Positions 1 through 63,165 of a DNA stretch of 63,165 nt are shown one piece after another. The stretch is from Cyanobacteria bacterium SW_9_44_58 (GTDB taxonomy: Bacteria; Cyanobacteriota; Cyanobacteriia; Cyanobacteriales; Rubidibacteraceae). The stretch spans positions 1 through 63,165 of the forward strand of contig PXPI01000009.1 in NCBI GenBank assembly GCA_003021905.1, written 5' to 3'. Below the pieces are notes generated by a model. The model saw only the letters and a program-made list of their open reading frames with translations. It was not told the DNA's origin and ran no database searches. Position numbers and translations under genes: made by a program. Within the stretch, counting starts at the first letter, position 1. The number at the start of each line of letters is the position of its first letter.

Positions 1-96
1 AAGGTTAGTGTTCGTTGATGAGGAGCGGTGTGATGGGAAACTATCACGCACCGTTCTGGAGCCGAGTCAGTAGGGCAACCTACTGGCTTAGGTAAC
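1..96 (+). mobile_element. 3' end of a group II intron (domains V and VI)
   Basis: Bases 23-56 fold as a canonical 34-nt domain V. The lower stem is GAGCGGU (23-29) with ACCGUUC (50-56) and contains the AGC catalytic triad. The upper stem is GUGAUGG (30-36) with CUAUCAC (41-47), closed by a GAAA tetraloop, with a 2-nt GC bulge at 48-49. Bases 61-93 form domain VI: CAGUAGG (68-74) pairs with CCUACUG (79-85) across a GCAA loop, and the lower stem has a single unpaired A at position 90. That A lies 7 nt from a 3' end ...GGUAAC at 96, as expected for the branch-point adenosine. The rest of the intron, including any reverse transcriptase, lies outside the window. The next base resumes the DUF29 reading frame, which supports this 3' splice site. 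The folds were read by eye. Confidence 0.88.
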
Positions 97-233
97 TTAG
101 AAAATCGGTTTGAGCAATGTTATCAAGATGGTCGCAAGCTAGCTTCTAAACATGCTCAACTTCCCTTTGAGAGTTTTCCGGAAACGCGATCGCGCCTTTA
201 GATCAACTATTAGATGAAAACTGGCTGCCATAA
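97..233 (+). pseudogene. DUF29 family protein, C-terminal exon, frameshifted
   Basis: Translation from base 100 gives ENRFEQCYQDGRKLA, then LPFESFPET, the usual C-terminal region of cyanobacterial DUF29 proteins (FxECYxDxRxLA...LPxxTFPE). This frame ends at TAG 199-201. Another frame continues to DQLLDENWLP and TAA at 231-233, which matches the standard DUF29 ending. A one-base indel therefore lies around the HIP1 sequence at 184-195. The group II intron ends immediately upstream, so the gene is interrupted by the intron and carries a frameshift. The 5' exon is outside the window. DUF29 proteins have no established function. The frameshift could be a sequencing error. Confidence 0.75.
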
Positions 234-243
234 CAACAACAGG

Positions 244-1530
244 TTAGCTATTGCCGCCGATATCCCCAGTATTAGATCCCACTAACGAAATATAGGGGTC
301 AATTGCCAAATACTTTCTCGCCACAGCTTGGATTTGTTCGCTAGTGACGTTTGCAATACTCTCTTGAAAGAGATCATCAAACTCCACACCTCGGTTAAGC
401 GTTTCATACCAGCCAAATAATTGCGCTAATTGACCGTTACTCTGTTTGCCGAGGGCATATTGCCCTAATAATTTATTTTTACTGGCTTGTAATTCTTCTG
501 CGGTGAGTTCCACTTCACATAGCCGTTTCACTTCCTGACGCAACTCTTGTAAGGCAATCGCCACATTGTCAGGGGCAGTTCCAATATAGGTTACTAATTG
601 CGACGGTTCGAGGCGTGTAGGATAAAAGGCGGAAACATCATAAGCGAGTCCTTGCTTTTCCCGCAATTCCACAAATAACCGCGACGAGAGACCATTTCCG
701 AGATAGGTATTGATTAGTTTCAAAGTTGGGTAATCGGCATCTTGTATGGAAGCAGTGAGATAACCCAACATAATGATAGTTTGTTGCGTATTTTGAGGGA
801 TAGACTGTTGCGAGGGTTGCGGTGTCAGAGAAGGTAAGGAAGGTATGGATTGCGGGGTTGGCGGTTGCTTCCAGTCGCCAAAGACTTTCTCTACTTCCTG
901 AATTCCTTGTTCTAGAGTAATGCGGCCCGCTAAACTGATAACTAATTGATCCGGACGGAAATAAGTGCGATGATAGGCTTCTAGTTCAGTACGGGTTAGC
1001 TGGGAAACCGTTTCTGACGTTCCTAAAACCGATACGCCATAGGGATGCTGAGGATACATTTGTGCCCGCAGTTGATTAAATGCCACATTGAAGGGCTGTT
1101 CTTGTTGGGCGGCAATGGTTTGTAGGGTGAGGGCTTGTTCCAGTTCGATTTCACTTTCGGGAAGGCTTGGGGCGCGCATTAATTCACCCGCTAATTGCAA
1201 CATCTTTGGGAAATCTTCAGAGACGCTTTTGAGACCAATGGTAAAATAGTCGTTCGCACTTTCAGCATTCAAGCCGGCGCCGATGGATTCTACTTTTTCC
1301 GCTATTTCAGCGGCGTTAAGGCTTTCTGTTCCCTTGGCAATAACGGTTGAAAGCAAATGGGAAACACCGGCTTGAGAGAGAGGTTCCACTCGCGTTCCAG
1401 CGTTTTTTAGAAATAATCGGCCAGCAATAATATCAGCCGTGGGATTTTCAATAACAATGAGGGTAATTCCGTTGTCTAAGGTGGTACGTTGAATCGGTTG
1501 GCGCGTCGGACTCGGTTTTAGGGTTTGCAT
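244..1530 (-). CDS. M16 family peptidase-like protein lacking the zinc motif
   Basis: This 428-residue protein has the two-lobed M16 architecture. The N-terminal lobe starts with TTLDNGITLIVIENP and the C-terminal lobe carries LSSRLFVELREKQGLAYDVSAF. The inverted zinc motif HxxEH expected near residue 58 reads HLLST, so the catalytic Glu and second His are absent. Many bacteria encode M16 proteins in pairs, one catalytic and one inactive partner that shapes the chamber; this protein looks like the inactive partner. Its active mate is not in the window. The stop lies only 11 bases from the DUF29 end. It is transcribed after murT on the same strand with a 24-base gap, so the two may be cotranscribed. 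The true peptide substrate is unknown. Confidence 0.85.
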   Translation of the reverse strand: MQTLKPSPTRQPIQRTTLDNGITLIVIENPTADIIAGRLFLKNAGTRVEPLSQAGVSHLLSTVIAKGTESLNAAEIAEKVESIGAGLNAESANDYFTIGLKSVSEDFPKMLQLAGELMRAPSLPESEIELEQALTLQTIAAQQEQPFNVAFNQLRAQMYPQHPYGVSVLGTSETVSQLTRTELEAYHRTYFRPDQLVISLAGRITLEQGIQEVEKVFGDWKQPPTPQSIPSLPSLTPQPSQQSIPQNTQQTIIMLGYLTASIQDADYPTLKLINTYLGNGLSSRLFVELREKQGLAYDVSAFYPTRLEPSQLVTYIGTAPDNVAIALQELRQEVKRLCEVELTAEELQASKNKLLGQYALGKQSNGQLAQLFGWYETLNRGVEFDDLFQESIANVTSEQIQAVARKYLAIDPYISLVGSNTGDIGGNS

Positions 1531-1554
1531 TACAGGTTTGACTTAAGTTGGGCT

Positions 1555-2895
1555 TTATTGAATTTTACGTCCCGTTAGCAATTGTCTCACTTCTAACATA
1601 GCGGAGTAAGTGGGCAGAATGTGCAAGGTATGTTCCGGAGGCGTGTGGTTTAAGGCAACGTCAATTGCTTCTTTTAACTTTTCTTTGATAATAAGATTTA
1701 AATCAGAATTGTTAAGGTTTTGTTGACTGTATTGAATTCGCAATGCCATATCATAAACGCGATCGCCGCTGATGACAATTGTCCCTCCTTGCGCTGCCAA
1801 TTTTTCGGTATCCACATCCCAAATCCATGACACATCGGTACCATCGGGCGTGCGATCGTTTAATACCAATAAAGTGGTTTCAGATTTGCCTTGAGCTTTA
1901 ATTTCATTAATGGTGCGAATCGTTTCATTCATCCCCACAGGATTTTTTGATAATAAAATTCGCACTTGTTTCCCTTTAACGGTTAACTCTTCCGCCCGTC
2001 CAAAGGCTGCCCGAAAATTTTTAACAGTTTCCTGAATTAAGGGCATGGCAATATTTAATGTTTGAGCCGTTAAACCAGCTGCTAAAGTATTATATTTGTT
2101 GTAAACCCCCACTAAAATTTGTCCCCACTCTTGACTGTTAATATCCAGTTTAGCTTTGCTAAAGTCGCAACTGGGACAGTGATAGTCGCCTAAATGAGAT
2201 AAATAAACCCCTTGATACTCTAGGGAAGCGCCACAAGCGGGACAATAAATAGAGTCAACAGCATGGGGAATTTCTTCTAAATATAAGTGCGGTTCATTTA
2301 AGCCAAAAAATAAAACGTTTTGCGGTAAATTTTTTCCTAAGTAACAAAGGGTAGGATCATCCGCGTTTAAAATAACTGTTGTGGATTGCGGAAGCGGCAG
2401 AATTGCTTCTTGCCATTTGTCGCTAATGGCATCAACTTCTCCGTAGCGATCGAGCTGATCGCGAAACAAGTTTAAGCCTAAAATGATTCCAGGTTGACAG
2501 TCTTTTAATAACAGGGGAAAAACATTCTCATCAACTTCTAAAATCGCATAATCAGCGTTGAGTTTTCCGAGTAAATTGGTATCTGCTAAAAGCGCTGTAA
2601 TAATACCATTGATTAAATTGGCGCCTGTGGCATTATGAGCAATTTTAGCGCCGGTTTCTTCTAAAATGGTTCTCAAAAGAAGAGAGGTGGTGGTTTTCCC
2701 ATTCGTTCCCACAATAAAAATAATTTCTTCTCTTACTTGTTCACATAATAGCGCTAACAGTTTTGGATGAAGACGATTGGCAATTTCTCCGGGTAAAACA
2801 CTTGCTGCCCCTAAGCGGAGTTTTCGGACAACAGCAGTCACGGTTTTGGCAAGAGCAACCGCTAAACCTAAACGAGCGCGATCGAGCAGTTTCAT
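1555..2895 (-). CDS. murT: Lipid II isoglutaminyl synthase, Mur-ligase subunit MurT
   Basis: MurT activates the D-Glu side chain of lipid II with ATP, and GatD supplies ammonia to make D-iso-glutamine in peptidoglycan. The protein has a Mur-ligase P-loop, VGTNGKTTT near residue 63. A four-cysteine zinc ribbon (CPAC and CPSC near residues 218-243) is inserted in the central domain, which is diagnostic for MurT. A DUF1727 C-terminal domain follows (RTPDGTDVSWIWD). I chose the Met that begins MKLLDRARLGL; an upstream Met would add five residues. Neither start has a clear Shine-Dalgarno sequence. The partner gatD is not adjacent but at 46961-47767. Confidence 0.9.
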   Translation of the reverse strand: MKLLDRARLGLAVALAKTVTAVVRKLRLGAASVLPGEIANRLHPKLLALLCEQVREEIIFIVGTNGKTTTSLLLRTILEETGAKIAHNATGANLINGIITALLADTNLLGKLNADYAILEVDENVFPLLLKDCQPGIILGLNLFRDQLDRYGEVDAISDKWQEAILPLPQSTTVILNADDPTLCYLGKNLPQNVLFFGLNEPHLYLEEIPHAVDSIYCPACGASLEYQGVYLSHLGDYHCPSCDFSKAKLDINSQEWGQILVGVYNKYNTLAAGLTAQTLNIAMPLIQETVKNFRAAFGRAEELTVKGKQVRILLSKNPVGMNETIRTINEIKAQGKSETTLLVLNDRTPDGTDVSWIWDVDTEKLAAQGGTIVISGDRVYDMALRIQYSQQNLNNSDLNLIIKEKLKEAIDVALNHTPPEHTLHILPTYSAMLEVRQLLTGRKIQ

Positions 2896-3029
2896 GTTAG
2901 TAAAATACAATCAATGAATTTTCCTATCTATCATAGAATCATTTATTTCTTTTGCTGTAAAATCAATTAACAAGTCGCCATGTTAATGTCAGTTTCATCT
3001 AAGAAGTTGGGGAGTGATTTGTCTAATTC

Positions 3030-3306
3030 ATGTCAGAAAAAGTTATTATTATTCGTGGGGCTCCTGCTGAATTATTGCTAGCTCATGTTGCAGCAACGGG
3101 GATGCCAAGCATGGCAACCCATTGACCGCTTAGAAGACGCGATCGCGAGTCATAGGGGATTGATACAAGGCAGTATTTATTGATCGCAATCAACTCGTCA
3201 AGACCATTCTACAGCATTTATAGGAAAGTTATGAGACAGTGCAATGCTAAATGCTACTTCTCAATTAGAAACAGATCAACTCACTGGTCAAATTGTTAAT
3301 GCTTAA
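3030..3306 (+). pseudogene. Degraded short reading frames, unrecognised remnant
   Basis: An ATG at 3030 opens MSEKVIIIRGAPAEL and stops after 31 codons at 3123. A different frame continues as QQRGCQAWQPIDRLEDAIASH to a stop near 3180. Further pieces follow: DRNQLVKTILQHL, then MLNATSQLETDQLTGQIVNA ending at TAA 3304-3306. Together they read like one protein of roughly 90 residues broken by several frameshifts. I do not recognise the family. The rest of the murT to monooxygenase gap (2896-3377) shows nothing else that I can support. Confidence 0.3.
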
Positions 3307-3377
3307 ACATGCATATCGTTAGTTCCCAATAATCAGCAGAATTAATGAAATAGAGCAATTCAATTTTTCCAAATTCA

Positions 3378-4709
3378 ATGGCAAGTGAAAAAAATCAAAC
3401 CCAAACCATAACGATGAATAGCACAGTCAACAAACAACTCATTATCGGTGCTGGATTTGTCGGTTTAGGAATTGCGCAAGCCTTAAAAGCGGCAAATATT
3501 CCTTACGAGCAAGTTGATGCTAGCGACGATATTGGCGGCAATTGGTATCACGGGGTTTATGAAACCGCTCATATTATTTCTTCCAAAAAAGTCACGCAAT
3601 TTACTCATTTCCCGATGCCAGCCCATTATCCCGACTTTCCCAGTGCGCAACAAATGCTGGATTATTTACATACCTTTGCTGACCATTTTCAATTACGCCC
3701 CAATATTGAACTGAATCGAAAAGTAGTTGATGTGCGGCCAGTGGAAGATAATCTTTGGCAAGTGACCTTTGCGAATGAAGAAACAAGACTTTATCAAGGC
3801 GTAGTTTTATGTAATGGTCATCATTGGTGTAAGCGTTTTCCTGAGTTTCAAGGAGAATTTAATGGGAAGATCATTCATTCTAAAGATTATAAACACCCTG
3901 AACAATTAAAAGGTCAACGAGTATTAGTCATTGGCGGCGGCAACTCCGCTTGCGATATTGCAGCCGAAGCGGCCAGAATTGGGGCGAAAAGTGTTTTAAG
4001 TTTGCGAGAGTCAGTATGGTTTCTCCCCAAAACCTTTGCCGGCAAACCCGTGGTCGATTTATTTCGCGGCTGGATGCCGGAATGGTTGCAGCGTCTCATC
4101 GCTTACGGCATGATTCGCGTAACCTTTGGAAAACATGAAGACTATGGAATGAGTAAACCCAACTATCGCATTTTTGAAAAACATCCCACTCTCAATAGTG
4201 AAGTGCCCTATTACATTAAACATGGCCGCATTACGCCTAAACCAGAAGTGAAAAAATTAGATGGGGAGGAGGTCGTATTTGTGGATGATACGCGGGAGAA
4301 AATTGATCTCATTGTTTGCGCCACAGGATTTTATGTTGCTTACCCCTTTTTGCCGCCAGAATTACAGCGAGTCAAAGGGCCAGTTGTGCAATGTTATGGC
4401 GGTTGCTTCCTTGATGATTATAAAGGATTAGCATATATGGGATGGGGACAAGCGCGTGGAGGAGTGGGTTCTCTTATGGCAGCGTATGCCCCTGTATTTG
4501 CCCGTTTATTGAAACTCCAAGATGAAATTAATATCCCCCTTGGTCGCGTTTTTAAGGAGATGGGACAGTCATTACCCGAAACGCATCTTAGCGATCCTCA
4601 TCAAGTATTTCGACAGTTAAAGTTATTGAATTTTATTTTCCCTTGGTTTAAGAGAAAAGCCTATCAGGTAGATAAACAAAATCCCAATTTTCAAAATCAA
4701 TGCTTGTAA
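3378..4709 (+). CDS. Flavin-containing monooxygenase (FAD/NAD(P)H oxidoreductase)
   Basis: The 443-residue protein has two dinucleotide-binding folds: IIGAGFVGLGIAQAL near the N-terminus (FAD) and VIGGGNSACDIAAEAA in the middle (NADPH). Between them, FNGKIIHSKDY matches the FMO signature FxGxxxHxxxY exactly, which favours an N- or S-oxygenating FMO over a Baeyer-Villiger enzyme. The ATG-like motif VCATGFYVAYPFL is also present. It is a soluble enzyme with unknown substrate. An internal ATG at 3414, starting MNSTVNKQLIIGAG, would place the Rossmann glycines nearer the usual distance from the N-terminus and may be the real start. Neither start has a strong ribosome site. It converges with the invertase pseudogene only 7 bases away. 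Confidence 0.85.
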   Translation: MASEKNQTQTITMNSTVNKQLIIGAGFVGLGIAQALKAANIPYEQVDASDDIGGNWYHGVYETAHIISSKKVTQFTHFPMPAHYPDFPSAQQMLDYLHTFADHFQLRPNIELNRKVVDVRPVEDNLWQVTFANEETRLYQGVVLCNGHHWCKRFPEFQGEFNGKIIHSKDYKHPEQLKGQRVLVIGGGNSACDIAAEAARIGAKSVLSLRESVWFLPKTFAGKPVVDLFRGWMPEWLQRLIAYGMIRVTFGKHEDYGMSKPNYRIFEKHPTLNSEVPYYIKHGRITPKPEVKKLDGEEVVFVDDTREKIDLIVCATGFYVAYPFLPPELQRVKGPVVQCYGGCFLDDYKGLAYMGWGQARGGVGSLMAAYAPVFARLLKLQDEINIPLGRVFKEMGQSLPETHLSDPHQVFRQLKLLNFIFPWFKRKAYQVDKQNPNFQNQCL

Positions 4710-4716
4710 TTCAGAT

Positions 4717-6114
4717 TCACTGAGGAGGAATTTCAGTATTACAAGCTAACGCAACCGTTTGTTCTGAAAAACTAATTATTGATAATTTTTCTGGTGTCTC
4801 TAGTAGTGCTTTAGCCGTTAAAAATCCAGCAATCGTCCAAGTTTGGAACGTTCTTGCCTTCTTCCCGATTAAACGTCCATTTTTACCATCATCATATTCG
4901 GGCCATTGGTCATTGAGTAAGCGTTGTTTGGCAAGATTGAAGGCTTTTTGCGCTAGCTGAGTTCTGCCTGTTTTCTGAGCGGCTGCTGTTAACAGCCACA
5001 GTAAGAACGGCCAGTTACCCCCATTATGATAGGACCAAGGGGTATTTTTAGGATCACAGCCCGTGAGAGTGCGCCAATCTTAACCTTCTAAGGCGGGAAA
5101 ACAGAGTTTCATGGGCATTTGTCCCCCTAAATCATCCCAGCGTTGTTCAATTAAATCCATGATGGCTTGAGATTGGGTTTCATCGGCGAGGGAAGTTAAC
5201 ACTGCCATGAGATTTCCCTGAGAAAAGAAGCGATAATCAATCCGCCCGGGCCCTAAGTTGCCCACAAAATAACCACTTGTCTCTGGTAACCATTCAATTA
5301 ACCACTGGGGAATGGTATCGGGATAAATGTTAAACTTATTAATTGCTGTGCCGTATTCTTCCACATCATAACGATAGATATTATTGAGTCGAGTTAAATT
5401 GAGCCAAGAATATTCGCGAATATGGTAGGCAAGATGATTAATACGATTGTTGGTGGCTGTAATGTAGGGGTTATTTTCAGGAGAAAGGGATAATAATTCT
5501 TGGGCAGACCGAACAGCAAGGTAAAATAAGGCTTGAATATCAAGGGGATGTCCATAAACGCCCATCCGTCGATCAATGGTAAAGGAAGCATCGGGAACCA
5601 ATAAAGTGGGTAACATTTCAAAGCAAGGGGTTAGATATAAATCTAAAATTAGACGAATTCCCTGTTGAAAACGGGGGCGTTTCACTAATTCCCAGTCATC
5701 TGTTACTTTAATATAGGTTCGTAGAATAAATAGCCACCAAAATCCTGAATCGACAGGGGCAACTCGCGCGATCGCGCTTTCTCCAAAATCAGCAATAATT
5801 TGACCTTACCGAGAATCCACCTTAAAACTAGCAGGCATTAACCCTTGACTAGGCTGAAAACAATCCATTTGTTTTTGATGGTTTTGTAATTCAATCATTT
5901 GACAGAGAAAATTGCGGACAACATCAGTTTTTCCCTGCATTAGAAACGCTAAAGCGGCGACAGCAAAATCCCGAGTAAAGCATTGATCATAGTTTAATGG
6001 GGAGTCTTGAACCTCTTGAGCCGCAAGCACTCCGATGGGTTGCCCTTGATCATTGATAATGGCATTTTCTAAAACTTGCCAAGCATTTTTAATGACTTCA
6101 TCCTCAGTGATCAT
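4717..6114 (-). pseudogene. GH100 alkaline/neutral invertase with two in-frame TAA stops
   Basis: One uninterrupted frame of 466 codons runs from ATG 6114 to TGA 4717-4719, but TAA codons occur at 5806-5808 and 5080-5082. The pieces together show the GH100 layout: LNYDQCFTRDFAVAALAF, LMPASFKV, then DFGESAIARVAPVDSGFWW across the first stop, IDRRMGVYGHPLDIQALF, and GCDPKNTPWSYHNGGNWP after the second stop. Intact GH100 enzymes hydrolyse sucrose to glucose and fructose in the cytoplasm. Length without stops fits the family (about 465 residues). Both stops could be explained by a CAA-to-TAA change. No frameshift is present, so decay is recent, or the stops are sequence errors or read through. 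The segments downstream of each stop stay well conserved. Confidence 0.85.
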
Positions 6115-6232
6115 GCTTATTTTCTTCCCGTGGCACTATGGTTCATTTTCAAGATATACCTTGGAACTGAGAACAGGCTGAAAGCAAGATAATGTTTCAT
6201 CAAAACATCTAATCCCGAAGGCGTGAAAAGTA

Positions 6233-6331
6233 ATACCAATTCTAAAAACTGAAGTTACAGTTAATCCCCCCTAACCCCCCTTTGTAAGGGGGGAAAAGAA
6301 AGGTAGTAGCGCCAATTCTTAGAAATGGTAT
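6233..6331. mobile_element. MITE-like element with imperfect terminal repeats
   Basis: ATACCAATTCTAA at 6233-6245 is matched in inverted orientation by TTAGAAATGGTAT at 6319-6331, with 12 of 13 positions complementary. Inside lies a perfect hairpin, CCCCCCTT (6275-6282) and AAGGGGGG (6286-6293) with a TGT loop. The element is 99 bp, non-coding, and sits between the broken invertase gene and a short orphan frame. TA dinucleotides occur beside the ends but a clear target duplication cannot be assigned. It resembles the small C-rich palindromic repeats scattered in cyanobacterial genomes. No second copy is seen in this window. Confidence 0.5.
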
Positions 6332-6333
6332 AG

Positions 6334-6534
6334 CAATTCTCGAATTTATTTATATTGAGACCTAGAGAAAATATCAAAACGATTGAATTAAAAAATATTT
6401 TGCAAGATGAGTACAAATATAAGTTTGTTGAGTATCTGCTTAATGCAGAAAGAAAGGGTGCTAAACTTTATGTTAGAAAACCTAATCATGAACTAAAGCG
6501 TGTTACCTTATCAAACCAATTTGGTAATTTTTAA
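6334..6534 (+). other. Orphan open frame, 66 codons without a good start
   Basis: A frame open from 6334 to TAA 6532-6534 encodes a lysine-rich stretch including IKTIELKNILQDEY, FVEYLLNAERKGAKLYVRK and LKRVTLSNQFGNF. It has no ATG; a TTG near 6355 could serve. The codons look protein-like, so it may be the 3' remnant of a gene whose 5' part was lost at the MITE-like element directly upstream. I do not recognise the family. The remainder of the gap from 6115 shows nothing else. Confidence 0.3.
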
Positions 6535-6547
6535 AAGTTCAATATTA

Positions 6548-6775
6548 TTAAGGATAATAGCCTAAAAAAGTAACGGCTTCAGGTAATTCTACTAAAACAA
6601 ATTGATTCTGTGGATAGAGATAATCTTCCCCAGATTCGTCAATCACCCGCAAACATTCTACTTCACTTGCCTTCTTATCAGGTAGAATACGATAAAGTTT
6701 CCAATATTCTAAATCTCCATATTCTTGCCCTGAAATACAGATGGCAAATTGAATATTTAAATCTTTTTTATTCAT
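6548..6775 (-). CDS. Small acidic cyanobacterial protein of unknown function
   Basis: This 75-residue acidic protein contains LEYWKLYRILPDKKA, LRVIDESGEDYLYP and FVLVELPEAVTFLGYYP. No membrane segment or known catalytic motif is visible. The pattern of a short beta-rich protein with a conserved DESGEDYLYP core is, as far as I recall, typical of small cyanobacterial hypothetical proteins. It lies 11 bases downstream of asnS on the same strand, so it is probably cotranscribed with it. The function cannot be inferred beyond that. Confidence 0.7.
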   Translation of the reverse strand: MNKKDLNIQFAICISGQEYGDLEYWKLYRILPDKKASEVECLRVIDESGEDYLYPQNQFVLVELPEAVTFLGYYP

Positions 6776-6786
6776 TGGCTTTTTAT

Positions 6787-8175
6787 TTAAAAGTCTGCAT
6801 TATCAGGAGTTCGGGGAAAGGGAATAACATCACGGATATTTTGTATTCCAGTCATAAATTGAATTAAGCGTTCAAAGCCTAAATCAAAACCAGAATGAGG
6901 AACAGTTCCATAGCGTCTTAAATCAAGATACCACCATAATTGTTCGGGGTCTATTCCAGCTTCTTTAATCCGCTTTTCTAGGATATCTAACCGTTCTTCT
7001 CGTTGCGAACCGCCAATAATTTCGCCAATTTTTGGGGCTAAAACATCCATTGCGCCGACGGTTTTTTCGTCATCATTGAGACGCATATAAAAGGCTTTAA
7101 TCTCACTAGGATAATCGGTAAGAATAACAGGTTTCTGGAAGTGTTCTTCGCATAAATAGCGTTCGTGTTCGGATTGTAAATCAATGCCCCATTCTACTGG
7201 GTATTCAAATTGTTTATCGGCTTTTTCTAACAGCGCGATCGCGCTTTTATAGGTAATGCGTTCAAAGCCTTGATTGATAATATTATCGGCAGTGGTCAAT
7301 ACCGAATCATCAATCCGTTGATTGAAAAATTCCATGTCTTCGGGACACTCATCCAACACGGTTTGAAAGATATGTTTCAGGAACGCTTCCGCCCAATCCA
7401 TATCCCCTTGCAGGTCGCAAAACGCCATTTCCGGTTCAATCATCCAAAACTCGGCTAAATGGCGCGAAGTGTTAGAATTTTCAGCGCGGAAGGTGGGGCC
7501 AAAGGTATAAACGCGATCGAAACTTAACGCCATGGCTTCGGCTTCTAACTGGCCGCTCACGGTCAGATAAGCCGGCTGTCCGAAAAAGTCTTGGGAATAA
7601 TCAACTTTCCCGTTTTCTTTAGGAACATTGTTGAGATCGAAACTGGTGACATTAAATAATTCCCCTGCCCCTTCACAATCATTGGTGGTAATAATGGGGG
7701 TATGCATCCACAAAAAGCCATGTTGTTGGAAAAACTGATGAACGGCATTGGCGCAGCTATTTCGTACCCGCATCACTGCACCTAGGGTATTGGTTCGCGT
7801 CCGAATATGTCCGATGCTGCGGAGAAACTCAAAGGAGTGGCGTTTTTTCTGCAAGGGATAGGTTTCGGGATCCGCTTCTCCATAGACGGTTACCGCAGTC
7901 GCTTGCAACTCAATGCTTTGCCCTTTTCCCGGAGATTCGGCTAAGGTTCCTGTTACTTCCACCGACGCCCCGTTATTAAGTTGTTCCAGTTTCTCCTCAT
8001 AATCCTCTAGTGTGGGTTCTAAAATCACTTGTAAATTAGCCAAAGACGAACCGTCATTGACTTCCATAAAGGCAAACTTTTTTGATTCCCGTTTGGTGCG
8101 TACCCAGCCTTGAATGGTTGCTTGTTCTTCCGGTTCTCCGTTGCGCAGTAAGTCTAGGATGCGACGTTTTGTCAT
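6787..8175 (-). CDS. asnS: Asparaginyl-tRNA synthetase
   Basis: This class II aminoacyl-tRNA synthetase charges tRNA-Asn with asparagine. The N-terminal OB-fold anticodon-binding domain is seen in [19 protein letters not shown]. Class II motif 2 is seen in [26 protein letters not shown] and motif 3 in [15 protein letters not shown]. At 462 residues it has the usual AsnS length. I took the ATG of [10 protein letters not shown]; an upstream GTG would add six residues. Presence of asnS suggests direct asparaginylation in this organism. The tRNA-Lys gene sits just upstream on the same strand. Confidence 0.95.
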
Positions 8176-8204
8176 CAATTTTTTCTCTATCACAAAAAAA
8201 ATAA

Positions 8205-8277
8205 TGGGCTATGTAGGACTCGAACCTAAAACCAATCGGTTAAGAGCCGAGTGCTCTACCAATTGAGCTAATAGCCC
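8205..8277 (-). tRNA. tRNA-Lys, anticodon CUU
   Basis: The reverse strand reads GGGCTAT at the acceptor 5' end and ATAGCCC at the 3' end, giving a 7-bp acceptor stem with discriminator A. The D arm is GCTC...GAGC, and the T loop sequence GGTTCGAGTCC is standard. The anticodon loop is CTCTTAA, which puts CTT at positions 34-36 and reads AAG lysine codons. The CCA end is not encoded, as is common in cyanobacteria. It lies 29 bases upstream of asnS and in the same direction. Confidence 0.93.
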
Positions 8278-8382
8278 TTGCTCCTATATAAGATAGTTTA
8301 GGATTCGGTCTTGCTGCAATCCGTGAGAGGCTTGGCATCATTGATAAGATGAACGAAAGACGAAAACAGGATGCTGGTTAAG

Positions 8383-10314
8383 ATGGCGAAGCAAACCGTT
8401 ACTCCTTATGGCAGTTGGAAATCTCCCATTACCTCAGATTTAATCGTTTCGGAAAGTATTGGTTTAGGCGGGGTTATCTATGACAGCCAAGATATCTATT
8501 GGTTAGAAGGACGCCCCTCAGAAGAGGGACGATATGTTTTAGTCAGACGGACGCCTCAAGGAACTGTGGAAGATGTGACCCCGCAACCTTACAATGTTCG
8601 CACTCGCGTTCATGAATATGGCGGCGGTGCGTTTTTAGTTGCCGAAGGAACCATTTATTTTGTCCATTTTGACGATCAGCGTCTTTACCGAAAATTTCCC
8701 TATGCGGATCCTGAACCCCTAACGCCAGAAGGAAAACGGTCCTACGCAGAACCTTTATTAGATAGCTGGCGCGATCGCTTAATCTGTATCTGTGAAGACA
8801 ACGAAACGATTGATGCTGAACCCAGAAACTATATCGCCTCGATTGACTTAAATACTGGCAAGGCGGCACCGCTGGTGTCGGGATGCGATTTTTACGTTTC
8901 CCCGCGGCTTAGCCCAGATGGGAAAACCTTAGCTTGGGTGCAATGGAATCATCCGAATATGCCTTGGGATGATACAGAACTCTGTATCGGAACCATTGAT
9001 GATGAAGGCATGATCAGAGATATCCAAGTGGTGGCAGGGGGAAAAGAAGAAGCCGTCTGTCATCCTCTGTGGTCGCCGGATGGACAATTGTATTTTGTTT
9101 CCGACCGCACCAACTGGTGGAATTTATATCGTCTTACTTCCGAGGGGGAAATTGAATCCCTGTTCGAGATGGAAGCAGAATTTGCTTTTCCCCATTGGGT
9201 GTTCGGCTTGTCATTGTATGACTTTGTTTCCCCAGAACAGATTGTCTGTACCTATACCCAAAATGGGCAGTGGTATTTAGCTACCCTGAATACGAAAGCC
9301 AAGACCCTAAAACCCCTTGATGTTCCCTATACCGATATCGGTTCGATTCACACCGAAGCCAATGAGGTGGTTTTTGTGGCGGGGTCGGCAACGGAACCTA
9401 CTTCAGTGGTGGAGATGAATATCGAAACCGGAAAAAGCCGCGTTCTCAAAAAGGCAACCAATTTAGACATTGATCCGGGCTATCTCTCGGTTCCCGAACC
9501 CATTGCTTTCCCGACAACCGGAGAGAAAACGGCTTATGCCTGGTTCTATCCGCCGCAAAATAAAGATTATCGCGGACCGGATGGGGAATTGCCCCCCTTA
9601 ATTGTGAAAAGTCATGGCGGGCCCACTGCTGCAACCAGTCCTCGCTTTAATTTGAAGATTCAGTATTGGACCAGTCGCGGGTTTGGCTTTGTTGATGTCA
9701 ATTATGGCGGCAGCACCGGTTATGGGCGGGAATACCGGCAACGACTGCGGAAAAATTGGGGAATTGTTGATGTCGATGACTGTGTCAATGCAGCGAAATA
9801 TTTAGCCCAAACCGGCAAAGCGGATGGCAATCGTCTGGCCATTACCGGCGGCAGTGCCGGCGGTTACACCACCTTAGCCGCGCTGACCTTTCGGGATACC
9901 TTTCAAGCGGGGGCAAGCCATTATGGGGTTAGCGATTTAGAAGCCTTGGCGCAAGAAACCCATAAATTTGAGTCCCGGTATTTGGATCAATTAGTAGGAC
10001 AATATCCGGACGAAAAAGAGATTTATCACGCGCGATCGCCTATTTATCATACCGAAAAACTCTCCTGCCCAGTCATTTTTTTCCAAGGGTTGGAAGACAA
10101 AGTAGTGCCCCCCAATCAAGCGGAAAAAATGGTGGAAGTGATTAAACAAAAAGGACTTTCCACCGCTTATGTGCCTTTCAAAGGGGAACAACATGGGTTC
10201 CGTCGCGCTGAGAATATTAAACGCGCCTTAGATGGCGAATTTTATTTCTATTCTTGTGTCTTTGGGTTTACCCCTGCTGAAGACATTGAACCAGTAGAAA
10301 TTATGAACTTATAA
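8383..10314 (+). CDS. S9 family peptidase (prolyl oligopeptidase / dipeptidyl aminopeptidase type)
   Basis: The protein has an N-terminal beta-propeller (roughly residues 1-390) with repeated LSPDGKTLAWV and WSPDGQLYFVSD strands, and a C-terminal alpha/beta-hydrolase domain. The catalytic serine lies in GGSAGGY near residue 490, the aspartate in GLEDKVVPP near 573 and the histidine in GEQHGFR near 604. Such enzymes cleave short peptides and have no signal peptide here, suggesting a cytoplasmic role in peptide turnover. I chose MAKQTVTPYGSW; an ATG four codons upstream is equally possible. It is a single gene, divergent from the tRNA. Confidence 0.92.
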   Translation: MAKQTVTPYGSWKSPITSDLIVSESIGLGGVIYDSQDIYWLEGRPSEEGRYVLVRRTPQGTVEDVTPQPYNVRTRVHEYGGGAFLVAEGTIYFVHFDDQRLYRKFPYADPEPLTPEGKRSYAEPLLDSWRDRLICICEDNETIDAEPRNYIASIDLNTGKAAPLVSGCDFYVSPRLSPDGKTLAWVQWNHPNMPWDDTELCIGTIDDEGMIRDIQVVAGGKEEAVCHPLWSPDGQLYFVSDRTNWWNLYRLTSEGEIESLFEMEAEFAFPHWVFGLSLYDFVSPEQIVCTYTQNGQWYLATLNTKAKTLKPLDVPYTDIGSIHTEANEVVFVAGSATEPTSVVEMNIETGKSRVLKKATNLDIDPGYLSVPEPIAFPTTGEKTAYAWFYPPQNKDYRGPDGELPPLIVKSHGGPTAATSPRFNLKIQYWTSRGFGFVDVNYGGSTGYGREYRQRLRKNWGIVDVDDCVNAAKYLAQTGKADGNRLAITGGSAGGYTTLAALTFRDTFQAGASHYGVSDLEALAQETHKFESRYLDQLVGQYPDEKEIYHARSPIYHTEKLSCPVIFFQGLEDKVVPPNQAEKMVEVIKQKGLSTAYVPFKGEQHGFRRAENIKRALDGEFYFYSCVFGFTPAEDIEPVEIMNL

Positions 10315-10475
10315 AATTACCTGCTGAAGACAACGAAGCGACGCTTAGAGGTCAATTGTGAATTTTTGACGTTTTAATCATAATTTGACTGTTACCCTGG
10401 CGGAAATTTAGGAAATTTAGCTAGAGTTTCAATCATAATGGAAAACTTAAAAGACTTGTAAAATGCTTTTTATTG

Positions 10476-10592
10476 CTAACTTCCAGCGGTATCAATCCCA
10501 ACTAATTCCGCAACGGTAAAATTAGTGAGAATCCCCAAACTCGCCATTTGATGATATTCAGTTACATTAAATAAACGCTTTTGCAACAACAT
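10476..10592 (-). pseudogene. N-terminal fragment of a Uma2 family protein
   Basis: On the reverse strand an ATG at 10592 opens MLLQKRLFNVTEYHQMASL, then GILTNFTVAELVGIDTAGS, and stops. This resembles the start of Uma2 (DUF820) proteins, which begin with a TVEEYHxMAxxGILxExxRVELI pattern. Only about 38 codons survive and the catalytic region is missing. It lies in the spacer upstream of the phycobilin lyase gene. The rest of the spacer 10315-10652 shows no other feature. Confidence 0.45.
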
Positions 10593-10652
10593 ATTTGCAA
10601 CATGGAAAATGAATGATGAGTCTTTAATAAAAGTTGAAGGAAAAAAATTATT

Positions 10653-11258
10653 ATGTCTCACGCCACCGATATTGTAACCCTTGGTCGCTGGATGGCCGCA
10701 GATTTTAGCAATCAACAACAAGCCTTTACCAATCCACCATTTTTTGCTCACGTTCGAGTTGGGATGCGTCCCTTACCGGTAGAGTTATTATCAGGGATTA
10801 GTCTGTTTGTGGAACAGGCTTATGATTATATGTTGCATAATCCCTATCGGGTACGGGTTTTGAAATTAATACAAGCTGATGACCATATTGAAATTGAAAA
10901 CTACAAGTTAAAAGAGTCTCAGCCTTTTTTTGGGGCAAGTCGAGAACCGAAACGTTTGTTAGAACTGTCAGTGGATAATCTAGAAAAACTCCCCGGTTGC
11001 AATATGATTGTTCATTGGACTGGCAACAGCTTTAAAGGAGAAGTGGAACCCGGAAAAGCATGTAAAGTGGTTCGCAACGGCAAAGAAACTTATCTCGATA
11101 GCAGTTTTGAAATTGATAATGAAAAGTTTATCAGTTTAGATCGCGGTCGCGATCCAGAAACCGATGAACGGGTTTGGGGGTCAGTTGCTGGGGCGTTTCA
11201 TTTCGTCCGTTGGGCAAGTTTTGCTGATGAAGTCAAAGCACCCTCCAATGTTGGATAA
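10653..11258 (+). CDS. CpcT/CpeT family phycobilin:biliprotein lyase
   Basis: The 201-residue protein matches the CpcT/CpeT family: LGRWMAADFSNQQQAF at the N-terminus, then FAHVRVGMRPLPVELL and EQAYDYMLHNPYRVRVLKL. Family members are calycin-fold chaperones or lyases. CpcT attaches phycocyanobilin to Cys-153 of phycocyanin beta. The C-terminal WASFADE segment is also typical. No phycobiliprotein gene is nearby, so the target cannot be assigned from context. Length is standard for CpcT. Confidence 0.88.
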   Translation: MSHATDIVTLGRWMAADFSNQQQAFTNPPFFAHVRVGMRPLPVELLSGISLFVEQAYDYMLHNPYRVRVLKLIQADDHIEIENYKLKESQPFFGASREPKRLLELSVDNLEKLPGCNMIVHWTGNSFKGEVEPGKACKVVRNGKETYLDSSFEIDNEKFISLDRGRDPETDERVWGSVAGAFHFVRWASFADEVKAPSNVG

Positions 11259-11281
11259 TCTGCTGTAGCTTGTTTTAGCAT

Positions 11282-11313
11282 TTCCCCTCTTTCCAGTTTC
11301 TTGGCGAGGGGAA
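11282..11313 (+). terminator. Candidate hairpin downstream of the phycobilin lyase gene
   Basis: TTCCCCTC at 11282-11289 pairs perfectly with GAGGGGAA at 11306-11313 across a 16-base loop, 24 bases after the stop codon. There is no clear T tract, so a terminator role is only a guess. The remaining spacer to 11596 holds two HIP1-type sites and nothing else that I can support. Confidence 0.35.
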
Positions 11314-11596
11314 CAATCTAATATTATCTCGTCGCGCGATCGCGCCTTTAGCACCTAAATCAAAATTTTGCTCTAAGCTAAAGATAAAAAGGACGTGTCA
11401 TCAGAATAATGGTCATTTTGCAACGTTTCATGAATTATTCCTGACTGCTATAGTTTTTATCTAATAAAGAATTTAAATTACTAAGCATAACCGGAATATA
11501 ACTGGAATATCGCAGTTTGAGGATGTTCCCCGATCGCGCTTTCCATTCGACTAAAATAGAGCCAACCCCTAGAGTAATCATTCGGAATTAATTACG

Positions 11597-12271
11597 ATGA
11601 CCATTACTTCCATCACCTTACCCACTCAAAATGAACTTCCCTGCGATGATGGAATTCCCATGGAAACGCAACGACACAAAATGCAAATGGATTTATTGAT
11701 CCATACCCTGTATCCTTGGTTGGAACAGCGAAATCAGGGCTATATTGGCGGCAACATGTTTATCTATTACAGCGCTGCCCAACTGAAAAATCAAGATTTC
11801 AAAGGACCGGATTTTTTTGCCGTTTTAGATGTGCCGAAAGTGGAACGAAAAAGCTGGGTAGTTTGGGAAGAGGGAAAAGCCCCAGATGTCATTGTGGAAT
11901 TGCTTTCGGAAAGCACCGCAAATGATGATAAGACAAAGAAAAAACAAATTTATCAAGATCAAATGCGGGTTCCAGAATACTTTTGGTATGATCCTTTTAA
12001 TTCGGAGGATTTAGCTGGATTTCGCTTGCATGGAAGAATCTATCAGCCTATCTCTTGGGAAGACAAAGGCTATTTCTGTGAAGGATTGCAACTGTATTTA
12101 ACCCGATGGGAAGGGAATTATGAGGGCGTAACGACAACTTGGCTGCGATGGGCTGATTTCGAAGGGAATGTTTTGCCCACAAGGGGAGAAATGGCACAAC
12201 AAGCCCAAGCTGAAAAGGAGAAGTTAGCAACAAAACTTCGTGAAATGGGAGTTGATCCCGATGCTCTATAG
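11597..12271 (+). CDS. Uma2 family (DUF820) restriction-endonuclease-fold protein
   Basis: The 224-residue protein carries the Uma2 core: GPDFFAVLDV, then APDVIVELLSEST and KKKQIYQDQMRVPEYFWYDP. These supply the PD-(D/E)xK-like residues: PD, a downstream E in VELLS, and a lysine-rich segment. The C-terminus is a charged helix (AQQAQAEKEKLATKLREMG) common in cyanobacterial members. These proteins are highly multiplied in cyanobacteria and their biological role is uncertain, though they are often treated as putative nucleases. An N-terminal fragment of a second Uma2 lies about 1 kb upstream on the other strand. Confidence 0.9.
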   Translation: MTITSITLPTQNELPCDDGIPMETQRHKMQMDLLIHTLYPWLEQRNQGYIGGNMFIYYSAAQLKNQDFKGPDFFAVLDVPKVERKSWVVWEEGKAPDVIVELLSESTANDDKTKKKQIYQDQMRVPEYFWYDPFNSEDLAGFRLHGRIYQPISWEDKGYFCEGLQLYLTRWEGNYEGVTTTWLRWADFEGNVLPTRGEMAQQAQAEKEKLATKLREMGVDPDAL

Positions 12272-12383
12272 AAAAGATGGGAATATCGACAATAATCTGA
12301 TATAGCAATCTCTGACACCGATCCTGGTGTGAGATACTGAAGATATACACAAAATTTAATATAAAAACAGGAAGAAACCTGAA

Positions 12384-14108
12384 ATGGTTGCTACACCCGT
12401 AAAAGGAAATCGTTTAACTCTGCAAGTGGCAGATATTGCAACTAATACCACGGCGATTCGCTGCCTAGACTGGGACCGCGATCGCTTTGATATTGAGTTT
12501 GGCTTGCAAAATGGGACGACTTACAATTCTTTCCTAATTCGAGGGGAAAAGACAGCATTAGTGGATACTTCCCACGAAAAATTCCGTGATCAGTATTTAT
12601 CGCAACTCAAACAACTGATTGATCCAAGTGAAATTGATTATCTCATTATTAGCCACACGGAACCGGATCATAGCGGATTAGTTAAGGATGTCCTCGATCT
12701 TGCCCAGCAAGCTGTTGTAGTAGGTAGCAAGGTCGCCATTCAGTTTTTAGAAGGGTTTGTGCATCAACCGTTTGAACGGGAAATTGTCAAAACCGGCAGT
12801 CAATTGGATTTAGGGAGCGATCATCTTTTAGAGTTTGTCAATGCCCCGAATTTGCATTGGCCGGATACCATGTTGACCTATGATTGGGGCACACAAGTGC
12901 TGTTTACTTGCGATGTGTTTGGCATGCACTATTGCAGTAATGATCTATTGGATACAGATTTAGAAGCCATTTCCCCGGACTATCGCTTCTATTATGACTG
13001 TTTAATGGGCCCCAATGCGCGATCGGTGTTATCGGCGTTAAAACGCATGGATAAGTTAGGGGAAATTGCCAAAGTCGCTAATGGTCATGGTCCCATCTTA
13101 AGTTATAACGTTGAGGAACTCATCAATCGCTATCGCACCTGGAGTAAGAATAAAACAAAAGCAGAAAAGACGGTTGCGCTATTTTACGTTTCAGATTATG
13201 GCTACAGCGATCGCGTTTCTCAATCCATTGCTTACGGGATTACGAAAACCGGCATCAATGTGGAAATGACGGATTTGTTGGCAGCAGATCAGCAACAAGT
13301 GCGGGAATTAGTGGAACAATCCAGCGCGATCGTCATTGGCATGCCTCCCACAAGCGGCGATAAAGCCACAGAAGCTAGTGCCACTTTAGGAACCATTATC
13401 GCTTCTGTTTCCTCGAAACAAGCAATCGGCGTCTTTGAATCCTATGGGGAAGATGATGAACCCATTGATCCCATTAAAACCCGATTTACCGATTTAGGCT
13501 TAAAAGAGGTGTTCCCTGCCATTCGCATTACCGATACCCCTAGGGAAACCACCTATAAACTCTGTGAGGAAGCCGGAACCGACTTAGGGCAATGGCTGCA
13601 ACGGGAGAAAACCGTTAAACAAATGAAATCCCTGGATAGCGAGTTAGATAAAGCCATGGGGCGTTTAAGCGGGGGACTTTACATTATCAGCGCCAAAAAA
13701 GGGGACTTAAAAAGTGCCATGTTAGCCTCTTGGGTTGCCCAAGCCAGCTTTGATCCCCCAGGCATTAGTATTGCGGTTGCTAAAGATCGCGCGATCGAGG
13801 CGTTGATGCAAGTGGGCGATCAGTTTGTCCTCAATATTTTAGAAGAAGGGAACTATCAACATCTGATGAAGCACTTTCTGAAGCGGTTTAAGCCAGGGGC
13901 AGATCGCTTTGAGGGCATCAATACCCAAACCGCTGAACATGGTTCCCCGATTCTCACTGATGCCTTAGCGTATTTGGAATGCGAAGTAGTTCGCCGGATG
14001 GAATGCAGCGATCATTGGATTGTTTACAGCAAGGTGACGAACGGACGGGTTTCCAAACCGGAATCGTTAACCGCAGTTCACCACCGGAAAGTGGGCAATC
14101 ATTATTAA
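12384..14108 (+). CDS. flv3: Flavodiiron protein Flv3
   Basis: The 574-residue class C flavodiiron protein has three domains: a metallo-beta-lactamase-like diiron domain (1-260), a flavodoxin-like domain (260-405) and a flavin-reductase domain (430-574). The diiron ligands are intact: H91, E93, D95 and H96 in SHTEPDHSGL, a His in NLHWPDTM, an Asp in FTCDVFGMH and a His in GHGPIL. With Flv1 it reduces O2 to water using photosynthetic electrons (Mehler-like reaction). This protein resembles Flv3 in the RCLDWDRDRFDIEFGL opening. A hairpin at 12311-12334 lies in the spacer from the Uma2 gene. Confidence 0.92.
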   Translation: MVATPVKGNRLTLQVADIATNTTAIRCLDWDRDRFDIEFGLQNGTTYNSFLIRGEKTALVDTSHEKFRDQYLSQLKQLIDPSEIDYLIISHTEPDHSGLVKDVLDLAQQAVVVGSKVAIQFLEGFVHQPFEREIVKTGSQLDLGSDHLLEFVNAPNLHWPDTMLTYDWGTQVLFTCDVFGMHYCSNDLLDTDLEAISPDYRFYYDCLMGPNARSVLSALKRMDKLGEIAKVANGHGPILSYNVEELINRYRTWSKNKTKAEKTVALFYVSDYGYSDRVSQSIAYGITKTGINVEMTDLLAADQQQVRELVEQSSAIVIGMPPTSGDKATEASATLGTIIASVSSKQAIGVFESYGEDDEPIDPIKTRFTDLGLKEVFPAIRITDTPRETTYKLCEEAGTDLGQWLQREKTVKQMKSLDSELDKAMGRLSGGLYIISAKKGDLKSAMLASWVAQASFDPPGISIAVAKDRAIEALMQVGDQFVLNILEEGNYQHLMKHFLKRFKPGADRFEGINTQTAEHGSPILTDALAYLECEVVRRMECSDHWIVYSKVTNGRVSKPESLTAVHHRKVGNHY

Positions 14109-14165
14109 CCCGCTTCAGCTTATCCCCATTCTTTTTTTAGGAATCACTCATAAGCAGTTATTATT

Positions 14166-15878
14166 ATGCAACCAAGAGACACACAAGTGCTTCCCATCGC
14201 TTCCGATACGACTGTCTATCGATCGCGCACTTGGGACCGGCTAAAATTTGAAATTGAATACGGCTTACAACGGGGAACCACCGCCAATTCTTATCTCATT
14301 GAAGGGGAGAAAACGGCCTTATTTGATCCGCCGGGAGAGTCATTTACCGAGATTTTTTTAGATTCCCTGCAAAACCGGATTTCCCTTGCCAGTATCGACT
14401 ATATTGTTTTAGCCCATGTTAACCCGAATCGCGCGGAAACCCTCAAAGCATTACTAAAGCTAACCCCTGACGTTACCTTAGTTTGTTCCAATCCGGCAGC
14501 CCTTTCTTTAGAAACCCTTCTTGGGAAAAATGCAGCGAACTATTTTGTCATTAAAGGGGAAGAAACCTTAGATCTAGGAAATGGCCATCACCTAGAATTT
14601 TTATTAACGCCGACGCCTCGTTGGTCGGATCAGCTTTGTACCTATGATCCCAAAACTGAGGTTCTGTTTACCGATAAAATATTTGGCGCCCACGTTTGCG
14701 GGGAACAAATTTTTGATGAGGGATGGCAAGTCTATCAAGAAGATCGCCGTTATTATTTCGATTGTTTGATGGCCCCTCATGCCAGTCAAGTGGCAAGCAT
14801 TTTAGACAAGTTTCAAGGAAAATCGGCAAAGCTGTATGCGGTTGGTCATGGGCCGATAGTCCGCTACGGGTTGCGAGAGTTGACCAATGCCTATCGGGAA
14901 TGGCTAAGCCAACAACAGCAACAAACGACAAAAGTAGCGCTCTTGTATGCCTCGGCTTATGGCAATACCGCAACCATTGCCAACGCGATCGCGCAGGGAA
15001 TTACGAAAGCTGGGGTTGCTGTCGAAGCCATTAATTGTGAGTTTACCGACCCGGAAACGACAAAATCCATTATCCAAAACACGAACGGCTTAATTATCGG
15101 ATCGCCTACCTTAGGGGGACATGCCCCTACCCAAATTCAAACAGCCCTGGGCATTATTCTCTCCAATGCTGACAAAGGACAACTGGCAGGGGTCTTTGGA
15201 TCTTACGGTTGGAGTGGGGAAGCCATTGATCTGTTGGAACAAAAAATCAAAGATGCCGGATTCCGCTTTGGATTCGATCCCATTCGGGTTAAATTTAAAC
15301 CCACCGACAGTACGATCAAATACTGCGAAGAAGCGGGAACCGATTTTGCCCAAAAGCTGAAACGAAAACAGAAACGACAGGCAACTCGTCAAGCAGTCAC
15401 TGATTCTCAAGCAGCGCGAACGGAACAAGCCTTAGGCCGCGTTGTTGGGGCATTGTGTGTGGTTACTGCCAAAAAAGGAGAAGTAGCCAATGGAATGTTA
15501 GCCTCTTGGGTATCCCAAGCCACGTTTTCTCCCCCGGGTTTAACCGTCGCTGTGGCCAAAGAACGCGCCATCGAATCCTTAATGCATGTCGGCGATCCCT
15601 TTGTTCTCAATATCCTACCGGAAGGGAAACAACTGCAAAAACACTTTATGAAAAATTATTCCCCTGGGGAAGATCGCTTTGCTGACATTGAAACTGAACA
15701 AGCCGAAAATGGTTGTCTGATTCTAAAACAAGCCTTAGCCTATATTGAATTGGAAGTAGAAAATCGCATGGAGTGCGGGGATCATTGGTTGGTTTATGGC
15801 GTTGCCAAAGCTGGGAAAGTATTAGATCCTGAGAAGGTAACTGCTGTACATCATCGCAACTCAGGCAGCCATTATTAA
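14166..15878 (+). CDS. flv1: Flavodiiron protein Flv1
   Basis: The 570-residue partner has the same three domains as Flv3 but the diiron ligands are replaced. HxExDH becomes HVNPNR (N86, N88, R89), the HWPD motif becomes RWSD, and the Asp in FTCD becomes Lys in FTDK. This loss of canonical ligands is characteristic of Flv1 and Flv2. Here the order and pairing with Flv3, 57 bases apart, identifies Flv1. The Flv1/Flv3 heterodimer protects photosystem I under fluctuating light. The two genes are probably cotranscribed; I see no terminator between them. Confidence 0.9.
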   Translation: MQPRDTQVLPIASDTTVYRSRTWDRLKFEIEYGLQRGTTANSYLIEGEKTALFDPPGESFTEIFLDSLQNRISLASIDYIVLAHVNPNRAETLKALLKLTPDVTLVCSNPAALSLETLLGKNAANYFVIKGEETLDLGNGHHLEFLLTPTPRWSDQLCTYDPKTEVLFTDKIFGAHVCGEQIFDEGWQVYQEDRRYYFDCLMAPHASQVASILDKFQGKSAKLYAVGHGPIVRYGLRELTNAYREWLSQQQQQTTKVALLYASAYGNTATIANAIAQGITKAGVAVEAINCEFTDPETTKSIIQNTNGLIIGSPTLGGHAPTQIQTALGIILSNADKGQLAGVFGSYGWSGEAIDLLEQKIKDAGFRFGFDPIRVKFKPTDSTIKYCEEAGTDFAQKLKRKQKRQATRQAVTDSQAARTEQALGRVVGALCVVTAKKGEVANGMLASWVSQATFSPPGLTVAVAKERAIESLMHVGDPFVLNILPEGKQLQKHFMKNYSPGEDRFADIETEQAENGCLILKQALAYIELEVENRMECGDHWLVYGVAKAGKVLDPEKVTAVHHRNSGSHY

Positions 15879-15892
15879 CTCTTCGATTCCAC

Positions 15893-16627
15893 TTAAAGTC
15901 CCATCAATACACCAGGCTTTTTTTGCGTCGGCAGCACCTGTAAACAATTGCGTTTAGCGCAGTAAGCCAGATCCGCTTCTTGACCTAAACGGCACAGGCG
16001 TTGCCCATGACTGGAAAGACGGAATAATTCCAACAAGTTGCTTTGCCATTGACAATAAAGCGCGATCGCGCCGATGACTTCATCATTGCCAATGGCTTCC
16101 GCATTTTCATGACTCAAATTATCCAATAAACAATGGGCAATTGCCCCGGCACAAGCCGTGTCTTCTAAAGAATAACTTCCTTGCCAACCCGATCCCACTA
16201 ACCATAAGGTTTCCGGTTGTTGCCTTTGTAAATAATCAATCACAGACTGGTCATTGACAAACGCCGCTGTTAACACCGTTGGCGACTTTTCTACCCGTTG
16301 CAGGGCGCGAGTGCCATTGGTGGTACTGAGAAAAAATCGCTTGCCTTTGACCCGTTCGGAAGTGCATTCTAAGGGAGAATTGCCTAAATCACAACCTTCG
16401 ACTTTTGATCCGCCGCGTTCGCCAGCCCGCAAACGCAACGCGCAATCCCATCTTTCACTAACCTCCATTAACTGTTCAATATCGCTGAACGCCTGCACTG
16501 CTTCCGCCCCTGCAGCGAGTACCGTCGCGATCGTCGTTGTTGCCCGTAACACATCAATCACAACGGCACAATCAGGGAGACGATCAGTGGGCGTTAATTC
16601 TGGGGTGTCATAGACAAATAGCTTCAC
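15893..16627 (-). CDS. 2-phosphosulfolactate phosphatase family protein (ComB-like)
   Basis: The protein carries the ComB family motifs: [27 protein letters not shown], then [18 protein letters not shown] and [11 protein letters not shown], and [20 protein letters not shown]. ComB hydrolyses 2-phosphosulfolactate in archaeal coenzyme M synthesis. Cyanobacteria lack coenzyme M, so the true substrate here is not known. I chose a GTG start giving [13 protein letters not shown] because homologues begin there; an ATG at 16654 would add nine residues. It converges with flv1 at a gap of 14 bases. Confidence 0.87.
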
Positions 16628-16719
16628 CGTATTTAAGATTTGCGCATACGTCACCCTGACAATTTAACCAGAAAATGTCATCATAGAGCTAACCGATTTG
16701 TAAAGAAGTATAACGAACG

Positions 16720-16830
16720 ATGAACGATAAAAATTATTCTTGGAAAGGAAGCCCGAATGCAGGCTTTGTTCTTAGCCTACTCGCGCTATTCGGGGGAATT
16801 GCCTTTCTCGCTTTAGGCTTTATCGGTTAA
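16720..16830 (+). CDS. Small single-span membrane peptide (36 residues)
   Basis: An ATG at 16720 opens a 36-residue frame: a polar start (MNDKNYSWKGSPNAG), then a hydrophobic span FVLSLLALFGGIAFLALGF ending in IG. The 19-residue span is the right length for one transmembrane helix with a cytoplasmic polar head. A purine-rich AAAGAAG lies upstream at a loose spacing. Small one-helix proteins of this kind are common in cyanobacterial thylakoids, but I do not recognise this one. It is a divergent neighbour of the ComB-like gene. Confidence 0.5.
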   Translation: MNDKNYSWKGSPNAGFVLSLLALFGGIAFLALGFIG

Positions 16831-17034
16831 TTAATAACTAACAAAAATGCTTTTTCCCGGGGTAGTTGCTTAAAAAGTAACTGCCCTAAATAAGCTGAGG
16901 AGAGCGGCAAGCAAGAAGCAATCATTGTTTTCCAGGCTGAAATTGGACACAGCGCTTTTCTTCAGTTTCGCGAGAAGTAAAATTCCGGTTTTTGAAGAGA
17001 TTGAGGTGGCGCCATCTCAGGTGGTAGAAAGAGT

Positions 17035-17209
17035 AAGACGGGATTTGTCCCGCGTCTTTTGTTTGATCGAATCTTCGATTCGGTGAGCCTCCGGCTCAAT
17101 CGCCGTAGGACGAAGTCCGCGCGAAGCATCGAGCGCGTCTTTAAGACGTGGGAGTGCGTCAAACCTGACTAGGTTTGAGTTCCTAATTTTAGAAAAGTAT
17201 TGGGAACTC
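17035..17209. repeat. Array of eight consecutive short hairpins in a gene-free spacer
   Basis: Eight inverted repeats follow one another in 175 bp. The stems are 17035-17058 (GGGA/TCCC plus AAGAC/GTCTT), 17068-17082 (CGAATC/GATTCG), 17084-17098 (TGAGCC/GGCTCA), 17108-17118 (GGAC/GTCC), 17118-17137 (CGCGC/GCGCG), 17136-17148 (CGTCT/AGACG), 17160-17177 (CAAACCT/AGGTTTG) and 17177-17209 (GAGTTCC/GGAACTC). Four have three-base loops. No coding frame here looks real on either strand. It might be a structured RNA, an IS200/IS605 right-end remnant (a TCAA lies at 17159-17162 beyond the sixth hairpin) or a nested repeat cluster. The remaining spacer 16831-17310 shows nothing else. Confidence 0.6.
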
Positions 17210-17310
17210 AGCATTGCTATCACACAAAATTTAATCTTATATTTCCCAACTGCCATCGCGGTAAAATAGAATTAATTAAAGCGCTGGAAGCAGTTATTAA
17301 AAAAATTCCC

Positions 17311-18675
17311 TCAACTTTGTGAAACGGTTAGTTGCGATTGTTGTTCTAAAGTTGCAATTATTTCCATAAATTCTTGTTCAAAGCCAACTTGGGCTCGGTT
17401 TGTTTTTCCCCCTACATAAAGACAATTGTCAGTTTGTAAAGCCCAAATTTGAGAATGAGAAACGTAACTCATGATGACTCCTGCCATGAGTAAGACAAAA
17501 CCTGTATAGACGATGGGGATGCCAGGGTCGGCTTTAATTTGTAAGCCCGTAGAACCAATTAACTCTTGAACCTTTAAAGTCATTCCTTCTACTTCAATTG
17601 CCATCCCTGGGCGAACGACTCCTGTTAATTCTCCTGCTGTATCGTACACCAACAGCGTTCCTTTTAAATCCCGGGTCAGCAGAGATACCCCTTTGCTAAG
17701 ATCCGGTTTAATGGGAACCCAACTTCCCCACAAACGGCCTTCTCCTTCATTATTTAATTGGGCCATGGGCAGTTTAAAAACCGGACTATTATTAAGTCGG
17801 ACTTTCACTGCGGAAATGCCCCAGTCGGTTTGGTAAAGGGTTACCCCGTCGTAGCGTAGGGGTTGGTTAACGTGAATGGTTTTCTGTTTCAGTTCGTTGC
17901 CTTCGAGATCAACGACGGATAAGTCAGAATAAAACTGATCAATTTCTCCCTCATTTGTGTAGTCAATCCAGAAATCATTTACTCGTACCGCCCAGTCTTT
18001 GGGAATCTGCGATCGCGCTAATTTTCCTGCCTCAATAATATTTTTAATTTGGAAGGTTTCTCCGCTGGCGACTTTTTCTTGCGCCATAAACCCGGTAAAT
18101 GCTCCCCAAATTGCCCCAGCCAGAATAATCAACATGCTGGCATGGACCACAATGGGACCAATGCGTCCAATGAGCCCTTTCCGGGCATACAGTTGATTTC
18201 CCTGTTGAAAAATTTGGTAGCGATGCTGTTTTAATTGCCCAATTGCCTGTTCCAGTGACTGATTGGGCAGTTCGGTACTGAGCGCCAGTTTTTCAAATTG
18301 ACCGGGGCGTTTATAATACTGCCAACGTCGGGCTGATTTTAGGGTGGGAAGTTGACGGGTAAAGGTACAGGCCGTTAAGCTGCTGCCAAATACGACCAGC
18401 AAGGTAACAAACCACCAGGTGGTATAGACATGGTCTAATCCCAATGCCAGAATGAACTTCCAAGAAATAAAGCCGAAAATGGCGGGATCTTCGGGGTAAC
18501 TATTTTGGTAAAATTCAAGGGGTTGACCTTGTTCAATAACCGTGCCGGAAATGCTAAACAGCGCGATCGCGAGAAGTAAAACAATGGCAAGGCGCAAATC
18601 GGCTAAGCGAGCAATTAACTTGTGCCATCCTTGTTTAATCCAAGAAAATCCCAAATTGGTTGTCTGATTGGTCAT
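17311..18675 (-). CDS. ccs1: Cytochrome c biogenesis protein Ccs1/ResB
   Basis: The 454-residue protein belongs to the ResB/Ccs1 family. It shows an N-terminal pair of membrane spans ([23 protein letters not shown] and a span near [15 protein letters not shown]), a third at [19 protein letters not shown], a large lumenal domain, and a C-terminal span [19 protein letters not shown]. Conserved histidines sit in the third and last spans. With CcsA and CcdA it forms the system II apparatus that exports haem and attaches it to lumenal c-type cytochromes. It follows ccdA by 9 bases, forming a clear two-gene operon. CcsA is not in the window. Confidence 0.92.
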
Positions 18676-18684
18676 TATAATTGT

Positions 18685-19425
18685 TTAAAATCGATCCATA
18701 GGCAAGCGCAGCAACAGAGAAAAGACACCAAACCCAATGAGCAATGCTCCACTCACTGGGGTAATCCAAGTTCCCCAACGCCGAAATTCCAGAAACGTTT
18801 TAATGGAAGCCGTAAAGGTTCCGGCAATCACTAACGGCATAACATAACCTGCTGTATAGGATAACAGCAATCCTGCTCCCAAAATTAAATCTTGACTGCT
18901 GGCAACCCAAGCTAATAATGTCGCTAAGACAGGGGTACTACAGGGGGAAGCCACTAAGCCAAAGGTTAATCCCAATAAGTAGGAACGCACTGGCGTGGGG
19001 AAATCCTCTTTAATCCATTCTGTGCCACCCAAGGAGGGAAAACGCAAGGGCAGAATTTCCAACAAGTTTAACCCCATAATAATCGCGATCGCGCTGACAA
19101 TCAGGGGCAATCCCACACCAATTTGTCCATAGACTTGACCAAAGCCGGCGGCAAATATCCCTAATCCTGCTAGGGTTGTGGCTAGTCCTAAGGCAAACCA
19201 ACTCGTTTTCCAGAAGGCATCGCGTCGTCCTTCCGTTTCCGACCCACCGATATAGCCCACGGTAATGGGCAGCATAGATAGCATGCAAGGCGTCAAACTG
19301 GTGAGTAACCCCGCCAGAAAAATAATCCCAATACTTAAGGGGCTTAGTTCATTCAATTGTTGCGACACTAACTGATCGGCAAATTGTTGCACTTGATAAA
19401 GAAATCGTTCTACTTTTTCTAGCAT
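18685..19425 (-). CDS. ccdA: Thiol-disulfide transporter CcdA
   Basis: CcdA passes reducing equivalents across the thylakoid membrane to keep apocytochrome cysteines reduced. Six hydrophobic segments are visible. The two key cysteines lie in LTSLTPCMLSMLPITVGY and in GLVASPCSTPVLATLLA, the paired proline-flanked positions typical of the family. I chose the Met starting MLEKVERFLYQVQQF (246 residues) instead of an upstream ATG that would add 17 non-conserved residues. It is the first gene of the ccdA-ccs1 operon. Confidence 0.9.
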   Translation of the reverse strand: MLEKVERFLYQVQQFADQLVSQQLNELSPLSIGIIFLAGLLTSLTPCMLSMLPITVGYIGGSETEGRRDAFWKTSWFALGLATTLAGLGIFAAGFGQVYGQIGVGLPLIVSAIAIIMGLNLLEILPLRFPSLGGTEWIKEDFPTPVRSYLLGLTFGLVASPCSTPVLATLLAWVASSQDLILGAGLLLSYTAGYVMPLVIAGTFTASIKTFLEFRRWGTWITPVSGALLIGFGVFSLLLRLPMDRF

Positions 19426-19968
19426 GAAGCAATTGGCGGTGAGTTTAATCTGCCTTCTGCTTGGATCATAGCTCAAGCGACAATTTCCCTTGCTGTAACG
19501 AAAGATAGATTGACCTAGCCAACATTTAAGGTTAACATGGCTTCTACTTTATCAAGCAATTTCCACTTAAAATTTCCTTATTGATAGCATTCAACTTAGT
19601 AAAACTAAGGCCAAACGCCAAAAACGCATTCTTTTTTAGATCACAAATTTTGATTTGCTCAAGGCCAGAATTGCAAAATCGAGGAAGAATTTTTTAGGCG
19701 CTTTTTCCAGCCAACTTCCCATGGATAATTGACAATTTACCGTTAATAATTGACAATTAAGTCAATACAGTAAGCAAGTCTTATTGATACCTTCGGCGCT
19801 AAATCAAAAAATATCGATTGATAACTCATCATGAATAATCGCTTCTTGAATCAAATGAATTTGACCAATACTCCCAGCAAGTGTCTTCTAGCTTCCGAAG
19901 GCATAAGTTGCGACTCCGACGCTGACTTTTCATAAATCTCTCTTTCGTTGCTGCCTACCTCCAATGCT
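19426..19968. other. Gene-free spacer between ccdA and the phosphatase gene
   Basis: This divergent promoter region of about 540 bp has no convincing gene. It contains a near-repeat, ATAATTGACAATT at 19732 and again at 19747, and several AT-rich stretches. A short reverse-strand frame reads KTLAGSIGQIHLIQEAIIH around 19830-19880 and ends abruptly. It may be a gene fragment, but I cannot name it. Confidence 0.4.
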
Positions 19969-21387
19969 ATGACTGCTTTACCTGCGCCCCAATCTTCTTC
20001 ATCCAATCATTCTTTTCAAAGAAAAAATAATAAAACAGAAGCCCCGGTTTCCACATTGAAAGAATTGGTGGCAAATTTAAGCCGTGAGCAAAATAAAGTT
20101 CAAAATCTTTTAAGTTCCCTTGGCTTTGCCCTTCGCAGTTTTAACAATCTCAATCAATTTTTAGAAATTATTCCTTTAATGGCGGCTCGGGTTTCTGATA
20201 CGGACGGGAGTGCTCTGTTAATGTATCAAGGGGAAGACAAAGTAACGCTCGAACAACTTCACTGTCAAGGTGGCTTGGACTGTCAAGATATTCGACGCGG
20301 CATTTCGAAAGTCACTCGGGCATTAGCTAAAACCCAAACCGTTCAAGGAAAAGAAACGCCGCCGCTGGATAAACTGATTCAAAATGCCTTGCCCAGCGAT
20401 ATTCAGCTTTTTGGAACCCCGATTTTAGCAAAAGGGGAAGAACGGGGACGGGTTTATGTTTTCACGCGCGATCGCGATTATGATTGGAACTTAAGCCGCC
20501 AGAAATTAGTGCAATTGGTTGCTGACCAAGTCGCAGTTGCCATTGCCAATAATGACTTAGCTGAAGAAGTTCGTCAAAAAGAACGCCTCGATCGCGAATT
20601 AGAAGTCGCCACCGACATTCAATTCCATCTCCTCCCTCGCAAATACCCGACAATTAAAGGGCTCGATTTAGCAGCTGCCTGTCAAACTGCTAACCGTGTC
20701 GGAGGGGACTATTACGATTTTATCCCGGCCAACTACGACCAACGCCAAAGTCGGATAGAAACAGAAGTTGACAATGCTGCCAGTACGGTTCCTTGGAGTA
20801 TTGTCATTGGGGATGTTATGGGCAAAGGCGTTCCTGCCGGGTTAATCATGACCATGACTAGAGGAATGTTGCGGGCAGAAGTATTAAACCATCACTCTCC
20901 CTCAAAAATTCTGCAACACCTCAACCGGGTTATGTACGATGACTTAGAAAGTTCCCATCGCTTCGTAACGCTATTTTATTCCCAATATGACCCGCAAACG
21001 CGACGTTTATCCTACAGCAATGCCGCCCATAATCCCCCTTTATGGTGGCAAGCTAGCACAAACACGGTTCACCGTTTAGATACAGCAGGGATGCTAGTGG
21101 GACTCGATATCAACTCCCAATACGAAGATGATAGTGTCCAACTCGCCCCAGGGGATACTGTCTTATACTACACCGACGGCTTTACTGATGCCGTTAATAG
21201 CAAAGGACAACGGTTTGAAGAAGAAAACTTAATCGATTCCTTTCAATGGGTAGCGCAACAGCAATATTCACCGGAAGCGATTGTCCAGTATCTGTTTGAG
21301 AGAGTCCAAGCATTTATGGGAAGTCAGAAACGCTCGGTGGATGATATGACCTTAGTTGTCATGCAAGTTAAAGATGAAGCGGTTTAA
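19969..21387 (+). CDS. GAF-domain PP2C-type (RsbU/SpoIIE-like) serine phosphatase
   Basis: The protein has an N-terminal GAF-like sensory domain (about residues 40-200), a short linker helix, and a C-terminal SpoIIE phosphatase domain. Metal-binding motifs are RVGGDYYDFIP, IGDVMGKGVPAGLIMTMTRGML, SNAAHNPPLWW, LYYTDGFTDAVN and SVDDMTLVVM. Such enzymes dephosphorylate anti-anti-sigma factor (STAS) proteins in partner-switching control. No STAS or anti-sigma gene is nearby. I used the ATG at 19969 over a TTG seven codons earlier. The 3' end overlaps the convergent folate gene by 20 bases. Confidence 0.92.
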   Translation: MTALPAPQSSSSNHSFQRKNNKTEAPVSTLKELVANLSREQNKVQNLLSSLGFALRSFNNLNQFLEIIPLMAARVSDTDGSALLMYQGEDKVTLEQLHCQGGLDCQDIRRGISKVTRALAKTQTVQGKETPPLDKLIQNALPSDIQLFGTPILAKGEERGRVYVFTRDRDYDWNLSRQKLVQLVADQVAVAIANNDLAEEVRQKERLDRELEVATDIQFHLLPRKYPTIKGLDLAAACQTANRVGGDYYDFIPANYDQRQSRIETEVDNAASTVPWSIVIGDVMGKGVPAGLIMTMTRGMLRAEVLNHHSPSKILQHLNRVMYDDLESSHRFVTLFYSQYDPQTRRLSYSNAAHNPPLWWQASTNTVHRLDTAGMLVGLDINSQYEDDSVQLAPGDTVLYYTDGFTDAVNSKGQRFEEENLIDSFQWVAQQQYSPEAIVQYLFERVQAFMGSQKRSVDDMTLVVMQVKDEAV

Positions 21388-21943
21388 CGCGCCATCCTTG
21401 TTCTGTACAAACGCCATCCAGGGGAATATCCCAACTGTCCGCCGGCAGTTCCGGAACAAAGGCAACATCAAAAATAATGCCGATTTTGGGAATATTTTGC
21501 CATTGCGGTTGATGGAACAGCCGATCATAAAAACCGCCTCCGTATCCCAAACGATACCCCCGCTCGTCACAAGCTACTGCTGGCACAAAAATTAAATCCA
21601 CAGCTTCAGGGGAACAAGTTGGGGCTTTCGGTAAAGGTTCTATAATGCCAAATGCCCCTTTCACTAAGGGGTCGCCAGGCTGCCAAAAATGCCAACTTAA
21701 TTCCTTTTCCACACAACGCGGCACGCCCCAATAATAGTCACGCAATTCAAATAGGGGATCCAGATTGGGCTCGTTCCGAAAATAAAAATAACTCAGAATC
21801 GTTCTCCCTGGGGAAACGACGGGGGAATCGTTTAAGTATTGACGCAACTGTTCACAAATGGCTCGGCTTTTACTGTGCCATTGCTGTTCCGACAGCTTCT
21901 TGCGAGCTTGAAGCAATTCTTGACGCAGCTGTTTTTTATCCAT
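21368..21943 (-). CDS. 5-formyltetrahydrofolate cyclo-ligase
   Basis: The 191-residue protein converts 5-formyl-THF to 5,10-methenyl-THF using ATP. The N-terminus is KKQLRQELLQARKKLSE with basic residues that bind ATP phosphate. The C-terminal motif GYRLGYGGGFYDRLF is diagnostic. Length is normal. Its 3' end overlaps the convergent phosphatase gene by 20 bases. Confidence 0.92.
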   Translation of the reverse strand: MDKKQLRQELLQARKKLSEQQWHSKSRAICEQLRQYLNDSPVVSPGRTILSYFYFRNEPNLDPLFELRDYYWGVPRCVEKELSWHFWQPGDPLVKGAFGIIEPLPKAPTCSPEAVDLIFVPAVACDERGYRLGYGGGFYDRLFHQPQWQNIPKIGIIFDVAFVPELPADSWDIPLDGVCTEQGWRVKPLHL

Positions 21944-22040
21944 GATTCCCTCACTCTTTTTTGTAATGGCAAAAATTGTATCTTTCTACACATCCCCTTA
22001 CTGATTATGATATACTTGTAAAGTTTTGTTAAGAAGAATC

Positions 22041-22091
22041 GTCCCCGAGCAATGCTGTTCATCATGATGATGAACGAGTTTGGCTAGGGAC
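22041..22091 (+). promoter_or_regulatory. Hairpin in the desaturase upstream region
   Basis: GTCCC (22041-22045) pairs with GGGAC (22087-22091), enclosing GTTCATCA (22057-22064) paired with TGATGAAC (22068-22075) across a TGA loop. The nested hairpins lie 74 bases upstream of desA. The position suits an mRNA leader structure or an operator for a dimeric regulator. Both roles are inference. Confidence 0.4.
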
Positions 22092-22164
22092 ATTCAATTC
22101 GATTCAACAATCTTAGCAGTAACCTGCTGTCCATCGATTTCGTTAAAAAAAATCCATCAATTGA

Positions 22165-23226
22165 ATGACCCAAAGCATATTAAACACATCAGCATCCCAT
22201 GAAAAGCCTTCCCTGAATTCTGAAATTCGGCTGCGGGACATTATCAAAACCATCCCGAAAGAGTGTTTTCAAAAGAATCCTCGCAAGGCTTGGCTATCTG
22301 CTTTAACCAGCATTATTGCAACCAGCGTTGGTTACGCGGCAATTGGCTATTTCCCTTGGTTTCTGCTTCCGTTTGCTTGGATTTTTACAGGCACAGCCCT
22401 AACCGGTTGTTTTGTAATTGCCCATGATTGCGGCCACCGTTCTTTTGCTAAAAAAATTTGGGTGAATGATCTAGTCGGTCACATTTTCTTCCTTCCTCTA
22501 ATCTATCCCTTTCATAGCTGGCGTGTTCTCCATAATCTCCATCATCAACACACCAATAAGTTAATGGTAGACACAGCTTGGCATCTCTGGCTGCCAGAAG
22601 AATATGAGCAAACGCCGAAGTTATTGCGTTCTTTTTTTAGTCTGTTTCGCGGGCGTTTATGGTGGCTTTCCTCAATCCTGCATTGGGGACGTTTTCACTT
22701 TAATCCTTCGTTAGTTAAGCCCCGTGAACAAGGAAAAGTCAGCTTATCCATCGCAGCAGTCGCCATTTTTGCTGTTATTTTTTTCCCAACGTTATTTCTG
22801 TTCACCGGCATTTGGGGAGTGGTTAAATTTTGGTTAATGCCTTGGCTGGTTTATCACTTTTGGATGAGTACCTTTACCTTAGTTCATCATACAGACATAA
22901 CCGTTCCGTTTCGCCCCAAAAGCAGTTGGAATGAAGTGGAAGCACAACTGAACGGGACAATTCATTGTCGCTATCCTCGCTGGATTGAGTTTCTCTGCCA
23001 CGATATTAATGTCCATATTCCCCATCATCTTTCCGTTGCCATTCCTTCTTATAACTTACGTCCGGCTCACAAAAGTTTGACCCAAAACTGGGGAGCTTAT
23101 TTAAAGGTACGGCATTTTTCTTGGGCAATGCTCAAGGAGATTGTTGATCAGTGTCATCTTTATGATCGGCAAAATGCTTATGTCTCCTTCCAAGAGTACA
23201 AGGAAATGTATTCAGACAAGTTGTAA
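22165..23226 (+). CDS. desA: Delta-12 acyl-lipid desaturase (DesA-like)
   Basis: This membrane di-iron desaturase introduces a second double bond into membrane glycerolipid acyl chains using ferredoxin. The three histidine boxes are HDCGH, HNLHH and HIPHH. Shared landmarks with cyanobacterial DesA are [13 protein letters not shown] at the N-terminus, [18 protein letters not shown], and [21 protein letters not shown]. At 353 residues it has the normal DesA length. It is probably cold- or salt-responsive, as in known cyanobacteria, though only a leader hairpin hints at this here. DesB is a less likely alternative, because KECF and the histidine box spacing fit DesA. Confidence 0.9.
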
Positions 23227-23355
23227 AGCAGTTGTTGCTTAGGGATTACAAAACATTAAACTTTGCGGCATTGAATAACGCATCTTAAAAACAACGTGCT
23301 ACTGTCTAGAATGGTGAGAACATAATTGCAATTGGAATTAGAAGAGGAGAACATC

Positions 23356-23550
23356 TTGAACTGGGAACCGGAAAACGCACAAAATTCGGCACAAGAAGAA
23401 GTTCGCGATTACGTGGCGCAGTTGCAGCTGCACATGACATTACAAGCCCGCAACTTAGTCCCAAGTTTGACTCAAGCTAGAGATAGCCGTGAGCAATTGT
23501 TGCAAGAAACCCAAGCCAATGTTGAGAAACTGGCATCTCGTCAAATTTAA
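23356..23550 (+). CDS. Small cyanobacterial protein of unknown function (64 residues)
   Basis: I selected a TTG start because GAGGAG lies at an ideal distance upstream, giving a protein that opens with MNWEPENAQNSAQEEVRDY. It is acidic at the N-terminus, helical, and ends LLQETQANVEKLASRQI. No membrane span is evident. The helix periodicity suggests a short coiled coil. A terminator-like hairpin follows. I do not recognise a named family; it may act as a partner of another protein. Confidence 0.6.
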   Translation: MNWEPENAQNSAQEEVRDYVAQLQLHMTLQARNLVPSLTQARDSREQLLQETQANVEKLASRQI

Positions 23551-23580
23551 ACGATTGAACTAAATTAAAACTAATATCTC

Positions 23581-23617
23581 TCTCCCGTCAAAAGATATAG
23601 ATTGCTTTGGCGGGAGA
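23581..23617 (+). terminator. Rho-independent terminator
   Basis: TCTCCCG (23581-23587) pairs perfectly with CGGGAGA (23611-23617), and an inner CAAA/TTTG pair extends the stem. A TTCTTTT tract follows directly. It lies 31 bases downstream of the 64-residue gene and upstream of the MscS start. Confidence 0.65.
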
Positions 23618-23646
23618 TTCTTTTGGCCGCCGGTTGCTCTTTGAAA

Positions 23647-25068
23647 ATGGATGCCATTCCTTTCACTCTCATTGGAAAATTTGTTGTCGTTATTATTGCA
23701 ACTTTAGCCGTTACAGTTGTTTTCAAACGCCTTTTACGTAAGAATTTGCTACCGAGAATCGGCATTGCTTTAGGAACGAGAGAAGCGATTGCCATTATTA
23801 TTAGTTACAGTAGCGGCGCCTTTGTTTTTATCACCTTATTGCAAGCCATTGGAATTAATCTTTCTTCCTTTACTGTATTAGCGGGTGGAATTGGCATTGG
23901 AATTGGGTTTGGCTTACAAGAACTGGCGAAAAATTTTAGCAGCGGTTTAACGTTGCTGTTTGAACAAAAAATTAAAGCAGGAGATTTTGTGGAATGGAAT
24001 GGCATGACCGGATATATTGATGAAATTTCGCTACGTTCCACTGTAATTCGGACAATTGTGGGACAACATATTATTGTTCCCAATCGTTCTTTAGTAGAAA
24101 ATCAAGTCATTAATTGGACCTATGATCAATACAAGGGATGGGCAATGGTAGAAGTGAGTGTTGCCCAGGAAAGCGATACCGTTTTAGTGGTAGAAATTCT
24201 TTTAGATTCTGCTTACATGGAAGAAACAGTTTCTTATGAAAAACCCGCCTCTGTATTTTTTACAGGATTTGGGGATAATTCCTTAAATTTTCAACTGTGG
24301 GCTTGGGTCAATCGCGTTGATGAAAAACATATTACAGAAAGTTCACTACGGTTTATTATTGAATCTAATTTACGAAATCACGGTATTAAACTGGCAACCC
24401 CGCGCTTAGGGGTCTGGTATCCTGCCTCTCCTTCTCAAACGGTTTCTCACGATGAAGAGGGAACATCTCGTTCCGAAACAGCAACGGAAACGAAAGATCA
24501 GGAAACAGCTTCTGTCGCATTTCCTCATTTGTCTAAAACCGTGCTTCCTTCTCGTCCCCTAGTCCTCAGAAATTTATTAAAAAAGGTTAGCTATTTTCAA
24601 AATTGTTCTGAAATTGAGTTGAAAAAGCTCATCGAAATTGGCTATCGCAAACGACTTCAAGCTGGAGATATTTTATACCGAGAAGGGGATCCTGGAGATA
24701 TCTTTTATATTATTTTATCGGGGTCAGTGGAATACTATGTGGAAAAACTGGAACAAGCGCCTACAGTATTAACCCCTGGCGAATTTATCGGTGAGCTGTC
24801 CTTAATGTTAGGATTGCGGCGTACAGTGACAGTAAGAGCAAGAGAAGAAACCATCTTATTTGCTATTAATAAAGAAGGATTTTTTACTTTATTACAAGAA
24901 CAACCCCAGTTATATGAATTAATCGTTGTCGAATTAGGAAAAGCGCAACAAGAGTTATCCCAACAACAACAACAACTACGGGAATTAGGGTTATTAAATT
25001 ATCAAGAGTTGGATAAAAATCCTGTGGCTTGGGTACAACGTCAATTCAATAAATTATTTAATCGTTAA
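23647..25068 (+). CDS. MscS family channel with C-terminal cyclic-nucleotide-binding domain
   Basis: The protein has two N-terminal membrane spans (near FVVVIIATLAVTVVF and IAIIISYSSGAFVFITLLQ), then the pore helix FTVLAGGIGIGIGFGLQELAKNFSSGLTLLF with the Gly-rich MscS pattern. The beta domain (IKAGDFVEWNGMTGYI, IIVPNRSLVENQVINW) follows. From about residue 310 a CNMP-binding domain appears: LQAGDILYREGDPGDIFYIILSG and GEFIGELSLMLGLRRT. The channel opens on membrane tension; the fused domain suggests ligand modulation. The basic phosphate-binding Arg of CAP domains is replaced within the GLRRT loop pattern, so the ligand is uncertain. Its stop overlaps murI by 4 bases. Confidence 0.88.
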   Translation: MDAIPFTLIGKFVVVIIATLAVTVVFKRLLRKNLLPRIGIALGTREAIAIIISYSSGAFVFITLLQAIGINLSSFTVLAGGIGIGIGFGLQELAKNFSSGLTLLFEQKIKAGDFVEWNGMTGYIDEISLRSTVIRTIVGQHIIVPNRSLVENQVINWTYDQYKGWAMVEVSVAQESDTVLVVEILLDSAYMEETVSYEKPASVFFTGFGDNSLNFQLWAWVNRVDEKHITESSLRFIIESNLRNHGIKLATPRLGVWYPASPSQTVSHDEEGTSRSETATETKDQETASVAFPHLSKTVLPSRPLVLRNLLKKVSYFQNCSEIELKKLIEIGYRKRLQAGDILYREGDPGDIFYIILSGSVEYYVEKLEQAPTVLTPGEFIGELSLMLGLRRTVTVRAREETILFAINKEGFFTLLQEQPQLYELIVVELGKAQQELSQQQQQLRELGLLNYQELDKNPVAWVQRQFNKLFNR

Positions 25069-25946
25069 TCTCTAGAAATCGACATTTGATGAGAATCATG
25101 ATGAGAATCAGAAACTAGGGTCGGCAACTGAATTTGTTCGACCACAGGAGTACAACCAAGCCAATGGCTAGAACGTTCAGCAAATTGTTCGGCATTGCCG
25201 CTGACACAAAAGCGAGTGGGGGCAGGGGATTGCATATTTTTTAATCCCATTAATTCCAATTCTTTTTCGGTGGCTATGACCACATGTTCTGCCGGATCAA
25301 TAAAATTGACCGTTGCGGGTAATAATTCCCCTAAAATCGGGGCTAAGTAAGGATAATGGGTACAGCCGTAAACTAAGGTATCAATTTGCTTTTCTTGTAA
25401 AGGGGCTAAATATCCTTGCGCTACTTCCCGCACATAGGGATCATTCAATCGATTTTGTTCAATGAGCGGGACAAATTCGGGGCAACTGACTTGCCAAACT
25501 TTTCTGGTATGATTGACTTCGAGAATGGCTTGCCGGTAAGCATTGCTGGTTGCCGTCGCTGGGGTGGCAATGACACCAATGCGTTGGCCAATTTCCACTG
25601 CTGCTCGGGCGCCGGGTAAAATCACCCCTAAAATGGGAATGGGAAACTCCGACCGTACGGTCTCTAGCGCCAGTGCTGAGCAGGTATTGCAGGCCATGAT
25701 AACCATTTTGACGTTTTGGGCGACCATCCAGTGGAGAATTTCACGAACAAATTGTAGGATTTCACTGTAGGAACGGTTGCCATAAGGAAGACGAGCGGTA
25801 TCGGCAAAATAGAGAAGGGATTCTTGAGGAAGCTGTCGATAGAGTTCCCGTAAAACCGTTAATCCCCCTAGACCGCTGTCAAAGACACCAATACGGTGTT
25901 TGGGAACGATTGGTTTTTGGCAAGGTGAAGATACATGATGGGTCAA
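25065..25946 (-). CDS. murI: Glutamate racemase
   Basis: MurI makes D-glutamate for peptidoglycan. Family motifs are present: RIGVFDSGLGGLTVLRELY at the N-terminus, YFADTARLPYG, the first catalytic cysteine in MACNTCSALALE, and the second in VYGCTHYPYL. Length (293 residues) is a little above average because of a polar C-terminal tail. It is convergent with the MscS gene and lies 70 bases downstream of the AmiC-like gene on the same strand; cotranscription is possible. Confidence 0.93.
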   Translation of the reverse strand: MTHHVSSPCQKPIVPKHRIGVFDSGLGGLTVLRELYRQLPQESLLYFADTARLPYGNRSYSEILQFVREILHWMVAQNVKMVIMACNTCSALALETVRSEFPIPILGVILPGARAAVEIGQRIGVIATPATATSNAYRQAILEVNHTRKVWQVSCPEFVPLIEQNRLNDPYVREVAQGYLAPLQEKQIDTLVYGCTHYPYLAPILGELLPATVNFIDPAEHVVIATEKELELMGLKNMQSPAPTRFCVSGNAEQFAERSSHWLGCTPVVEQIQLPTLVSDSHHDSHQMSISRD

Positions 25947-26016
25947 CAGATTAATCCCCCCTAAAACATTCTTTAATCATTAGTGACTTGTGATAAGTTC
26001 ATTGTTTTTAGAGGCT

Positions 26017-27882
26017 CTATTGCGTTTGACGCACATACTGCAAAATGCCATCGGCGATCGCGTCTCCCATCCGTTTGCGGAAATCAGGACTGGCTAAACG
26101 GGGGGCATCCTTATTGCCGGTAACAAACCCCACTTCCACTAAAACCGCTGGCATGGCAGAATTGCGCAACACATAGAAATTAGCCTTTTTAACCCCGCGA
26201 TCGTTCATATTAATTTTGCTGATAATACTGCGTTGAATGGCTTGGGCTAACCCCCGACCGCTAGAATAGTAGAAGGTTTCGGTGCCATTGACATCTTGGC
26301 GCCTCATGCTAATGGCATTGGCATGAACGCTAATAAAGAAATCCGCATCGGCTCGGTTTGCCATTTCTGCCCGTCCTTCCAAGCTAACAAAGCGATCGCG
26401 CCGCCGGGTCATCTTGACGCTTATGCCATTGCTTTCTAGAGTTTGACGAACATGATCGGAAATTGGCAACACCACATCTTTTTCTTTTAAACCGCCAATG
26501 CCGATGGCACCGGGATCTTTTCCGCCATGTCCCGGATCCAGCATCACCAACAAATCCTCTTGGTCATTATTCCCCTGAGGAGCTGTTGGCGATGAGGATT
26601 GGGAAACGCCAGTATCCACCTTGGGCACGCGAATGGTTTGCGCTTCTCGCTGCCCTTGCCTGACAAAATTGGAAACATTATTGCGGGAGGTGGATTGCGA
26701 GTTGCGCAGTGTCACAGCTAAGGTATTTTTATTGGGCCGATTGACGCGATCGAGAATACTGACCCCACCAGCAGACTGAATCTGGACAATTACCGTTTCC
26801 TCATCGGATTGACGCACGCGAATTTGGGAAACGGGACTATTTTGGGTCAATTCAGGCCCCTGTACCGGTTCCGCTAACTTGGCGTTGGGAATTTTCATTT
26901 CATAAACCCCACTAACGGGATCCCAATTCCCAGTCCCCCTGAGAGGTTGATTCCCCCGTACCATTAACTGATTGTCCACTAACTCCACGGCTTGCACCAG
27001 CGTTGGCTGAGACTGATTGGCAATTTGCTGCAATCCTTGGGGAATAGGCGGCGTGGGAAGATTCTTTCGCACTGTTGCCATTCCAGTTTCAGGCAAGAGC
27101 ACAATGCCTCCATCTTTCCAACTCGTGGGCAATGCTTCCCAATTGGGGCTGGCTTCATTGACATGAAGGGTAACTTGCGGCGGAGCATTATTGCCCCTCG
27201 GTTGAAACTCAGCATAACTAATGCCATACTTGCCTACCGGCAACCTAGCTGGGAAATTGGAAGGCAATTTTGCCCCTGGTAAGCGAAAGGAAATCTGTTT
27301 TTTATCGTCACTGCGCCCCACCTCAATGTCTTTTTGCGGGGAACGGGCTAAGCGCAACAACAAGCCGCTGGCAGTCACTTGGAAGTCCGGATGACTCTGT
27401 TGACTCAAAGCGCTGGTTTGAGAACCCGAGGAATTGCTCGGAGAAGCATTGTTTTGCTTGTTTCCCAACCTCTGTTCCGGAAGATTGTTCTGCCATTGGG
27501 GAGAGGGCAACGCCACCGACCATCGCTTGGCAGTGGTTCGACGGATTTTTACTTGGTCCGGGTTGACCGTATATCCCGGTGCCAGTTCCACCACTAGGCG
27601 AGTGGTTGTTTCTTTAAACTGACCCACCCGCACTTCCTTAATGCGACCTCCCACCGGTTGGTTGACTAAGGATTGGCCCAGCACAGTCCCAGGCAAGTCA
27701 ATTACGACTCGGGTGGGATTAAAAATTAATTGCGCTTTTGGTTGTACGGTTTCCTCCGTTTGAAACACCAGGCGATTGTTGGTTTCGTTAAATCGCCAAA
27801 AGGCGAGCTTTCCTGCTTGGGCAGGGGCAGCTGTTAGTGCAGTCGCTACTAGAGAACTGATTAATAACGAGGCTCGTTTCAC
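26017..27882 (-). CDS. N-acetylmuramoyl-L-alanine amidase, AMIN + Amidase_3
   Basis: A signal peptide (ISSLVATALTAAPAQAGK) leads into AMIN-type beta domains (repeated IDLPG-like strands over residues 30-400) and a Ser/Gln/Asn-rich linker. The C-terminal zinc amidase domain follows: VMLDPGHGGKDPGA, EKDVVLPIS, GRAEMANRADADFFISVHANA, and VLVEVGFVTG. The zinc ligands are His in DPGHGG, Glu in LKEKD and His in SVHAN. AmiC-type enzymes cut peptide stems from glycan during septal splitting. In filamentous cyanobacteria AmiC also drills septal pores. Length is typical at 621 residues. Confidence 0.92.
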   Translation of the reverse strand: MKRASLLISSLVATALTAAPAQAGKLAFWRFNETNNRLVFQTEETVQPKAQLIFNPTRVVIDLPGTVLGQSLVNQPVGGRIKEVRVGQFKETTTRLVVELAPGYTVNPDQVKIRRTTAKRWSVALPSPQWQNNLPEQRLGNKQNNASPSNSSGSQTSALSQQSHPDFQVTASGLLLRLARSPQKDIEVGRSDDKKQISFRLPGAKLPSNFPARLPVGKYGISYAEFQPRGNNAPPQVTLHVNEASPNWEALPTSWKDGGIVLLPETGMATVRKNLPTPPIPQGLQQIANQSQPTLVQAVELVDNQLMVRGNQPLRGTGNWDPVSGVYEMKIPNAKLAEPVQGPELTQNSPVSQIRVRQSDEETVIVQIQSAGGVSILDRVNRPNKNTLAVTLRNSQSTSRNNVSNFVRQGQREAQTIRVPKVDTGVSQSSSPTAPQGNNDQEDLLVMLDPGHGGKDPGAIGIGGLKEKDVVLPISDHVRQTLESNGISVKMTRRRDRFVSLEGRAEMANRADADFFISVHANAISMRRQDVNGTETFYYSSGRGLAQAIQRSIISKINMNDRGVKKANFYVLRNSAMPAVLVEVGFVTGNKDAPRLASPDFRKRMGDAIADGILQYVRQTQ

Positions 27883-27993
27883 AAGTCCTACTCCTCACAC
27901 GCACATTTGCGTTCTAAATCATTATTGGGAACATAGCATAACCGTAGCAATTTTGAGATTAGTTTATCTGAATTTGACAGGTTGACTCTCATT

Positions 27994-29400
27994 TTAGGTT
28001 CCTTCTTGTTCAGACGTTTCCGTTTCCGATGCTTCCGGGAACACAACTCGTAAAAAGGGAGGGGCAAGGAAAGTCGTTAGAATCACCATGACAATAATGG
28101 CAGCTTCTGTGGCGGGAGAAAGGGCGCCGCTGGCTGAACCAACGCCAGCAAAAACCAATCCCACTTCGCCGCGGGGAACCAGTCCCACACCAATGGCCAG
28201 TTTATTAATATCGGGACGCCCAAAAATGGTAAATCCTGCTATGGTTTTGCCAATAATGGCCACAACAATGAGGAATGCCGCTAAAATCAAGCCTTCCCGG
28301 TTACTGGGAACTGCCGGATTTAAGACGCCCAAATCCGTTCTAGCGCCCACACAGACAAAGAAAACAGGAACCACCAGATCTGCGACTGGTGCCACTTGTT
28401 CTTCCAGTTCTTTGCGTTTGTCAGTTTCCGCTAACACTAAGCCGGCAGCAAAGGCACCTAAAATCGCTTCCAACTCAATGGCCGTGGCAATATAAGCCAA
28501 GGTAAAGGCAAATACCAAAGCCGTTAACAATAACTGTCCTCGGGTATTCATTTGCTTCACCATGCCTATTAAAAACGGACTTAGAAACCGTCCAATTAAA
28601 ATGGTTCCCACCAAGAAAGCAGCAGCACTTATCACTAAATAAAGAATATTGCCGACTTCAATGTTGCCGGTTTTAATGAGACTGGCGACAACCGCTAAGA
28701 TAATAATTCCCAATACATCATCAATCACTGCTGCGCCAATAATGATTTGTCCTTCTTGGGAATTTAAGCGTCCTAATTCTGCTAAAACTTTTGCCGTAAT
28801 GCCAATACTGGTTGCTGTTAGCGCAGCGCCTGCAAAGATGGCGGGAACCGCAGGAACGCCAAATAGATAATATAAACCGCCAGTTCCTGCCACAAAGGGC
28901 GCTACTACCCCTGTAATGGCAACGGCTGCCGCTTGCGGGCCCACGCGCAATAATTCTTTGAGGTCGGATTCTAAACCAATCTCAAAGAGTAAAATTACCA
29001 CCCCCAATTCCGAGAGGACGATAATCACTTCGCTTTGGGCTTCAAAGACGGCTTGGGCAGCCTCGGGCTGGAGATCAGTGGTTCGTTCTAAAAAAGCAAT
29101 AATCAGGGAGTCTTCTGCTGTAGCGCCAGTTTGAGGAAAAACCAGCACGCCCAAGACGGAAACGCCAATAATCACGCCGCCGACTAATTCTCCTAAAACC
29201 GGGGGCAAGTTAATGCGAGAACAAAGTTCTCCCCCAATTTTGCTGGCAATATAAATTGCAACTAAACTGAGTAACACACTAGCGAGGACAAGGGCGTTCT
29301 CTGGTTCTTGCGCTATTTTTTCTTCTGCTATTGCAAGCAATGAGAAAGGGCTAAAATTAATCATCGCTACAGGAAAATCATTTAATTGAGCAACAATCAT
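27994..29400 (-). CDS. Cation:proton antiporter (CPA2 family, NapA/KefB type)
   Basis: The 468-residue protein has about 12 hydrophobic spans, with conserved CPA2 segments: PPVLGELVGGVIIGVSVLG, LSELGVVILLFEIGLESDL, ATSIGITAKVLAELG, GAAVIDDVLGIIILA and VPRGEVGLVFAGVG. The AVIDD motif carries the ion-binding aspartates. It probably exchanges Na+ or K+ for protons, which fits pH or salt homeostasis. A second Met 12 codons in (MINFSPFSLLAIAEE) is a possible alternative start. No regulatory nucleotide-binding domain is present. It is a single gene, oriented with the surrounding minus-strand genes. Confidence 0.88.
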   Translation of the reverse strand: MIVAQLNDFPVAMINFSPFSLLAIAEEKIAQEPENALVLASVLLSLVAIYIASKIGGELCSRINLPPVLGELVGGVIIGVSVLGVLVFPQTGATAEDSLIIAFLERTTDLQPEAAQAVFEAQSEVIIVLSELGVVILLFEIGLESDLKELLRVGPQAAAVAITGVVAPFVAGTGGLYYLFGVPAVPAIFAGAALTATSIGITAKVLAELGRLNSQEGQIIIGAAVIDDVLGIIILAVVASLIKTGNIEVGNILYLVISAAAFLVGTILIGRFLSPFLIGMVKQMNTRGQLLLTALVFAFTLAYIATAIELEAILGAFAAGLVLAETDKRKELEEQVAPVADLVVPVFFVCVGARTDLGVLNPAVPSNREGLILAAFLIVVAIIGKTIAGFTIFGRPDINKLAIGVGLVPRGEVGLVFAGVGSASGALSPATEAAIIVMVILTTFLAPPFLRVVFPEASETETSEQEGT

Positions 29401-29479
29401 GCTGTCTTGATTTACAAAATTTCTTTCTAATTAACGATACAACAATCCTGCCAATGAGGATATCAGTTTCATTTATGTT

Positions 29480-30445
<966 letters not shown>

Positions 30446-30486
30446 TCAAAAATAACTCCCCACCAAGAGGGTGAGGAGAGAGCGGT

Positions 30487-31563
30487 TTAATAAGATATAG
30501 AACCCACATTTTGACGGATATAGGCATTATCTGGCAGGCGTTCTCCTTCTGTTTCAGGGGGAGTAATTCCCAGGGCTTCCAAGTCGGCATCTACCATTAA
30601 TTTCACCAGTTGTTCAAAATTCACCGAGGGTTCCCAATTCAGTTTTTGCTTAGTCGCTGTGGGATCACCAATTAACAAATCAACTTCGGTGGGGCGCAAA
30701 TATCGTTCATCGAACCGCACATAATCTTGCCAGTTTAGGTTGACATAGCCAAAGGCCAATTCTAGAAATTCGCGCACCGAATGCGTTTCCCCGGTTGCCA
30801 CTAAGTAATCGTCAGGTTGCTCTTGTTGTAACATGAGCCACATTGCTTTAACATAGTCTTTGGCATATCCCCAGTCCCGTTTGGCATCAAGATTCCCCAT
30901 GTAGAGACATTTTTGTTGCCCGGCAATAATACGCGCGATCGCGCGGGTGATTTTCCGAGTGACAAACGTTTCCCCCCGCCGCGGCGATTCATGGTTAAAT
31001 AAAATTCCATTGCAAGCAAATAAGTTATATGACTCGCGATAGTTGACAGTTTGCCAATGGGAATACACTTTCGCGCAAGCATAAGGGCTGCGGGGATAAA
31101 ATGGTGTTGTTTCTTTCTGGGGAATCTCTTGCACTTTCCCAAACATTTCCGAGGAACCGGCCTGATAAAACTTGACCTCAATCCCAGTCCGATTTTGATA
31201 ATCGCGGATTGCTTCTAACAGGCGCAAAGTTCCCATAGCTACCGTATCTACTGTATATTCCGGGGCATCGAAACTAACCCGAACATGGGACTGTGCCCCT
31301 AAATTATAGATTTCCACGGGCTTGACTGCTTCTAAAATGCGCCTTAGGGTCGTGCCATCGGTTAAATCCCCATAATGCAGAAATAATCTGGCATCTTCTT
31401 GGTGAAAATCCACATAAATATGATCAATGCGATCGGTATTAAACGTGGACGTTCGACGGATTAGCCCATGAACTTCATAGCCTTTTTCTAATAGCAGTTC
31501 ACTCAAGTAAGAGCCATCTTGACCGGTAATCCCGGTAATTAATGCAACTTTTCTATTGGTCAT
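30487..31563 (-). CDS. gmd: GDP-mannose 4,6-dehydratase
   Basis: Gmd converts GDP-mannose to GDP-4-keto-6-deoxy-mannose. Hallmarks are [48 protein letters not shown], the catalytic YxxxK in [11 protein letters not shown], and [19 protein letters not shown]. Length (358 residues) is typical. It lies between the exopolysaccharide sugar transferase gene upstream and fcl downstream, all on the minus strand, so fucose (or a related deoxy-sugar) probably enters an exported polysaccharide. Confidence 0.95.
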
Positions 31564-31681
31564 GTCAGTTCGTTCATCCTGTGATTTTTCAAATAGAAAC
31601 CCCCCTTCCCTTCCTCAGCGGGGATTTCAGTGAAATTACTGGTCAAACTTTAACAAAATGCCGCCCCTGCTAAAGTATTGC

Positions 31682-32413
31682 CTAATACCCGCCATTGTCT
31701 TGAGGTAAAAGAATCACCCCGATCGTTTTAATAATGACCCAAAAATCGAGCAGACAGTTCCGAAAATTAACATAATAGACATCCATATTAACCCGTCTTT
31801 CATAAGGAATGTCGTTGCGTCCTGAAACTTGCCATAATCCCGTAATTCCCGGTCGAATGGTCAGAACTTTATCAATATGGCGGCCATACTTATATAACTC
31901 TTCTGGGACTAACGGACGCGGCCCCACCACACTCATATGTCCTTTCAAAACGTTCCAAAACTGAGGAAATTCATCGAGACTGGTATAACGTAAAAATTTC
32001 CCTATGGGGGTTACCCGCGGATCATCTTTCAGTTTAAAATTCTCCTCATATTCTTTCCGCAATTCCGGATGTTTTAACATTAAACGCTCCATCACCGCAT
32101 CAGCATTTTTGACCATGGTTCGAAATTTAATGCAACGGAAAGGTTTGTAATTTTTGCCAATTCGTTCTTGAATATAGAACACAGGACCCGGCGAACTCAC
32201 TTTAATCAAAACGGCTAATAATAAATAAAGCGGAGAGCAGAGTATTAAAACCGCCAGCGAGAAGACAATATCAAATAATCGTTTGAGACATTCTCCATCT
32301 TGAGCGGCCAGAGCAATCGTTTTGTCTTTTTTTTGAGTGACAAATGGGTCAACGCGACGTTTAATTGCACCTCGTAAAACCTTAACGGAGATAAGTTGGC
32401 TTTGAGCAGTCAT
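31682..32413 (-). CDS. Polyprenyl-phosphate sugar transferase (initiating exopolysaccharide)
   Basis: This short bacterial sugar transferase transfers a hexose-1-phosphate to undecaprenyl phosphate to start polysaccharide synthesis. It has one membrane hairpin, FDIVFSLAVLILCSPLYLLLAVLI, and the catalytic domain with FYIQERIGKNYKPFRCIKFRTM, TSLDEFPQFWNVLKGHMSVVGPRPL and GITGLWQVSGR. It lacks the N-terminal multi-span domain of WcaJ/WbaP enzymes. The following gmd and fcl supply sugar nucleotides; glycosyltransferases for further steps are not in the window. Confidence 0.92.
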   Translation of the reverse strand: MTAQSQLISVKVLRGAIKRRVDPFVTQKKDKTIALAAQDGECLKRLFDIVFSLAVLILCSPLYLLLAVLIKVSSPGPVFYIQERIGKNYKPFRCIKFRTMVKNADAVMERLMLKHPELRKEYEENFKLKDDPRVTPIGKFLRYTSLDEFPQFWNVLKGHMSVVGPRPLVPEELYKYGRHIDKVLTIRPGITGLWQVSGRNDIPYERRVNMDVYYVNFRNCLLDFWVIIKTIGVILLPQDNGGY

Positions 32414-33019
32414 CTTATTCTTTTCACTTCACTTCACACCACACACACCCCATCATAAAGCCACAAGCTGAAACAAGCGAACTTATTGATGGTGATAAAT
32501 ATTTACTCTATTGTTTCACAATCGTTAATAATAAGAGTAGGTGTCTTGATTGTATCGAATCAATACCTGGCGATAGTACGTTGAAAAAGCAGCAAGCAGG
32601 TAAAAAAAGGTCGGAATTGAACGGCAAGCGCGACAGTCTGCAATTTCCACCAAGGTACAACTTAGCAAAAATCAATATAATCGCATTTTTATCTAGAAAC
32701 GTTTTATTAACATATTTATTTTTTTATTTCAACTTTTGTGATCTGCGACCAGGAATGAGCTTAATTAAAATTTATGCGTTCCGTTTGGTTTGTCAATCCC
32801 CAGGTAGGGGATATTGCAAGACGATTTTCCGGCGTTTTAGGTTGTTTTTTTTAACTTTAAATAACCCCCCCCATTATCTAAAGTTCTTTTATCAACAATA
32901 ATCATATCAGACAAACCCTGTTTCCTGAAAGTCCCATCAATGCGTTACTGATTAAAAATTGTAAAGCTTTAGGCATCCTACTTAAATTCTGGGAACTTCA
33001 AAAAAGAATGATGAATGAA
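32414..33019. other. AT-rich spacer of 606 bp without a supported gene
   Basis: The spacer between the sugar transferase promoter and the cobN end is AT-rich with a C8 run near 32866. One plus-strand frame of about 100 codons from 32581 is dominated by low-complexity Phe and Leu and has no ribosome site, so I do not call it. Another short frame (32903-33050) reads TLFPESPINALLIKNCKAL and runs into the cobN end; it may be a gene fragment but is unrecognised. Confidence 0.45.
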
Positions 33020-36000
33020 TTAGGAATGCTGCATCGTTTCCTCTAAAACGCCTTCTGCTTGATGAACAATGTCTCTTAATTGTTCCAAAGTTTTGGTAGG
33101 CGCATTTTGCCACATGCCTCGCTGATGGGCTTCTAATAAGCGTTCTGCAATATCGCGCATGGCCCAAGGATTTTTGTCTTCTAAAAAACGCTGAACCGTT
33201 TCATCTAATAAATAAGCGTTGGCTACCCCTTCGTACATATAATCTTGGACGCATTGGGCAGTGGCATCATAAGCAAACAGATAATCCACGGTTGCTGAAA
33301 TTTCAAAGGCGCCTTTATATCCATGACGCATGACCCCGGCTAACCATTTGGGGTTAACGACGCGAGAGCGATATACCCGAGTAATTTCTTCGCTTAACTG
33401 TCTCACTTTGGGATTTTCCATCACCGAATTATCCCCGAAATAGGTTTGGGGATTTTTTCCGGCAACGGAACGAATGGCGGCGGTTAATCCCCCTTGAAAT
33501 TGGTAATAATCATCAGAGTCTAATAAATCATGTTCTCGGTTGTCTTGATTGTGAAGCACCACTTGTAAATTTTCTAGACGTTTGCTGAACGCTTCCGGGG
33601 CAGCTTTCCCGATGCCTTTCTCCGTATAGGCATAACTGCTCCAATTGATATAAGCCTGGGCTAAATCTTCATCGCTTTGCCAATTTTGCGATTCAATTAA
33701 ACCTTGCAATCCCGCCCCATAGGCACCGGGTTTCGACCCAAAAATCCGGTAGCGCGATCGCGCCTTGGCTTCCGCTTCGGTTAAGCCTTGTTGCTGCCAA
33801 TAGGCCGTTTCTTGTGCCGCTTGGCTTGCTAAGGGATTATCTTCGGGACGCTCGTCTAAGTTGGAAACGGCTTCTACCGCTTGATTAAATAACGTCAGCA
33901 AATTGGGAAAGCCATCTCGGAAAAAGCCGGAGATGCGTAAAGTGACATCAACCCGAGGCCGTTGTAAAACCGAGAGAGGAAGAATTTCAAAATCAACCAC
34001 CCGACGCGACAGGCCGTCCCAAACCGGTTGAACCCCCAATAAGGCCAAGGCTTGGGCAATATCATCCCCGCCGGTGCGCATGGTAGCGGTTCCCCAAACA
34101 GAAATGGCCAGGGATTGGGGATATTCTCCGTTGTCTTGGGTATACCGTTCGATGAGATTTTCCGCTGCTTTTCGTCCCACATCCCAAGCGGTTTCTGTGG
34201 GAATGCCTCGGATATCAACTGAGTAAAAATTCCGTCCCGTGGGTAAAACATCGGGGCGTCCTCGGGTTGGGGCACCGGAGGCACCGGGGGGAAGATAATT
34301 CCCGTTGAGTCCTTGCAATAGATGATCGATTTCTTGATGGGTGAGTTGGAGTTTGGGAAGAAGATAATGTTTAATCCAACTCAGTTCATTTTGGATCAGA
34401 GAAGGGAGAGAGGCAAATGGTTGGTTATTTAAAATATGCTCGGCAATGAGTTCAGCCGCATACTCTTCAATGGCGGCAATGGCATCTCCAACAATGCGAG
34501 CGTTTGATAAGTTTTGGGATAAGGTTTCCGGGAGAGAGGGATGGGTTTGCGCAAAAGAAACTGGTTGGTTGTAATCGCTAGTAAGGGGATCAAAATCAAA
34601 ATTATAGGATCGCGCGATCGCGCGGGTCATTCCCACATGATTTTGTCCCGGGGAACGAGCAATGGATAAAATTAAATCTCTCAGCTGTTTGTTTTGGGGA
34701 CATTGGCCGAAAATATGCAAGCCGTCTCGAATTTGGGCTTCTTTCAATTCACAGAGATAGCCATCGGCAACGGTTAAAAACTCATTGATGGCATTGCGGT
34801 CAAATGCTTCAAATCCTAAATCGCGATGCAGGTTTTCTTGGATGGCTAAATCGGCAATTTTATCGGCGATCAAAGGAAGGCGAGAGGGGTCTAAGGTTTG
34901 GGCTTCATAGTATTCATCAATTAATCCTTCCAGTTGTTGCAATGACCCATATAATTCCGCCCGCGTCAGCGGAGGGGTTAAATGATCTAAAATAATGCCG
35001 TGAGCGCGACGCTTGGCCTGCGATCCTTCCCCAGGATCGTTCACAATAAAGGGATAAAAATGCGGAATCGGGGCAAGGGCAATTTCGGGATAACAGGTAT
35101 TGCTGAGACTGATACTTTTCCCCGGCAGCCATTCTAAATTGCCGTGTTTCCCCACATGAACAATGGCTTGGGCTTGAAATTCCCGACGCAGCCAATAATA
35201 GAAAGCAAGATAATCCGGCGTCGGTTCTAAGTCGGGGGAATGGTAGTTTAAAGCGGGATCGACATCGTATCCTCGCGAGGGTTGGATGCCAATAAAAATA
35301 TTCCCGAATTGAATGCCGGGAATGGGAAAACGTTCGGTTTGAATGTCTCCCCAACGTTGGGTTATTTCCTGTTGCGTCTTCTCGGGAAGCGTTGCAAAAT
35401 AATCGTTATATTTGTCCTTAGACAGTTGCTGTCTCACCTGACGATACGATCGCGCTTCGGTATCGTTAGTTACCCCTTCGGTTAACCATTGCATTAACTC
35501 CTCGCTACTTTGGGGGAGAGAAGAAACCGTATAGCCTTGGGCTTGCAAAGCCTGTAGAATTTCCAAGCAACTGGCAGGAGTATCTAATCCCACGCCGTTG
35601 GCTAATCTGCCGTCTTTGTTGGGATAGTTGGCTAGAATTAAAGCAACTTTTTTTTGCGAGTTGGGCGTTTTTGCAAGACTAAGCCAATTTTGCGCTAAAT
35701 CGACCACAAATTGCGCGCGATCGCGCACCGGTTCATACCCCACCACATCGGTTTCCAATTGCTCATTCCACTGCTGGGAAAACTTGAAAGAAATGGCGCG
35801 AGTAATCACCCGGCCATCCACTTCCGGCAGAGCAACATTCATCGCCACATCCCGAGGGGTTAACCCTTGCATGCCAGTTTCCCATTGGTCTTTGGTTCCC
35901 CCGCTTAAAATGACTTGTAAAACCGGAACATTCAACTGTTGCCAAAAACTGCTTTGTTCCTCCTCCCCAAACTTGGCCAGAGAAAAACTCGTGGTGTTTA

Positions 36001-36766
36001 AAATTAAGTCAATATCGGAACAATAACTTAAAACATCGGCTTGCACTTCTTCTTGACTTAAGGCGGAAGCAAAGATGGGAACGGGAACAATTTTATTGCG
36101 GTTGGCAAGTTCTTCACATAGCAGATCAATCGGTGCGGTGTTGCCCGCTAAATAATGAGCCCGGTAAAACAGAATCGCAACGTTTCCCTGAGCGGTTTCC
36201 GGTTGGGGAACCGCCGAAGACTGATAATGCCCCACCCGAGGAACCGATTGCGCGCCAGGGGGCCGATAATTTCTACTGCACCCTAAATCCGCGACAAATT
36301 GCAAAGCATGACAGCAATTGGCCGCGCCTCCTTCACTAAAATATCGCCAGAGTTGGTTCACTGCTGACAGAGAAGCTGTGGAGTGGCTGATTAACGTGGG
36401 ATCAGCGCGATCGTCCTCTGGTAAGGTAAATAATAAAGCACCGTTTTCTTCGGCAGTTTCTTTGACTACTTCCAAGCCATAAGACCAATAGGCGCGTCCG
36501 CCCAACAACCGTAAAATAATAACCTTAGCCTCGCTTAAAACCCTTTCCGCATAAGTATCAATACTTAATTCCTGTTGAAGATTTAAAATATTGGCAACTC
36601 GTACGTCTGGAAAATCGGGAGGCAGTTGCGAAACCGCTGTTGCTAACATTTGGATATCGGTATCAGCAGCGGTTAAAACAACAATCGGCGCTGGTGTTTG
36701 TTCGATAAAAACAACGCCTTCGGTGTCAGGCGTCCAACCGCCGGGAGTAGCTACAATACGGTGCAT
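33020..36766 (-). CDS. cobN: Cobaltochelatase large subunit CobN
   Basis: The 1248-residue protein is the CobN/ChlH-type chelatase subunit that inserts Co2+ into hydrogenobyrinic acid diamide in aerobic cobalamin synthesis. Matching segments include LRLLGGRAYWSYG near the N-terminus, HVGKHGNLEWLPGKSISLS and PTGRNFYSVDIRGIPT in the middle, and RVVNPKWLAGVMRHGYKGAFEI near the C-terminus. CobN differs from ChlH in the YWSYGLE and LGCSRNY regions and in length (ChlH is about 1330). CobS and CobT subunits are not in the window. In cyanobacteria AAA subunits may be shared with magnesium chelatase, but this is inference. No B12 riboswitch was found upstream. Confidence 0.88.
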   Translation of the reverse strand: MHRIVATPGGWTPDTEGVVFIEQTPAPIVVLTAADTDIQMLATAVSQLPPDFPDVRVANILNLQQELSIDTYAERVLSEAKVIILRLLGGRAYWSYGLEVVKETAEENGALLFTLPEDDRADPTLISHSTASLSAVNQLWRYFSEGGAANCCHALQFVADLGCSRNYRPPGAQSVPRVGHYQSSAVPQPETAQGNVAILFYRAHYLAGNTAPIDLLCEELANRNKIVPVPIFASALSQEEVQADVLSYCSDIDLILNTTSFSLAKFGEEEQSSFWQQLNVPVLQVILSGGTKDQWETGMQGLTPRDVAMNVALPEVDGRVITRAISFKFSQQWNEQLETDVVGYEPVRDRAQFVVDLAQNWLSLAKTPNSQKKVALILANYPNKDGRLANGVGLDTPASCLEILQALQAQGYTVSSLPQSSEELMQWLTEGVTNDTEARSYRQVRQQLSKDKYNDYFATLPEKTQQEITQRWGDIQTERFPIPGIQFGNIFIGIQPSRGYDVDPALNYHSPDLEPTPDYLAFYYWLRREFQAQAIVHVGKHGNLEWLPGKSISLSNTCYPEIALAPIPHFYPFIVNDPGEGSQAKRRAHGIILDHLTPPLTRAELYGSLQQLEGLIDEYYEAQTLDPSRLPLIADKIADLAIQENLHRDLGFEAFDRNAINEFLTVADGYLCELKEAQIRDGLHIFGQCPQNKQLRDLILSIARSPGQNHVGMTRAIARSYNFDFDPLTSDYNQPVSFAQTHPSLPETLSQNLSNARIVGDAIAAIEEYAAELIAEHILNNQPFASLPSLIQNELSWIKHYLLPKLQLTHQEIDHLLQGLNGNYLPPGASGAPTRGRPDVLPTGRNFYSVDIRGIPTETAWDVGRKAAENLIERYTQDNGEYPQSLAISVWGTATMRTGGDDIAQALALLGVQPVWDGLSRRVVDFEILPLSVLQRPRVDVTLRISGFFRDGFPNLLTLFNQAVEAVSNLDERPEDNPLASQAAQETAYWQQQGLTEAEAKARSRYRIFGSKPGAYGAGLQGLIESQNWQSDEDLAQAYINWSSYAYTEKGIGKAAPEAFSKRLENLQVVLHNQDNREHDLLDSDDYYQFQGGLTAAIRSVAGKNPQTYFGDNSVMENPKVRQLSEEITRVYRSRVVNPKWLAGVMRHGYKGAFEISATVDYLFAYDATAQCVQDYMYEGVANAYLLDETVQRFLEDKNPWAMRDIAERLLEAHQRGMWQNAPTKTLEQLRDIVHQAEGVLEETMQHS

Positions 36767-36971
36767 AAACTGATGTTGCGTTTAAAGTTGCTCTGGTTAA
36801 TAAATCATAACATGATCCTTAGTCATGAGAGAACTTAGAACCGACACTTTGTTGATTTTTTCTAACATGAGTGGGAGGCAAAACGCTCTAACTAAAGATT
36901 AAAAAAGAAAAAGAACTAATGACTAGTTATTTTCGTAGCGATTCATAAAATTTGGATTAGGAGGAAGCATT

Positions 36972-37256
36972 ATGGCAAGACCCAACTCTAAAGGAGAAAT
37001 GGAAGAAAAATTAGCAGAAATGGGATCAAAAATTGATGAGTTGAAAGAACAAGCATCCCAAGCCAGTGAACAAAGAAAAGAAGAATTAGATTGGCAAATT
37101 AATCAAATTCAAGAGAAAAAGGAGGCGATGCAACAACGGCTCAATGAGTTGCAAGAAACGACAGGAGAAGCGTGGGAAGAAATTCAATCCGGTTTTCAAT
37201 CAGCTTGGGATGATTTAAATGATGCCTTTGAGAAAGCCAAAGATCAGTTTAAATAA
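36972..37256 (+). CDS. Small coiled-coil protein (94 residues)
   Basis: An excellent Shine-Dalgarno AGGAGG precedes ATG 36972. The protein is nearly all helix, rich in E, K and Q (MEEKLAEMGSKIDELKEQA, then QINQIQEKKEAMQQRLNELQ), and ends WEEIQSGFQSAWDDLNDAF. The heptad pattern predicts a coiled coil; the C-terminal half is amphipathic, as in apolipoprotein-like membrane-surface proteins. It lacks a signal peptide. The function is unknown. It converges with the TPR gene (6 bases between the stops). Confidence 0.75.
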   Translation: MARPNSKGEMEEKLAEMGSKIDELKEQASQASEQRKEELDWQINQIQEKKEAMQQRLNELQETTGEAWEEIQSGFQSAWDDLNDAFEKAKDQFK

Positions 37257-37262
37257 CAACGA

Positions 37263-38162
37263 TTACTGTTGCGGTTTTGGCGGTTCAGAAGTCGGAATTT
37301 CTTCTATTTTTTCTTCCGTTTTTGATTGCTGATCCGATTGTTGGGGTTGGCTCGCATTTTTATCCGTCAGCAACGGCGTCATTTGTTTAATTTGATCTTT
37401 AAACTGGGCTGGCGCCATTTCAAAAGCTTTTTCATACAACGGTTTGGCGGCTTCTTTATTGCCTTGCTGTTGTTGGACTAAGGCTTGTCCTAAAATGGGA
37501 CGGAAATCATTGGGATTATTCTCAGCAACTTCTTTATAAAGCGCGATCGCGCCATCAAAGTTTTCCGTGCGGCCATACACTTGCGCTAATAATAATTTCA
37601 ACCCAGTGGTATCAATTTCGGTGTTGCTATTTTTTGCCAATTCGAGAGTGTCTTTGACTTCACCAATAGCCGCTTCGGGACGATTTTGTTGCAGAAGCAA
37701 ATCCACCAATCCTTGCAAAGCGCGAGTGTTGCCGGGTTTTTCATCTAAAACCCGACGATAGGCATTGCTTGCTCCTTCGATATCGCCAACTTGTTGCTTA
37801 GCTTGGGCAAGAAGAATCCGATAGGCGTCTTCATCCGGATTTAAATCAGCGAGTTTTTCTAAGGGAGGCAGTGCTTTTTCAATTTTGCCTTGTTTAATCC
37901 GAACTTCAATGAGACCTTGCAACGCGCTTTCATTTTCCGGTTCTTTTTCCAAGACGGCTTCATAGCCTTGGGCTTGTTCAGCTAAGTCTTGTTGTTGCTG
38001 TTCCGTCGAGGGAGAAGAGGAAGTGGAATTATTGGCTTGTTGTTGGTTTCCGACACTATTTAAAAAGGGAAGCACAGAGACGCCGATAAAGGCGACAACA
38101 ATAATGCCAATCACGACTAAAATCCAGGTTTTTTGTTTGGGTTTATCCGAAGAAGAACTCAT
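37263..38162 (-). CDS. Membrane-anchored TPR-repeat protein
   Basis: The 299-residue protein has an N-terminal anchor, TWILVVIGIIVVAFIGVSVLPFLNS, then a Gln/Ser linker. About five tetratricopeptide repeats follow (for example YEAVLEKEPENESALQGLIEVR, AYRRVLDEKPGNTRALQGL, ALYKEVAENNPNDFRPILGQAL). The tail is Pro/Glu/Gln-rich. TPR domains bind protein partners; in cyanobacteria similar anchored TPR proteins help photosystem assembly, but no specific role follows from the sequence. Confidence 0.83.
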   Translation of the reverse strand: MSSSSDKPKQKTWILVVIGIIVVAFIGVSVLPFLNSVGNQQQANNSTSSSPSTEQQQQDLAEQAQGYEAVLEKEPENESALQGLIEVRIKQGKIEKALPPLEKLADLNPDEDAYRILLAQAKQQVGDIEGASNAYRRVLDEKPGNTRALQGLVDLLLQQNRPEAAIGEVKDTLELAKNSNTEIDTTGLKLLLAQVYGRTENFDGAIALYKEVAENNPNDFRPILGQALVQQQQGNKEAAKPLYEKAFEMAPAQFKDQIKQMTPLLTDKNASQPQQSDQQSKTEEKIEEIPTSEPPKPQQ

Positions 38163-38444
38163 CTTGCTTATGGGGAACAGTATTTATCAATGGGTCACTA
38201 AACAACCTTAACACCCCTCAAAGAAACCCTGAATTTCCCCTAGGCTAATCAAGGGAGGTTATATCAAATGGAGCAATATTGGCTGCAGATGGTTTGGGGA
38301 GAGGGCAAGGGCGATAGGAAAACAGCGCGAGGGGATACGTCATCGCGTTATTGAATAACCAATCATCAATAACAATCCATTAAAACCGAATACCATAGAA
38401 ATAGTAGCAAATGTGAAGAAATGTAAGGGAAGGAGAAGGATATC

Positions 38445-39341
38445 ATGGCGGATCAGTTAATCCGAGCAACGGCAGCTAAGGGAGGAATTCGCGCTGTTGG
38501 GCTTATTTCCACCCGTTTAACGGAACAAGCCCGACAACGACACAATCTCTCTTATGTAGCAACTGCTGCCTTAGGACGAGCGATGTCGTCCAGTTTATTG
38601 TTGGCTTCCAATATGAAGCAGGAACAATCTCGGGTCAATCTTCGGATTAAAAGCAACGGTCCCCTTGGCGGTTTGTTAGTGGATGCCGGCGTTGATGGCA
38701 CGGTACGCGGCTATGTGGAAAATCCCTCAATAGAGTTGCCGCCGAATGACCGGGGAAAACTGGATGTTGGCGGTGCCATCGGGCGTGACGGCTATTTGTA
38801 TGTGGTTCGCGATGTGGGCTATGGTTATCCTTATTCTAGTACTGTGGAACTGGTTTCTGGGGAAATTGGCGATGATGTGGCGAATTATTTGATTAATTCG
38901 GAACAAACACCGTCAGCGTTGCTGGTTGGGGTATTTGTTGGTGCAGAAGGGGTCACTGCTTCGGGGGGGATTTTATTGCAAGTATTGCCCAAGGCTTCCC
39001 ATGATGAAGAATTAGTACAAACGTTAGAGTCGAGAGTGGATCGTTTGTCTGGATTTACGCCGCTAATGAGGCAAGGAAAGACCCTATCGGAAATTTTTGA
39101 ACATCTATTAGGGGATATGGGATTATATGTTTTTCCAGACGTACAAATGGTTCGTTTCCATTGCGGTTGTACCTTTGAGCGCATGATGAATGCCTTAAAA
39201 CTGTTTGGTGTTGCCGAGTTGGAAGATATGATTGAAAAAGACGGGGGAGCCGAAGCCACTTGTCACTTCTGCGGTGAAGTTTATCAGGCCAGTCGCGACG
39301 AATTAGTTGCGTTAGTGGAAGAAATGAAAGTAGAAAACTAG
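38445..39341 (+). CDS. hslO: Redox-regulated chaperone Hsp33
   Basis: Hsp33 is a holdase activated by oxidation of a zinc centre. The C-terminal cysteines are HCGCTFERM (CxC) and CHFCGEVY (CxxC), intact. The N-terminal domain shows LIRATAAKGGIRAVGLI, LGRAMSSSLLLASNMKQEQ and GYVENPSIELPPNDRGKLDVGGAIG. At 298 residues it has the usual length. An AAGGAGAAGG ribosome site precedes the ATG. It faces a convergent small gene 14 bases away. Confidence 0.93.
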   Translation: MADQLIRATAAKGGIRAVGLISTRLTEQARQRHNLSYVATAALGRAMSSSLLLASNMKQEQSRVNLRIKSNGPLGGLLVDAGVDGTVRGYVENPSIELPPNDRGKLDVGGAIGRDGYLYVVRDVGYGYPYSSTVELVSGEIGDDVANYLINSEQTPSALLVGVFVGAEGVTASGGILLQVLPKASHDEELVQTLESRVDRLSGFTPLMRQGKTLSEIFEHLLGDMGLYVFPDVQMVRFHCGCTFERMMNALKLFGVAELEDMIEKDGGAEATCHFCGEVYQASRDELVALVEEMKVEN

Positions 39342-39355
39342 CTTTTGATTGCGGT

Positions 39356-39691
39356 TTAAAATGAGACTTTTGTCCGCAGCCATTCCGTAATGAGTTGCGG
39401 ACAATTCCGTTTAAACCAACGCCACCCCACAGCCCGAAATGCCGGTTTCGATAAGCGCGCGATCGCTTTTAAAAGTCGATTCATAGGACGAAAGCCGACT
39501 TTTTTGTTGATTAGATTAATTGAGCCCACATCATATAACCGATCTAAAATCATTTTGACTGTCGGTTCTTCTCGTTCTACTAAATTGTCTAGCAACAGCA
39601 GAATATCGTGCATTCGTTCTTCTTTAATCCGCTCTTCTTCTAGACGTTGTTCTAATTGTAATTTGACTGACTTTTCCGCTGGTACTAGCAT
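39356..39691 (-). CDS. Conserved cyanobacterial protein of unknown function (111 residues)
   Basis: The basic 111-residue protein begins with a charged helix (LEQRLEEERIKEERMHDIL) and continues with VKMILDRLYDVGSINLINKKV and RLLKAIARLSKPAFRAVGWRWFKRNCPQLITEWL. The pattern of a short protein rich in Arg and Trp at the C-terminus is, as far as I recall, shared with small cyanobacterial hypothetical proteins. It has no membrane span or known catalytic motif. A nucleic-acid or protein-binding role is possible but not shown. Confidence 0.7.
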   Translation of the reverse strand: MLVPAEKSVKLQLEQRLEEERIKEERMHDILLLLDNLVEREEPTVKMILDRLYDVGSINLINKKVGFRPMNRLLKAIARLSKPAFRAVGWRWFKRNCPQLITEWLRTKVSF

Positions 39692-39775
39692 TCTTTTTGA
39701 TTGATTATTGTACTTGGTGAGGGCAATTAACGGGCAATTTTTTGAGAATAATTGGTAACGAATTCTGCTTAATTA

Positions 39776-40750
39776 TTACCGGCTAGGAAGTTTATATTTA
39801 AAGTTATTTGACCCTTGATAATTGGAAAGCTCTGCAAGTCGATTCAATGATTGGGTTCCTCGATACAATTCGCCATTAATTTCCCATGTTGGATAAGATT
39901 TAATATCGGCTTTTTGACAAGTTTCCGGTTGGGGATCAATCCCTCGGGGATCGCATTCAACGTAGTTGATTTTAGTAAATGCTTGTTGACCGAAAAGCTG
40001 TTTTTGTTTATAACAATGAGGACACCAAAATGCCCCATACATTTTTGCCCCTATTTCATTTAAATGTTCGGCAAGGGCGATTTCCGCCTGACTCGATTCG
40101 GTGGTAATTTTCCATCCTTTCGGCGGTTCCGGGGCCCTATCCGCTACTGGAATAACATTTGATTGTTCGGCAGCATTATTATTAACATTCGAATAAATCC
40201 CTAAGGCTCCCACTAATGTCACCATCCCCACGACAATTCCAATGAAGAAAACTTGCCCCAAATCTTCCCAGTCTTTTCCCAATAGGGTGAGAGATAATAA
40301 ACTGATTGAAAAGAAAGCGGAACCAATACAATAAGGGCAAAATGTTTGCAGTTGGGTACTTAAAATATACATTAAATAGCCGCTAAAAACGGTCATGGCT
40401 GTGCTGCCAATCAGCAGCAAAACCCAACTTTGTTCTTCCAAGCGTTTGCGAAGTTTTCGATTTTGCTCTTGATTCACCAATAAAGGAGCCAAGGCAAATA
40501 GCATCATGGCACTATAGGCAAAAAACCCAAATAAACTTAAAGGCAACCCAAAAACAGTAGCATAGGGACTATTTAAAACATTGCTGCAGCCTCCTTCCGA
40601 AGCGCTGGCGCCTGCTAAACAGCCGACCGTTTGACCGGTTAGCTTTTGCACTGTTAAATAAGCGGTGAGAATCGCTCCCAAAAGCGCGATCGCGCCCATA
40701 ATCGGACGTGACCATCGCATAAACCAAGGGGCGGAACGTTGTCGTTTCAT
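39776..40750 (-). CDS. Vitamin K epoxide reductase-thioredoxin fusion (LTO1-like)
   Basis: The N-terminal VKOR domain has four to five membrane spans; GGCSNVLNSPYATVFGLPLS and the active-site CPYC in FCPYCIGSAF are characteristic. The C-terminal thioredoxin-like domain carries CPHC in AFWCPHCYKQKQLFG. The fusion oxidises thiols in lumenal or periplasmic proteins with quinone as acceptor, as in cyanobacterial and plant LTO1, and supports photosystem II assembly. I chose MKRQRSAPWFMRW as start; the upstream Met adds 16 non-conserved residues. The BtpA-like gene lies just upstream on the same strand. Confidence 0.9.
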   Translation of the reverse strand: MKRQRSAPWFMRWSRPIMGAIALLGAILTAYLTVQKLTGQTVGCLAGASASEGGCSNVLNSPYATVFGLPLSLFGFFAYSAMMLFALAPLLVNQEQNRKLRKRLEEQSWVLLLIGSTAMTVFSGYLMYILSTQLQTFCPYCIGSAFFSISLLSLTLLGKDWEDLGQVFFIGIVVGMVTLVGALGIYSNVNNNAAEQSNVIPVADRAPEPPKGWKITTESSQAEIALAEHLNEIGAKMYGAFWCPHCYKQKQLFGQQAFTKINYVECDPRGIDPQPETCQKADIKSYPTWEINGELYRGTQSLNRLAELSNYQGSNNFKYKLPSR

Positions 40751-40807
40751 AGGTTGCTTTCCTCTCAAAAATTGCGAAATGGGATGATAACAATTCAATC
40801 CTAGCAG

Positions 40808-41692
40808 TCAACTTTTTGGAGAAAACGACTTCATTTCATCGCTTGGTGTTTCCGTTTCCCGGACTGCTTCCACAAATTGACTAACGCGAATAGGATCAAT
40901 GGGATGATTAATATTGCCGTTGCGTTTGAGAGAACTGGCAACAATGACGCCATTGGCCGCTTTTAATAAGTGAGGAACATTTTCCCAAGTGGCACCGCTG
41001 CCAATGAAAATCGGTTTTCCTGAGCTAGCATTCATCGCTGTTTTTAATTGTTCGAAACTGGGGGGATCGCCGGTTGCTCCTCCCGAAATAATCAAGCCAT
41101 CGGCTAACCCGCGTTCTACGGTTTCCTGGACAGCCATTCCTAAAGGCGGATTTCCCACAGGATAGCCATGCTTGACACAAACATCGGCCAAAATTGCTAC
41201 CTCTGACCCTAACTCACGACGGTAGCGCATTAATTCATGGGCTTGTCCTTCAATGAATCCTTGATCCGTTGCCATGACCCCTGTGAGGACATTGACGCGA
41301 ATAAAATCGGCATTAACGCAAGAGGCGATCGCGATCGCGCTTTTGGCATCATTGCGTAAGACATTAATGCCCACCGGCAACATCACCAAATTCATTACCC
41401 GTTGTACAATAAGGGTCATGGCGCTAACCACTGCCGGATCAACTTGATTTTTGGCAAATGGCGCATCAAAAAAGTTTTCGATAATAATACCGTCTACACC
41501 GCCTGCAGCCAGGGCAGTGGCTTCTTGTTCGGCACGTTCTCGAACGGCTTTTAAGTTTCTGCCCCAACGGGGAGAACAAGGAAGGGGCAACAGGTGAACA
41601 ACACCAATGATGGGATGGGGAGTTTGAAAAATTTGTTCTAGGTCCACGTTGTTTAATTGAACGCACTGCGAATTAAGTTGCTTAACACCCAC
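40808..41692 (-). CDS. btpA: BtpA family protein (photosystem I biogenesis)
   Basis: BtpA is a peripheral thylakoid protein needed for stable photosystem I at low temperature in Synechocystis. The TIM-barrel-like protein carries PIIGVVHLLPLPCSPRWGRN, AAGGVDGIIIENFFDAPF, FIRVNVLTGVMATDQGFIEG, LADGLIISGGATGDPPSFEQL and VIVASSLKRNGN. A start at an internal GTG (VDLEQIFQTPH), 15 codons in, matches usual homologue starts and may be the true start. The gene ends 57 bases before the VKOR start on the same strand, so cotranscription of the two photosystem-linked genes is plausible. Confidence 0.87.
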   Translation of the reverse strand: MGVKQLNSQCVQLNNVDLEQIFQTPHPIIGVVHLLPLPCSPRWGRNLKAVRERAEQEATALAAGGVDGIIIENFFDAPFAKNQVDPAVVSAMTLIVQRVMNLVMLPVGINVLRNDAKSAIAIASCVNADFIRVNVLTGVMATDQGFIEGQAHELMRYRRELGSEVAILADVCVKHGYPVGNPPLGMAVQETVERGLADGLIISGGATGDPPSFEQLKTAMNASSGKPIFIGSGATWENVPHLLKAANGVIVASSLKRNGNINHPIDPIRVSQFVEAVRETETPSDEMKSFSPKS

Positions 41693-41749
41693 AGCAGACT
41701 TTCGTCTTGACTAGGGCGCGGTCGCAGATTACGCCGGAATCAAATTCCA

Positions 41750-41812
41750 GCGCCTGCTACGACCATTGGTCATGTTTATCATGACATGATGACCCACCGT
41801 TGCAGTAGGCGC
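41750..41812. repeat. Large imperfect hairpin in the spacer upstream of btpA
   Basis: GCGCCTGCTACGAC at 41750 pairs with GTTGCAGTAGGCGC ending at 41812, with one mismatch and two G-T pairs. Inside, GGTCAT pairs with ATGACC. The element is 63 bp and non-coding. It begins 58 bases upstream of btpA. It could be a leader structure of the btpA transcript or a small non-autonomous repeat. I see nothing else in 41813-41947. Confidence 0.5.
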
Positions 41813-41947
41813 CTTCATGTTTCAGAATTTCAGAAGACATCATCTCTAACCGCAAACGTTTTATCATAGCCGGCGATCGTAACTTAAGACTACGACGATT
41901 TGATGAGCCTGGTGTTAAGAACCTGCCGCCTTCTCCCCTGGAATTGA

Positions 41948-42055
41948 TTAGCGGCGCGTGGTAAAAATTGTGGTAAACATCATTAGAAAACCGCCAATCC
42001 CCAGAACGACGGCAAGCAACACCGGGATAAGATTCATTAATTGACTTTGATCCAT
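41948..42055 (-). CDS. Small single-span membrane peptide (35 residues)
   Basis: The frame starts MDQSQLMNLIPVLLAVVLG and continues IGGFLMMFTTIFTTRR. The central stretch of about 22 hydrophobic residues predicts one transmembrane helix, with a Thr-Arg-Arg positive end that suggests a cytoplasmic or stromal C-terminus. Its size matches single-span thylakoid subunits, but I cannot name it. It is the nearest gene upstream of btpA, in the same direction. Confidence 0.5.
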   Translation of the reverse strand: MDQSQLMNLIPVLLAVVLGIGGFLMMFTTIFTTRR

Positions 42056-42093
42056 TACAGGTTTTTGCGCCTTACTGAAATCATCTCTATTAT

Positions 42094-42301
42094 GTGACAT
42101 CCCCGACTTCAATACTCAAAAAAAGGAAGCGGGCTTTTCCACCTCATAATGAGGCTTTGGGTTTTATCCTGAGGCGATGCCCCACCCCAGCTTTTGCTAC
42201 AGTACCACTTTTTAATTGCCCACTACAAGTTATTCCGTTAGCAGACTATCCTTCAAAGACATTGAGCTTATACTCCAATGCGGGAGTGTCTCCCATCGCC
42301 T
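42094..42301 (-). mobile_element. Probable decayed IS200/IS605 right end with TnpB C-terminal remnant
   Basis: Read on the minus strand, a frame from 42300 gives MGDTPALEYKLNVFEG, a stop, then LKSGTVAKAGVGHRLRIKPKASL, another stop, and SIEVGDVT. I think this resembles the poorly conserved tails of cyanobacterial TnpB. The structure is stronger evidence. GGGAG/CTCCC has a triloop, CCTCA/TGAGG has a triloop, AGGCGATG (42172-42179) can pair with CATCGCCT (42294-42301), and a terminal CCCG/CGGG plus CTTC/GAAG stem has one bulged base. TCAC ends 8 nt beyond that stem, at 42094. The intact element at 61.5-63.0 kb has a similar end: a bulged-stem hairpin followed by TCAC. Confidence 0.4.
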
Positions 42302-42368
42302 AAAAAAAACACCGCTAAAAAGTATCTCCAAAGCGTTTCACCAAGCCTTGTGTGCGAAAGTTAGTTTT

Positions 42369-42728
42369 CTAGTTTTCTGTTTTCACCAAAGGATTCCCTT
42401 GGGAATGTTCTAGGTCAGCGGTACAAACTTGGGCCTTGACTAAATCAGCTAATTCTTGTAGTTGGTTAATCGCTTCGGCGCCTTCTAATTTCATCAGTTC
42501 TCGATCATCGCACATTTCTGTCCAAGTAATCCCATAGTCGGAAACCAAGAAACGAATTAAGTGATTATCCCCTAAGCTAACCATAAACGAAGCACTGTTC
42601 ATTTCATGACCGCAGGTATAGCAAGACGCGAGATACCCCCGCTGTTCTAAAACAATAGCTAGGGCTTGTAAATTCATGACTAAGTCTTGAATAAATTGGC
42701 GATGTTGGTGAGCTAGTCGTGTAAACAC
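42369..42728 (-). CDS. DUF1815 family protein
   Basis: The protein matches the cyanobacterial DUF1815 family: FTRLAHQHRQFIQDLVMNL, LEQRGYLASCYTCGHEMNSA, SLGDNHLIRFLVSDYGITWT and LMKLEGAEAINQLQELADLV. Function is unknown. The conserved CYTC pair could bind metal or form a disulfide. I set the start at GTG 42728 because GGAGG lies 6-7 bases upstream and homologues begin with FTRLA; an upstream ATG at 42749 would add seven residues ahead of the Shine-Dalgarno. Length is about 119 residues. Confidence 0.88.
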   Translation of the reverse strand: MFTRLAHQHRQFIQDLVMNLQALAIVLEQRGYLASCYTCGHEMNSASFMVSLGDNHLIRFLVSDYGITWTEMCDDRELMKLEGAEAINQLQELADLVKAQVCTADLEHSQGNPLVKTEN

Positions 42729-42830
42729 TTTAATCCTCCAGTGGCACACAATTCTTTTATTGTAGCCGATATTTTTACAATTCCTTAATAATTCTGGCCC
42801 TTCTCAAAAGAAAGGACAGCTATCTCTACG

Positions 42831-42850
42831 CTAGCTTGCTGGCAAGCTAG
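42831..42850. repeat. Near-perfect 20-bp palindrome CTAGCTTG...CAAGCTAG
   Basis: CTAGCTTG pairs with CAAGCTAG across CTGG, in the spacer between DUF1815 and acpP. The symmetry suits a dimeric DNA-binding protein or a cruciform. It is about 100 bases from the DUF1815 start and 260 from acpP. The rest of the spacer 42729-43109 holds the weak terminator described separately and the acpP promoter region. Confidence 0.4.
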
Positions 42851-42982
42851 AAAGTGTATGGCAAGTTACACCGTGTTTACTAGCACAAGGAAGGTAGAAC
42901 CAACGATTGCGATTGAAGCGCTTCTAAGGAGAATTTCCTTCCTAGTCTAACCAATTGCTCAAGTTGCTCTCATTTCGTTGAT

Positions 42983-43007
42983 GAGAAGATTAATCTCGGC
43001 TTTTTTT
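42983..43007 (+). terminator. Weak terminator-like hairpin with T7 run
   Basis: GAGA (42983-42986) pairs with TCTC (42994-42997) around a palindromic AGATTAATCT core, followed by GGC and seven Ts. No annotated plus-strand gene ends before it, so a small RNA transcribed from the 42850-42980 spacer is possible. The stem is short and confidence is low. Confidence 0.3.
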
Positions 43008-43109
43008 CTAGGAGTTAATTTTCTTATATTCCCTCTTTCCGATAAGATGTAGAATACTAAGGATGATCGATCATAACCTGGGATTGAATTAGTTAAGGAC
43101 AACTAAGGC

Positions 43110-43364
43110 ATGAATCAAGAAATTTTTAACAAAGTACAAGGAATTGTCGCAGAACAACTAGAAATTCAAGATCGAGAAACCATTAAACCGGAATCCAAAT
43201 TTGCCGAAGACTTAGGGGCAGATTCTCTGGATGTGGTGGAATTGGTAATGGCGTTAGAAGAAGAATTCGATTTGGAAATCCCCGATGAAGCAGCGGAACA
43301 AATTGCCACAGTGCAGGCAGCTGTGGACTATATCGAAGAAAAAGTAGCAACTCCTTCTTCTTAA
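43110..43364 (+). CDS. acpP: Acyl carrier protein
   Basis: The 84-residue acidic protein carries the phosphopantetheine site DSL at Ser39 in [21 protein letters not shown]. It shuttles acyl chains in fatty acid synthesis. The N-terminus starts [17 protein letters not shown]; length is standard. fabF follows 81 bases downstream on the same strand, a usual pairing. Confidence 0.97.
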
Positions 43365-43445
43365 AGTTGGGGAAGGGATGATCCGCAATTTGTTTCCGGT
43401 CAAGTGCATTGCTCAGGTACATTCCCGAAAAACATATCGAAAATT

Positions 43446-44699
43446 ATGGCAAATTCGCAAAATCAACGAGTCGTCGTGACGGGACTTGGGGTCGTGGCTC
43501 CCGTCGGAAATACCTTAGAAGAATACTGGGAAGCTCTGTTAGCAGGGCGCAATGGGATTGGTAAAATTACCCGGTTTGACCCCGCTAATCATGCTAGCCA
43601 AGTAGCTGGAGAGGTGAAAGGGTTTGATCCTCATCAATACTTAGAACGCAAAGAAGCCAAACGCATGGATCGCTTTTCTCAATTTGCCCTGGCTGCCAGC
43701 TTTCAAGCCCTGAGCGATGCCAATTTAGAAATTAATGACTTGAATGCGGAACAAGTTGGGGTAGTCATTGGCACTGGCATTGGCGGATTGAAGGTTCTCG
43801 AAGATCAACAAGAAATTTATTTGAATCGCGGGCCGAGTCGCTGTAGTCCATTTATGATTCCCATGATGATTGCCAATATGGCAGCCGGGTTAACGGCCAT
43901 TCATGTGGGAGCCAAAGGACCCAATTCCTGCCCCGTCACAGCTTGTGCAGCCGGCTCCAATGCTGTGGGGGATGCCTTTCGTCTCATTCAGCGAGGCGAG
44001 GCGCAAGCTATGATTTGCGGGGGCACAGAAGCGGCAGTGACTCCTTTGGGCGTTGCTGGGTTTGCTTCTGCCAAGGCACTCTCCACTCGCAATGATGACC
44101 CGGAACACGCTTGTCGCCCCTTTGATCGCGATCGCGACGGGTTTGTCATCGGCGAAGGGTCTGGGATTTTAATTTTGGAATCCTTAGAACACGCTCAAGC
44201 CAGGGGCGCTAAAATCTATGGGGAAATTGCAGGGTATGGGATGACTTGTGATGCTTATCATATGACTTCCCCAAGCCCAGAAGGAACCGGCGCTGCCCGT
44301 GCAATTTCCTTGGCTTTGAAAGACGGCAATCTTACCCCGGAACAAGTGAGCTATGTCAATGCTCATGGCACAAGCACGACCACCAACGATATCACCGAAA
44401 CAAAAGCTTTGAAAAAAGCGTTGGGGAAATCGGCTTATGAGGTGACAATCAGTTCCACCAAATCCATGACAGGACATCTCCTTGGCGGTTCCGGCGGCAT
44501 TGAAGCCGTGGCCACGGTGATGGCCTTGGCTCACAACAAAATTCCGCCCACCATTAACCTTACTACCCCCGACCCTGAATGCGACTTGGACTATGTGCCG
44601 AATCAGGCGCGTGAAGCCGCAGTCAATTGTGCCTTATCCAATTCCTTTGGATTTGGGGGGCATAACATTACGCTAGCGTTTAAAAAATATTTCGAATAG
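43446..44699 (+). CDS. fabF: 3-oxoacyl-ACP synthase II
   Basis: FabF elongates acyl-ACP by decarboxylative condensation with malonyl-ACP. The catalytic triad is Cys167 in TACAAGSNAVGDAF, His307 in NAHGTST and His344 in GHLLGGSGG. I chose the ATG starting MANSQNQRVVVTGLGVV; a GTG 14 codons earlier is unlikely because the conserved fold begins at RVVVTG. At 417 residues it has the usual FabF length. It follows acpP in the fatty acid pair. Confidence 0.96.
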   Translation: MANSQNQRVVVTGLGVVAPVGNTLEEYWEALLAGRNGIGKITRFDPANHASQVAGEVKGFDPHQYLERKEAKRMDRFSQFALAASFQALSDANLEINDLNAEQVGVVIGTGIGGLKVLEDQQEIYLNRGPSRCSPFMIPMMIANMAAGLTAIHVGAKGPNSCPVTACAAGSNAVGDAFRLIQRGEAQAMICGGTEAAVTPLGVAGFASAKALSTRNDDPEHACRPFDRDRDGFVIGEGSGILILESLEHAQARGAKIYGEIAGYGMTCDAYHMTSPSPEGTGAARAISLALKDGNLTPEQVSYVNAHGTSTTTNDITETKALKKALGKSAYEVTISSTKSMTGHLLGGSGGIEAVATVMALAHNKIPPTINLTTPDPECDLDYVPNQAREAAVNCALSNSFGFGGHNITLAFKKYFE

Positions 44700-44866
44700 C
44701 TCATTGCCACTCCCAAAACCATGCTGACAAAATCGCTTGCCCCTTAATCCCCCTTTCTGCAAAGATAGAAGGAAACTAATGCATTTGTCTCAAACCTGAA
44801 AAGCGGGTTTTGGAAAAAGCCCACTCGAAATTTTCCAGTAAACTGTCGTTAAAAGAAAAATCAATT

Positions 44867-46888
44867 ATGGTCGCTACTAGTCAATCACTAACACAACTTT
44901 GTATTAACGCCATACGCTTTCTCGCCATTGATGCAGTGGAAAAAGCCAGTTCCGGGCACCCTGGACTGCCTATGGGGGCAGCTCCCATGGCGTTTGTCCT
45001 CTGGGATAAGTTTCTGCGGTATAATCCCAAAAATCCCCACTGGTTCAATCGCGATCGCTTCGTTTTGTCTGCTGGACATGGGTGCATGCTGCACTATGCC
45101 CTTCTTTATCTCACAGGCTACGATAGCGTTAGCTTAGACGATATTAAACAATTCCGTCAATGGGAATCCAAAACCCCCGGCCACCCCGAAAACTTTATGA
45201 CCGAAGGCGTGGAAGTAACCACGGGTCCGCTCGGACAAGGGGTTTCCAACGCTGTGGGGTTAGCTCTTGCCGAAGCCCATTTAGGCGCTCGCTTTAATAA
45301 GCCCGACTGCCATATTGTCGATCACTATACTTACGTCATTGCCAGTGACGGCGATGTCATGGAAGGGGTTTCCAACGAAGCCTGTTCCTTAGCAGGACAC
45401 TTGGGACTTGGTAAACTGATTGTTCTCTATGATGACAACCATATTTCCATTGATGGCGAAACCGAACTGGCGTTCACCGAAGATGTGCTCAAACGCTACG
45501 AAGGTCTAGGCTGGCACATTCAAAGCGTTGAAGACGGCAATACTGATCTCGATACCATCGAAAGCGCGATCGCCAATGCCAAGGCAGTCACGGATAAACC
45601 TTCCATTATTCGCGTAACCACCACCATTGGCTTTGGTTCTCCCAATAAAGCCAATAGCCATGATGTACATGGGGCAGCCCTCGGCGGCGATGAAGTGCAA
45701 GCCACCCGTCAACAACTGGGTTGGGAATATGGGGAATTTGAAGTTCCCGAGGATGCCCTCAATCACTTCCGGAAAGCCATTGACCGCGGCGCTCAACTAG
45801 AACAAGAGTGGAATCAACTCTTCGAGCAGTATAAAAGCAAATATCCCGAAGATGCGCAGCAGTTCCAGCAGTTGATTAACGGTGAATTGCCGGAAGGTTG
45901 GGCAGATCATCTTCCCACCTATACCCCGGATGATAAAGCCGATGCCACCCGTAATCAGTCAGGGGCAATTTTGAATGCGCTCTCTTCTGTTATTCCAGGT
46001 CTAGTTGGCGGTTCGGCAGACTTAGCCCCATCCAACAAAACCTACGTTAAATCCAGCGGCGACTTCCAAAAAGGAGAATACGCCAACCGCAACTTCCGCT
46101 TTGGCGTTCGCGAACATGGCATGGGTGCCATTTGCAATGGCATTGCCCACCACAATTCCGGCATTATCCCCTATGGCGCCACCTTCCTGATTTTCACCGA
46201 CTATATGCGCGGGGCAATTCGTCTTTCTGCCCTTTCCCGTGCTGGCGTCATTTGGGTAACTACCCATGATTCGATTGGCTTAGGAGAAGATGGACCCACT
46301 CACCAACCCGTTGAGCACCTGGCTTCCTTACGGGCAATGCCTAATTTGGCCGTAATTCGTCCGGCAGATGGGAATGAAACCTCTGCTGCGTACAAAGTTG
46401 CCATTGAGCGGGCTACCCAAAAAACAAATCATGCGCCGACCCTGCTGTCGCTTTCTCGTCAAAAACTTCCCAATTTAGCTGGAAGCAGCATTGAGAACGC
46501 AACCAAAGGCGGTTATGTGCTATCTGACAGCAATGGCACTCCTGAGTTAATCCTGATTGGCACTGGCAGCGAAGTGGAACTCTGTCTCAATGCGGCGGAA
46601 CAACTTCGTCAAGAAGGCAAAAACGTCCGTGTTGTTTCTCTCCCCAGCTGGGAACTGTTTGAAGAACAGGACGAAGCCTACAAAGAGTCGGTTTTACCGA
46701 AAGCTGTCACCAAACGGGTTGCGGTAGAAGCCGGAACGACCTTTGGCTGGTGCCGTTATGTCGGTTCCGAAGGCGCTGTCATTGGATTGGATCGCTTTGG
46801 CGTTTCCGCACCGGGCGACGTCGCAATGAAAAACCTTGGCTTTACGACGGACAATGTCGTTGCAACCGCAAAAAAAGTCTTAGGTTAA
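44867..46888 (+). CDS. tkt: Transketolase
   Basis: Transketolase moves two-carbon units between sugar phosphates in the Calvin cycle and pentose phosphate pathway, using thiamine diphosphate. Landmarks are [89 protein letters not shown] and [24 protein letters not shown] used the ATG beginning [12 protein letters not shown], 19 codons after the first possible start, because the conserved region begins there. Length is 673 residues. A strong terminator follows. Confidence 0.96.
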
Positions 46889-46902
46889 GCTAACCCTTAA
46901 GA

Positions 46903-46935
46903 GGAAGGTCGCAGTTTTTTAGCCTGTGGCCTTCC
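46903..46935 (+). terminator. Strong rho-independent terminator after transketolase
   Basis: GGAAGGTCGCAG (46903-46914) pairs with CTGTGGCCTTCC (46924-46935) as a 12-bp stem with two G-T pairs and a nine-base loop, followed by ATTTTT. It sits 15 bases after the tkt stop and 26 bases before gatD, so gatD is probably expressed separately. Confidence 0.8.
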
Positions 46936-46960
46936 ATTTTTAATGAGAGATTGCTAATTT

Positions 46961-47767
46961 ATGGAACTAACTCTGGGCTGGCTGTATCCCACCTTAATGA
47001 GCACCTACGGCGATCGCGGCAACGTGATCTGTCTGCAACAACGCGGCTATTGGCGAGAATTAGACATCAAAGTTGTTCGGCTAGACTTGAATGCTACAGT
47101 CACAGACTTTGACAACATTGATCTGTTTGTGGGCGGTGGCGCACAAGATCGGCAACAAGAAATTGTCATGCGCGACTTACAAGGCTCAAAAGCCCAAATC
47201 ATGCGTAATAAAATCGAAGCGGGCACCCCTGGAGTCTTTACCTGCGGTTCACCGCAACTGTTAGGTCATTATTATGAACCTGCCTATGGCCAACGCATCG
47301 AAGGCTTGGGCATTTTTGACATGGTAAGTAGACATCCCGGAAATGAGAGCAACCGTTGCATTGGCAACATTGCCTTCCGGTTAACCGCCTCTCCTCTGGT
47401 ACAAATGATACAAGCGAGAATCGGCGGGTCTCCTATTGTCATTGGCTTTGAAAACCACGGCGGACGCACTTACCTCGGGAACGTGCAACCCCTAGGACGT
47501 GTCATTGTCGGCAACGGCAACAATCAAGAAGATGGCTACGAAGGCGCCTTTTATGGGAACGCGATCGCGACTTACGCCCATGGTCCCCTGTTGCCGAAAA
47601 ATCCCTTTCTCGCCGACTGGTTAATTGAAACGGCTCTGGAATTAAAATATCAACAAAATATCCAATTATCCCCCCTAGACGACGACCTTGCCGAAAAAGC
47701 GCGAAAAGCGATGTTCAAGCGTCTAGAAGTCGGAAAGCTGGCGCAGGCAGCGACCAGTAACGAATAA
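46961..47767 (+). CDS. gatD: Lipid II isoglutaminyl synthase, glutaminase subunit GatD
   Basis: GatD is a class I glutamine amidotransferase that supplies ammonia to MurT for D-iso-glutamine in lipid II. The CobB/CobQ-like glutaminase motifs are present: TYGDRGNVICLQQRG near the N-terminus, the nucleophile Cys95 in GVFTCGSPQLLGHYY, a histidine in IGFENHGGRTYLG, and GNAIATYAHGPLLPKNP. Length (268 residues) is close to known GatD. Its partner MurT is at 1555-2895 on the other strand, so the pair is split in this genome. Confidence 0.9.
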   Translation: MELTLGWLYPTLMSTYGDRGNVICLQQRGYWRELDIKVVRLDLNATVTDFDNIDLFVGGGAQDRQQEIVMRDLQGSKAQIMRNKIEAGTPGVFTCGSPQLLGHYYEPAYGQRIEGLGIFDMVSRHPGNESNRCIGNIAFRLTASPLVQMIQARIGGSPIVIGFENHGGRTYLGNVQPLGRVIVGNGNNQEDGYEGAFYGNAIATYAHGPLLPKNPFLADWLIETALELKYQQNIQLSPLDDDLAEKARKAMFKRLEVGKLAQAATSNE

Positions 47768-47873
47768 GTTCTCATTTAATGATTTCTTATTCTAAGGTTT
47801 GATTGCTCACCTATTTCCCCGAGTTCTGATAGAGTTAACCACAGAAAAGATCGCGCTGAGGAAAGATAATATC

Positions 47874-49574
47874 GTGTTCAATCAAACAAAAATGAGCCAA
47901 TGGGCAAAACGTGCCTGCTGTGGTATTTTAATTTGCTTGTTAAGTATCGGACTGGTGAGTTGCGGCGGCAAAGAAACGCCCAAAATTGAGGAAACCAAAG
48001 AAATTTCAACACCAGAACCTGCGCTGACGGAAGTAGCGCCGCCAGCGATTTTTCAACAATTGCGGCAAACCCTGGATAATTATCAACCGCAAGTTTCCAT
48101 TGTCAGCCCGAAAAATGGAGACCTCATTGAAGACACTCGCGTCAGCATCGAGGTTGATGTTAAAGACTATCCGCTGTTCAAAAATGAAGAATTGGGAATG
48201 GGACCCCATCTTCATGTCATCTTAGACAATCAACCTTATCGTGCTGTCTATAACGCCGAAAAGCCCATTATTTTTGAAGACCTTTCCCCAGGCACTCATA
48301 CCATTCGGATGTTTGCCTCCCGTCCCTGGCATGAAAGCTTTAAAAATGAAGGGGCCTACGCGCAAGTTACCTTCCATCTTTTCACAGAAACAGAAGATAA
48401 TGCCCCAAATCCGGAAAAGCCTCTGTTAACCTATAGTCGTCCCAAAGGCAGTTACGGGGCAGAACCCATTTTACTCGATTATTACCTGACCAATGCTCCT
48501 ATACGCCTCTTTGAACAAGAAAGCAATTCGGAAGTGGAAGTTAATCCTGCTTCACAAAACGAGTGGCGAGTTCGGGCAACAATTAATGGCGAAAGCTTTA
48601 TCATGGATAGCTGGTTGCCAGTTTATTTAGAAGGCTTCCAACAGGGACGAAACTGGATTAAGTTAGAACTGCTCGATGGCGATGGCAACCTTATTGAAAA
48701 TGCCTTTAATACCACCGCGCGATTATTTACTTATCAACCTCAGGGAGAAGATACTCTATCCAAGTTAGTCCGCGGAGAACTCAGTGCCGAGAAAGCCCGT
48801 TTAATTGTTGATCCTGACTATCAACTACCGAAAGAAGAAAAAGTTCCAGCAGAAGAACAACCAGTTACTCCACCCGAAGAAGAAGCTGAGGAAACAGAAC
48901 AGCCTGAAGCAGTCACTGAACCTGAACTAGAAGAAAAACAAGAGGAAGAACAACCTGAAGCTGGCAGTGACCAACAAGAGGAAACCACTTCTCAACCGGA
49001 AGCTGTAACCGAACCGGAAACAACGGAGACAGAAAAACCTTCTCCTGAAGAAGCTGTCACAGAACCGGAAACCAAAGAAGAAACAGCAACCGAACCCAAA
49101 GCAACTGAACAAGCAGAAGAAACCTCTCCCGAAGCTGTCACTGAACCTGAATTAGAAGAAAAACAAGAGGAAGCAGAACAAAAAGCTGAAGAGAAAGAAC
49201 AACCTGAAGCTGGCAGTGACCAACAAGAGGAAACTGCTTCTCAATCGGAAGCTGTAAACGAACCGGAAACAACGGAGATAGAAAAACCTTCTCCTGAAGA
49301 AGCTGTCACAGAACCGGAAACACAAGAAGAAACAGCAACCGAACCCGAAGCAGTTACAGAACAACAGGAGGAAACCGCTTCTCAACCAGAGGCAACTGAA
49401 CCACAATCAGAAACATCTGAGAAATCTTCCCAATCCACTGTAGAGGAAGAAGAATCCGTTACAGAATCGGAAGCAACGGAACAAGAAAAGGAAATGTCTT
49501 CTGAATCTACTACTGAAGCGGAAGAGAAAACTACTTCTGACAACGAAGTGAAAAACGAGGCAACAAAATCATAG
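47874..49574 (+). CDS. Lipoprotein with extracytoplasmic domain and Glu-rich tandem repeats
   Basis: A GTG start with GAGGAAAG upstream gives a signal segment AKRACCGILICLLSIGLVSC; the lipobox LVSC places the lipidated cysteine near residue 30. A globular region of about 300 residues follows, containing VSIVSPKNGDLIEDTRVSIEV, GMGPHLHVILDNQPYRAVY and FEDLSPGTHTIRMFASRPWHES. The last 220 residues are acidic, rich in Glu, Gln, Thr and Pro, and contain two long repeats. I do not recognise a named family; the beta-rich globular region suggests a surface or periplasmic protein. The acidic repeats resemble a spacer or ion-binding tail. Alternative starts at ATG 47892 or 47799 are less likely. Confidence 0.75.
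   Translation: MFNQTKMSQWAKRACCGILICLLSIGLVSCGGKETPKIEETKEISTPEPALTEVAPPAIFQQLRQTLDNYQPQVSIVSPKNGDLIEDTRVSIEVDVKDYPLFKNEELGMGPHLHVILDNQPYRAVYNAEKPIIFEDLSPGTHTIRMFASRPWHESFKNEGAYAQVTFHLFTETEDNAPNPEKPLLTYSRPKGSYGAEPILLDYYLTNAPIRLFEQESNSEVEVNPASQNEWRVRATINGESFIMDSWLPVYLEGFQQGRNWIKLELLDGDGNLIENAFNTTARLFTYQPQGEDTLSKLVRGELSAEKARLIVDPDYQLPKEEKVPAEEQPVTPPEEEAEETEQPEAVTEPELEEKQEEEQPEAGSDQQEETTSQPEAVTEPETTETEKPSPEEAVTEPETKEETATEPKATEQAEETSPEAVTEPELEEKQEEAEQKAEEKEQPEAGSDQQEETASQSEAVNEPETTEIEKPSPEEAVTEPETQEETATEPEAVTEQQEETASQPEATEPQSETSEKSSQSTVEEEESVTESEATEQEKEMSSESTTEAEEKTTSDNEVKNEATKS
48906..49380 (+). repeat. Long in-frame tandem duplication in the lipoprotein tail
   Basis: A unit beginning GAAGCAGTCACTGAACCTG at 48906 recurs at 49131 with a 225-bp offset. 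Both units encode EAVTEPELEEKQEE, then QPEAGSDQQEET, then SEAV/PEAV, NEPETTE, then KPSPEEAVTEPET and EETATEP. The second copy has a 24-bp insertion encoding AEQKAEEK and scattered point differences. Sub-repeats of the EAVTEPE type occur within each unit, so this is a nested repeat likely to change length by slippage or recombination. Confidence 0.85.
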
Positions 49575-49582
49575 AAACGTTG

Positions 49583-49607
49583 GGTAGGTGGGATTTTCCC
49601 CCCTACC
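49583..49607 (+). terminator. Candidate terminator after the lipoprotein gene
   Basis: GGTAGG (49583-49588) pairs with CCTACC (49602-49607), and GGG with CCC inside, with one mismatch and an ATTTT loop, 9 bases after the stop. There is no obvious T tract. The spacer 49608-49838 shows no other supported feature. Confidence 0.45.
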
Positions 49608-49838
49608 TAAATGCCTTTAGTTTTCAAAAGTTATGTTAAATTTTCTCTTTTCTATCAATACATCGGAGTTGACATAACTCTCTACTATTCAATCAAGTTA
49701 ATGAAATCGATTAATTAATGCTACAAATGAGGCATCCTTCGCCTTGTCTCCTTGTCTTCCCTTTTCCCAAAAAGATCGGTAGCAAACATTGATCCATTTG
49801 ATATTAATTGTAAGGCAATAATTATTTAAAAAATCATC

Positions 49839-51452
49839 GTGTCAGAAAAGCAAACGTCTCGTCGTTCACTAACAAGTATTGCCACCATTGTTGCAGTTGC
49901 CACCCTAATTAGTAAGGTCTTTGGCTTAGTTCGAGAACAAGTCATTGCTGCTGCGTTTGGGGTTGGCCCTGTGGTGAATGCCTATGCCTATGCTTATATT
50001 ATTCCCGGTTTTTTGCTCATTCTTTTAGGAGGAATTAATGGCCCGTTTCATAGCGCTTTAGTCAGTGTTTTATCGAAACGAGACAAATCAGAGGCCGCCC
50101 CGTTAGTGGAAACCGTGACGACTTTAGTTAGCGGTATTTTATTGTTAGTCACTATTTTTATCGTTGTATTTGCGCCCTTTTTAATTGATTTGGTTGCCCC
50201 CGGATTAACAGAAACACCAGGAGGGGAACAAGTGCGTTTGATTGCCATTCGCCAGTTGCAAATCATGGCCCCCATGGCGGTTTTAGCGGGACTCATCGGC
50301 ATTGGTTTCGGCACTCTAAATGCTTCTGATCAATATTGGTTGCCTGGGATTAGTCCTCTGTTTTCCAGTTTATCGGTGATTGGGGGATTGGGTGCGTTGG
50401 CGCTGTTTTTGGGAAAAGATATTCTCAATCCCGAATATGCCCGGTTAGGAGGAATGGTGTTAGCTGGGGGAACACTGTTAGGGGCAATAATACAATGGTT
50501 AGTTCAATTATATGCTCAAGCGCGATCGGGCTTAGGAAAACTTCGCCTCCGCTTCCAATTTTCTCATCCTGGGGTCAAAGAGGTTTTAAAAGTGATGGGT
50601 CCAGCAACCCTATCCTCGGGCATGCTTCATATTAATGTTTATACAGACCTCTTTTTTGCCTCTTATATCAGCAATGCCGCTGCTGCGATGAAATATGCCA
50701 ACCTCATTGCGTTAACCCCGCTGGGCATCATTTCTAACATGATTTTAGTGCCAATGTTGCCCGTTTTTTCCCGTCTAGCAAGTCCAGAAAATTGGGAAGA
50801 ATTAAAAGAGAGAATTCGTCAAGGGTTATTGCTGTGTGCCTTAACCATGCTTCCTTTGACAGCAATTTTAATAACCTTAGCGTTTCCTGTGGTTCGTTTA
50901 ATTTATCAACGGTATGCCTTTGACCAAGCCGCTTTAGATGTTGTTGCCCCGGTTTTAGTCGCATACGGACTGGGAATGTTTTTTTATCTGGGAAGAGATG
51001 TTTTAGTCCGAGTTTTTTATGCCCTTGGCGATGGCCAAACCCCATTTCGAATTAGTATTGTTAACATCTTTCTCAATGCTATTTTAGATTATGTTTTAAT
51101 GAATTTTTTCCAAACGCCGGGATTAGTTCTTTCCACCATTGGCGTTAATATTACCTCGATGGCAGTTATGTTATGGGTTTTAAATCGCCGATTAAATGGG
51201 CTCCCTTTATTAAAATGGGGAAAAATTTTCTTAACCCTAACAGCAGGAACTGTTTTAGCTGGTCTGGGAAGTTTTGGCACAAGCCAATTATGGAAACAAT
51301 GGTTAGGACATGATAATCTGTTATTAGAAACAGGACAAATTTTATTCCCTTCTACCGTTGCCATTCTTTTATTTTTTGCAGTAGCTAGCTGGTTGAAATT
51401 GCCGGAATTAACCATTTTAATTACTCGTTTTCGAAACAAATTAAAGCTATAA
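49839..51452 (+). CDS. murJ: Lipid II flippase MurJ (MviN family)
   Basis: MurJ flips lipid II across the cytoplasmic membrane for peptidoglycan synthesis. The 537-residue protein has about 14 hydrophobic spans and characteristic segments: SIATIVAVATLISKVFGLVREQVIAAAFG, PGFLLILLGGINGPFHSALVSVL, LSSGMLHINVYTDLFFASYI and FYLGRDVLVRVFYALGDGQTPFRIS. The start is a GTG. The stop is immediately followed by the ATG of the ureohydrolase gene, so translation may be coupled. Confidence 0.92.
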   Translation: MSEKQTSRRSLTSIATIVAVATLISKVFGLVREQVIAAAFGVGPVVNAYAYAYIIPGFLLILLGGINGPFHSALVSVLSKRDKSEAAPLVETVTTLVSGILLLVTIFIVVFAPFLIDLVAPGLTETPGGEQVRLIAIRQLQIMAPMAVLAGLIGIGFGTLNASDQYWLPGISPLFSSLSVIGGLGALALFLGKDILNPEYARLGGMVLAGGTLLGAIIQWLVQLYAQARSGLGKLRLRFQFSHPGVKEVLKVMGPATLSSGMLHINVYTDLFFASYISNAAAAMKYANLIALTPLGIISNMILVPMLPVFSRLASPENWEELKERIRQGLLLCALTMLPLTAILITLAFPVVRLIYQRYAFDQAALDVVAPVLVAYGLGMFFYLGRDVLVRVFYALGDGQTPFRISIVNIFLNAILDYVLMNFFQTPGLVLSTIGVNITSMAVMLWVLNRRLNGLPLLKWGKIFLTLTAGTVLAGLGSFGTSQLWKQWLGHDNLLLETGQILFPSTVAILLFFAVASWLKLPELTILITRFRNKLKL

Positions 51453-52508
51453 ATGACACTATTATCAGCTGATTTAATTGATCCGGATGATATTTCCCGG
51501 CCCAACGGTCAATTTTTAGGATTTCCTTATTCTCTCGAAGAATCTCAAATTGTTTTCTTTCCCGTTCCTTGGGATGCAACAACTTCTTATGGCGCTGGAA
51601 CAGCACAGGGACCGCAAGCGATTATTGATGCCTCTGTACAATTAGAACCCACTGATTTTCATGTTCCACAAGTCTGGAAAATTGGTCATCATACGATCGC
51701 GCCCAATGAAAAAATTCGAGCGAAAAATGATAAGATGCGCCAATTAGCAAAACAGATTATTGCGTATCAAGAAGCAGGGGGAACTTGTCAAGATAAACAA
51801 ATTCAACCTGACCTTGAAGTTATCAATAATGCATCAGAAAATTTGAATCAATGGGTTTATGAACAAACCAGCGCTCTACTCCAACAAAACAAACTCATGG
51901 GTTTAATTGGGGGCGATCATAGTGTTCCTTTGGGCTTGATGAAAGCACTGATTAATCAATATGGAGAATACGGAATTTTACAAATTGATGCTCATGCTGA
52001 CTTAAGAAAAGCCTACGAAGGGTTTACCTATTCCCATGCTTCAATTATGAATCATGTTATCCAATTGCCGAGAATTTCTAATTTAGTGCAAGTAGGACTC
52101 CGGGATTTTTCTCAAGGGGAAATAGAAACAGCAAAAGCAGACAAACGCATTTTTTGGTTTACCGATTGGAAACTCAAAGAAAAAGCCTATCAGGGATATA
52201 TTTGGCAAGATCAATGCCAAGATATTGTTGCTTGTTTACCCAATCAGGTTTATATTAGTTTTGATGTCGATGGCTTAAGTCCTGAATTTTGTCCCAATAC
52301 CGGAACGCCAGTCCCCGGTGGGTTAGATTTTAATCAAGCATTGTATTTAATTGAAATGTTAGTGAAATCAGGAAAACAAATTATTGGCTTTGACTTATGT
52401 GAAGTTTCCCCTAATCCCAATAATTCAAATGATGAATGGGATGCTAATGTGGGCGCTAGAGTTGCTTATAAATTAGCCAATTTGATGTTTGCTTCTCAAC
52501 CTTCTTAG
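51453..52508 (+). CDS. Ureohydrolase family protein (agmatinase/arginase-like)
   Basis: The 351-residue protein has the ureohydrolase binuclear Mn site: GLIGGDHSVPLG, QIDAHADLRKAYEGFTYSHAS and SFDVDGLSPEFCPNTGTPVPGG. The substrate could be agmatine, arginine, guanidine or another guanidino compound; similar cyanobacterial proteins have differing activities. The adjoining decarboxylase makes agmatine hydrolysis to putrescine and urea the simplest guess. It starts one base after the MurJ stop. An insertion around residues 80-125 (RQLAKQIIAYQEAGGTCQ) is longer than in classic arginases. Confidence 0.8.
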   Translation: MTLLSADLIDPDDISRPNGQFLGFPYSLEESQIVFFPVPWDATTSYGAGTAQGPQAIIDASVQLEPTDFHVPQVWKIGHHTIAPNEKIRAKNDKMRQLAKQIIAYQEAGGTCQDKQIQPDLEVINNASENLNQWVYEQTSALLQQNKLMGLIGGDHSVPLGLMKALINQYGEYGILQIDAHADLRKAYEGFTYSHASIMNHVIQLPRISNLVQVGLRDFSQGEIETAKADKRIFWFTDWKLKEKAYQGYIWQDQCQDIVACLPNQVYISFDVDGLSPEFCPNTGTPVPGGLDFNQALYLIEMLVKSGKQIIGFDLCEVSPNPNNSNDEWDANVGARVAYKLANLMFASQPS

Positions 52509-52533
52509 CAATTGTGATTGTTTAAAAAATATT

Positions 52534-54015
52534 ATGTCTGCTAATGGCTTTTCCCAAGCTGATACGCCCTTATTAGATGCCTTGAGAAACAGTGGGAACC
52601 GTCCTCATGCCCCATTTTATGTTCCCGGACACAAACAGGGAAACGGAATTTCGTCTCGGCTATCAGACTTATTGGGAGATGCCGTTTTTCGCTACGACTT
52701 GCCGGAATTGCCGGAATTTGGCAATGTGCTTCCCCCAGAAGGCATCATGAAAACAGCGCAAGATTTAGCTGCCGAAGCTTTTGGGGCGGATCAAACGTGG
52801 TTTTTAGCCAATGGTTCTACAAGCGGCGTCATGGCGGGCATACTCGCCGCTTGTGGGGATGGCGATAAAATTATTTTACCCCGCAATGTTCATGCTTGCG
52901 CGATCGCGGGCTTAATTTTTTCCGGGGCAGTTCCCATTTTTATTCACCCTGTTTATGATGCCAACTTTGATCTTCCCTGCACCATTACTCCCCAATCCCT
53001 ACAACAGGCAATTTCGCAACACCCAGATGCCAAAGCGGTTCTGATTGCTTCTCCCACCTACCAAGGGGTTTGTGCTGATGTGGAAGCCCTTGCCAAGCTT
53101 GCCCATGCCTACCAAATGCCCCTCCTTGTTGATGCTGCCCACGGCGCCCATTTTGGATTTCATCCGCAGTTTCCGGTATCTCCTCTCTCCCTGGGGGCTG
53201 ATCTTGTGGTACAGTCGTTGCATAAAACTTTAGGTGCCCTCACTCAAGCCTCTTTATTGCATCTGCAAGGAAAACGGATTAATTCCACTCGCATCGAATT
53301 TGCCCTACAATGTTTACAATCAACTAGCCCGAGTCATCTCCTATTAGCCTCCCTCGATGCAGCCCGTCAACAAGTTGCGACTGAAGGCAAGACGTTATTG
53401 GGAGAAGCATTAGTATTAGCAGAACAGGCAAAAGCAGGTATAGAAAATATTCCGGAACTGTCTTTATTTGCCCCTGCTTTTCCTCAATTGGGTTCCCAAC
53501 ATCTTGATCCCACCCGAATTACAATTGATGTCTCGGGATTAGGATTAACCGGCTTTGCCGCTGATGAGATATTGCATGAACAGAAAGCAGTCACAGCAGA
53601 GTTGCCCACGGCGAAAACTCTGACATTTGTGATAACGTTTGGCAATACAAGGGATGATATTGATGCCTTGTTAAGGGCTTTGAGAGAATTAAAACCACAA
53701 GTAACCCACAACACAACACTTTTTCCAAAACTATCATGTTTGCCGCCGCTTGGTAAATGTCTTTCACCACGCACTGCTTTTTTTGCTGATAAAAACGTTC
53801 TCCCTTTAACAGAAACAGTCGGAAAAATTAGTGCCGAGTTAGTATGTCCCTATCCCCCAGGGATTCCTGTTTTAATGCCAGGAGAAATGATTACAAACCA
53901 AGCCTTAGATTATTTAAAACAAGTGTTGCATTTTGGCAGCAATATTAGAATTCGAGGCTGTAGCGATGCCAGTTTAAACCAATTACAAGTAATAGCAAAA
54001 GAGATAGAAATTTAA
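52534..54015 (+). CDS. Orn/Lys/Arg decarboxylase family PLP enzyme
   Basis: This fold-type I PLP enzyme has the PLP-binding lysine in VQSLHKTLGALTQASLLHL. Other landmarks are PFYVPGHKQGNG at the N-terminus, WFLANGSTSGVMAGILAACG, VDAAHGAHFGFHPQFPVSP, and PYPPGIPVLMPGEMI at the C-terminus. The cyanobacterial short form (about 490 residues) lacks the wing domain. The substrate (arginine, lysine or ornithine) cannot be told apart here. It lies 25 bases downstream of the ureohydrolase on the same strand, suggesting a polyamine pathway operon: arginine to agmatine to putrescine. I used the ATG beginning MSANGFSQADTPL. Confidence 0.85.
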   Translation: MSANGFSQADTPLLDALRNSGNRPHAPFYVPGHKQGNGISSRLSDLLGDAVFRYDLPELPEFGNVLPPEGIMKTAQDLAAEAFGADQTWFLANGSTSGVMAGILAACGDGDKIILPRNVHACAIAGLIFSGAVPIFIHPVYDANFDLPCTITPQSLQQAISQHPDAKAVLIASPTYQGVCADVEALAKLAHAYQMPLLVDAAHGAHFGFHPQFPVSPLSLGADLVVQSLHKTLGALTQASLLHLQGKRINSTRIEFALQCLQSTSPSHLLLASLDAARQQVATEGKTLLGEALVLAEQAKAGIENIPELSLFAPAFPQLGSQHLDPTRITIDVSGLGLTGFAADEILHEQKAVTAELPTAKTLTFVITFGNTRDDIDALLRALRELKPQVTHNTTLFPKLSCLPPLGKCLSPRTAFFADKNVLPLTETVGKISAELVCPYPPGIPVLMPGEMITNQALDYLKQVLHFGSNIRIRGCSDASLNQLQVIAKEIEI

Positions 54016-54122
54016 CGGTTATTAGTCATTTATTTTTAGAATTGAATATTAACTGGTAAATTAGAACTTATCATTCGATAGAATTTAAGTAATTTAGATA
54101 GCCTCTTACTGCTTTAGTACCA

Positions 54123-54617
54123 ATGCTTCAAGAAAATTTACTTTTTATAATTTTATCAACTGCATTTTTGTTCATTACTGGTTGGTACTGGCGTGATGCC
54201 AAACCATACTCCCTTCCTCAACCAATTCCCAATTGGTTTAAAGCTTGGTTTGTTACGGTACAAATTTTAGGGAAATTACTTCCTATTATTACTTTAGTTT
54301 TATGGGGAATTTGGTGGAATCATACGAATGTTTTAGCAATTTTTGCTTCTTATTTAGTTGTACTAGGCTTACAAATTGTTGCTGAAAGTCTATCTCTAAG
54401 ACGCTTTGAATCAGTCGTTTGGGTAATGGTACCTTATTTATATATTCCCTATCGAATATGGCAACTTTATCAAGGATTGATTCTTATAGAAGGAGTGCCG
54501 GAATTAATGGCAGTGCGAGCCATTCTTTGGATTAATATCATTGTTTGGATTGGCAATTACGCTTTAGATTTGGTTCAATTGCCTTTTCTATTTCATTGGC
54601 AAACTAAAGAGGATTAA
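54123..54617 (+). CDS. Small integral membrane protein, unknown function
   Basis: The 164-residue protein has an N-terminal anchor LLFIILSTAFLFITGWYW and further hydrophobic stretches near ILGKLLPIITLVLWGIWW, VLAIFASYLVVLGLQIVAESL and AILWINIIVWIGNYAL, so about four spans. It ends in a polar tail HWQTKED. No conserved catalytic motif is visible. It follows the decarboxylase by about 107 bases on the same strand and may or may not be in that operon. I do not recognise a named family. Confidence 0.6.
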   Translation: MLQENLLFIILSTAFLFITGWYWRDAKPYSLPQPIPNWFKAWFVTVQILGKLLPIITLVLWGIWWNHTNVLAIFASYLVVLGLQIVAESLSLRRFESVVWVMVPYLYIPYRIWQLYQGLILIEGVPELMAVRAILWINIIVWIGNYALDLVQLPFLFHWQTKED

Positions 54618-54684
54618 GACCTGAATAAGGATGCAAAAAAATCTAGAAGGGCAATGTGGCAAAGCGCGGATCAATTTCATTTCC

Positions 54685-55503
54685 TTAAAGGGTTATAATT
54701 TTTTCCATTAGCCAATTTAACCATTTACCATTATAAGGATTTGTCATCTGTGCAATCGCGCTTTCTGAGTAGTCATCCCGATAAAAGCTAATAATGTTGC
54801 CATAAACAGCATTATTAAGAAAAATCTGATCTGGATCTAAATCTTGAGATTGCAAATTAAAGGTTTTAGTCCTTGCGTTGGGAGCGTAATCAACCATAAT
54901 ACTAAATCCATAGCCGCATTTTTGCAAAGTTTCCAGACATTTCATTGTCCCCGTTAGAAACTTTGGCGACCAACCTTTTTTGCCATCATAGCGACGACAT
55001 CCTCCTCCATATTCAAACATAACAACTTGGGGAAGTTGTGAGGAAGATAACTTCTTTAATTGGTCAATAACCACAATTTCCCAACCTTCAATATCTAGCT
55101 TGAGACAAGTAATTTTGGAAGTAGCAGTATTTTTTAACAACTCTAATAAATTCATTGTCGGGACGAGTTTTGTCTTTTTAGAAGACGCAAACCATTCTGA
55201 TTCGAGAGAATTAAAATTACCATTAGCTAGACTTGCAAAGCGTCCTAAATATAAAGTTTGAGTTCCATTCCGATCAGATAAACAATATTCTAGCAACTGA
55301 ATAGAACGACGTTTACAAATACGGCGTAATTTCCAGTTTGGAAAAGGTTCAACTGCAACACTGGAAAATCCTAGCTGGGAAAATAAATCGCAATAAAATG
55401 CAAAGTTTCCCACACCAACATCTAAACAAACCCCTTCTCGATTAGGATCAATATTTGGTAAAAGTTCTTTTAGTAAAAATTGACAACAGGCTTCAACACG
55501 CAT
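54685..55503 (-). CDS. FkbM family methyltransferase
   Basis: The 272-residue protein has the FkbM fold. The SAM motif is VCLDVGVGNFAFYCDLF with VAVEPFPNWKLRRI, then LDIEGWEIVVIDQLKKL and VVMFEYGGG. FkbM enzymes methylate sugar or polyketide hydroxyl groups; the target here is unknown. Nearby genes (an ABC ATPase and a decarboxylase) do not suggest a substrate. Its length is near the family average. Confidence 0.85.
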   Translation of the reverse strand: MRVEACCQFLLKELLPNIDPNREGVCLDVGVGNFAFYCDLFSQLGFSSVAVEPFPNWKLRRICKRRSIQLLEYCLSDRNGTQTLYLGRFASLANGNFNSLESEWFASSKKTKLVPTMNLLELLKNTATSKITCLKLDIEGWEIVVIDQLKKLSSSQLPQVVMFEYGGGCRRYDGKKGWSPKFLTGTMKCLETLQKCGYGFSIMVDYAPNARTKTFNLQSQDLDPDQIFLNNAVYGNIISFYRDDYSESAIAQMTNPYNGKWLNWLMEKIITL

Positions 55504-55635
55504 ATTTGGGTGGAATCATCTTTTCAGAATTATTTCTATTTTACTAAAAAAAGAGATGGCGGTATTAAAAATTAATGATAATTTTTATCGTATCATCTTT
55601 TGAGATAAAAAATATATATATCGCCAAAAAATAAT

Positions 55636-56625
55636 TTATTGGCTGGTCTCGATACCTTGTTTTCGCAACTGTTGTAAGAAAAATTCTTCTAAGGAGACGC
55701 GGGCTAATTTTAGTTCTAACACTTCCGCATTCATTTGTTTTAATGCCGCTAAAAAGGTTTCTAAATTCGTTCCTGATTTGAGTTGACCAAACCACCGATT
55801 GTCACTAAAGTCAAGATTATTGACCCATTGCCGTAATTGTTCAGAATTGCCTCCTCGTCCCACAACTTGATAGATATCTTTACTTCCCAGCAATTCATCT
55901 AAGGAACCGGAACAAATAATATCTCCTTGAGCTAAAATGGCAACGCGATCGCAGATTTGTTCCACATCGCCTAAAACATGAGAATTAAAAAAGATAGTTT
56001 TGCCCTGTTCTTTCAATGCTAAAATAATCTGACGGATTTGATACCGACCAATGGGATCCAACCCGGACATGGGTTCATCTAAAAAGACGAGTTCTGGGTC
56101 ATTAATTAAGGCTTGTGCCATGCCAATCCGTTGCAGCATTCCCTTGGAATATTGGCGCAGTTGTTTCTTTTTGGCGGTTTTGCTATCAATGCCAACGGTA
56201 TCAATTAATTCGGGGATGCGTTGCTTTTGCGTGGCAGGAGGAATTTGAAAGAGTCCGGCAGTAAATTGTAAAAATTCCCAAGCAGTGAGAAAATCGTAAA
56301 GATAGGGGTTCTCTGGCAAGTAGCCAATGCGTTGTTTCACGGCGCGATCGCTGATGGGTTTTCCTAGCAACACTGCCCGTCCCGAACTCGCCCGGACAAT
56401 TCCCAGTAGAATTTTCAACAGAGTGGTTTTGCCTGCCCCATTGGGACCGAGTAAACCAAAGGTTTCTCCTTCATACACGCTCAGCGTACAGCCTTTGAGC
56501 GATTCTACTTTTTGATTTAACCAAAATCCCGTACGATAGACTTTTTTTAAGTCCCAAGTTTGTACGGCACGAGTAGGTTCTTGGTCAGCAATCGCTGCCT
56601 CAGGCTTGGGCGTAACAGAATCCAT
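55636..56625 (-). CDS. ABC transporter ATP-binding protein
   Basis: The 329-residue ATPase has Walker A GLLGPNGAGKTTLLKILLG, the signature RQYSKGMLQRIGMAQAL, Walker B ELVFLDEPMSGLDPIGR and an H-loop in FFNSHVLGDVEQICDRVA. About 90 residues after the nucleotide-binding domain have the CcmA/NatA-type C-terminal extension. An N-terminal extension before YRTGFWLNQKVESL is also present. No permease gene is adjacent, so the exporter partner must be elsewhere. Such stand-alone ATPases serve gliding, bacitracin or sodium exporters, but no choice is justified. Confidence 0.88.
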   Translation of the reverse strand: MDSVTPKPEAAIADQEPTRAVQTWDLKKVYRTGFWLNQKVESLKGCTLSVYEGETFGLLGPNGAGKTTLLKILLGIVRASSGRAVLLGKPISDRAVKQRIGYLPENPYLYDFLTAWEFLQFTAGLFQIPPATQKQRIPELIDTVGIDSKTAKKKQLRQYSKGMLQRIGMAQALINDPELVFLDEPMSGLDPIGRYQIRQIILALKEQGKTIFFNSHVLGDVEQICDRVAILAQGDIICSGSLDELLGSKDIYQVVGRGGNSEQLRQWVNNLDFSDNRWFGQLKSGTNLETFLAALKQMNAEVLELKLARVSLEEFFLQQLRKQGIETSQ

Positions 56626-56930
56626 CCGATCTCCCCTACAATACGTCCCTTTCCATTATTCCCTAAAACCGGTAAATTTCATCAAGCTAAATGCATGATT
56701 GATCCCGAATCATTGAAATCGCTGTCTCTGATTCAAAAGCTCATTTTTCCCATTTCATCTATCTTGAGAGAGACAACTGACACGCGATCGCAACAATTTT
56801 AAAAGTTTTTTATATTTTTTTAAAGAAAATGTTTATCATAAACCATTGTCGGAATAAACAGTGTTATTGAGTGTTTAGAATGTGAAACTACAAAATGGAG
56901 AATTCCATCATTGTCTCAATTAGTTTCGTT

Positions 56931-57272
56931 ATGGCATATATATTCGATATCGTTGGTGTTACTCCCATCGGAAAATTTGTTCAATTTCAACACCAATTTG
57001 CCAGAAACCCCAATCGCAGCAAAACCTATCTTGGCAGTTACGATTGTTCCTTAGATGGTTTGATTAAAGCCACAAAGATGATTCCCTATAAACCAAATTG
57101 GGATTGGGATCAAGTTTTACAGGAAATTGTGAATTTTTGGATGAAGTCGGAAGAATCTATCCAACACTGGCATCAACAATTAAAAGAAGTCAGAGAAGAA
57201 AGTTTATTGGTGGCACGTGTCACTAATTCTGAAAAACTTCGCCAAGAATTTGAATGGTTATTTGATCAATAG
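56931..57272 (+). CDS. Conserved cyanobacterial protein of unknown function (113 residues)
   Basis: I chose the ATG starting MAYIFDIVGVTPIGKFVQF over an upstream ATG whose extra residues look non-coding. The protein is soluble, with QFARNPNRSKTYLGSYDCSL, MIPYKPNWDWDQVLQEIVNFW and a C-terminal helix EKLRQEFEWLFDQ. I do not recognise a named family. Trp-rich and helical regions suggest a small binding protein. A hairpin at 57383-57409 could terminate its message. Confidence 0.6.
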   Translation: MAYIFDIVGVTPIGKFVQFQHQFARNPNRSKTYLGSYDCSLDGLIKATKMIPYKPNWDWDQVLQEIVNFWMKSEESIQHWHQQLKEVREESLLVARVTNSEKLRQEFEWLFDQ

Positions 57273-57416
57273 GGAATTGTAAGGGGAATAGCTTCAGCAA
57301 GCGTTGCTTCCCCTTAATTGGAAGATGAATTTCTTAGAGAAAAAGAGATCATCAAAAAATTCGCCTAAGCTGATGATATGCTAAGGGATTAGAAGTCCAT
57401 AAATCCCTTGATTTTC

Positions 57417-57581
57417 ATGACGAAAGGACAAATTGTTGCCATCATTACCGGTGCAATTTCTATCTTAATTGCCGTTGCTTATCTGGTTTTAGTGTTTATT
57501 CTCGATACCCGGGGAGAAATGAAACCTGCTCCTGTTAGCCAAACACCGCCAGTGATTCAGCTTGATTCAGCAATCAATTGA
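57417..57581 (+). CDS. Small membrane-anchored peptide (54 residues)
   Basis: An ATG at 57417 encodes MTKGQIVAIITGAISILIA, then VAYLVLVFILDTRGEMKP, then a Pro/Gln-rich tail ending in QLDSAIN. The first 30 residues form one membrane span and the tail is soluble. A perfect 8-bp hairpin, AAGGGATT (57383-57390) with AATCCCTT (57402-57409), ends 7 bases before the ATG. It could be a terminator of the gene before it or a translational control. The 3' end overlaps the convergent acyltransferase pseudogene by 25 bases. I do not recognise a family. Confidence 0.5.
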   Translation: MTKGQIVAIITGAISILIAVAYLVLVFILDTRGEMKPAPVSQTPPVIQLDSAIN

Positions 57582-58388
57582 TTGAGATTGCCCTGCATTT
57601 GTTGTAAAACTGTGTGATAGCATTGCTCTACGTAATTGGAATCTTGGGCAGCGTCTCGTCCGCAGCGTTCAAATACAATGGGCGGACATATCCGCAAATG
57701 GATTTTTGCCGGTAGGGGAAAATTCAGCAATGGCCCAAAGCAAATTCCCCAGGGCAACCCTAAATAAATCGGAAATACTTCTGGATCGAGATTAAATAAC
57801 CAAGGCAGGTTTAAGGTTTCTAAAAATGCCTTCATGGGTTCATAGATATCGGCTAAAACAAATAGTGTCTCGTGTGCCCCCCAGGAGACAATGGGAATGA
57901 TGGGAACATTTTCTCGCAACGCTAGTTTAATGAAGCCCTGACGCCCATAAAACTTCACCTGATCGCGCTCCCAGTAAGGACGAAATACTTCTTGGCCGCC
58001 GCCAGGATAAACTAAAACACAAGCCCCTCTCCGTAGGGCAGGAATGGCCATTCGCGGATCAGCGCGGATTTGTTCCCAACTTCGTTGCAATTTCTGCTAA
58101 AGGACCATAAACTTTCCAAACATGGGGATGCATCAGCCCATAAGCTGGTCTCTCTATTCCAAAGCGACAAAACCACTCATAGATAGTCATCATCATATCA
58201 GGGGCAGCGAGGCCACCATTATGGGAACCCACGGCTAAAGCCGCCCCGCTGTCAGGGACATTTTCCCAACCATCGCTTTCCACCTGAAAGTAATGGTCAT
58301 GAAACCATTGCATTTGTTGCATCCAGGCTTTAATGGTTTCTGGATCGCGCTCATCAAGGGACCACCCGGAAAGAGGCGGAACATTCAT
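57557..58388 (-). pseudogene. Lysophospholipid/diacylglycerol-type acyltransferase, frameshifted
   Basis: The gene is split into two overlapping frames on the minus strand. The first (58388-58059) reads WMQQMQWFHDHYFQVESDGWENV, GSHNGGLAAPDMMMTIYEWFC and MHPHVWKVYGPLAEIATKLG. The second (58090-57557) resumes as RADPRMAIPALRRGACVLVYPGGGQEVFRPYW, GFIKLALRENVPIIPIVSWGAHE and IHLRICPPIVFE. These are the acyltransferase motifs (NHxxxD-like SHNGGLAAPD and PGGGQEVFRP). The frames differ by one base near 58060-58090. The first frame overlaps the dxr stop by 4 bases, so it was probably cotranscribed with dxr. In Synechocystis a related acyltransferase (slr2103) makes acylated lipids. It may be a sequencing error. 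Confidence 0.8.
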
Positions 58389-59566
58389 GCGGTGACTGTG
58401 TTTAGAGATTCTGCTGCTGATAATACCTCTTGTCTTGCGGTTTGGTTCACTTCTAGGATATCGTCCAGTGTCGGGGTTTGGGTATTATAGCTGGAAGCGC
58501 GATCGCAGACTGTTTCAATGAGACGCGGAATATCTAAAAAGCCAATTTTCTCTTCTAAAAACAGGGCCACCGCTTGTTCATTCGCGGCATTCAAGACTGC
58601 CGGCATCAATCCTCCTTCCCTGCCAGCAGAATAAGCCAATTGCATACACCGGTATTTATCGTGATCCGGGTCTTTAAAAGTTAAACTTCCTGCTTTGACT
58701 AAATCCAATGGTTCCCAATCGGTATAGAGACGGTCGGGATAAGATAACGCATAAAGCAACGGCAAGCGCATATCGGGCCATCCCAACTGGGCTAATACCG
58801 AGGTATCCTGCAATTCAATGAGGGAGTGAATAATACTCTGGGGATGAATTACAATGTCAATTTGGTCATAATCTAAGCCAAAGAGATAATGCGCCTCAAT
58901 CACTTCTAAGCCTTTATTCATCAAGGTCGCCGAATCAATGGTAATTTTTTGGCCCATGGACCAGTTCGGATGTTTCAAGGCATCAGCAACAGTAACTTCC
59001 GGTAACTTCTCCACCGGCCAATCGCGGAATGCCCCGCCTGAGGCCGTTAATAAAATGCGTCGCAAGCCATTTTCGGGAACACCCTGGAGACATTGAAAAA
59101 TCGCCGAATGTTCTGAATCAGCAGGCAACAACTTGACGCCATATTTTTCCACTAGGGGCAATACCACTGGCGCACCGGAAATTAACGTTTCCTTATTTGC
59201 CAGGGCAATATTTTTACCTGCCTTAATAGCAGCAATCGTCGGCATTAATCCTGCACAACCGACAATGCCAGTGACGACACTTTCTGCGTCCCCATATCTA
59301 GCGACTTCGGCAACGCCTTCCTCACCAGCAAGGATAATGGGAGAATAATCTAGCCTTTGCAACGCCTCTTGCAATTCCGGCAATTTCTCCTCATAGCAGG
59401 TCGCCACAATTTCGGGATGAAACTGTTGCACTTGTTGCGCTAACAGTTCGATATTACTCCCTGCTGCTAATCCGACAATTCTAAATTCTTCGGGATATTG
59501 AGTGGCAATTTCTAGAGTTTGCGTACCAATAGAACCCGTAGAACCGAGGACTGTAATTGATTTCAT
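58385..59566 (-). CDS. dxr: 1-deoxy-D-xylulose 5-phosphate reductoisomerase
   Basis: Dxr converts DXP to MEP using NADPH, the second step of the plastid-type isoprenoid pathway. It has [21 protein letters not shown] at the N-terminus, [41 protein letters not shown] and [21 protein letters not shown]. Length (393 residues) is standard. The stop overlaps the acyltransferase start by 4 bases, indicating a translationally coupled pair. Confidence 0.95.
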
Positions 59567-59714
59567 TGTTAATTATTTATTATTTGCGATTTGTTATTTT
59601 TTCCCATTTTCCCCTTATTCTCGTAATTTTGTCATTATTGATTAATTTAATTCTGATTCCTATTGCGATAAATTGCAACTATAATTCGCAATACCGATTA
59701 TACTTCCACCACCC

Positions 59715-60704
59715 ATGACGATTATCTTATCCCGACAAGAGCATCGAGACATTATAAACAGTGCCCATGAAGTCAAACCTCAACACACTGGAGAACTAGA
59801 ACGCTATATTGACTATCCAGAACACTTGGGTCATGCTTATCGCTATAACATCGAATTTCGTCCCGGATTTGAACTGGGAATTAAAGATTGGCATTTCTCG
59901 CAACCGTTAATGGTTAAACAGCCAGAACGAGAACATCCCATTGAATTGAGCTTTTGTTTATCGGGGAATCAAGGAGACTCAGCTTTTGGTCAGAAAAGTT
60001 CAGGAAGTAGTCGCCTTTTTGGCAATGGCATTTGTCCTCAAGGAGACTTAACTTATTTCCCCAATCAGCAAATTTTAAAGGTCGATCTTCATATTGAACC
60101 GGATGTCTTAGAAGCCTTACTCTGTCAGGGGTGCAATTTAATTCCTGAAACTATTCAAACCTTACTGCGCGATCGCAGCGAATGGCTTTATTTTATGTCT
60201 GGAAAAACAACCCCAGGGATGGAACTGGTTTTAAGGCAGATTGTGAATTGTCCCTATCAAAGTTACTTAAAACGGCTCTATCTTGAAAGTAAAGCGTTAG
60301 AGCTTCTGAGCCTACAATTAGAAGAAATATTTAACTCACCCTATAATCCCTCGAAGCAGTTAAACCTATCGGATCAAGATTGCATCCATCATGCTAGAGA
60401 TATTCTCGATAAGCATTTACAGCAAGCCCCAACTTTAAGGGAGTTAGCCTGTCAAGTGGGATTAAATGAAGAGAAACTGAAAAAAGGATTTGAGCAGATG
60501 TTTCAGACAACCCCGTTTCAATATCTGCGCGATCGCCGCTTAGAACAAGCCCAACAACTTTTGCTAGATACTGAGCAATCGATCGAGGAAGTGGCTCGTA
60601 TGATTGGTTATGCCAATCGTAGCAAGTTTGCCGCTGCGTTTCGTAAAAAGTTTGGTGTGAATCCCAAATCTTTGCAATTGCATTCTCGCCATAAAAAGCC
60701 TTAA
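59715..60704 (+). CDS. AraC/XylS family transcriptional regulator (PchR-like)
   Basis: The 329-residue protein has an N-terminal ligand-binding region (FRPGFELGIKDWHFSQPL, IELSFCLSGNQGDSAFG) and a C-terminal double helix-turn-helix: LRELACQVGLNEEKLKKGFEQMF and IEEVARMIGYANRSKFAAAFRKKFGVNPK. The layout matches PchR-type regulators, which in cyanobacteria are linked to iron or siderophore genes; none are nearby here. Effector and targets are unknown. A 148-bp spacer separates it from the divergent dxr gene. Confidence 0.85.
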   Translation: MTIILSRQEHRDIINSAHEVKPQHTGELERYIDYPEHLGHAYRYNIEFRPGFELGIKDWHFSQPLMVKQPEREHPIELSFCLSGNQGDSAFGQKSSGSSRLFGNGICPQGDLTYFPNQQILKVDLHIEPDVLEALLCQGCNLIPETIQTLLRDRSEWLYFMSGKTTPGMELVLRQIVNCPYQSYLKRLYLESKALELLSLQLEEIFNSPYNPSKQLNLSDQDCIHHARDILDKHLQQAPTLRELACQVGLNEEKLKKGFEQMFQTTPFQYLRDRRLEQAQQLLLDTEQSIEEVARMIGYANRSKFAAAFRKKFGVNPKSLQLHSRHKKP

Positions 60705-60746
60705 AGTGTGATTGGAAAAACGCGATCGCAAGGAAAAAGCATTGCT

Positions 60747-61091
60747 TTATTCAGACTCATTCCTTTGAATGAGAGGTTCAATCTGATGAATAAGATTAGG
60801 AATATTGGTTTGAATAGCTTCCCAAAGAATTCCGATATCAACTTCTTGATATTCGTGAACAACTCGATTACGCATTCCACGAATTTTTGCAATTGGAATT
60901 TGAGGATAATGATTGATAAAGTTAGAAGACAAACGATTAACCGCTTCTCCAAGAATAACAATTTGATAAAGAACAGAAGATTGGGTCTTGACATCTTCTG
61001 AAAAACTTCTAAAATCCATATCTTTTGTAAATTCTAGAATTAAGCGTGCTGCCTGAACTATATCAATTAAAACTTCATCATCATTGCTCAT
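60747..61091 (-). CDS. hepT: HepT family toxin (DUF86 RNase)
   Basis: HepT is an HEPN-domain RNase and the toxin of the HepT-MntA system. The catalytic motif Rx4HxY is intact: R74, H79 and Y81 in RGMRNRVVHEYQE. Flanking regions LILEFTKDM, VLYQIVILGEAVNRLS and IAKIRGMRN fit the family. The gene overlaps mntA by 11 bases and is downstream of it, the standard order. In known systems MntA inactivates HepT by AMPylating the tyrosine of the Rx4HxY motif, which is present. The pair is beside an insertion element, as many such modules are. Confidence 0.9.
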   Translation of the reverse strand: MSNDDEVLIDIVQAARLILEFTKDMDFRSFSEDVKTQSSVLYQIVILGEAVNRLSSNFINHYPQIPIAKIRGMRNRVVHEYQEVDIGILWEAIQTNIPNLIHQIEPLIQRNESE

Positions 61092-61440
61092 AAATAATTT
61101 GGAAATGATTTAAGATATTTTGACGACGAATCCAATTGTGGCTCTTTTGAATTGATTTTTTAGTAACAACATCGACTGAACGATTAAATAATTGGCTCAG
61201 TTGTTCTTCGATCGTATCAAGATCAAAAAAGGTGATTTTTGCATTTTCAGCAAAGGAAACTAAGACATCAATATCACTGTCGGAACGAAAATCTTCTCGT
61301 AAAACTGATCCAAATAGAGCTAGTTCGGTAATCTGCCACTGGTGACAAATTTCATGGAGTTCAGCTGTTTTGATATTTAGACGTTGCTGTAAGTTGGAAT
61401 ATTGGAGAGTTATTTTATTATTTGCCTCTGATGCAACCAT
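61081..61440 (-). CDS. mntA: MntA-type minimal nucleotidyltransferase antitoxin
   Basis: The 119-residue protein carries the nucleotidyltransferase motif GSx10DxD intact: G44-S45 and D56, D58 in LFGSVLREDFRSDSDIDVLV. It has an N-terminal extension (LQQRLNIKTAELHEICHQWQ) and ends FQIIYEQ. Such proteins transfer AMP to HepT and neutralise it. The overlap with hepT suggests coupled translation. Together they form a type VII toxin-antitoxin module. Confidence 0.88.
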   Translation of the reverse strand: MVASEANNKITLQYSNLQQRLNIKTAELHEICHQWQITELALFGSVLREDFRSDSDIDVLVSFAENAKITFFDLDTIEEQLSQLFNRSVDVVTKKSIQKSHNWIRRQNILNHFQIIYEQ

Positions 61441-61694
61441 AATCTACTTTTATTTGCTTACGTTAACTATAGTACATGATGACTTTCACTCGTTCAGTGC
61501 TTGGGGAGATTTTAGCCTATTCAGCGAGAATCCTACGACTACAGCCGTTAGGCTTAGTCGTTAGATGGGGCGTATAAACATCTGAGGAAACCTCAGATGA
61601 CAGCCCCTCATGAATCGCTGTCCAACGCTCAAATCTTAACTAGACAGTTTCTTATATCTAAGCTAGGATAAGACTAAAAACTCTCCAGAAAGTC

Positions 61695-62855
61695 ATGCGG
61701 AAAGCCATCAAAGTCAGACTATACCCTAATTCTCAGCAAGAACAGTTACTAGCTCAATCATTTGGTAACTGTCGTTGGCTATGGAATTATGGGCTTAATT
61801 TGATCAACCAGACTTATAAGGAAACTGGTAAAGGGCTTTCTAGCTATGACATCAAGAAACAAATTCCTAGCTTAAAGAAGGAATATGAGTGGTTAAAATT
61901 AACTTATTCTCAATGTCTTCAACAAGTCTGCATCAACTTAAATACTGCCTTTACTAACTTCTTTCAGAAAAGAGCTAAATATCCCAAGTTCAAATCTAAA
62001 CACGGTAAGCAGTCTATTCAGTATCCTCAAAATGTAGAGGTCAAAGAAAACTCCTTAAAATTTCCTAAACTAGGAGAGATTAAGGCAGTTATCCATAGAC
62101 CAATTAAGGGGTCGGTAAAGACTGTAACGATTAGTAAGAATACTTGTGGAGAATACTACGCTTCTATTCTTGTTGAAGATGGAAAAGAACAACCCCCTCC
62201 TCACCTTCGCTCCGGTTACATCTTCCCCAGTGGGGGAGAACGAGAGGGGGGAAAGGCTGTAGGTATTGACTTAGGATTGAATCATTTTGTCATTACCAGC
62301 GATGGAGAAAAATCTGATAATCCTCGTTGGATGGATAGACATGAGAAGAATCTAAAGATTAAGCAACAACAGTTATCTCGAAAACAAAAGGGTTCTAAGA
62401 ACCGAGGAAAGGCTCGGAAAAAGGTCGCTAAGGTTCATAAAAAGGTAGCAAGTTGTAGAGAGGATTTTTTACACAAGCTAAGTCGCAGCTTAGTTGAGGA
62501 AAACCAAGTCATAGCTGTAGAAAATCTCAATGTTAAAGGAATGGTCAAGAATCATAATCTTGCCAAAGCTATCAGCCAAGTCGGTTGGGGGATGTTCTGT
62601 ACTATGCTCAAGTATAAGGCAGAACAAGAGGGTAAGATGTATGTCGAGGTTGACCGTTTCTTCCCTAGTTCTAAAACCTGTAATGTTTGCTTAAACCAAG
62701 TTGATAGTCTTCCGTTGGATGTTCGGAGTTGGACTTGTTCTAACTGTAAAACCACCCATGACAGAGACATCAACGCTGCCATCAATATCAGAGACGAAGG
62801 ACTGCGAATTATTTCCTGTGGGACACGGGATGACAGCTTGGTTCGCCAAGGCTGA
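61695..62855 (+). CDS. tnpB: TnpB-type RNA-guided nuclease of the IS605 family
   Basis: The 386-residue protein has the IS605 OrfB N-terminal domain (KAIKVRLYPNSQQEQLLAQSFGNCRWLWN) and RuvC nuclease residues D192 (GIDLGLNHFVITSDG), E276 (AVENLNVKG) and D358 (DRDINAA). The zinc ribbon is CNVC and CSNC. All catalytic residues are intact, so it may be active. TnpB uses an omega-RNA from its 3' region to cut DNA at the donor site. Odd point: about 20 residues (PPPHLRSGYIFPSGG and following) are inserted before the catalytic Asp. Confidence 0.92.
   Translation: MRKAIKVRLYPNSQQEQLLAQSFGNCRWLWNYGLNLINQTYKETGKGLSSYDIKKQIPSLKKEYEWLKLTYSQCLQQVCINLNTAFTNFFQKRAKYPKFKSKHGKQSIQYPQNVEVKENSLKFPKLGEIKAVIHRPIKGSVKTVTISKNTCGEYYASILVEDGKEQPPPHLRSGYIFPSGGEREGGKAVGIDLGLNHFVITSDGEKSDNPRWMDRHEKNLKIKQQQLSRKQKGSKNRGKARKKVAKVHKKVASCREDFLHKLSRSLVEENQVIAVENLNVKGMVKNHNLAKAISQVGWGMFCTMLKYKAEQEGKMYVEVDRFFPSSKTCNVCLNQVDSLPLDVRSWTCSNCKTTHDRDINAAINIRDEGLRIISCGTRDDSLVRQG
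62193..62254 (+). repeat. Palindromic insertion inside tnpB, in frame
   Basis: CCCCCTC (62193-62199) pairs with GAGGGGG (62244-62250), and TCCCC (62224-62228) pairs with GGGGG (62232-62236) inside. Removing about 60 bp would restore a typical TnpB sequence, where GKE...GKAVGIDLG follow directly. The insertion adds about 20 residues without shifting the frame. It resembles small nested palindromic elements of cyanobacteria. Confidence 0.6.
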
Positions 62856-62978
62856 AAAAGCCTACCGTCAGATGTAAGGCTTGGATTTAAAACCCCATAA
62901 GGGGTATTAATGAAAAGCATTCCTTTGGGTAGGAAGCTCCTTCTACATTGCGTTAGCAATTAGAAGTGAGTAGTTCAC
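62856..62978 (+). ncRNA. Putative omega-RNA scaffold region of the TnpB element
   Basis: The region after the tnpB stop contains consecutive hairpins: AAGCCT/AGGCTT (near 62858 and 62877), ACCCC/GGGGT with an ATAA loop (62892-62905), and the terminal 11-bp bulged stem (62940-62966) before GTTCAC. In characterised TnpB systems this is where the omega-RNA is made, with the guide taken from flanking DNA beyond the right end. This is inference from position and structure; no transcript evidence is available. Confidence 0.45.
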
Positions 62979-63000
62979 AAAAGAATCATGGTGCGCCCTA

Positions 63001-63044
63001 AAAAAAACTTGGTTTTGGGCTCAAAAAAACTTGGTTTTGGATTC
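63001..63044 (+). repeat. Two tandem 22-bp A/T-rich direct repeats
   Basis: Bases 63001-63022 (AAAAAAACTTGGTTTTGGG then CTC) recur at 63023-63044 with two differences (GGC to GAT). They lie 22 bases beyond the IS right end and upstream of the last gene. They may be promoter-spacing repeats or a slippage product. Confidence 0.6.
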
Positions 63045-63129
63045 AAAATGACTCGCGATCGCGCTCCCTCTGTCTCTATACTTGTTGACAATAACTATAA
63101 ATAAAACGAAAAACAGGTGTGAGAGAGAT

Positions 63130-63165
63130 ATGATCCGAAATTATCTGATGGGAAGTGCCATTGCG
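63130..63165 (+). CDS. Start of a protein truncated by the window end
   Basis: An ATG at 63130 with GAGAGAG upstream opens MIRNYLMGSAIA before the window ends. The basic residue followed by small hydrophobic residues suggests a signal peptide start. No family can be assigned. Confidence 0.4.
   Translation, partial: MIRNYLMGSAIA

What the first reader, a model, noticed from the sequence alone, without database searches (positions are those of the whole stretch)
1..233. Group II intron 3' end joined to a DUF29 exon that also has a frameshift
The 34-nt domain V with AGC triad and GAAA loop, and a domain VI with a single bulged A 7 nt from the 3' end, are read directly. The following codons resume a DUF29 C-terminus, so the intron sits inside a coding gene, not in a typical intergenic or mobile target. 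A one-base frameshift downstream makes functional splicing less relevant, or is an error.
Basis: partly seen in the sequence, partly recalled or inferred. Interest (0 to 1): 0.62.

Follow-up and report, generated by a model that had tools for sequence, protein, structure and literature searches.

The report
Mobile intron tail in DUF29 gene
The start of this contig is the tail end of one of many copies of a self-splicing mobile intron that has spread through the genome of a cyanobacterium, here landing in a spare copy of a gene of unknown function; it is a known kind of element and mostly ordinary.

Summary
Window 1-96 is the 3' end of a group II intron: domain V, then domain VI with bulged A90. 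Rfam RF00029 scores 50.5 bits (cutoff 40), and relatives show compensatory changes. The 3' end is base 96. Bases 97-234 are the last third of a DUF29 gene, 95% identical to an intact paralog (contig C76) but one base shorter, so the frame closes early at 199-201.

Missing context: the window is a whole contig that starts at an assembly break. The same tail occurs at 10 places in this Halothece-like genome, and 19 of 21 group II matches lie within 25 bases of a contig end. Domains I-IV and the DUF29 5' exon are thus outside the window. No 5' exon was found in the assembly, but the paralog's uncut site resembles the target motif of six other copies.

Insertion into genes is not special to this copy. 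Of seven copies whose two sides I could pair, four are in sense (three join in frame) and three antisense. One splits a single-copy M3 peptidase that rejoins as in five sister genomes.

Verdict: a real group II intron of a known kind; the DUF29 copy is probably a decaying duplicate.

The parts
1..96 (+). 3' end of a group II intron ('type A'), cut off at the contig start; last intron base is 96 (...GGTAAC)
   Evidence: RF00029 50.5 bits; identical over 1-96 at seven places including this one, plus three copies cut short by their contig ends; flanks differ after 96
22..57 (+). domain V, AGC triad 24-26, GAAA loop 37-40, 2-nt bulge
   Evidence: fold; cmscan; pair counts on 10 relatives
61..93 (+). 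domain VI with bulged A at 90 (branch point by inference)
   Evidence: fold; 4 of 14 pairs with changes on both sides
97..234 (+). 3' exon: last third of a DUF29 gene; phase-0 junction by comparison with the C76 paralog
   Evidence: 95% identity to C76:7313-7451 starting at base 97; Pfam DUF29 21.9 bits, cutoff 22.5
181..201 (+). one base shorter than the paralog just ahead of a HIP1 palindrome; the shifted frame stops at 199-201
   Evidence: alignment; translation
244..1530 (-). neighbour, not part of the intron: a 428-aa gene (M16 zinc protease by eye), conserved in five sister genomes without a DUF29 beside it
   Evidence: ORF; relatives; tblastn of the DUF29 paralog against the five sister loci gave no real match; the family name is recalled, not searched

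Best explanation
Window 1-96 is the 3' end of one copy of a recently spread mobile group II intron in a Halothece-like cyanobacterium. It inserted in sense orientation, probably by retrohoming at a site resembling its usual target, into a duplicate of a DUF29 gene. Shown: the domain V/VI anatomy, the 3' end, identical copies elsewhere in the genome, the DUF29 exon, its intact paralog and the frameshift. Inferred: that domains I-IV and a DUF29 5' exon lie on the missing side, that the RNA splices with A90 as branch point, and that a maturase (its own or one supplied in trans) helps. Splicing would join the DUF29 exons in phase, but the one-base loss about 28 codons further on would still change and shorten the C-terminus, so this host copy is probably a decaying spare.
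For: RF00029 above its cutoff and compensatory changes in DV and DVI. Ten copies of the same tail with different flanks. 5' ends starting GTGCG at other contig ends. Full-length relatives in sister genome G003, one of whose proteins has RT, maturase and HNH domains. Homology to the C76 paralog begins at base 97, and the uncut C76 site (...TTTAAAGAATCAT|TTAG) is matched or beaten by 2 of 509 positions in that gene (itself included) and 80 of 126,304 in the window with a motif built from six other 5' exons. Patchy spread: 3 of 6 genomes of the genus have a match to the tail.
Against: No DUF29 5' exon was found: 8 of 10 DUF29 matches cover the whole profile and the two weakest (C48, C119) carry no intron 5' end. 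Six type-A 5' ends were found for ten 3' ends. The body of this intron type is not in the assembly. The target motif is loose and rests on six sites (leave-one-out scores 5.28 to 13.25; C76 site 7.96); EBS pairing could not be tested.
Confidence: 0.85

Rival explanations
1. Recombinant or fragmentary copy: recombination between two intron copies, or a 5'-truncated retrotransposition, put this tail next to the DUF29 3' exon, and no DUF29 5' exon exists on the other side.
For: No DUF29 5' exon found in the assembly. One unpaired type-A 5' end (start of C112) lies 8 bases after the stop codon of another gene, i.e. between genes. A chimeric-looking intron piece occurs on C13.
Against: The paralog homology starts right at the splice junction and the paralog site resembles the target motif, as simple insertion predicts. 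Other type-A 5' ends are missing from the assembly as well, so absence says little.
Confidence: 0.12
2. The DUF29 frameshift is a sequencing or assembly error and the spliced gene is intact. (This can be true together with the best explanation.)
For: Read each in its own frame, most substitutions on both sides of the gap are synonymous (my reading of the alignment).
Against: The gap lies about 85 bases inside unique sequence and not in a long homopolymer. Two of seven other intron-split genes are also one base short at their junctions relative to relatives, so small losses may be real here, though those two lie at contig ends where errors are likelier.
Confidence: 0.25
3. Not an intron: chance hairpins next to a DUF29 pseudogene.
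For: Only the last 96 bases are visible in the window.
Against: Covariance score above cutoff, compensatory changes, repeated copies, and full-length relatives with a group II RT/maturase in a sister genome.
Confidence: 0.01

Closest known systems
Group II introns of Thermosynechococcus elongatus (28 closely related copies; Mohr et al. 2010, PMC2882425, passages seen)
   Same: Many related copies in one unicellular cyanobacterium, several families, some copies inside genes.
   Different: The paper says only a small number lie within genes; here seven copies could be paired in or at the edge of genes, a selected set, not a rate. Mobility was assayed there, not here.
Group II introns of Trichodesmium erythraeum (17 documented to splice in vivo; PMC4649490, passages seen)
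   Same: Group II introns inside protein-coding genes of a cyanobacterium.
   Different: Splicing was shown there by RNA work; here it is inferred from in-frame joins. No search for twintrons was made here.
Introns of sister genome G003 (complete, 3.78 Mb)
   Same: Tails 83-95% identical in the ten copies fetched; same GTGCG 5' end in nine of those ten, 2660-2804 nt long.
   Different: Those nine hold a 625-657 aa open frame (one scanned: RT/maturase with HNH); the body of the window's own type is not available.

Membership tests
Group II intron (RF00029) | domain V with AGC triad and GNRA loop | tested here: met
Group II intron (RF00029) | domain VI with bulged A near the 3' end | tested here: met
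   A90 bulge, position -7; helix supported by changes on both sides
Group II intron (RF00029) | 5' end GUGYG and 3' end AY | tested here: inconclusive
   3' end AAC at 94-96 met; the 5' end GTGCG was seen at other copies only, not at this one
Group II intron (RF00029) | domains I-IV | not testable with these tools
   the contig begins at base 1; the domains were not modelled in relatives either, only intron lengths were measured
Mobile group II intron | intron-encoded reverse transcriptase/maturase | tested here: inconclusive
   not assembled for this type; RVT_1 and GIIM searches find in this genome only an intact copy of another type (C58) and a frame-broken one (C54), plus an RT on C109 without GIIM; present in a G003 relative
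Mobile group II intron | insertion at sites pairing with EBS1/EBS2 | tested here: inconclusive
   shared target motif and paralog site; the EBS loops of this type are not available
Mobile group II intron | multiple near-identical copies at different sites | tested here: met
DUF29 (PF01724) | match to the family profile | tested here: inconclusive
   the 34-aa exon scores 21.9 bits against a 22.5 cutoff; the C76 paralog scores 159.9; exon DNA 95% identical to it
DUF29 (PF01724) | DUF29 5' exon on the far side of the intron (needed for 'inserted in a DUF29 gene') | tested here: inconclusive
   not found in the assembly, which lacks sequence at these repeats

The most novel reading that the evidence does not exclude
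In this unicellular Halothece-like cyanobacterium a family of near-identical group II introns behaves somewhat like spliceosomal introns: it sits inside conserved genes, including a single-copy M3 peptidase split just before its HEFGH motif, and must be removed from the mRNA for the gene to work, perhaps by a shared maturase acting in trans, while antisense and decaying copies such as the DUF29 one show the cost of the expansion.
Probability: 0.4. Interest if true: 0.5.

Novelty: new member of a known kind. Interest (0 to 1): 0.3.

Why it matters
Taken alone the finding is ordinary: one tail of a repeated mobile intron. The genome around it is more useful. The M3 peptidase case (one copy in each of five sister genomes, here present only as two halves that join in frame with no gap at the junction) makes required splicing directly testable in a cyanobacterium other than Trichodesmium. 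It is also a reminder that contig ends in such assemblies can be intron boundaries, so split genes there should not be called pseudogenes without checking.

Tried and rejected
DUF29 5' exon: sought by profile (10 matches; 8 cover the whole profile; the two weakest, C48 at 35.9 and C119 at 29.5 bits, have no intron 5' end) and by DNA of the paralog upstream of the site (5 matches: the paralog and four at 69-71% identity on C86). Not found. I considered the start of C112 as partner of the window: the gene there (a transporter by eye) ends 8 bases before the junction, so it is not a DUF29 exon.

C109 carries an RT gene beside a GTP-cyclohydrolase-like gene (names by eye); it has no GIIM match and no intron 5' end, so I set it aside. 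Plasmid searches gave one weak match for the first 300 bases (Anabaena cylindrica plasmid, 78.4% over 74 bases) and none for 97-1560.

Papers: no held paper has both 'group II intron' and 'Dactylococcopsis'; five have 'DUF29' and 'group II intron', none with a cyanobacterial title; some searches were the other paper searches. I saw passages of three papers and listings of the rest. I make no claim that this is unpublished.

Dropped rows: one row (L036) was given wrong coordinates and three G003 copies (L133, L136, L141) carry an extra T; all four rows were left out of the 10-row alignment, in which the C54 copy was then given correctly as L006. A first pattern for the DUF815 relatives failed and the next caught one of six loci; one search aligned all six. 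The labels isochorismatase-like (C88/C54) and PilT-like (C113) are by eye; Pfam gave no match for those pieces.

Full report
The window is the whole of contig C9 of a 136-contig, 2.94 Mb genome; base 1 is the contig start. The genus is probably Halothece: sister genome G004 has the same gene on a contig of the same length (11,440 bases) as record JAHEOB010000038.1, titled Halothece sp. MAG.

Observation. RF00029 matches 21-147 at 50.5 bits, gathering score 40. The part beyond base 96 is a misalignment into the exon. Folding 20-96 gives domain V (22-57) and domain VI (61-93) with one bulged A at 90; z = -7.8, 0 of 200 shuffles as stable. On an alignment of 10 distinct relatives, 290 of 290 pair cells are standard and 8 of 29 pairs change on both sides, shuffle mean 3.2, 0 of 500 shuffles as high. 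The structure came from the window's own fold, which favours it in the slid-register control, and related sequences can beat shuffles without structure; the Rfam score is the independent support. Three G003 copies with an extra T were left out.

Copies. The own genome has 21 RF00029 matches, a lower bound because 150 of 177 first-look candidates were scored; 19 of the 21 lie within 25 bases of a contig end. The window's tail is identical over all 96 bases at seven places and over 88, 88 and 67 bases at three more that are cut by their contig end (C126, C59, C66): 10 in all. A second type ('B') has 7 copies identical over 76 bases. Flanks differ right after ...GGTAAC, which puts the intron end at base 96. 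My inference is that the assembler collapsed the repeated intron bodies, which are not among the contigs held.

5' ends. Starting from a nearly complete copy on C54 (2457 nt, RT frame broken), the 5' end GTGCGATTCGTTT was found at other contig ends. By the bases that follow, six belong to the window's type (C37 end, C81, C88, C104, both ends of C112). A possible seventh on C13 runs into N.

Host genes. I paired 5' and 3' sides by the protein they encode and got seven pairs. Type A, sense: an M3 peptidase (C104/C117) and a DUF502 protein (C112/C59) join in frame; a third gene (C88/C54) is one base short at the junction against four relatives. Type A, antisense: a methyltransferase (C81/C126) and the 3' end of prephenate dehydratase (C37/C16) join in frame; the second is a weak test, as only two residues lie beyond the junction. 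Type B: an OprB-like porin (C75/C35) joins in frame in sense; a DUF815 gene (C107/C123) is antisense and one base short at the junction against six of six relative loci. So 5 of 7 join in frame and 2 of 7 are one base short. Only M3, C88/C54 and DUF815 were compared with relatives. Pfam supports the names DUF502, OprB, methyltransferase, PDT and DUF815 and M3; the C88/C54 pieces had no match. Other ends were left unpaired, so these seven are a selected set, not a rate.

M3 test. The M3 family occurs once, uninterrupted, in each of five sister genomes. In this genome the only two matches are the halves, profile 1-240 and 239-456. The joined 710-aa reading has 579-595 identical residues over 699-706 aligned with each sister and no gap at the junction, just before HEFGH. 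This is the best evidence that members of this family are spliced; it remains an inference without RNA data.

DUF29 exon. Bases 97-234 are 95% identical to C76:7313-7451, in an intact 154-aa DUF29 gene, and the match starts at base 97. The paralog reads ...AAG AAT CAT | TTA GAA AAT, so the junction is phase 0. A motif from the six type-A 5' exons, C76 not included, gives the paralog site 7.96, reached by 2 of 509 positions in that gene and 80 of 126,304 in the window on both strands; leave-one-out scores of the six were 5.28 to 13.25. The window copy is one base shorter near 181 and its frame stops at 199-201. The 5' exon was not found.

Neighbours and spread. The gene at 244-1530 is conserved in five sister genomes; what lies beyond its 3' end differs among them by eye, and a tblastn of the DUF29 paralog against those five loci gave only one 12-residue match at E 9.9. 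DNA matches to the tail occur in 3 of 6 genomes of the genus: 21 in this one, 20 in G003 and 4 in G002. Of ten G003 copies fetched, nine had a readable 5' end, a length of 2660-2804 nt and an open frame of 625-657 aa. The one protein scanned (L132) has RVT_N, RVT_1, GIIM and HNH domains and passes the group II RT/maturase model. In the own genome only C58 (another type, intact) and C54 (broken) carry both RT and GIIM matches, so whether type A encodes its own maturase is open.

Literature (passages only). T. elongatus has 28 related copies, only a small number within genes (PMC2882425). [quoted passage not shown] Cyanobacteriota range from none to more than 100 group II introns per genome (PMC8919778). 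The finding fits this picture.

Conclusion. The element is of a known kind, and the frameshifted DUF29 copy is most likely a spare gene in decay. The part worth following is the genome-wide pattern, above all the split M3 peptidase.

Noticed in passing
contigs C104 (L054) and C117 (L011): Single-copy M3 peptidase split by a type-A intron just before its HEFGH motif; the halves join in frame, with no gap at the junction against five sister genomes.
   Followed up: yes
L091/L013 (C88/C54) and L041/L016 (C107/C123): Two intron-split genes are one base short at the insertion junction, against four relatives and six of six relative loci. Real loss, a target-site change or a contig-end error was not decided.
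   Followed up: partly
L033 (C54:225-2681, minus strand): A nearly complete 2457-nt intron whose reverse transcriptase frame is broken near a short extra stretch in the RT domain.
   Followed up: partly
L038 (contig C13), about 1374-1700: A tRNA-Thr gene followed within about 12 bases by an intron 5' end, a run of N, a piece of intron and a piece resembling prephenate dehydratase: a remnant or a scaffolding artefact.
   Followed up: partly
L133, L136, L141 (sister genome G003): Three introns end ...TTAGGTTAAC with one extra T relative to the other fetched copies.
   Followed up: no
G000:C86 and other contigs: DUF29 is a multi-copy family here: four matches on C86 and six on other contigs.
   Followed up: no
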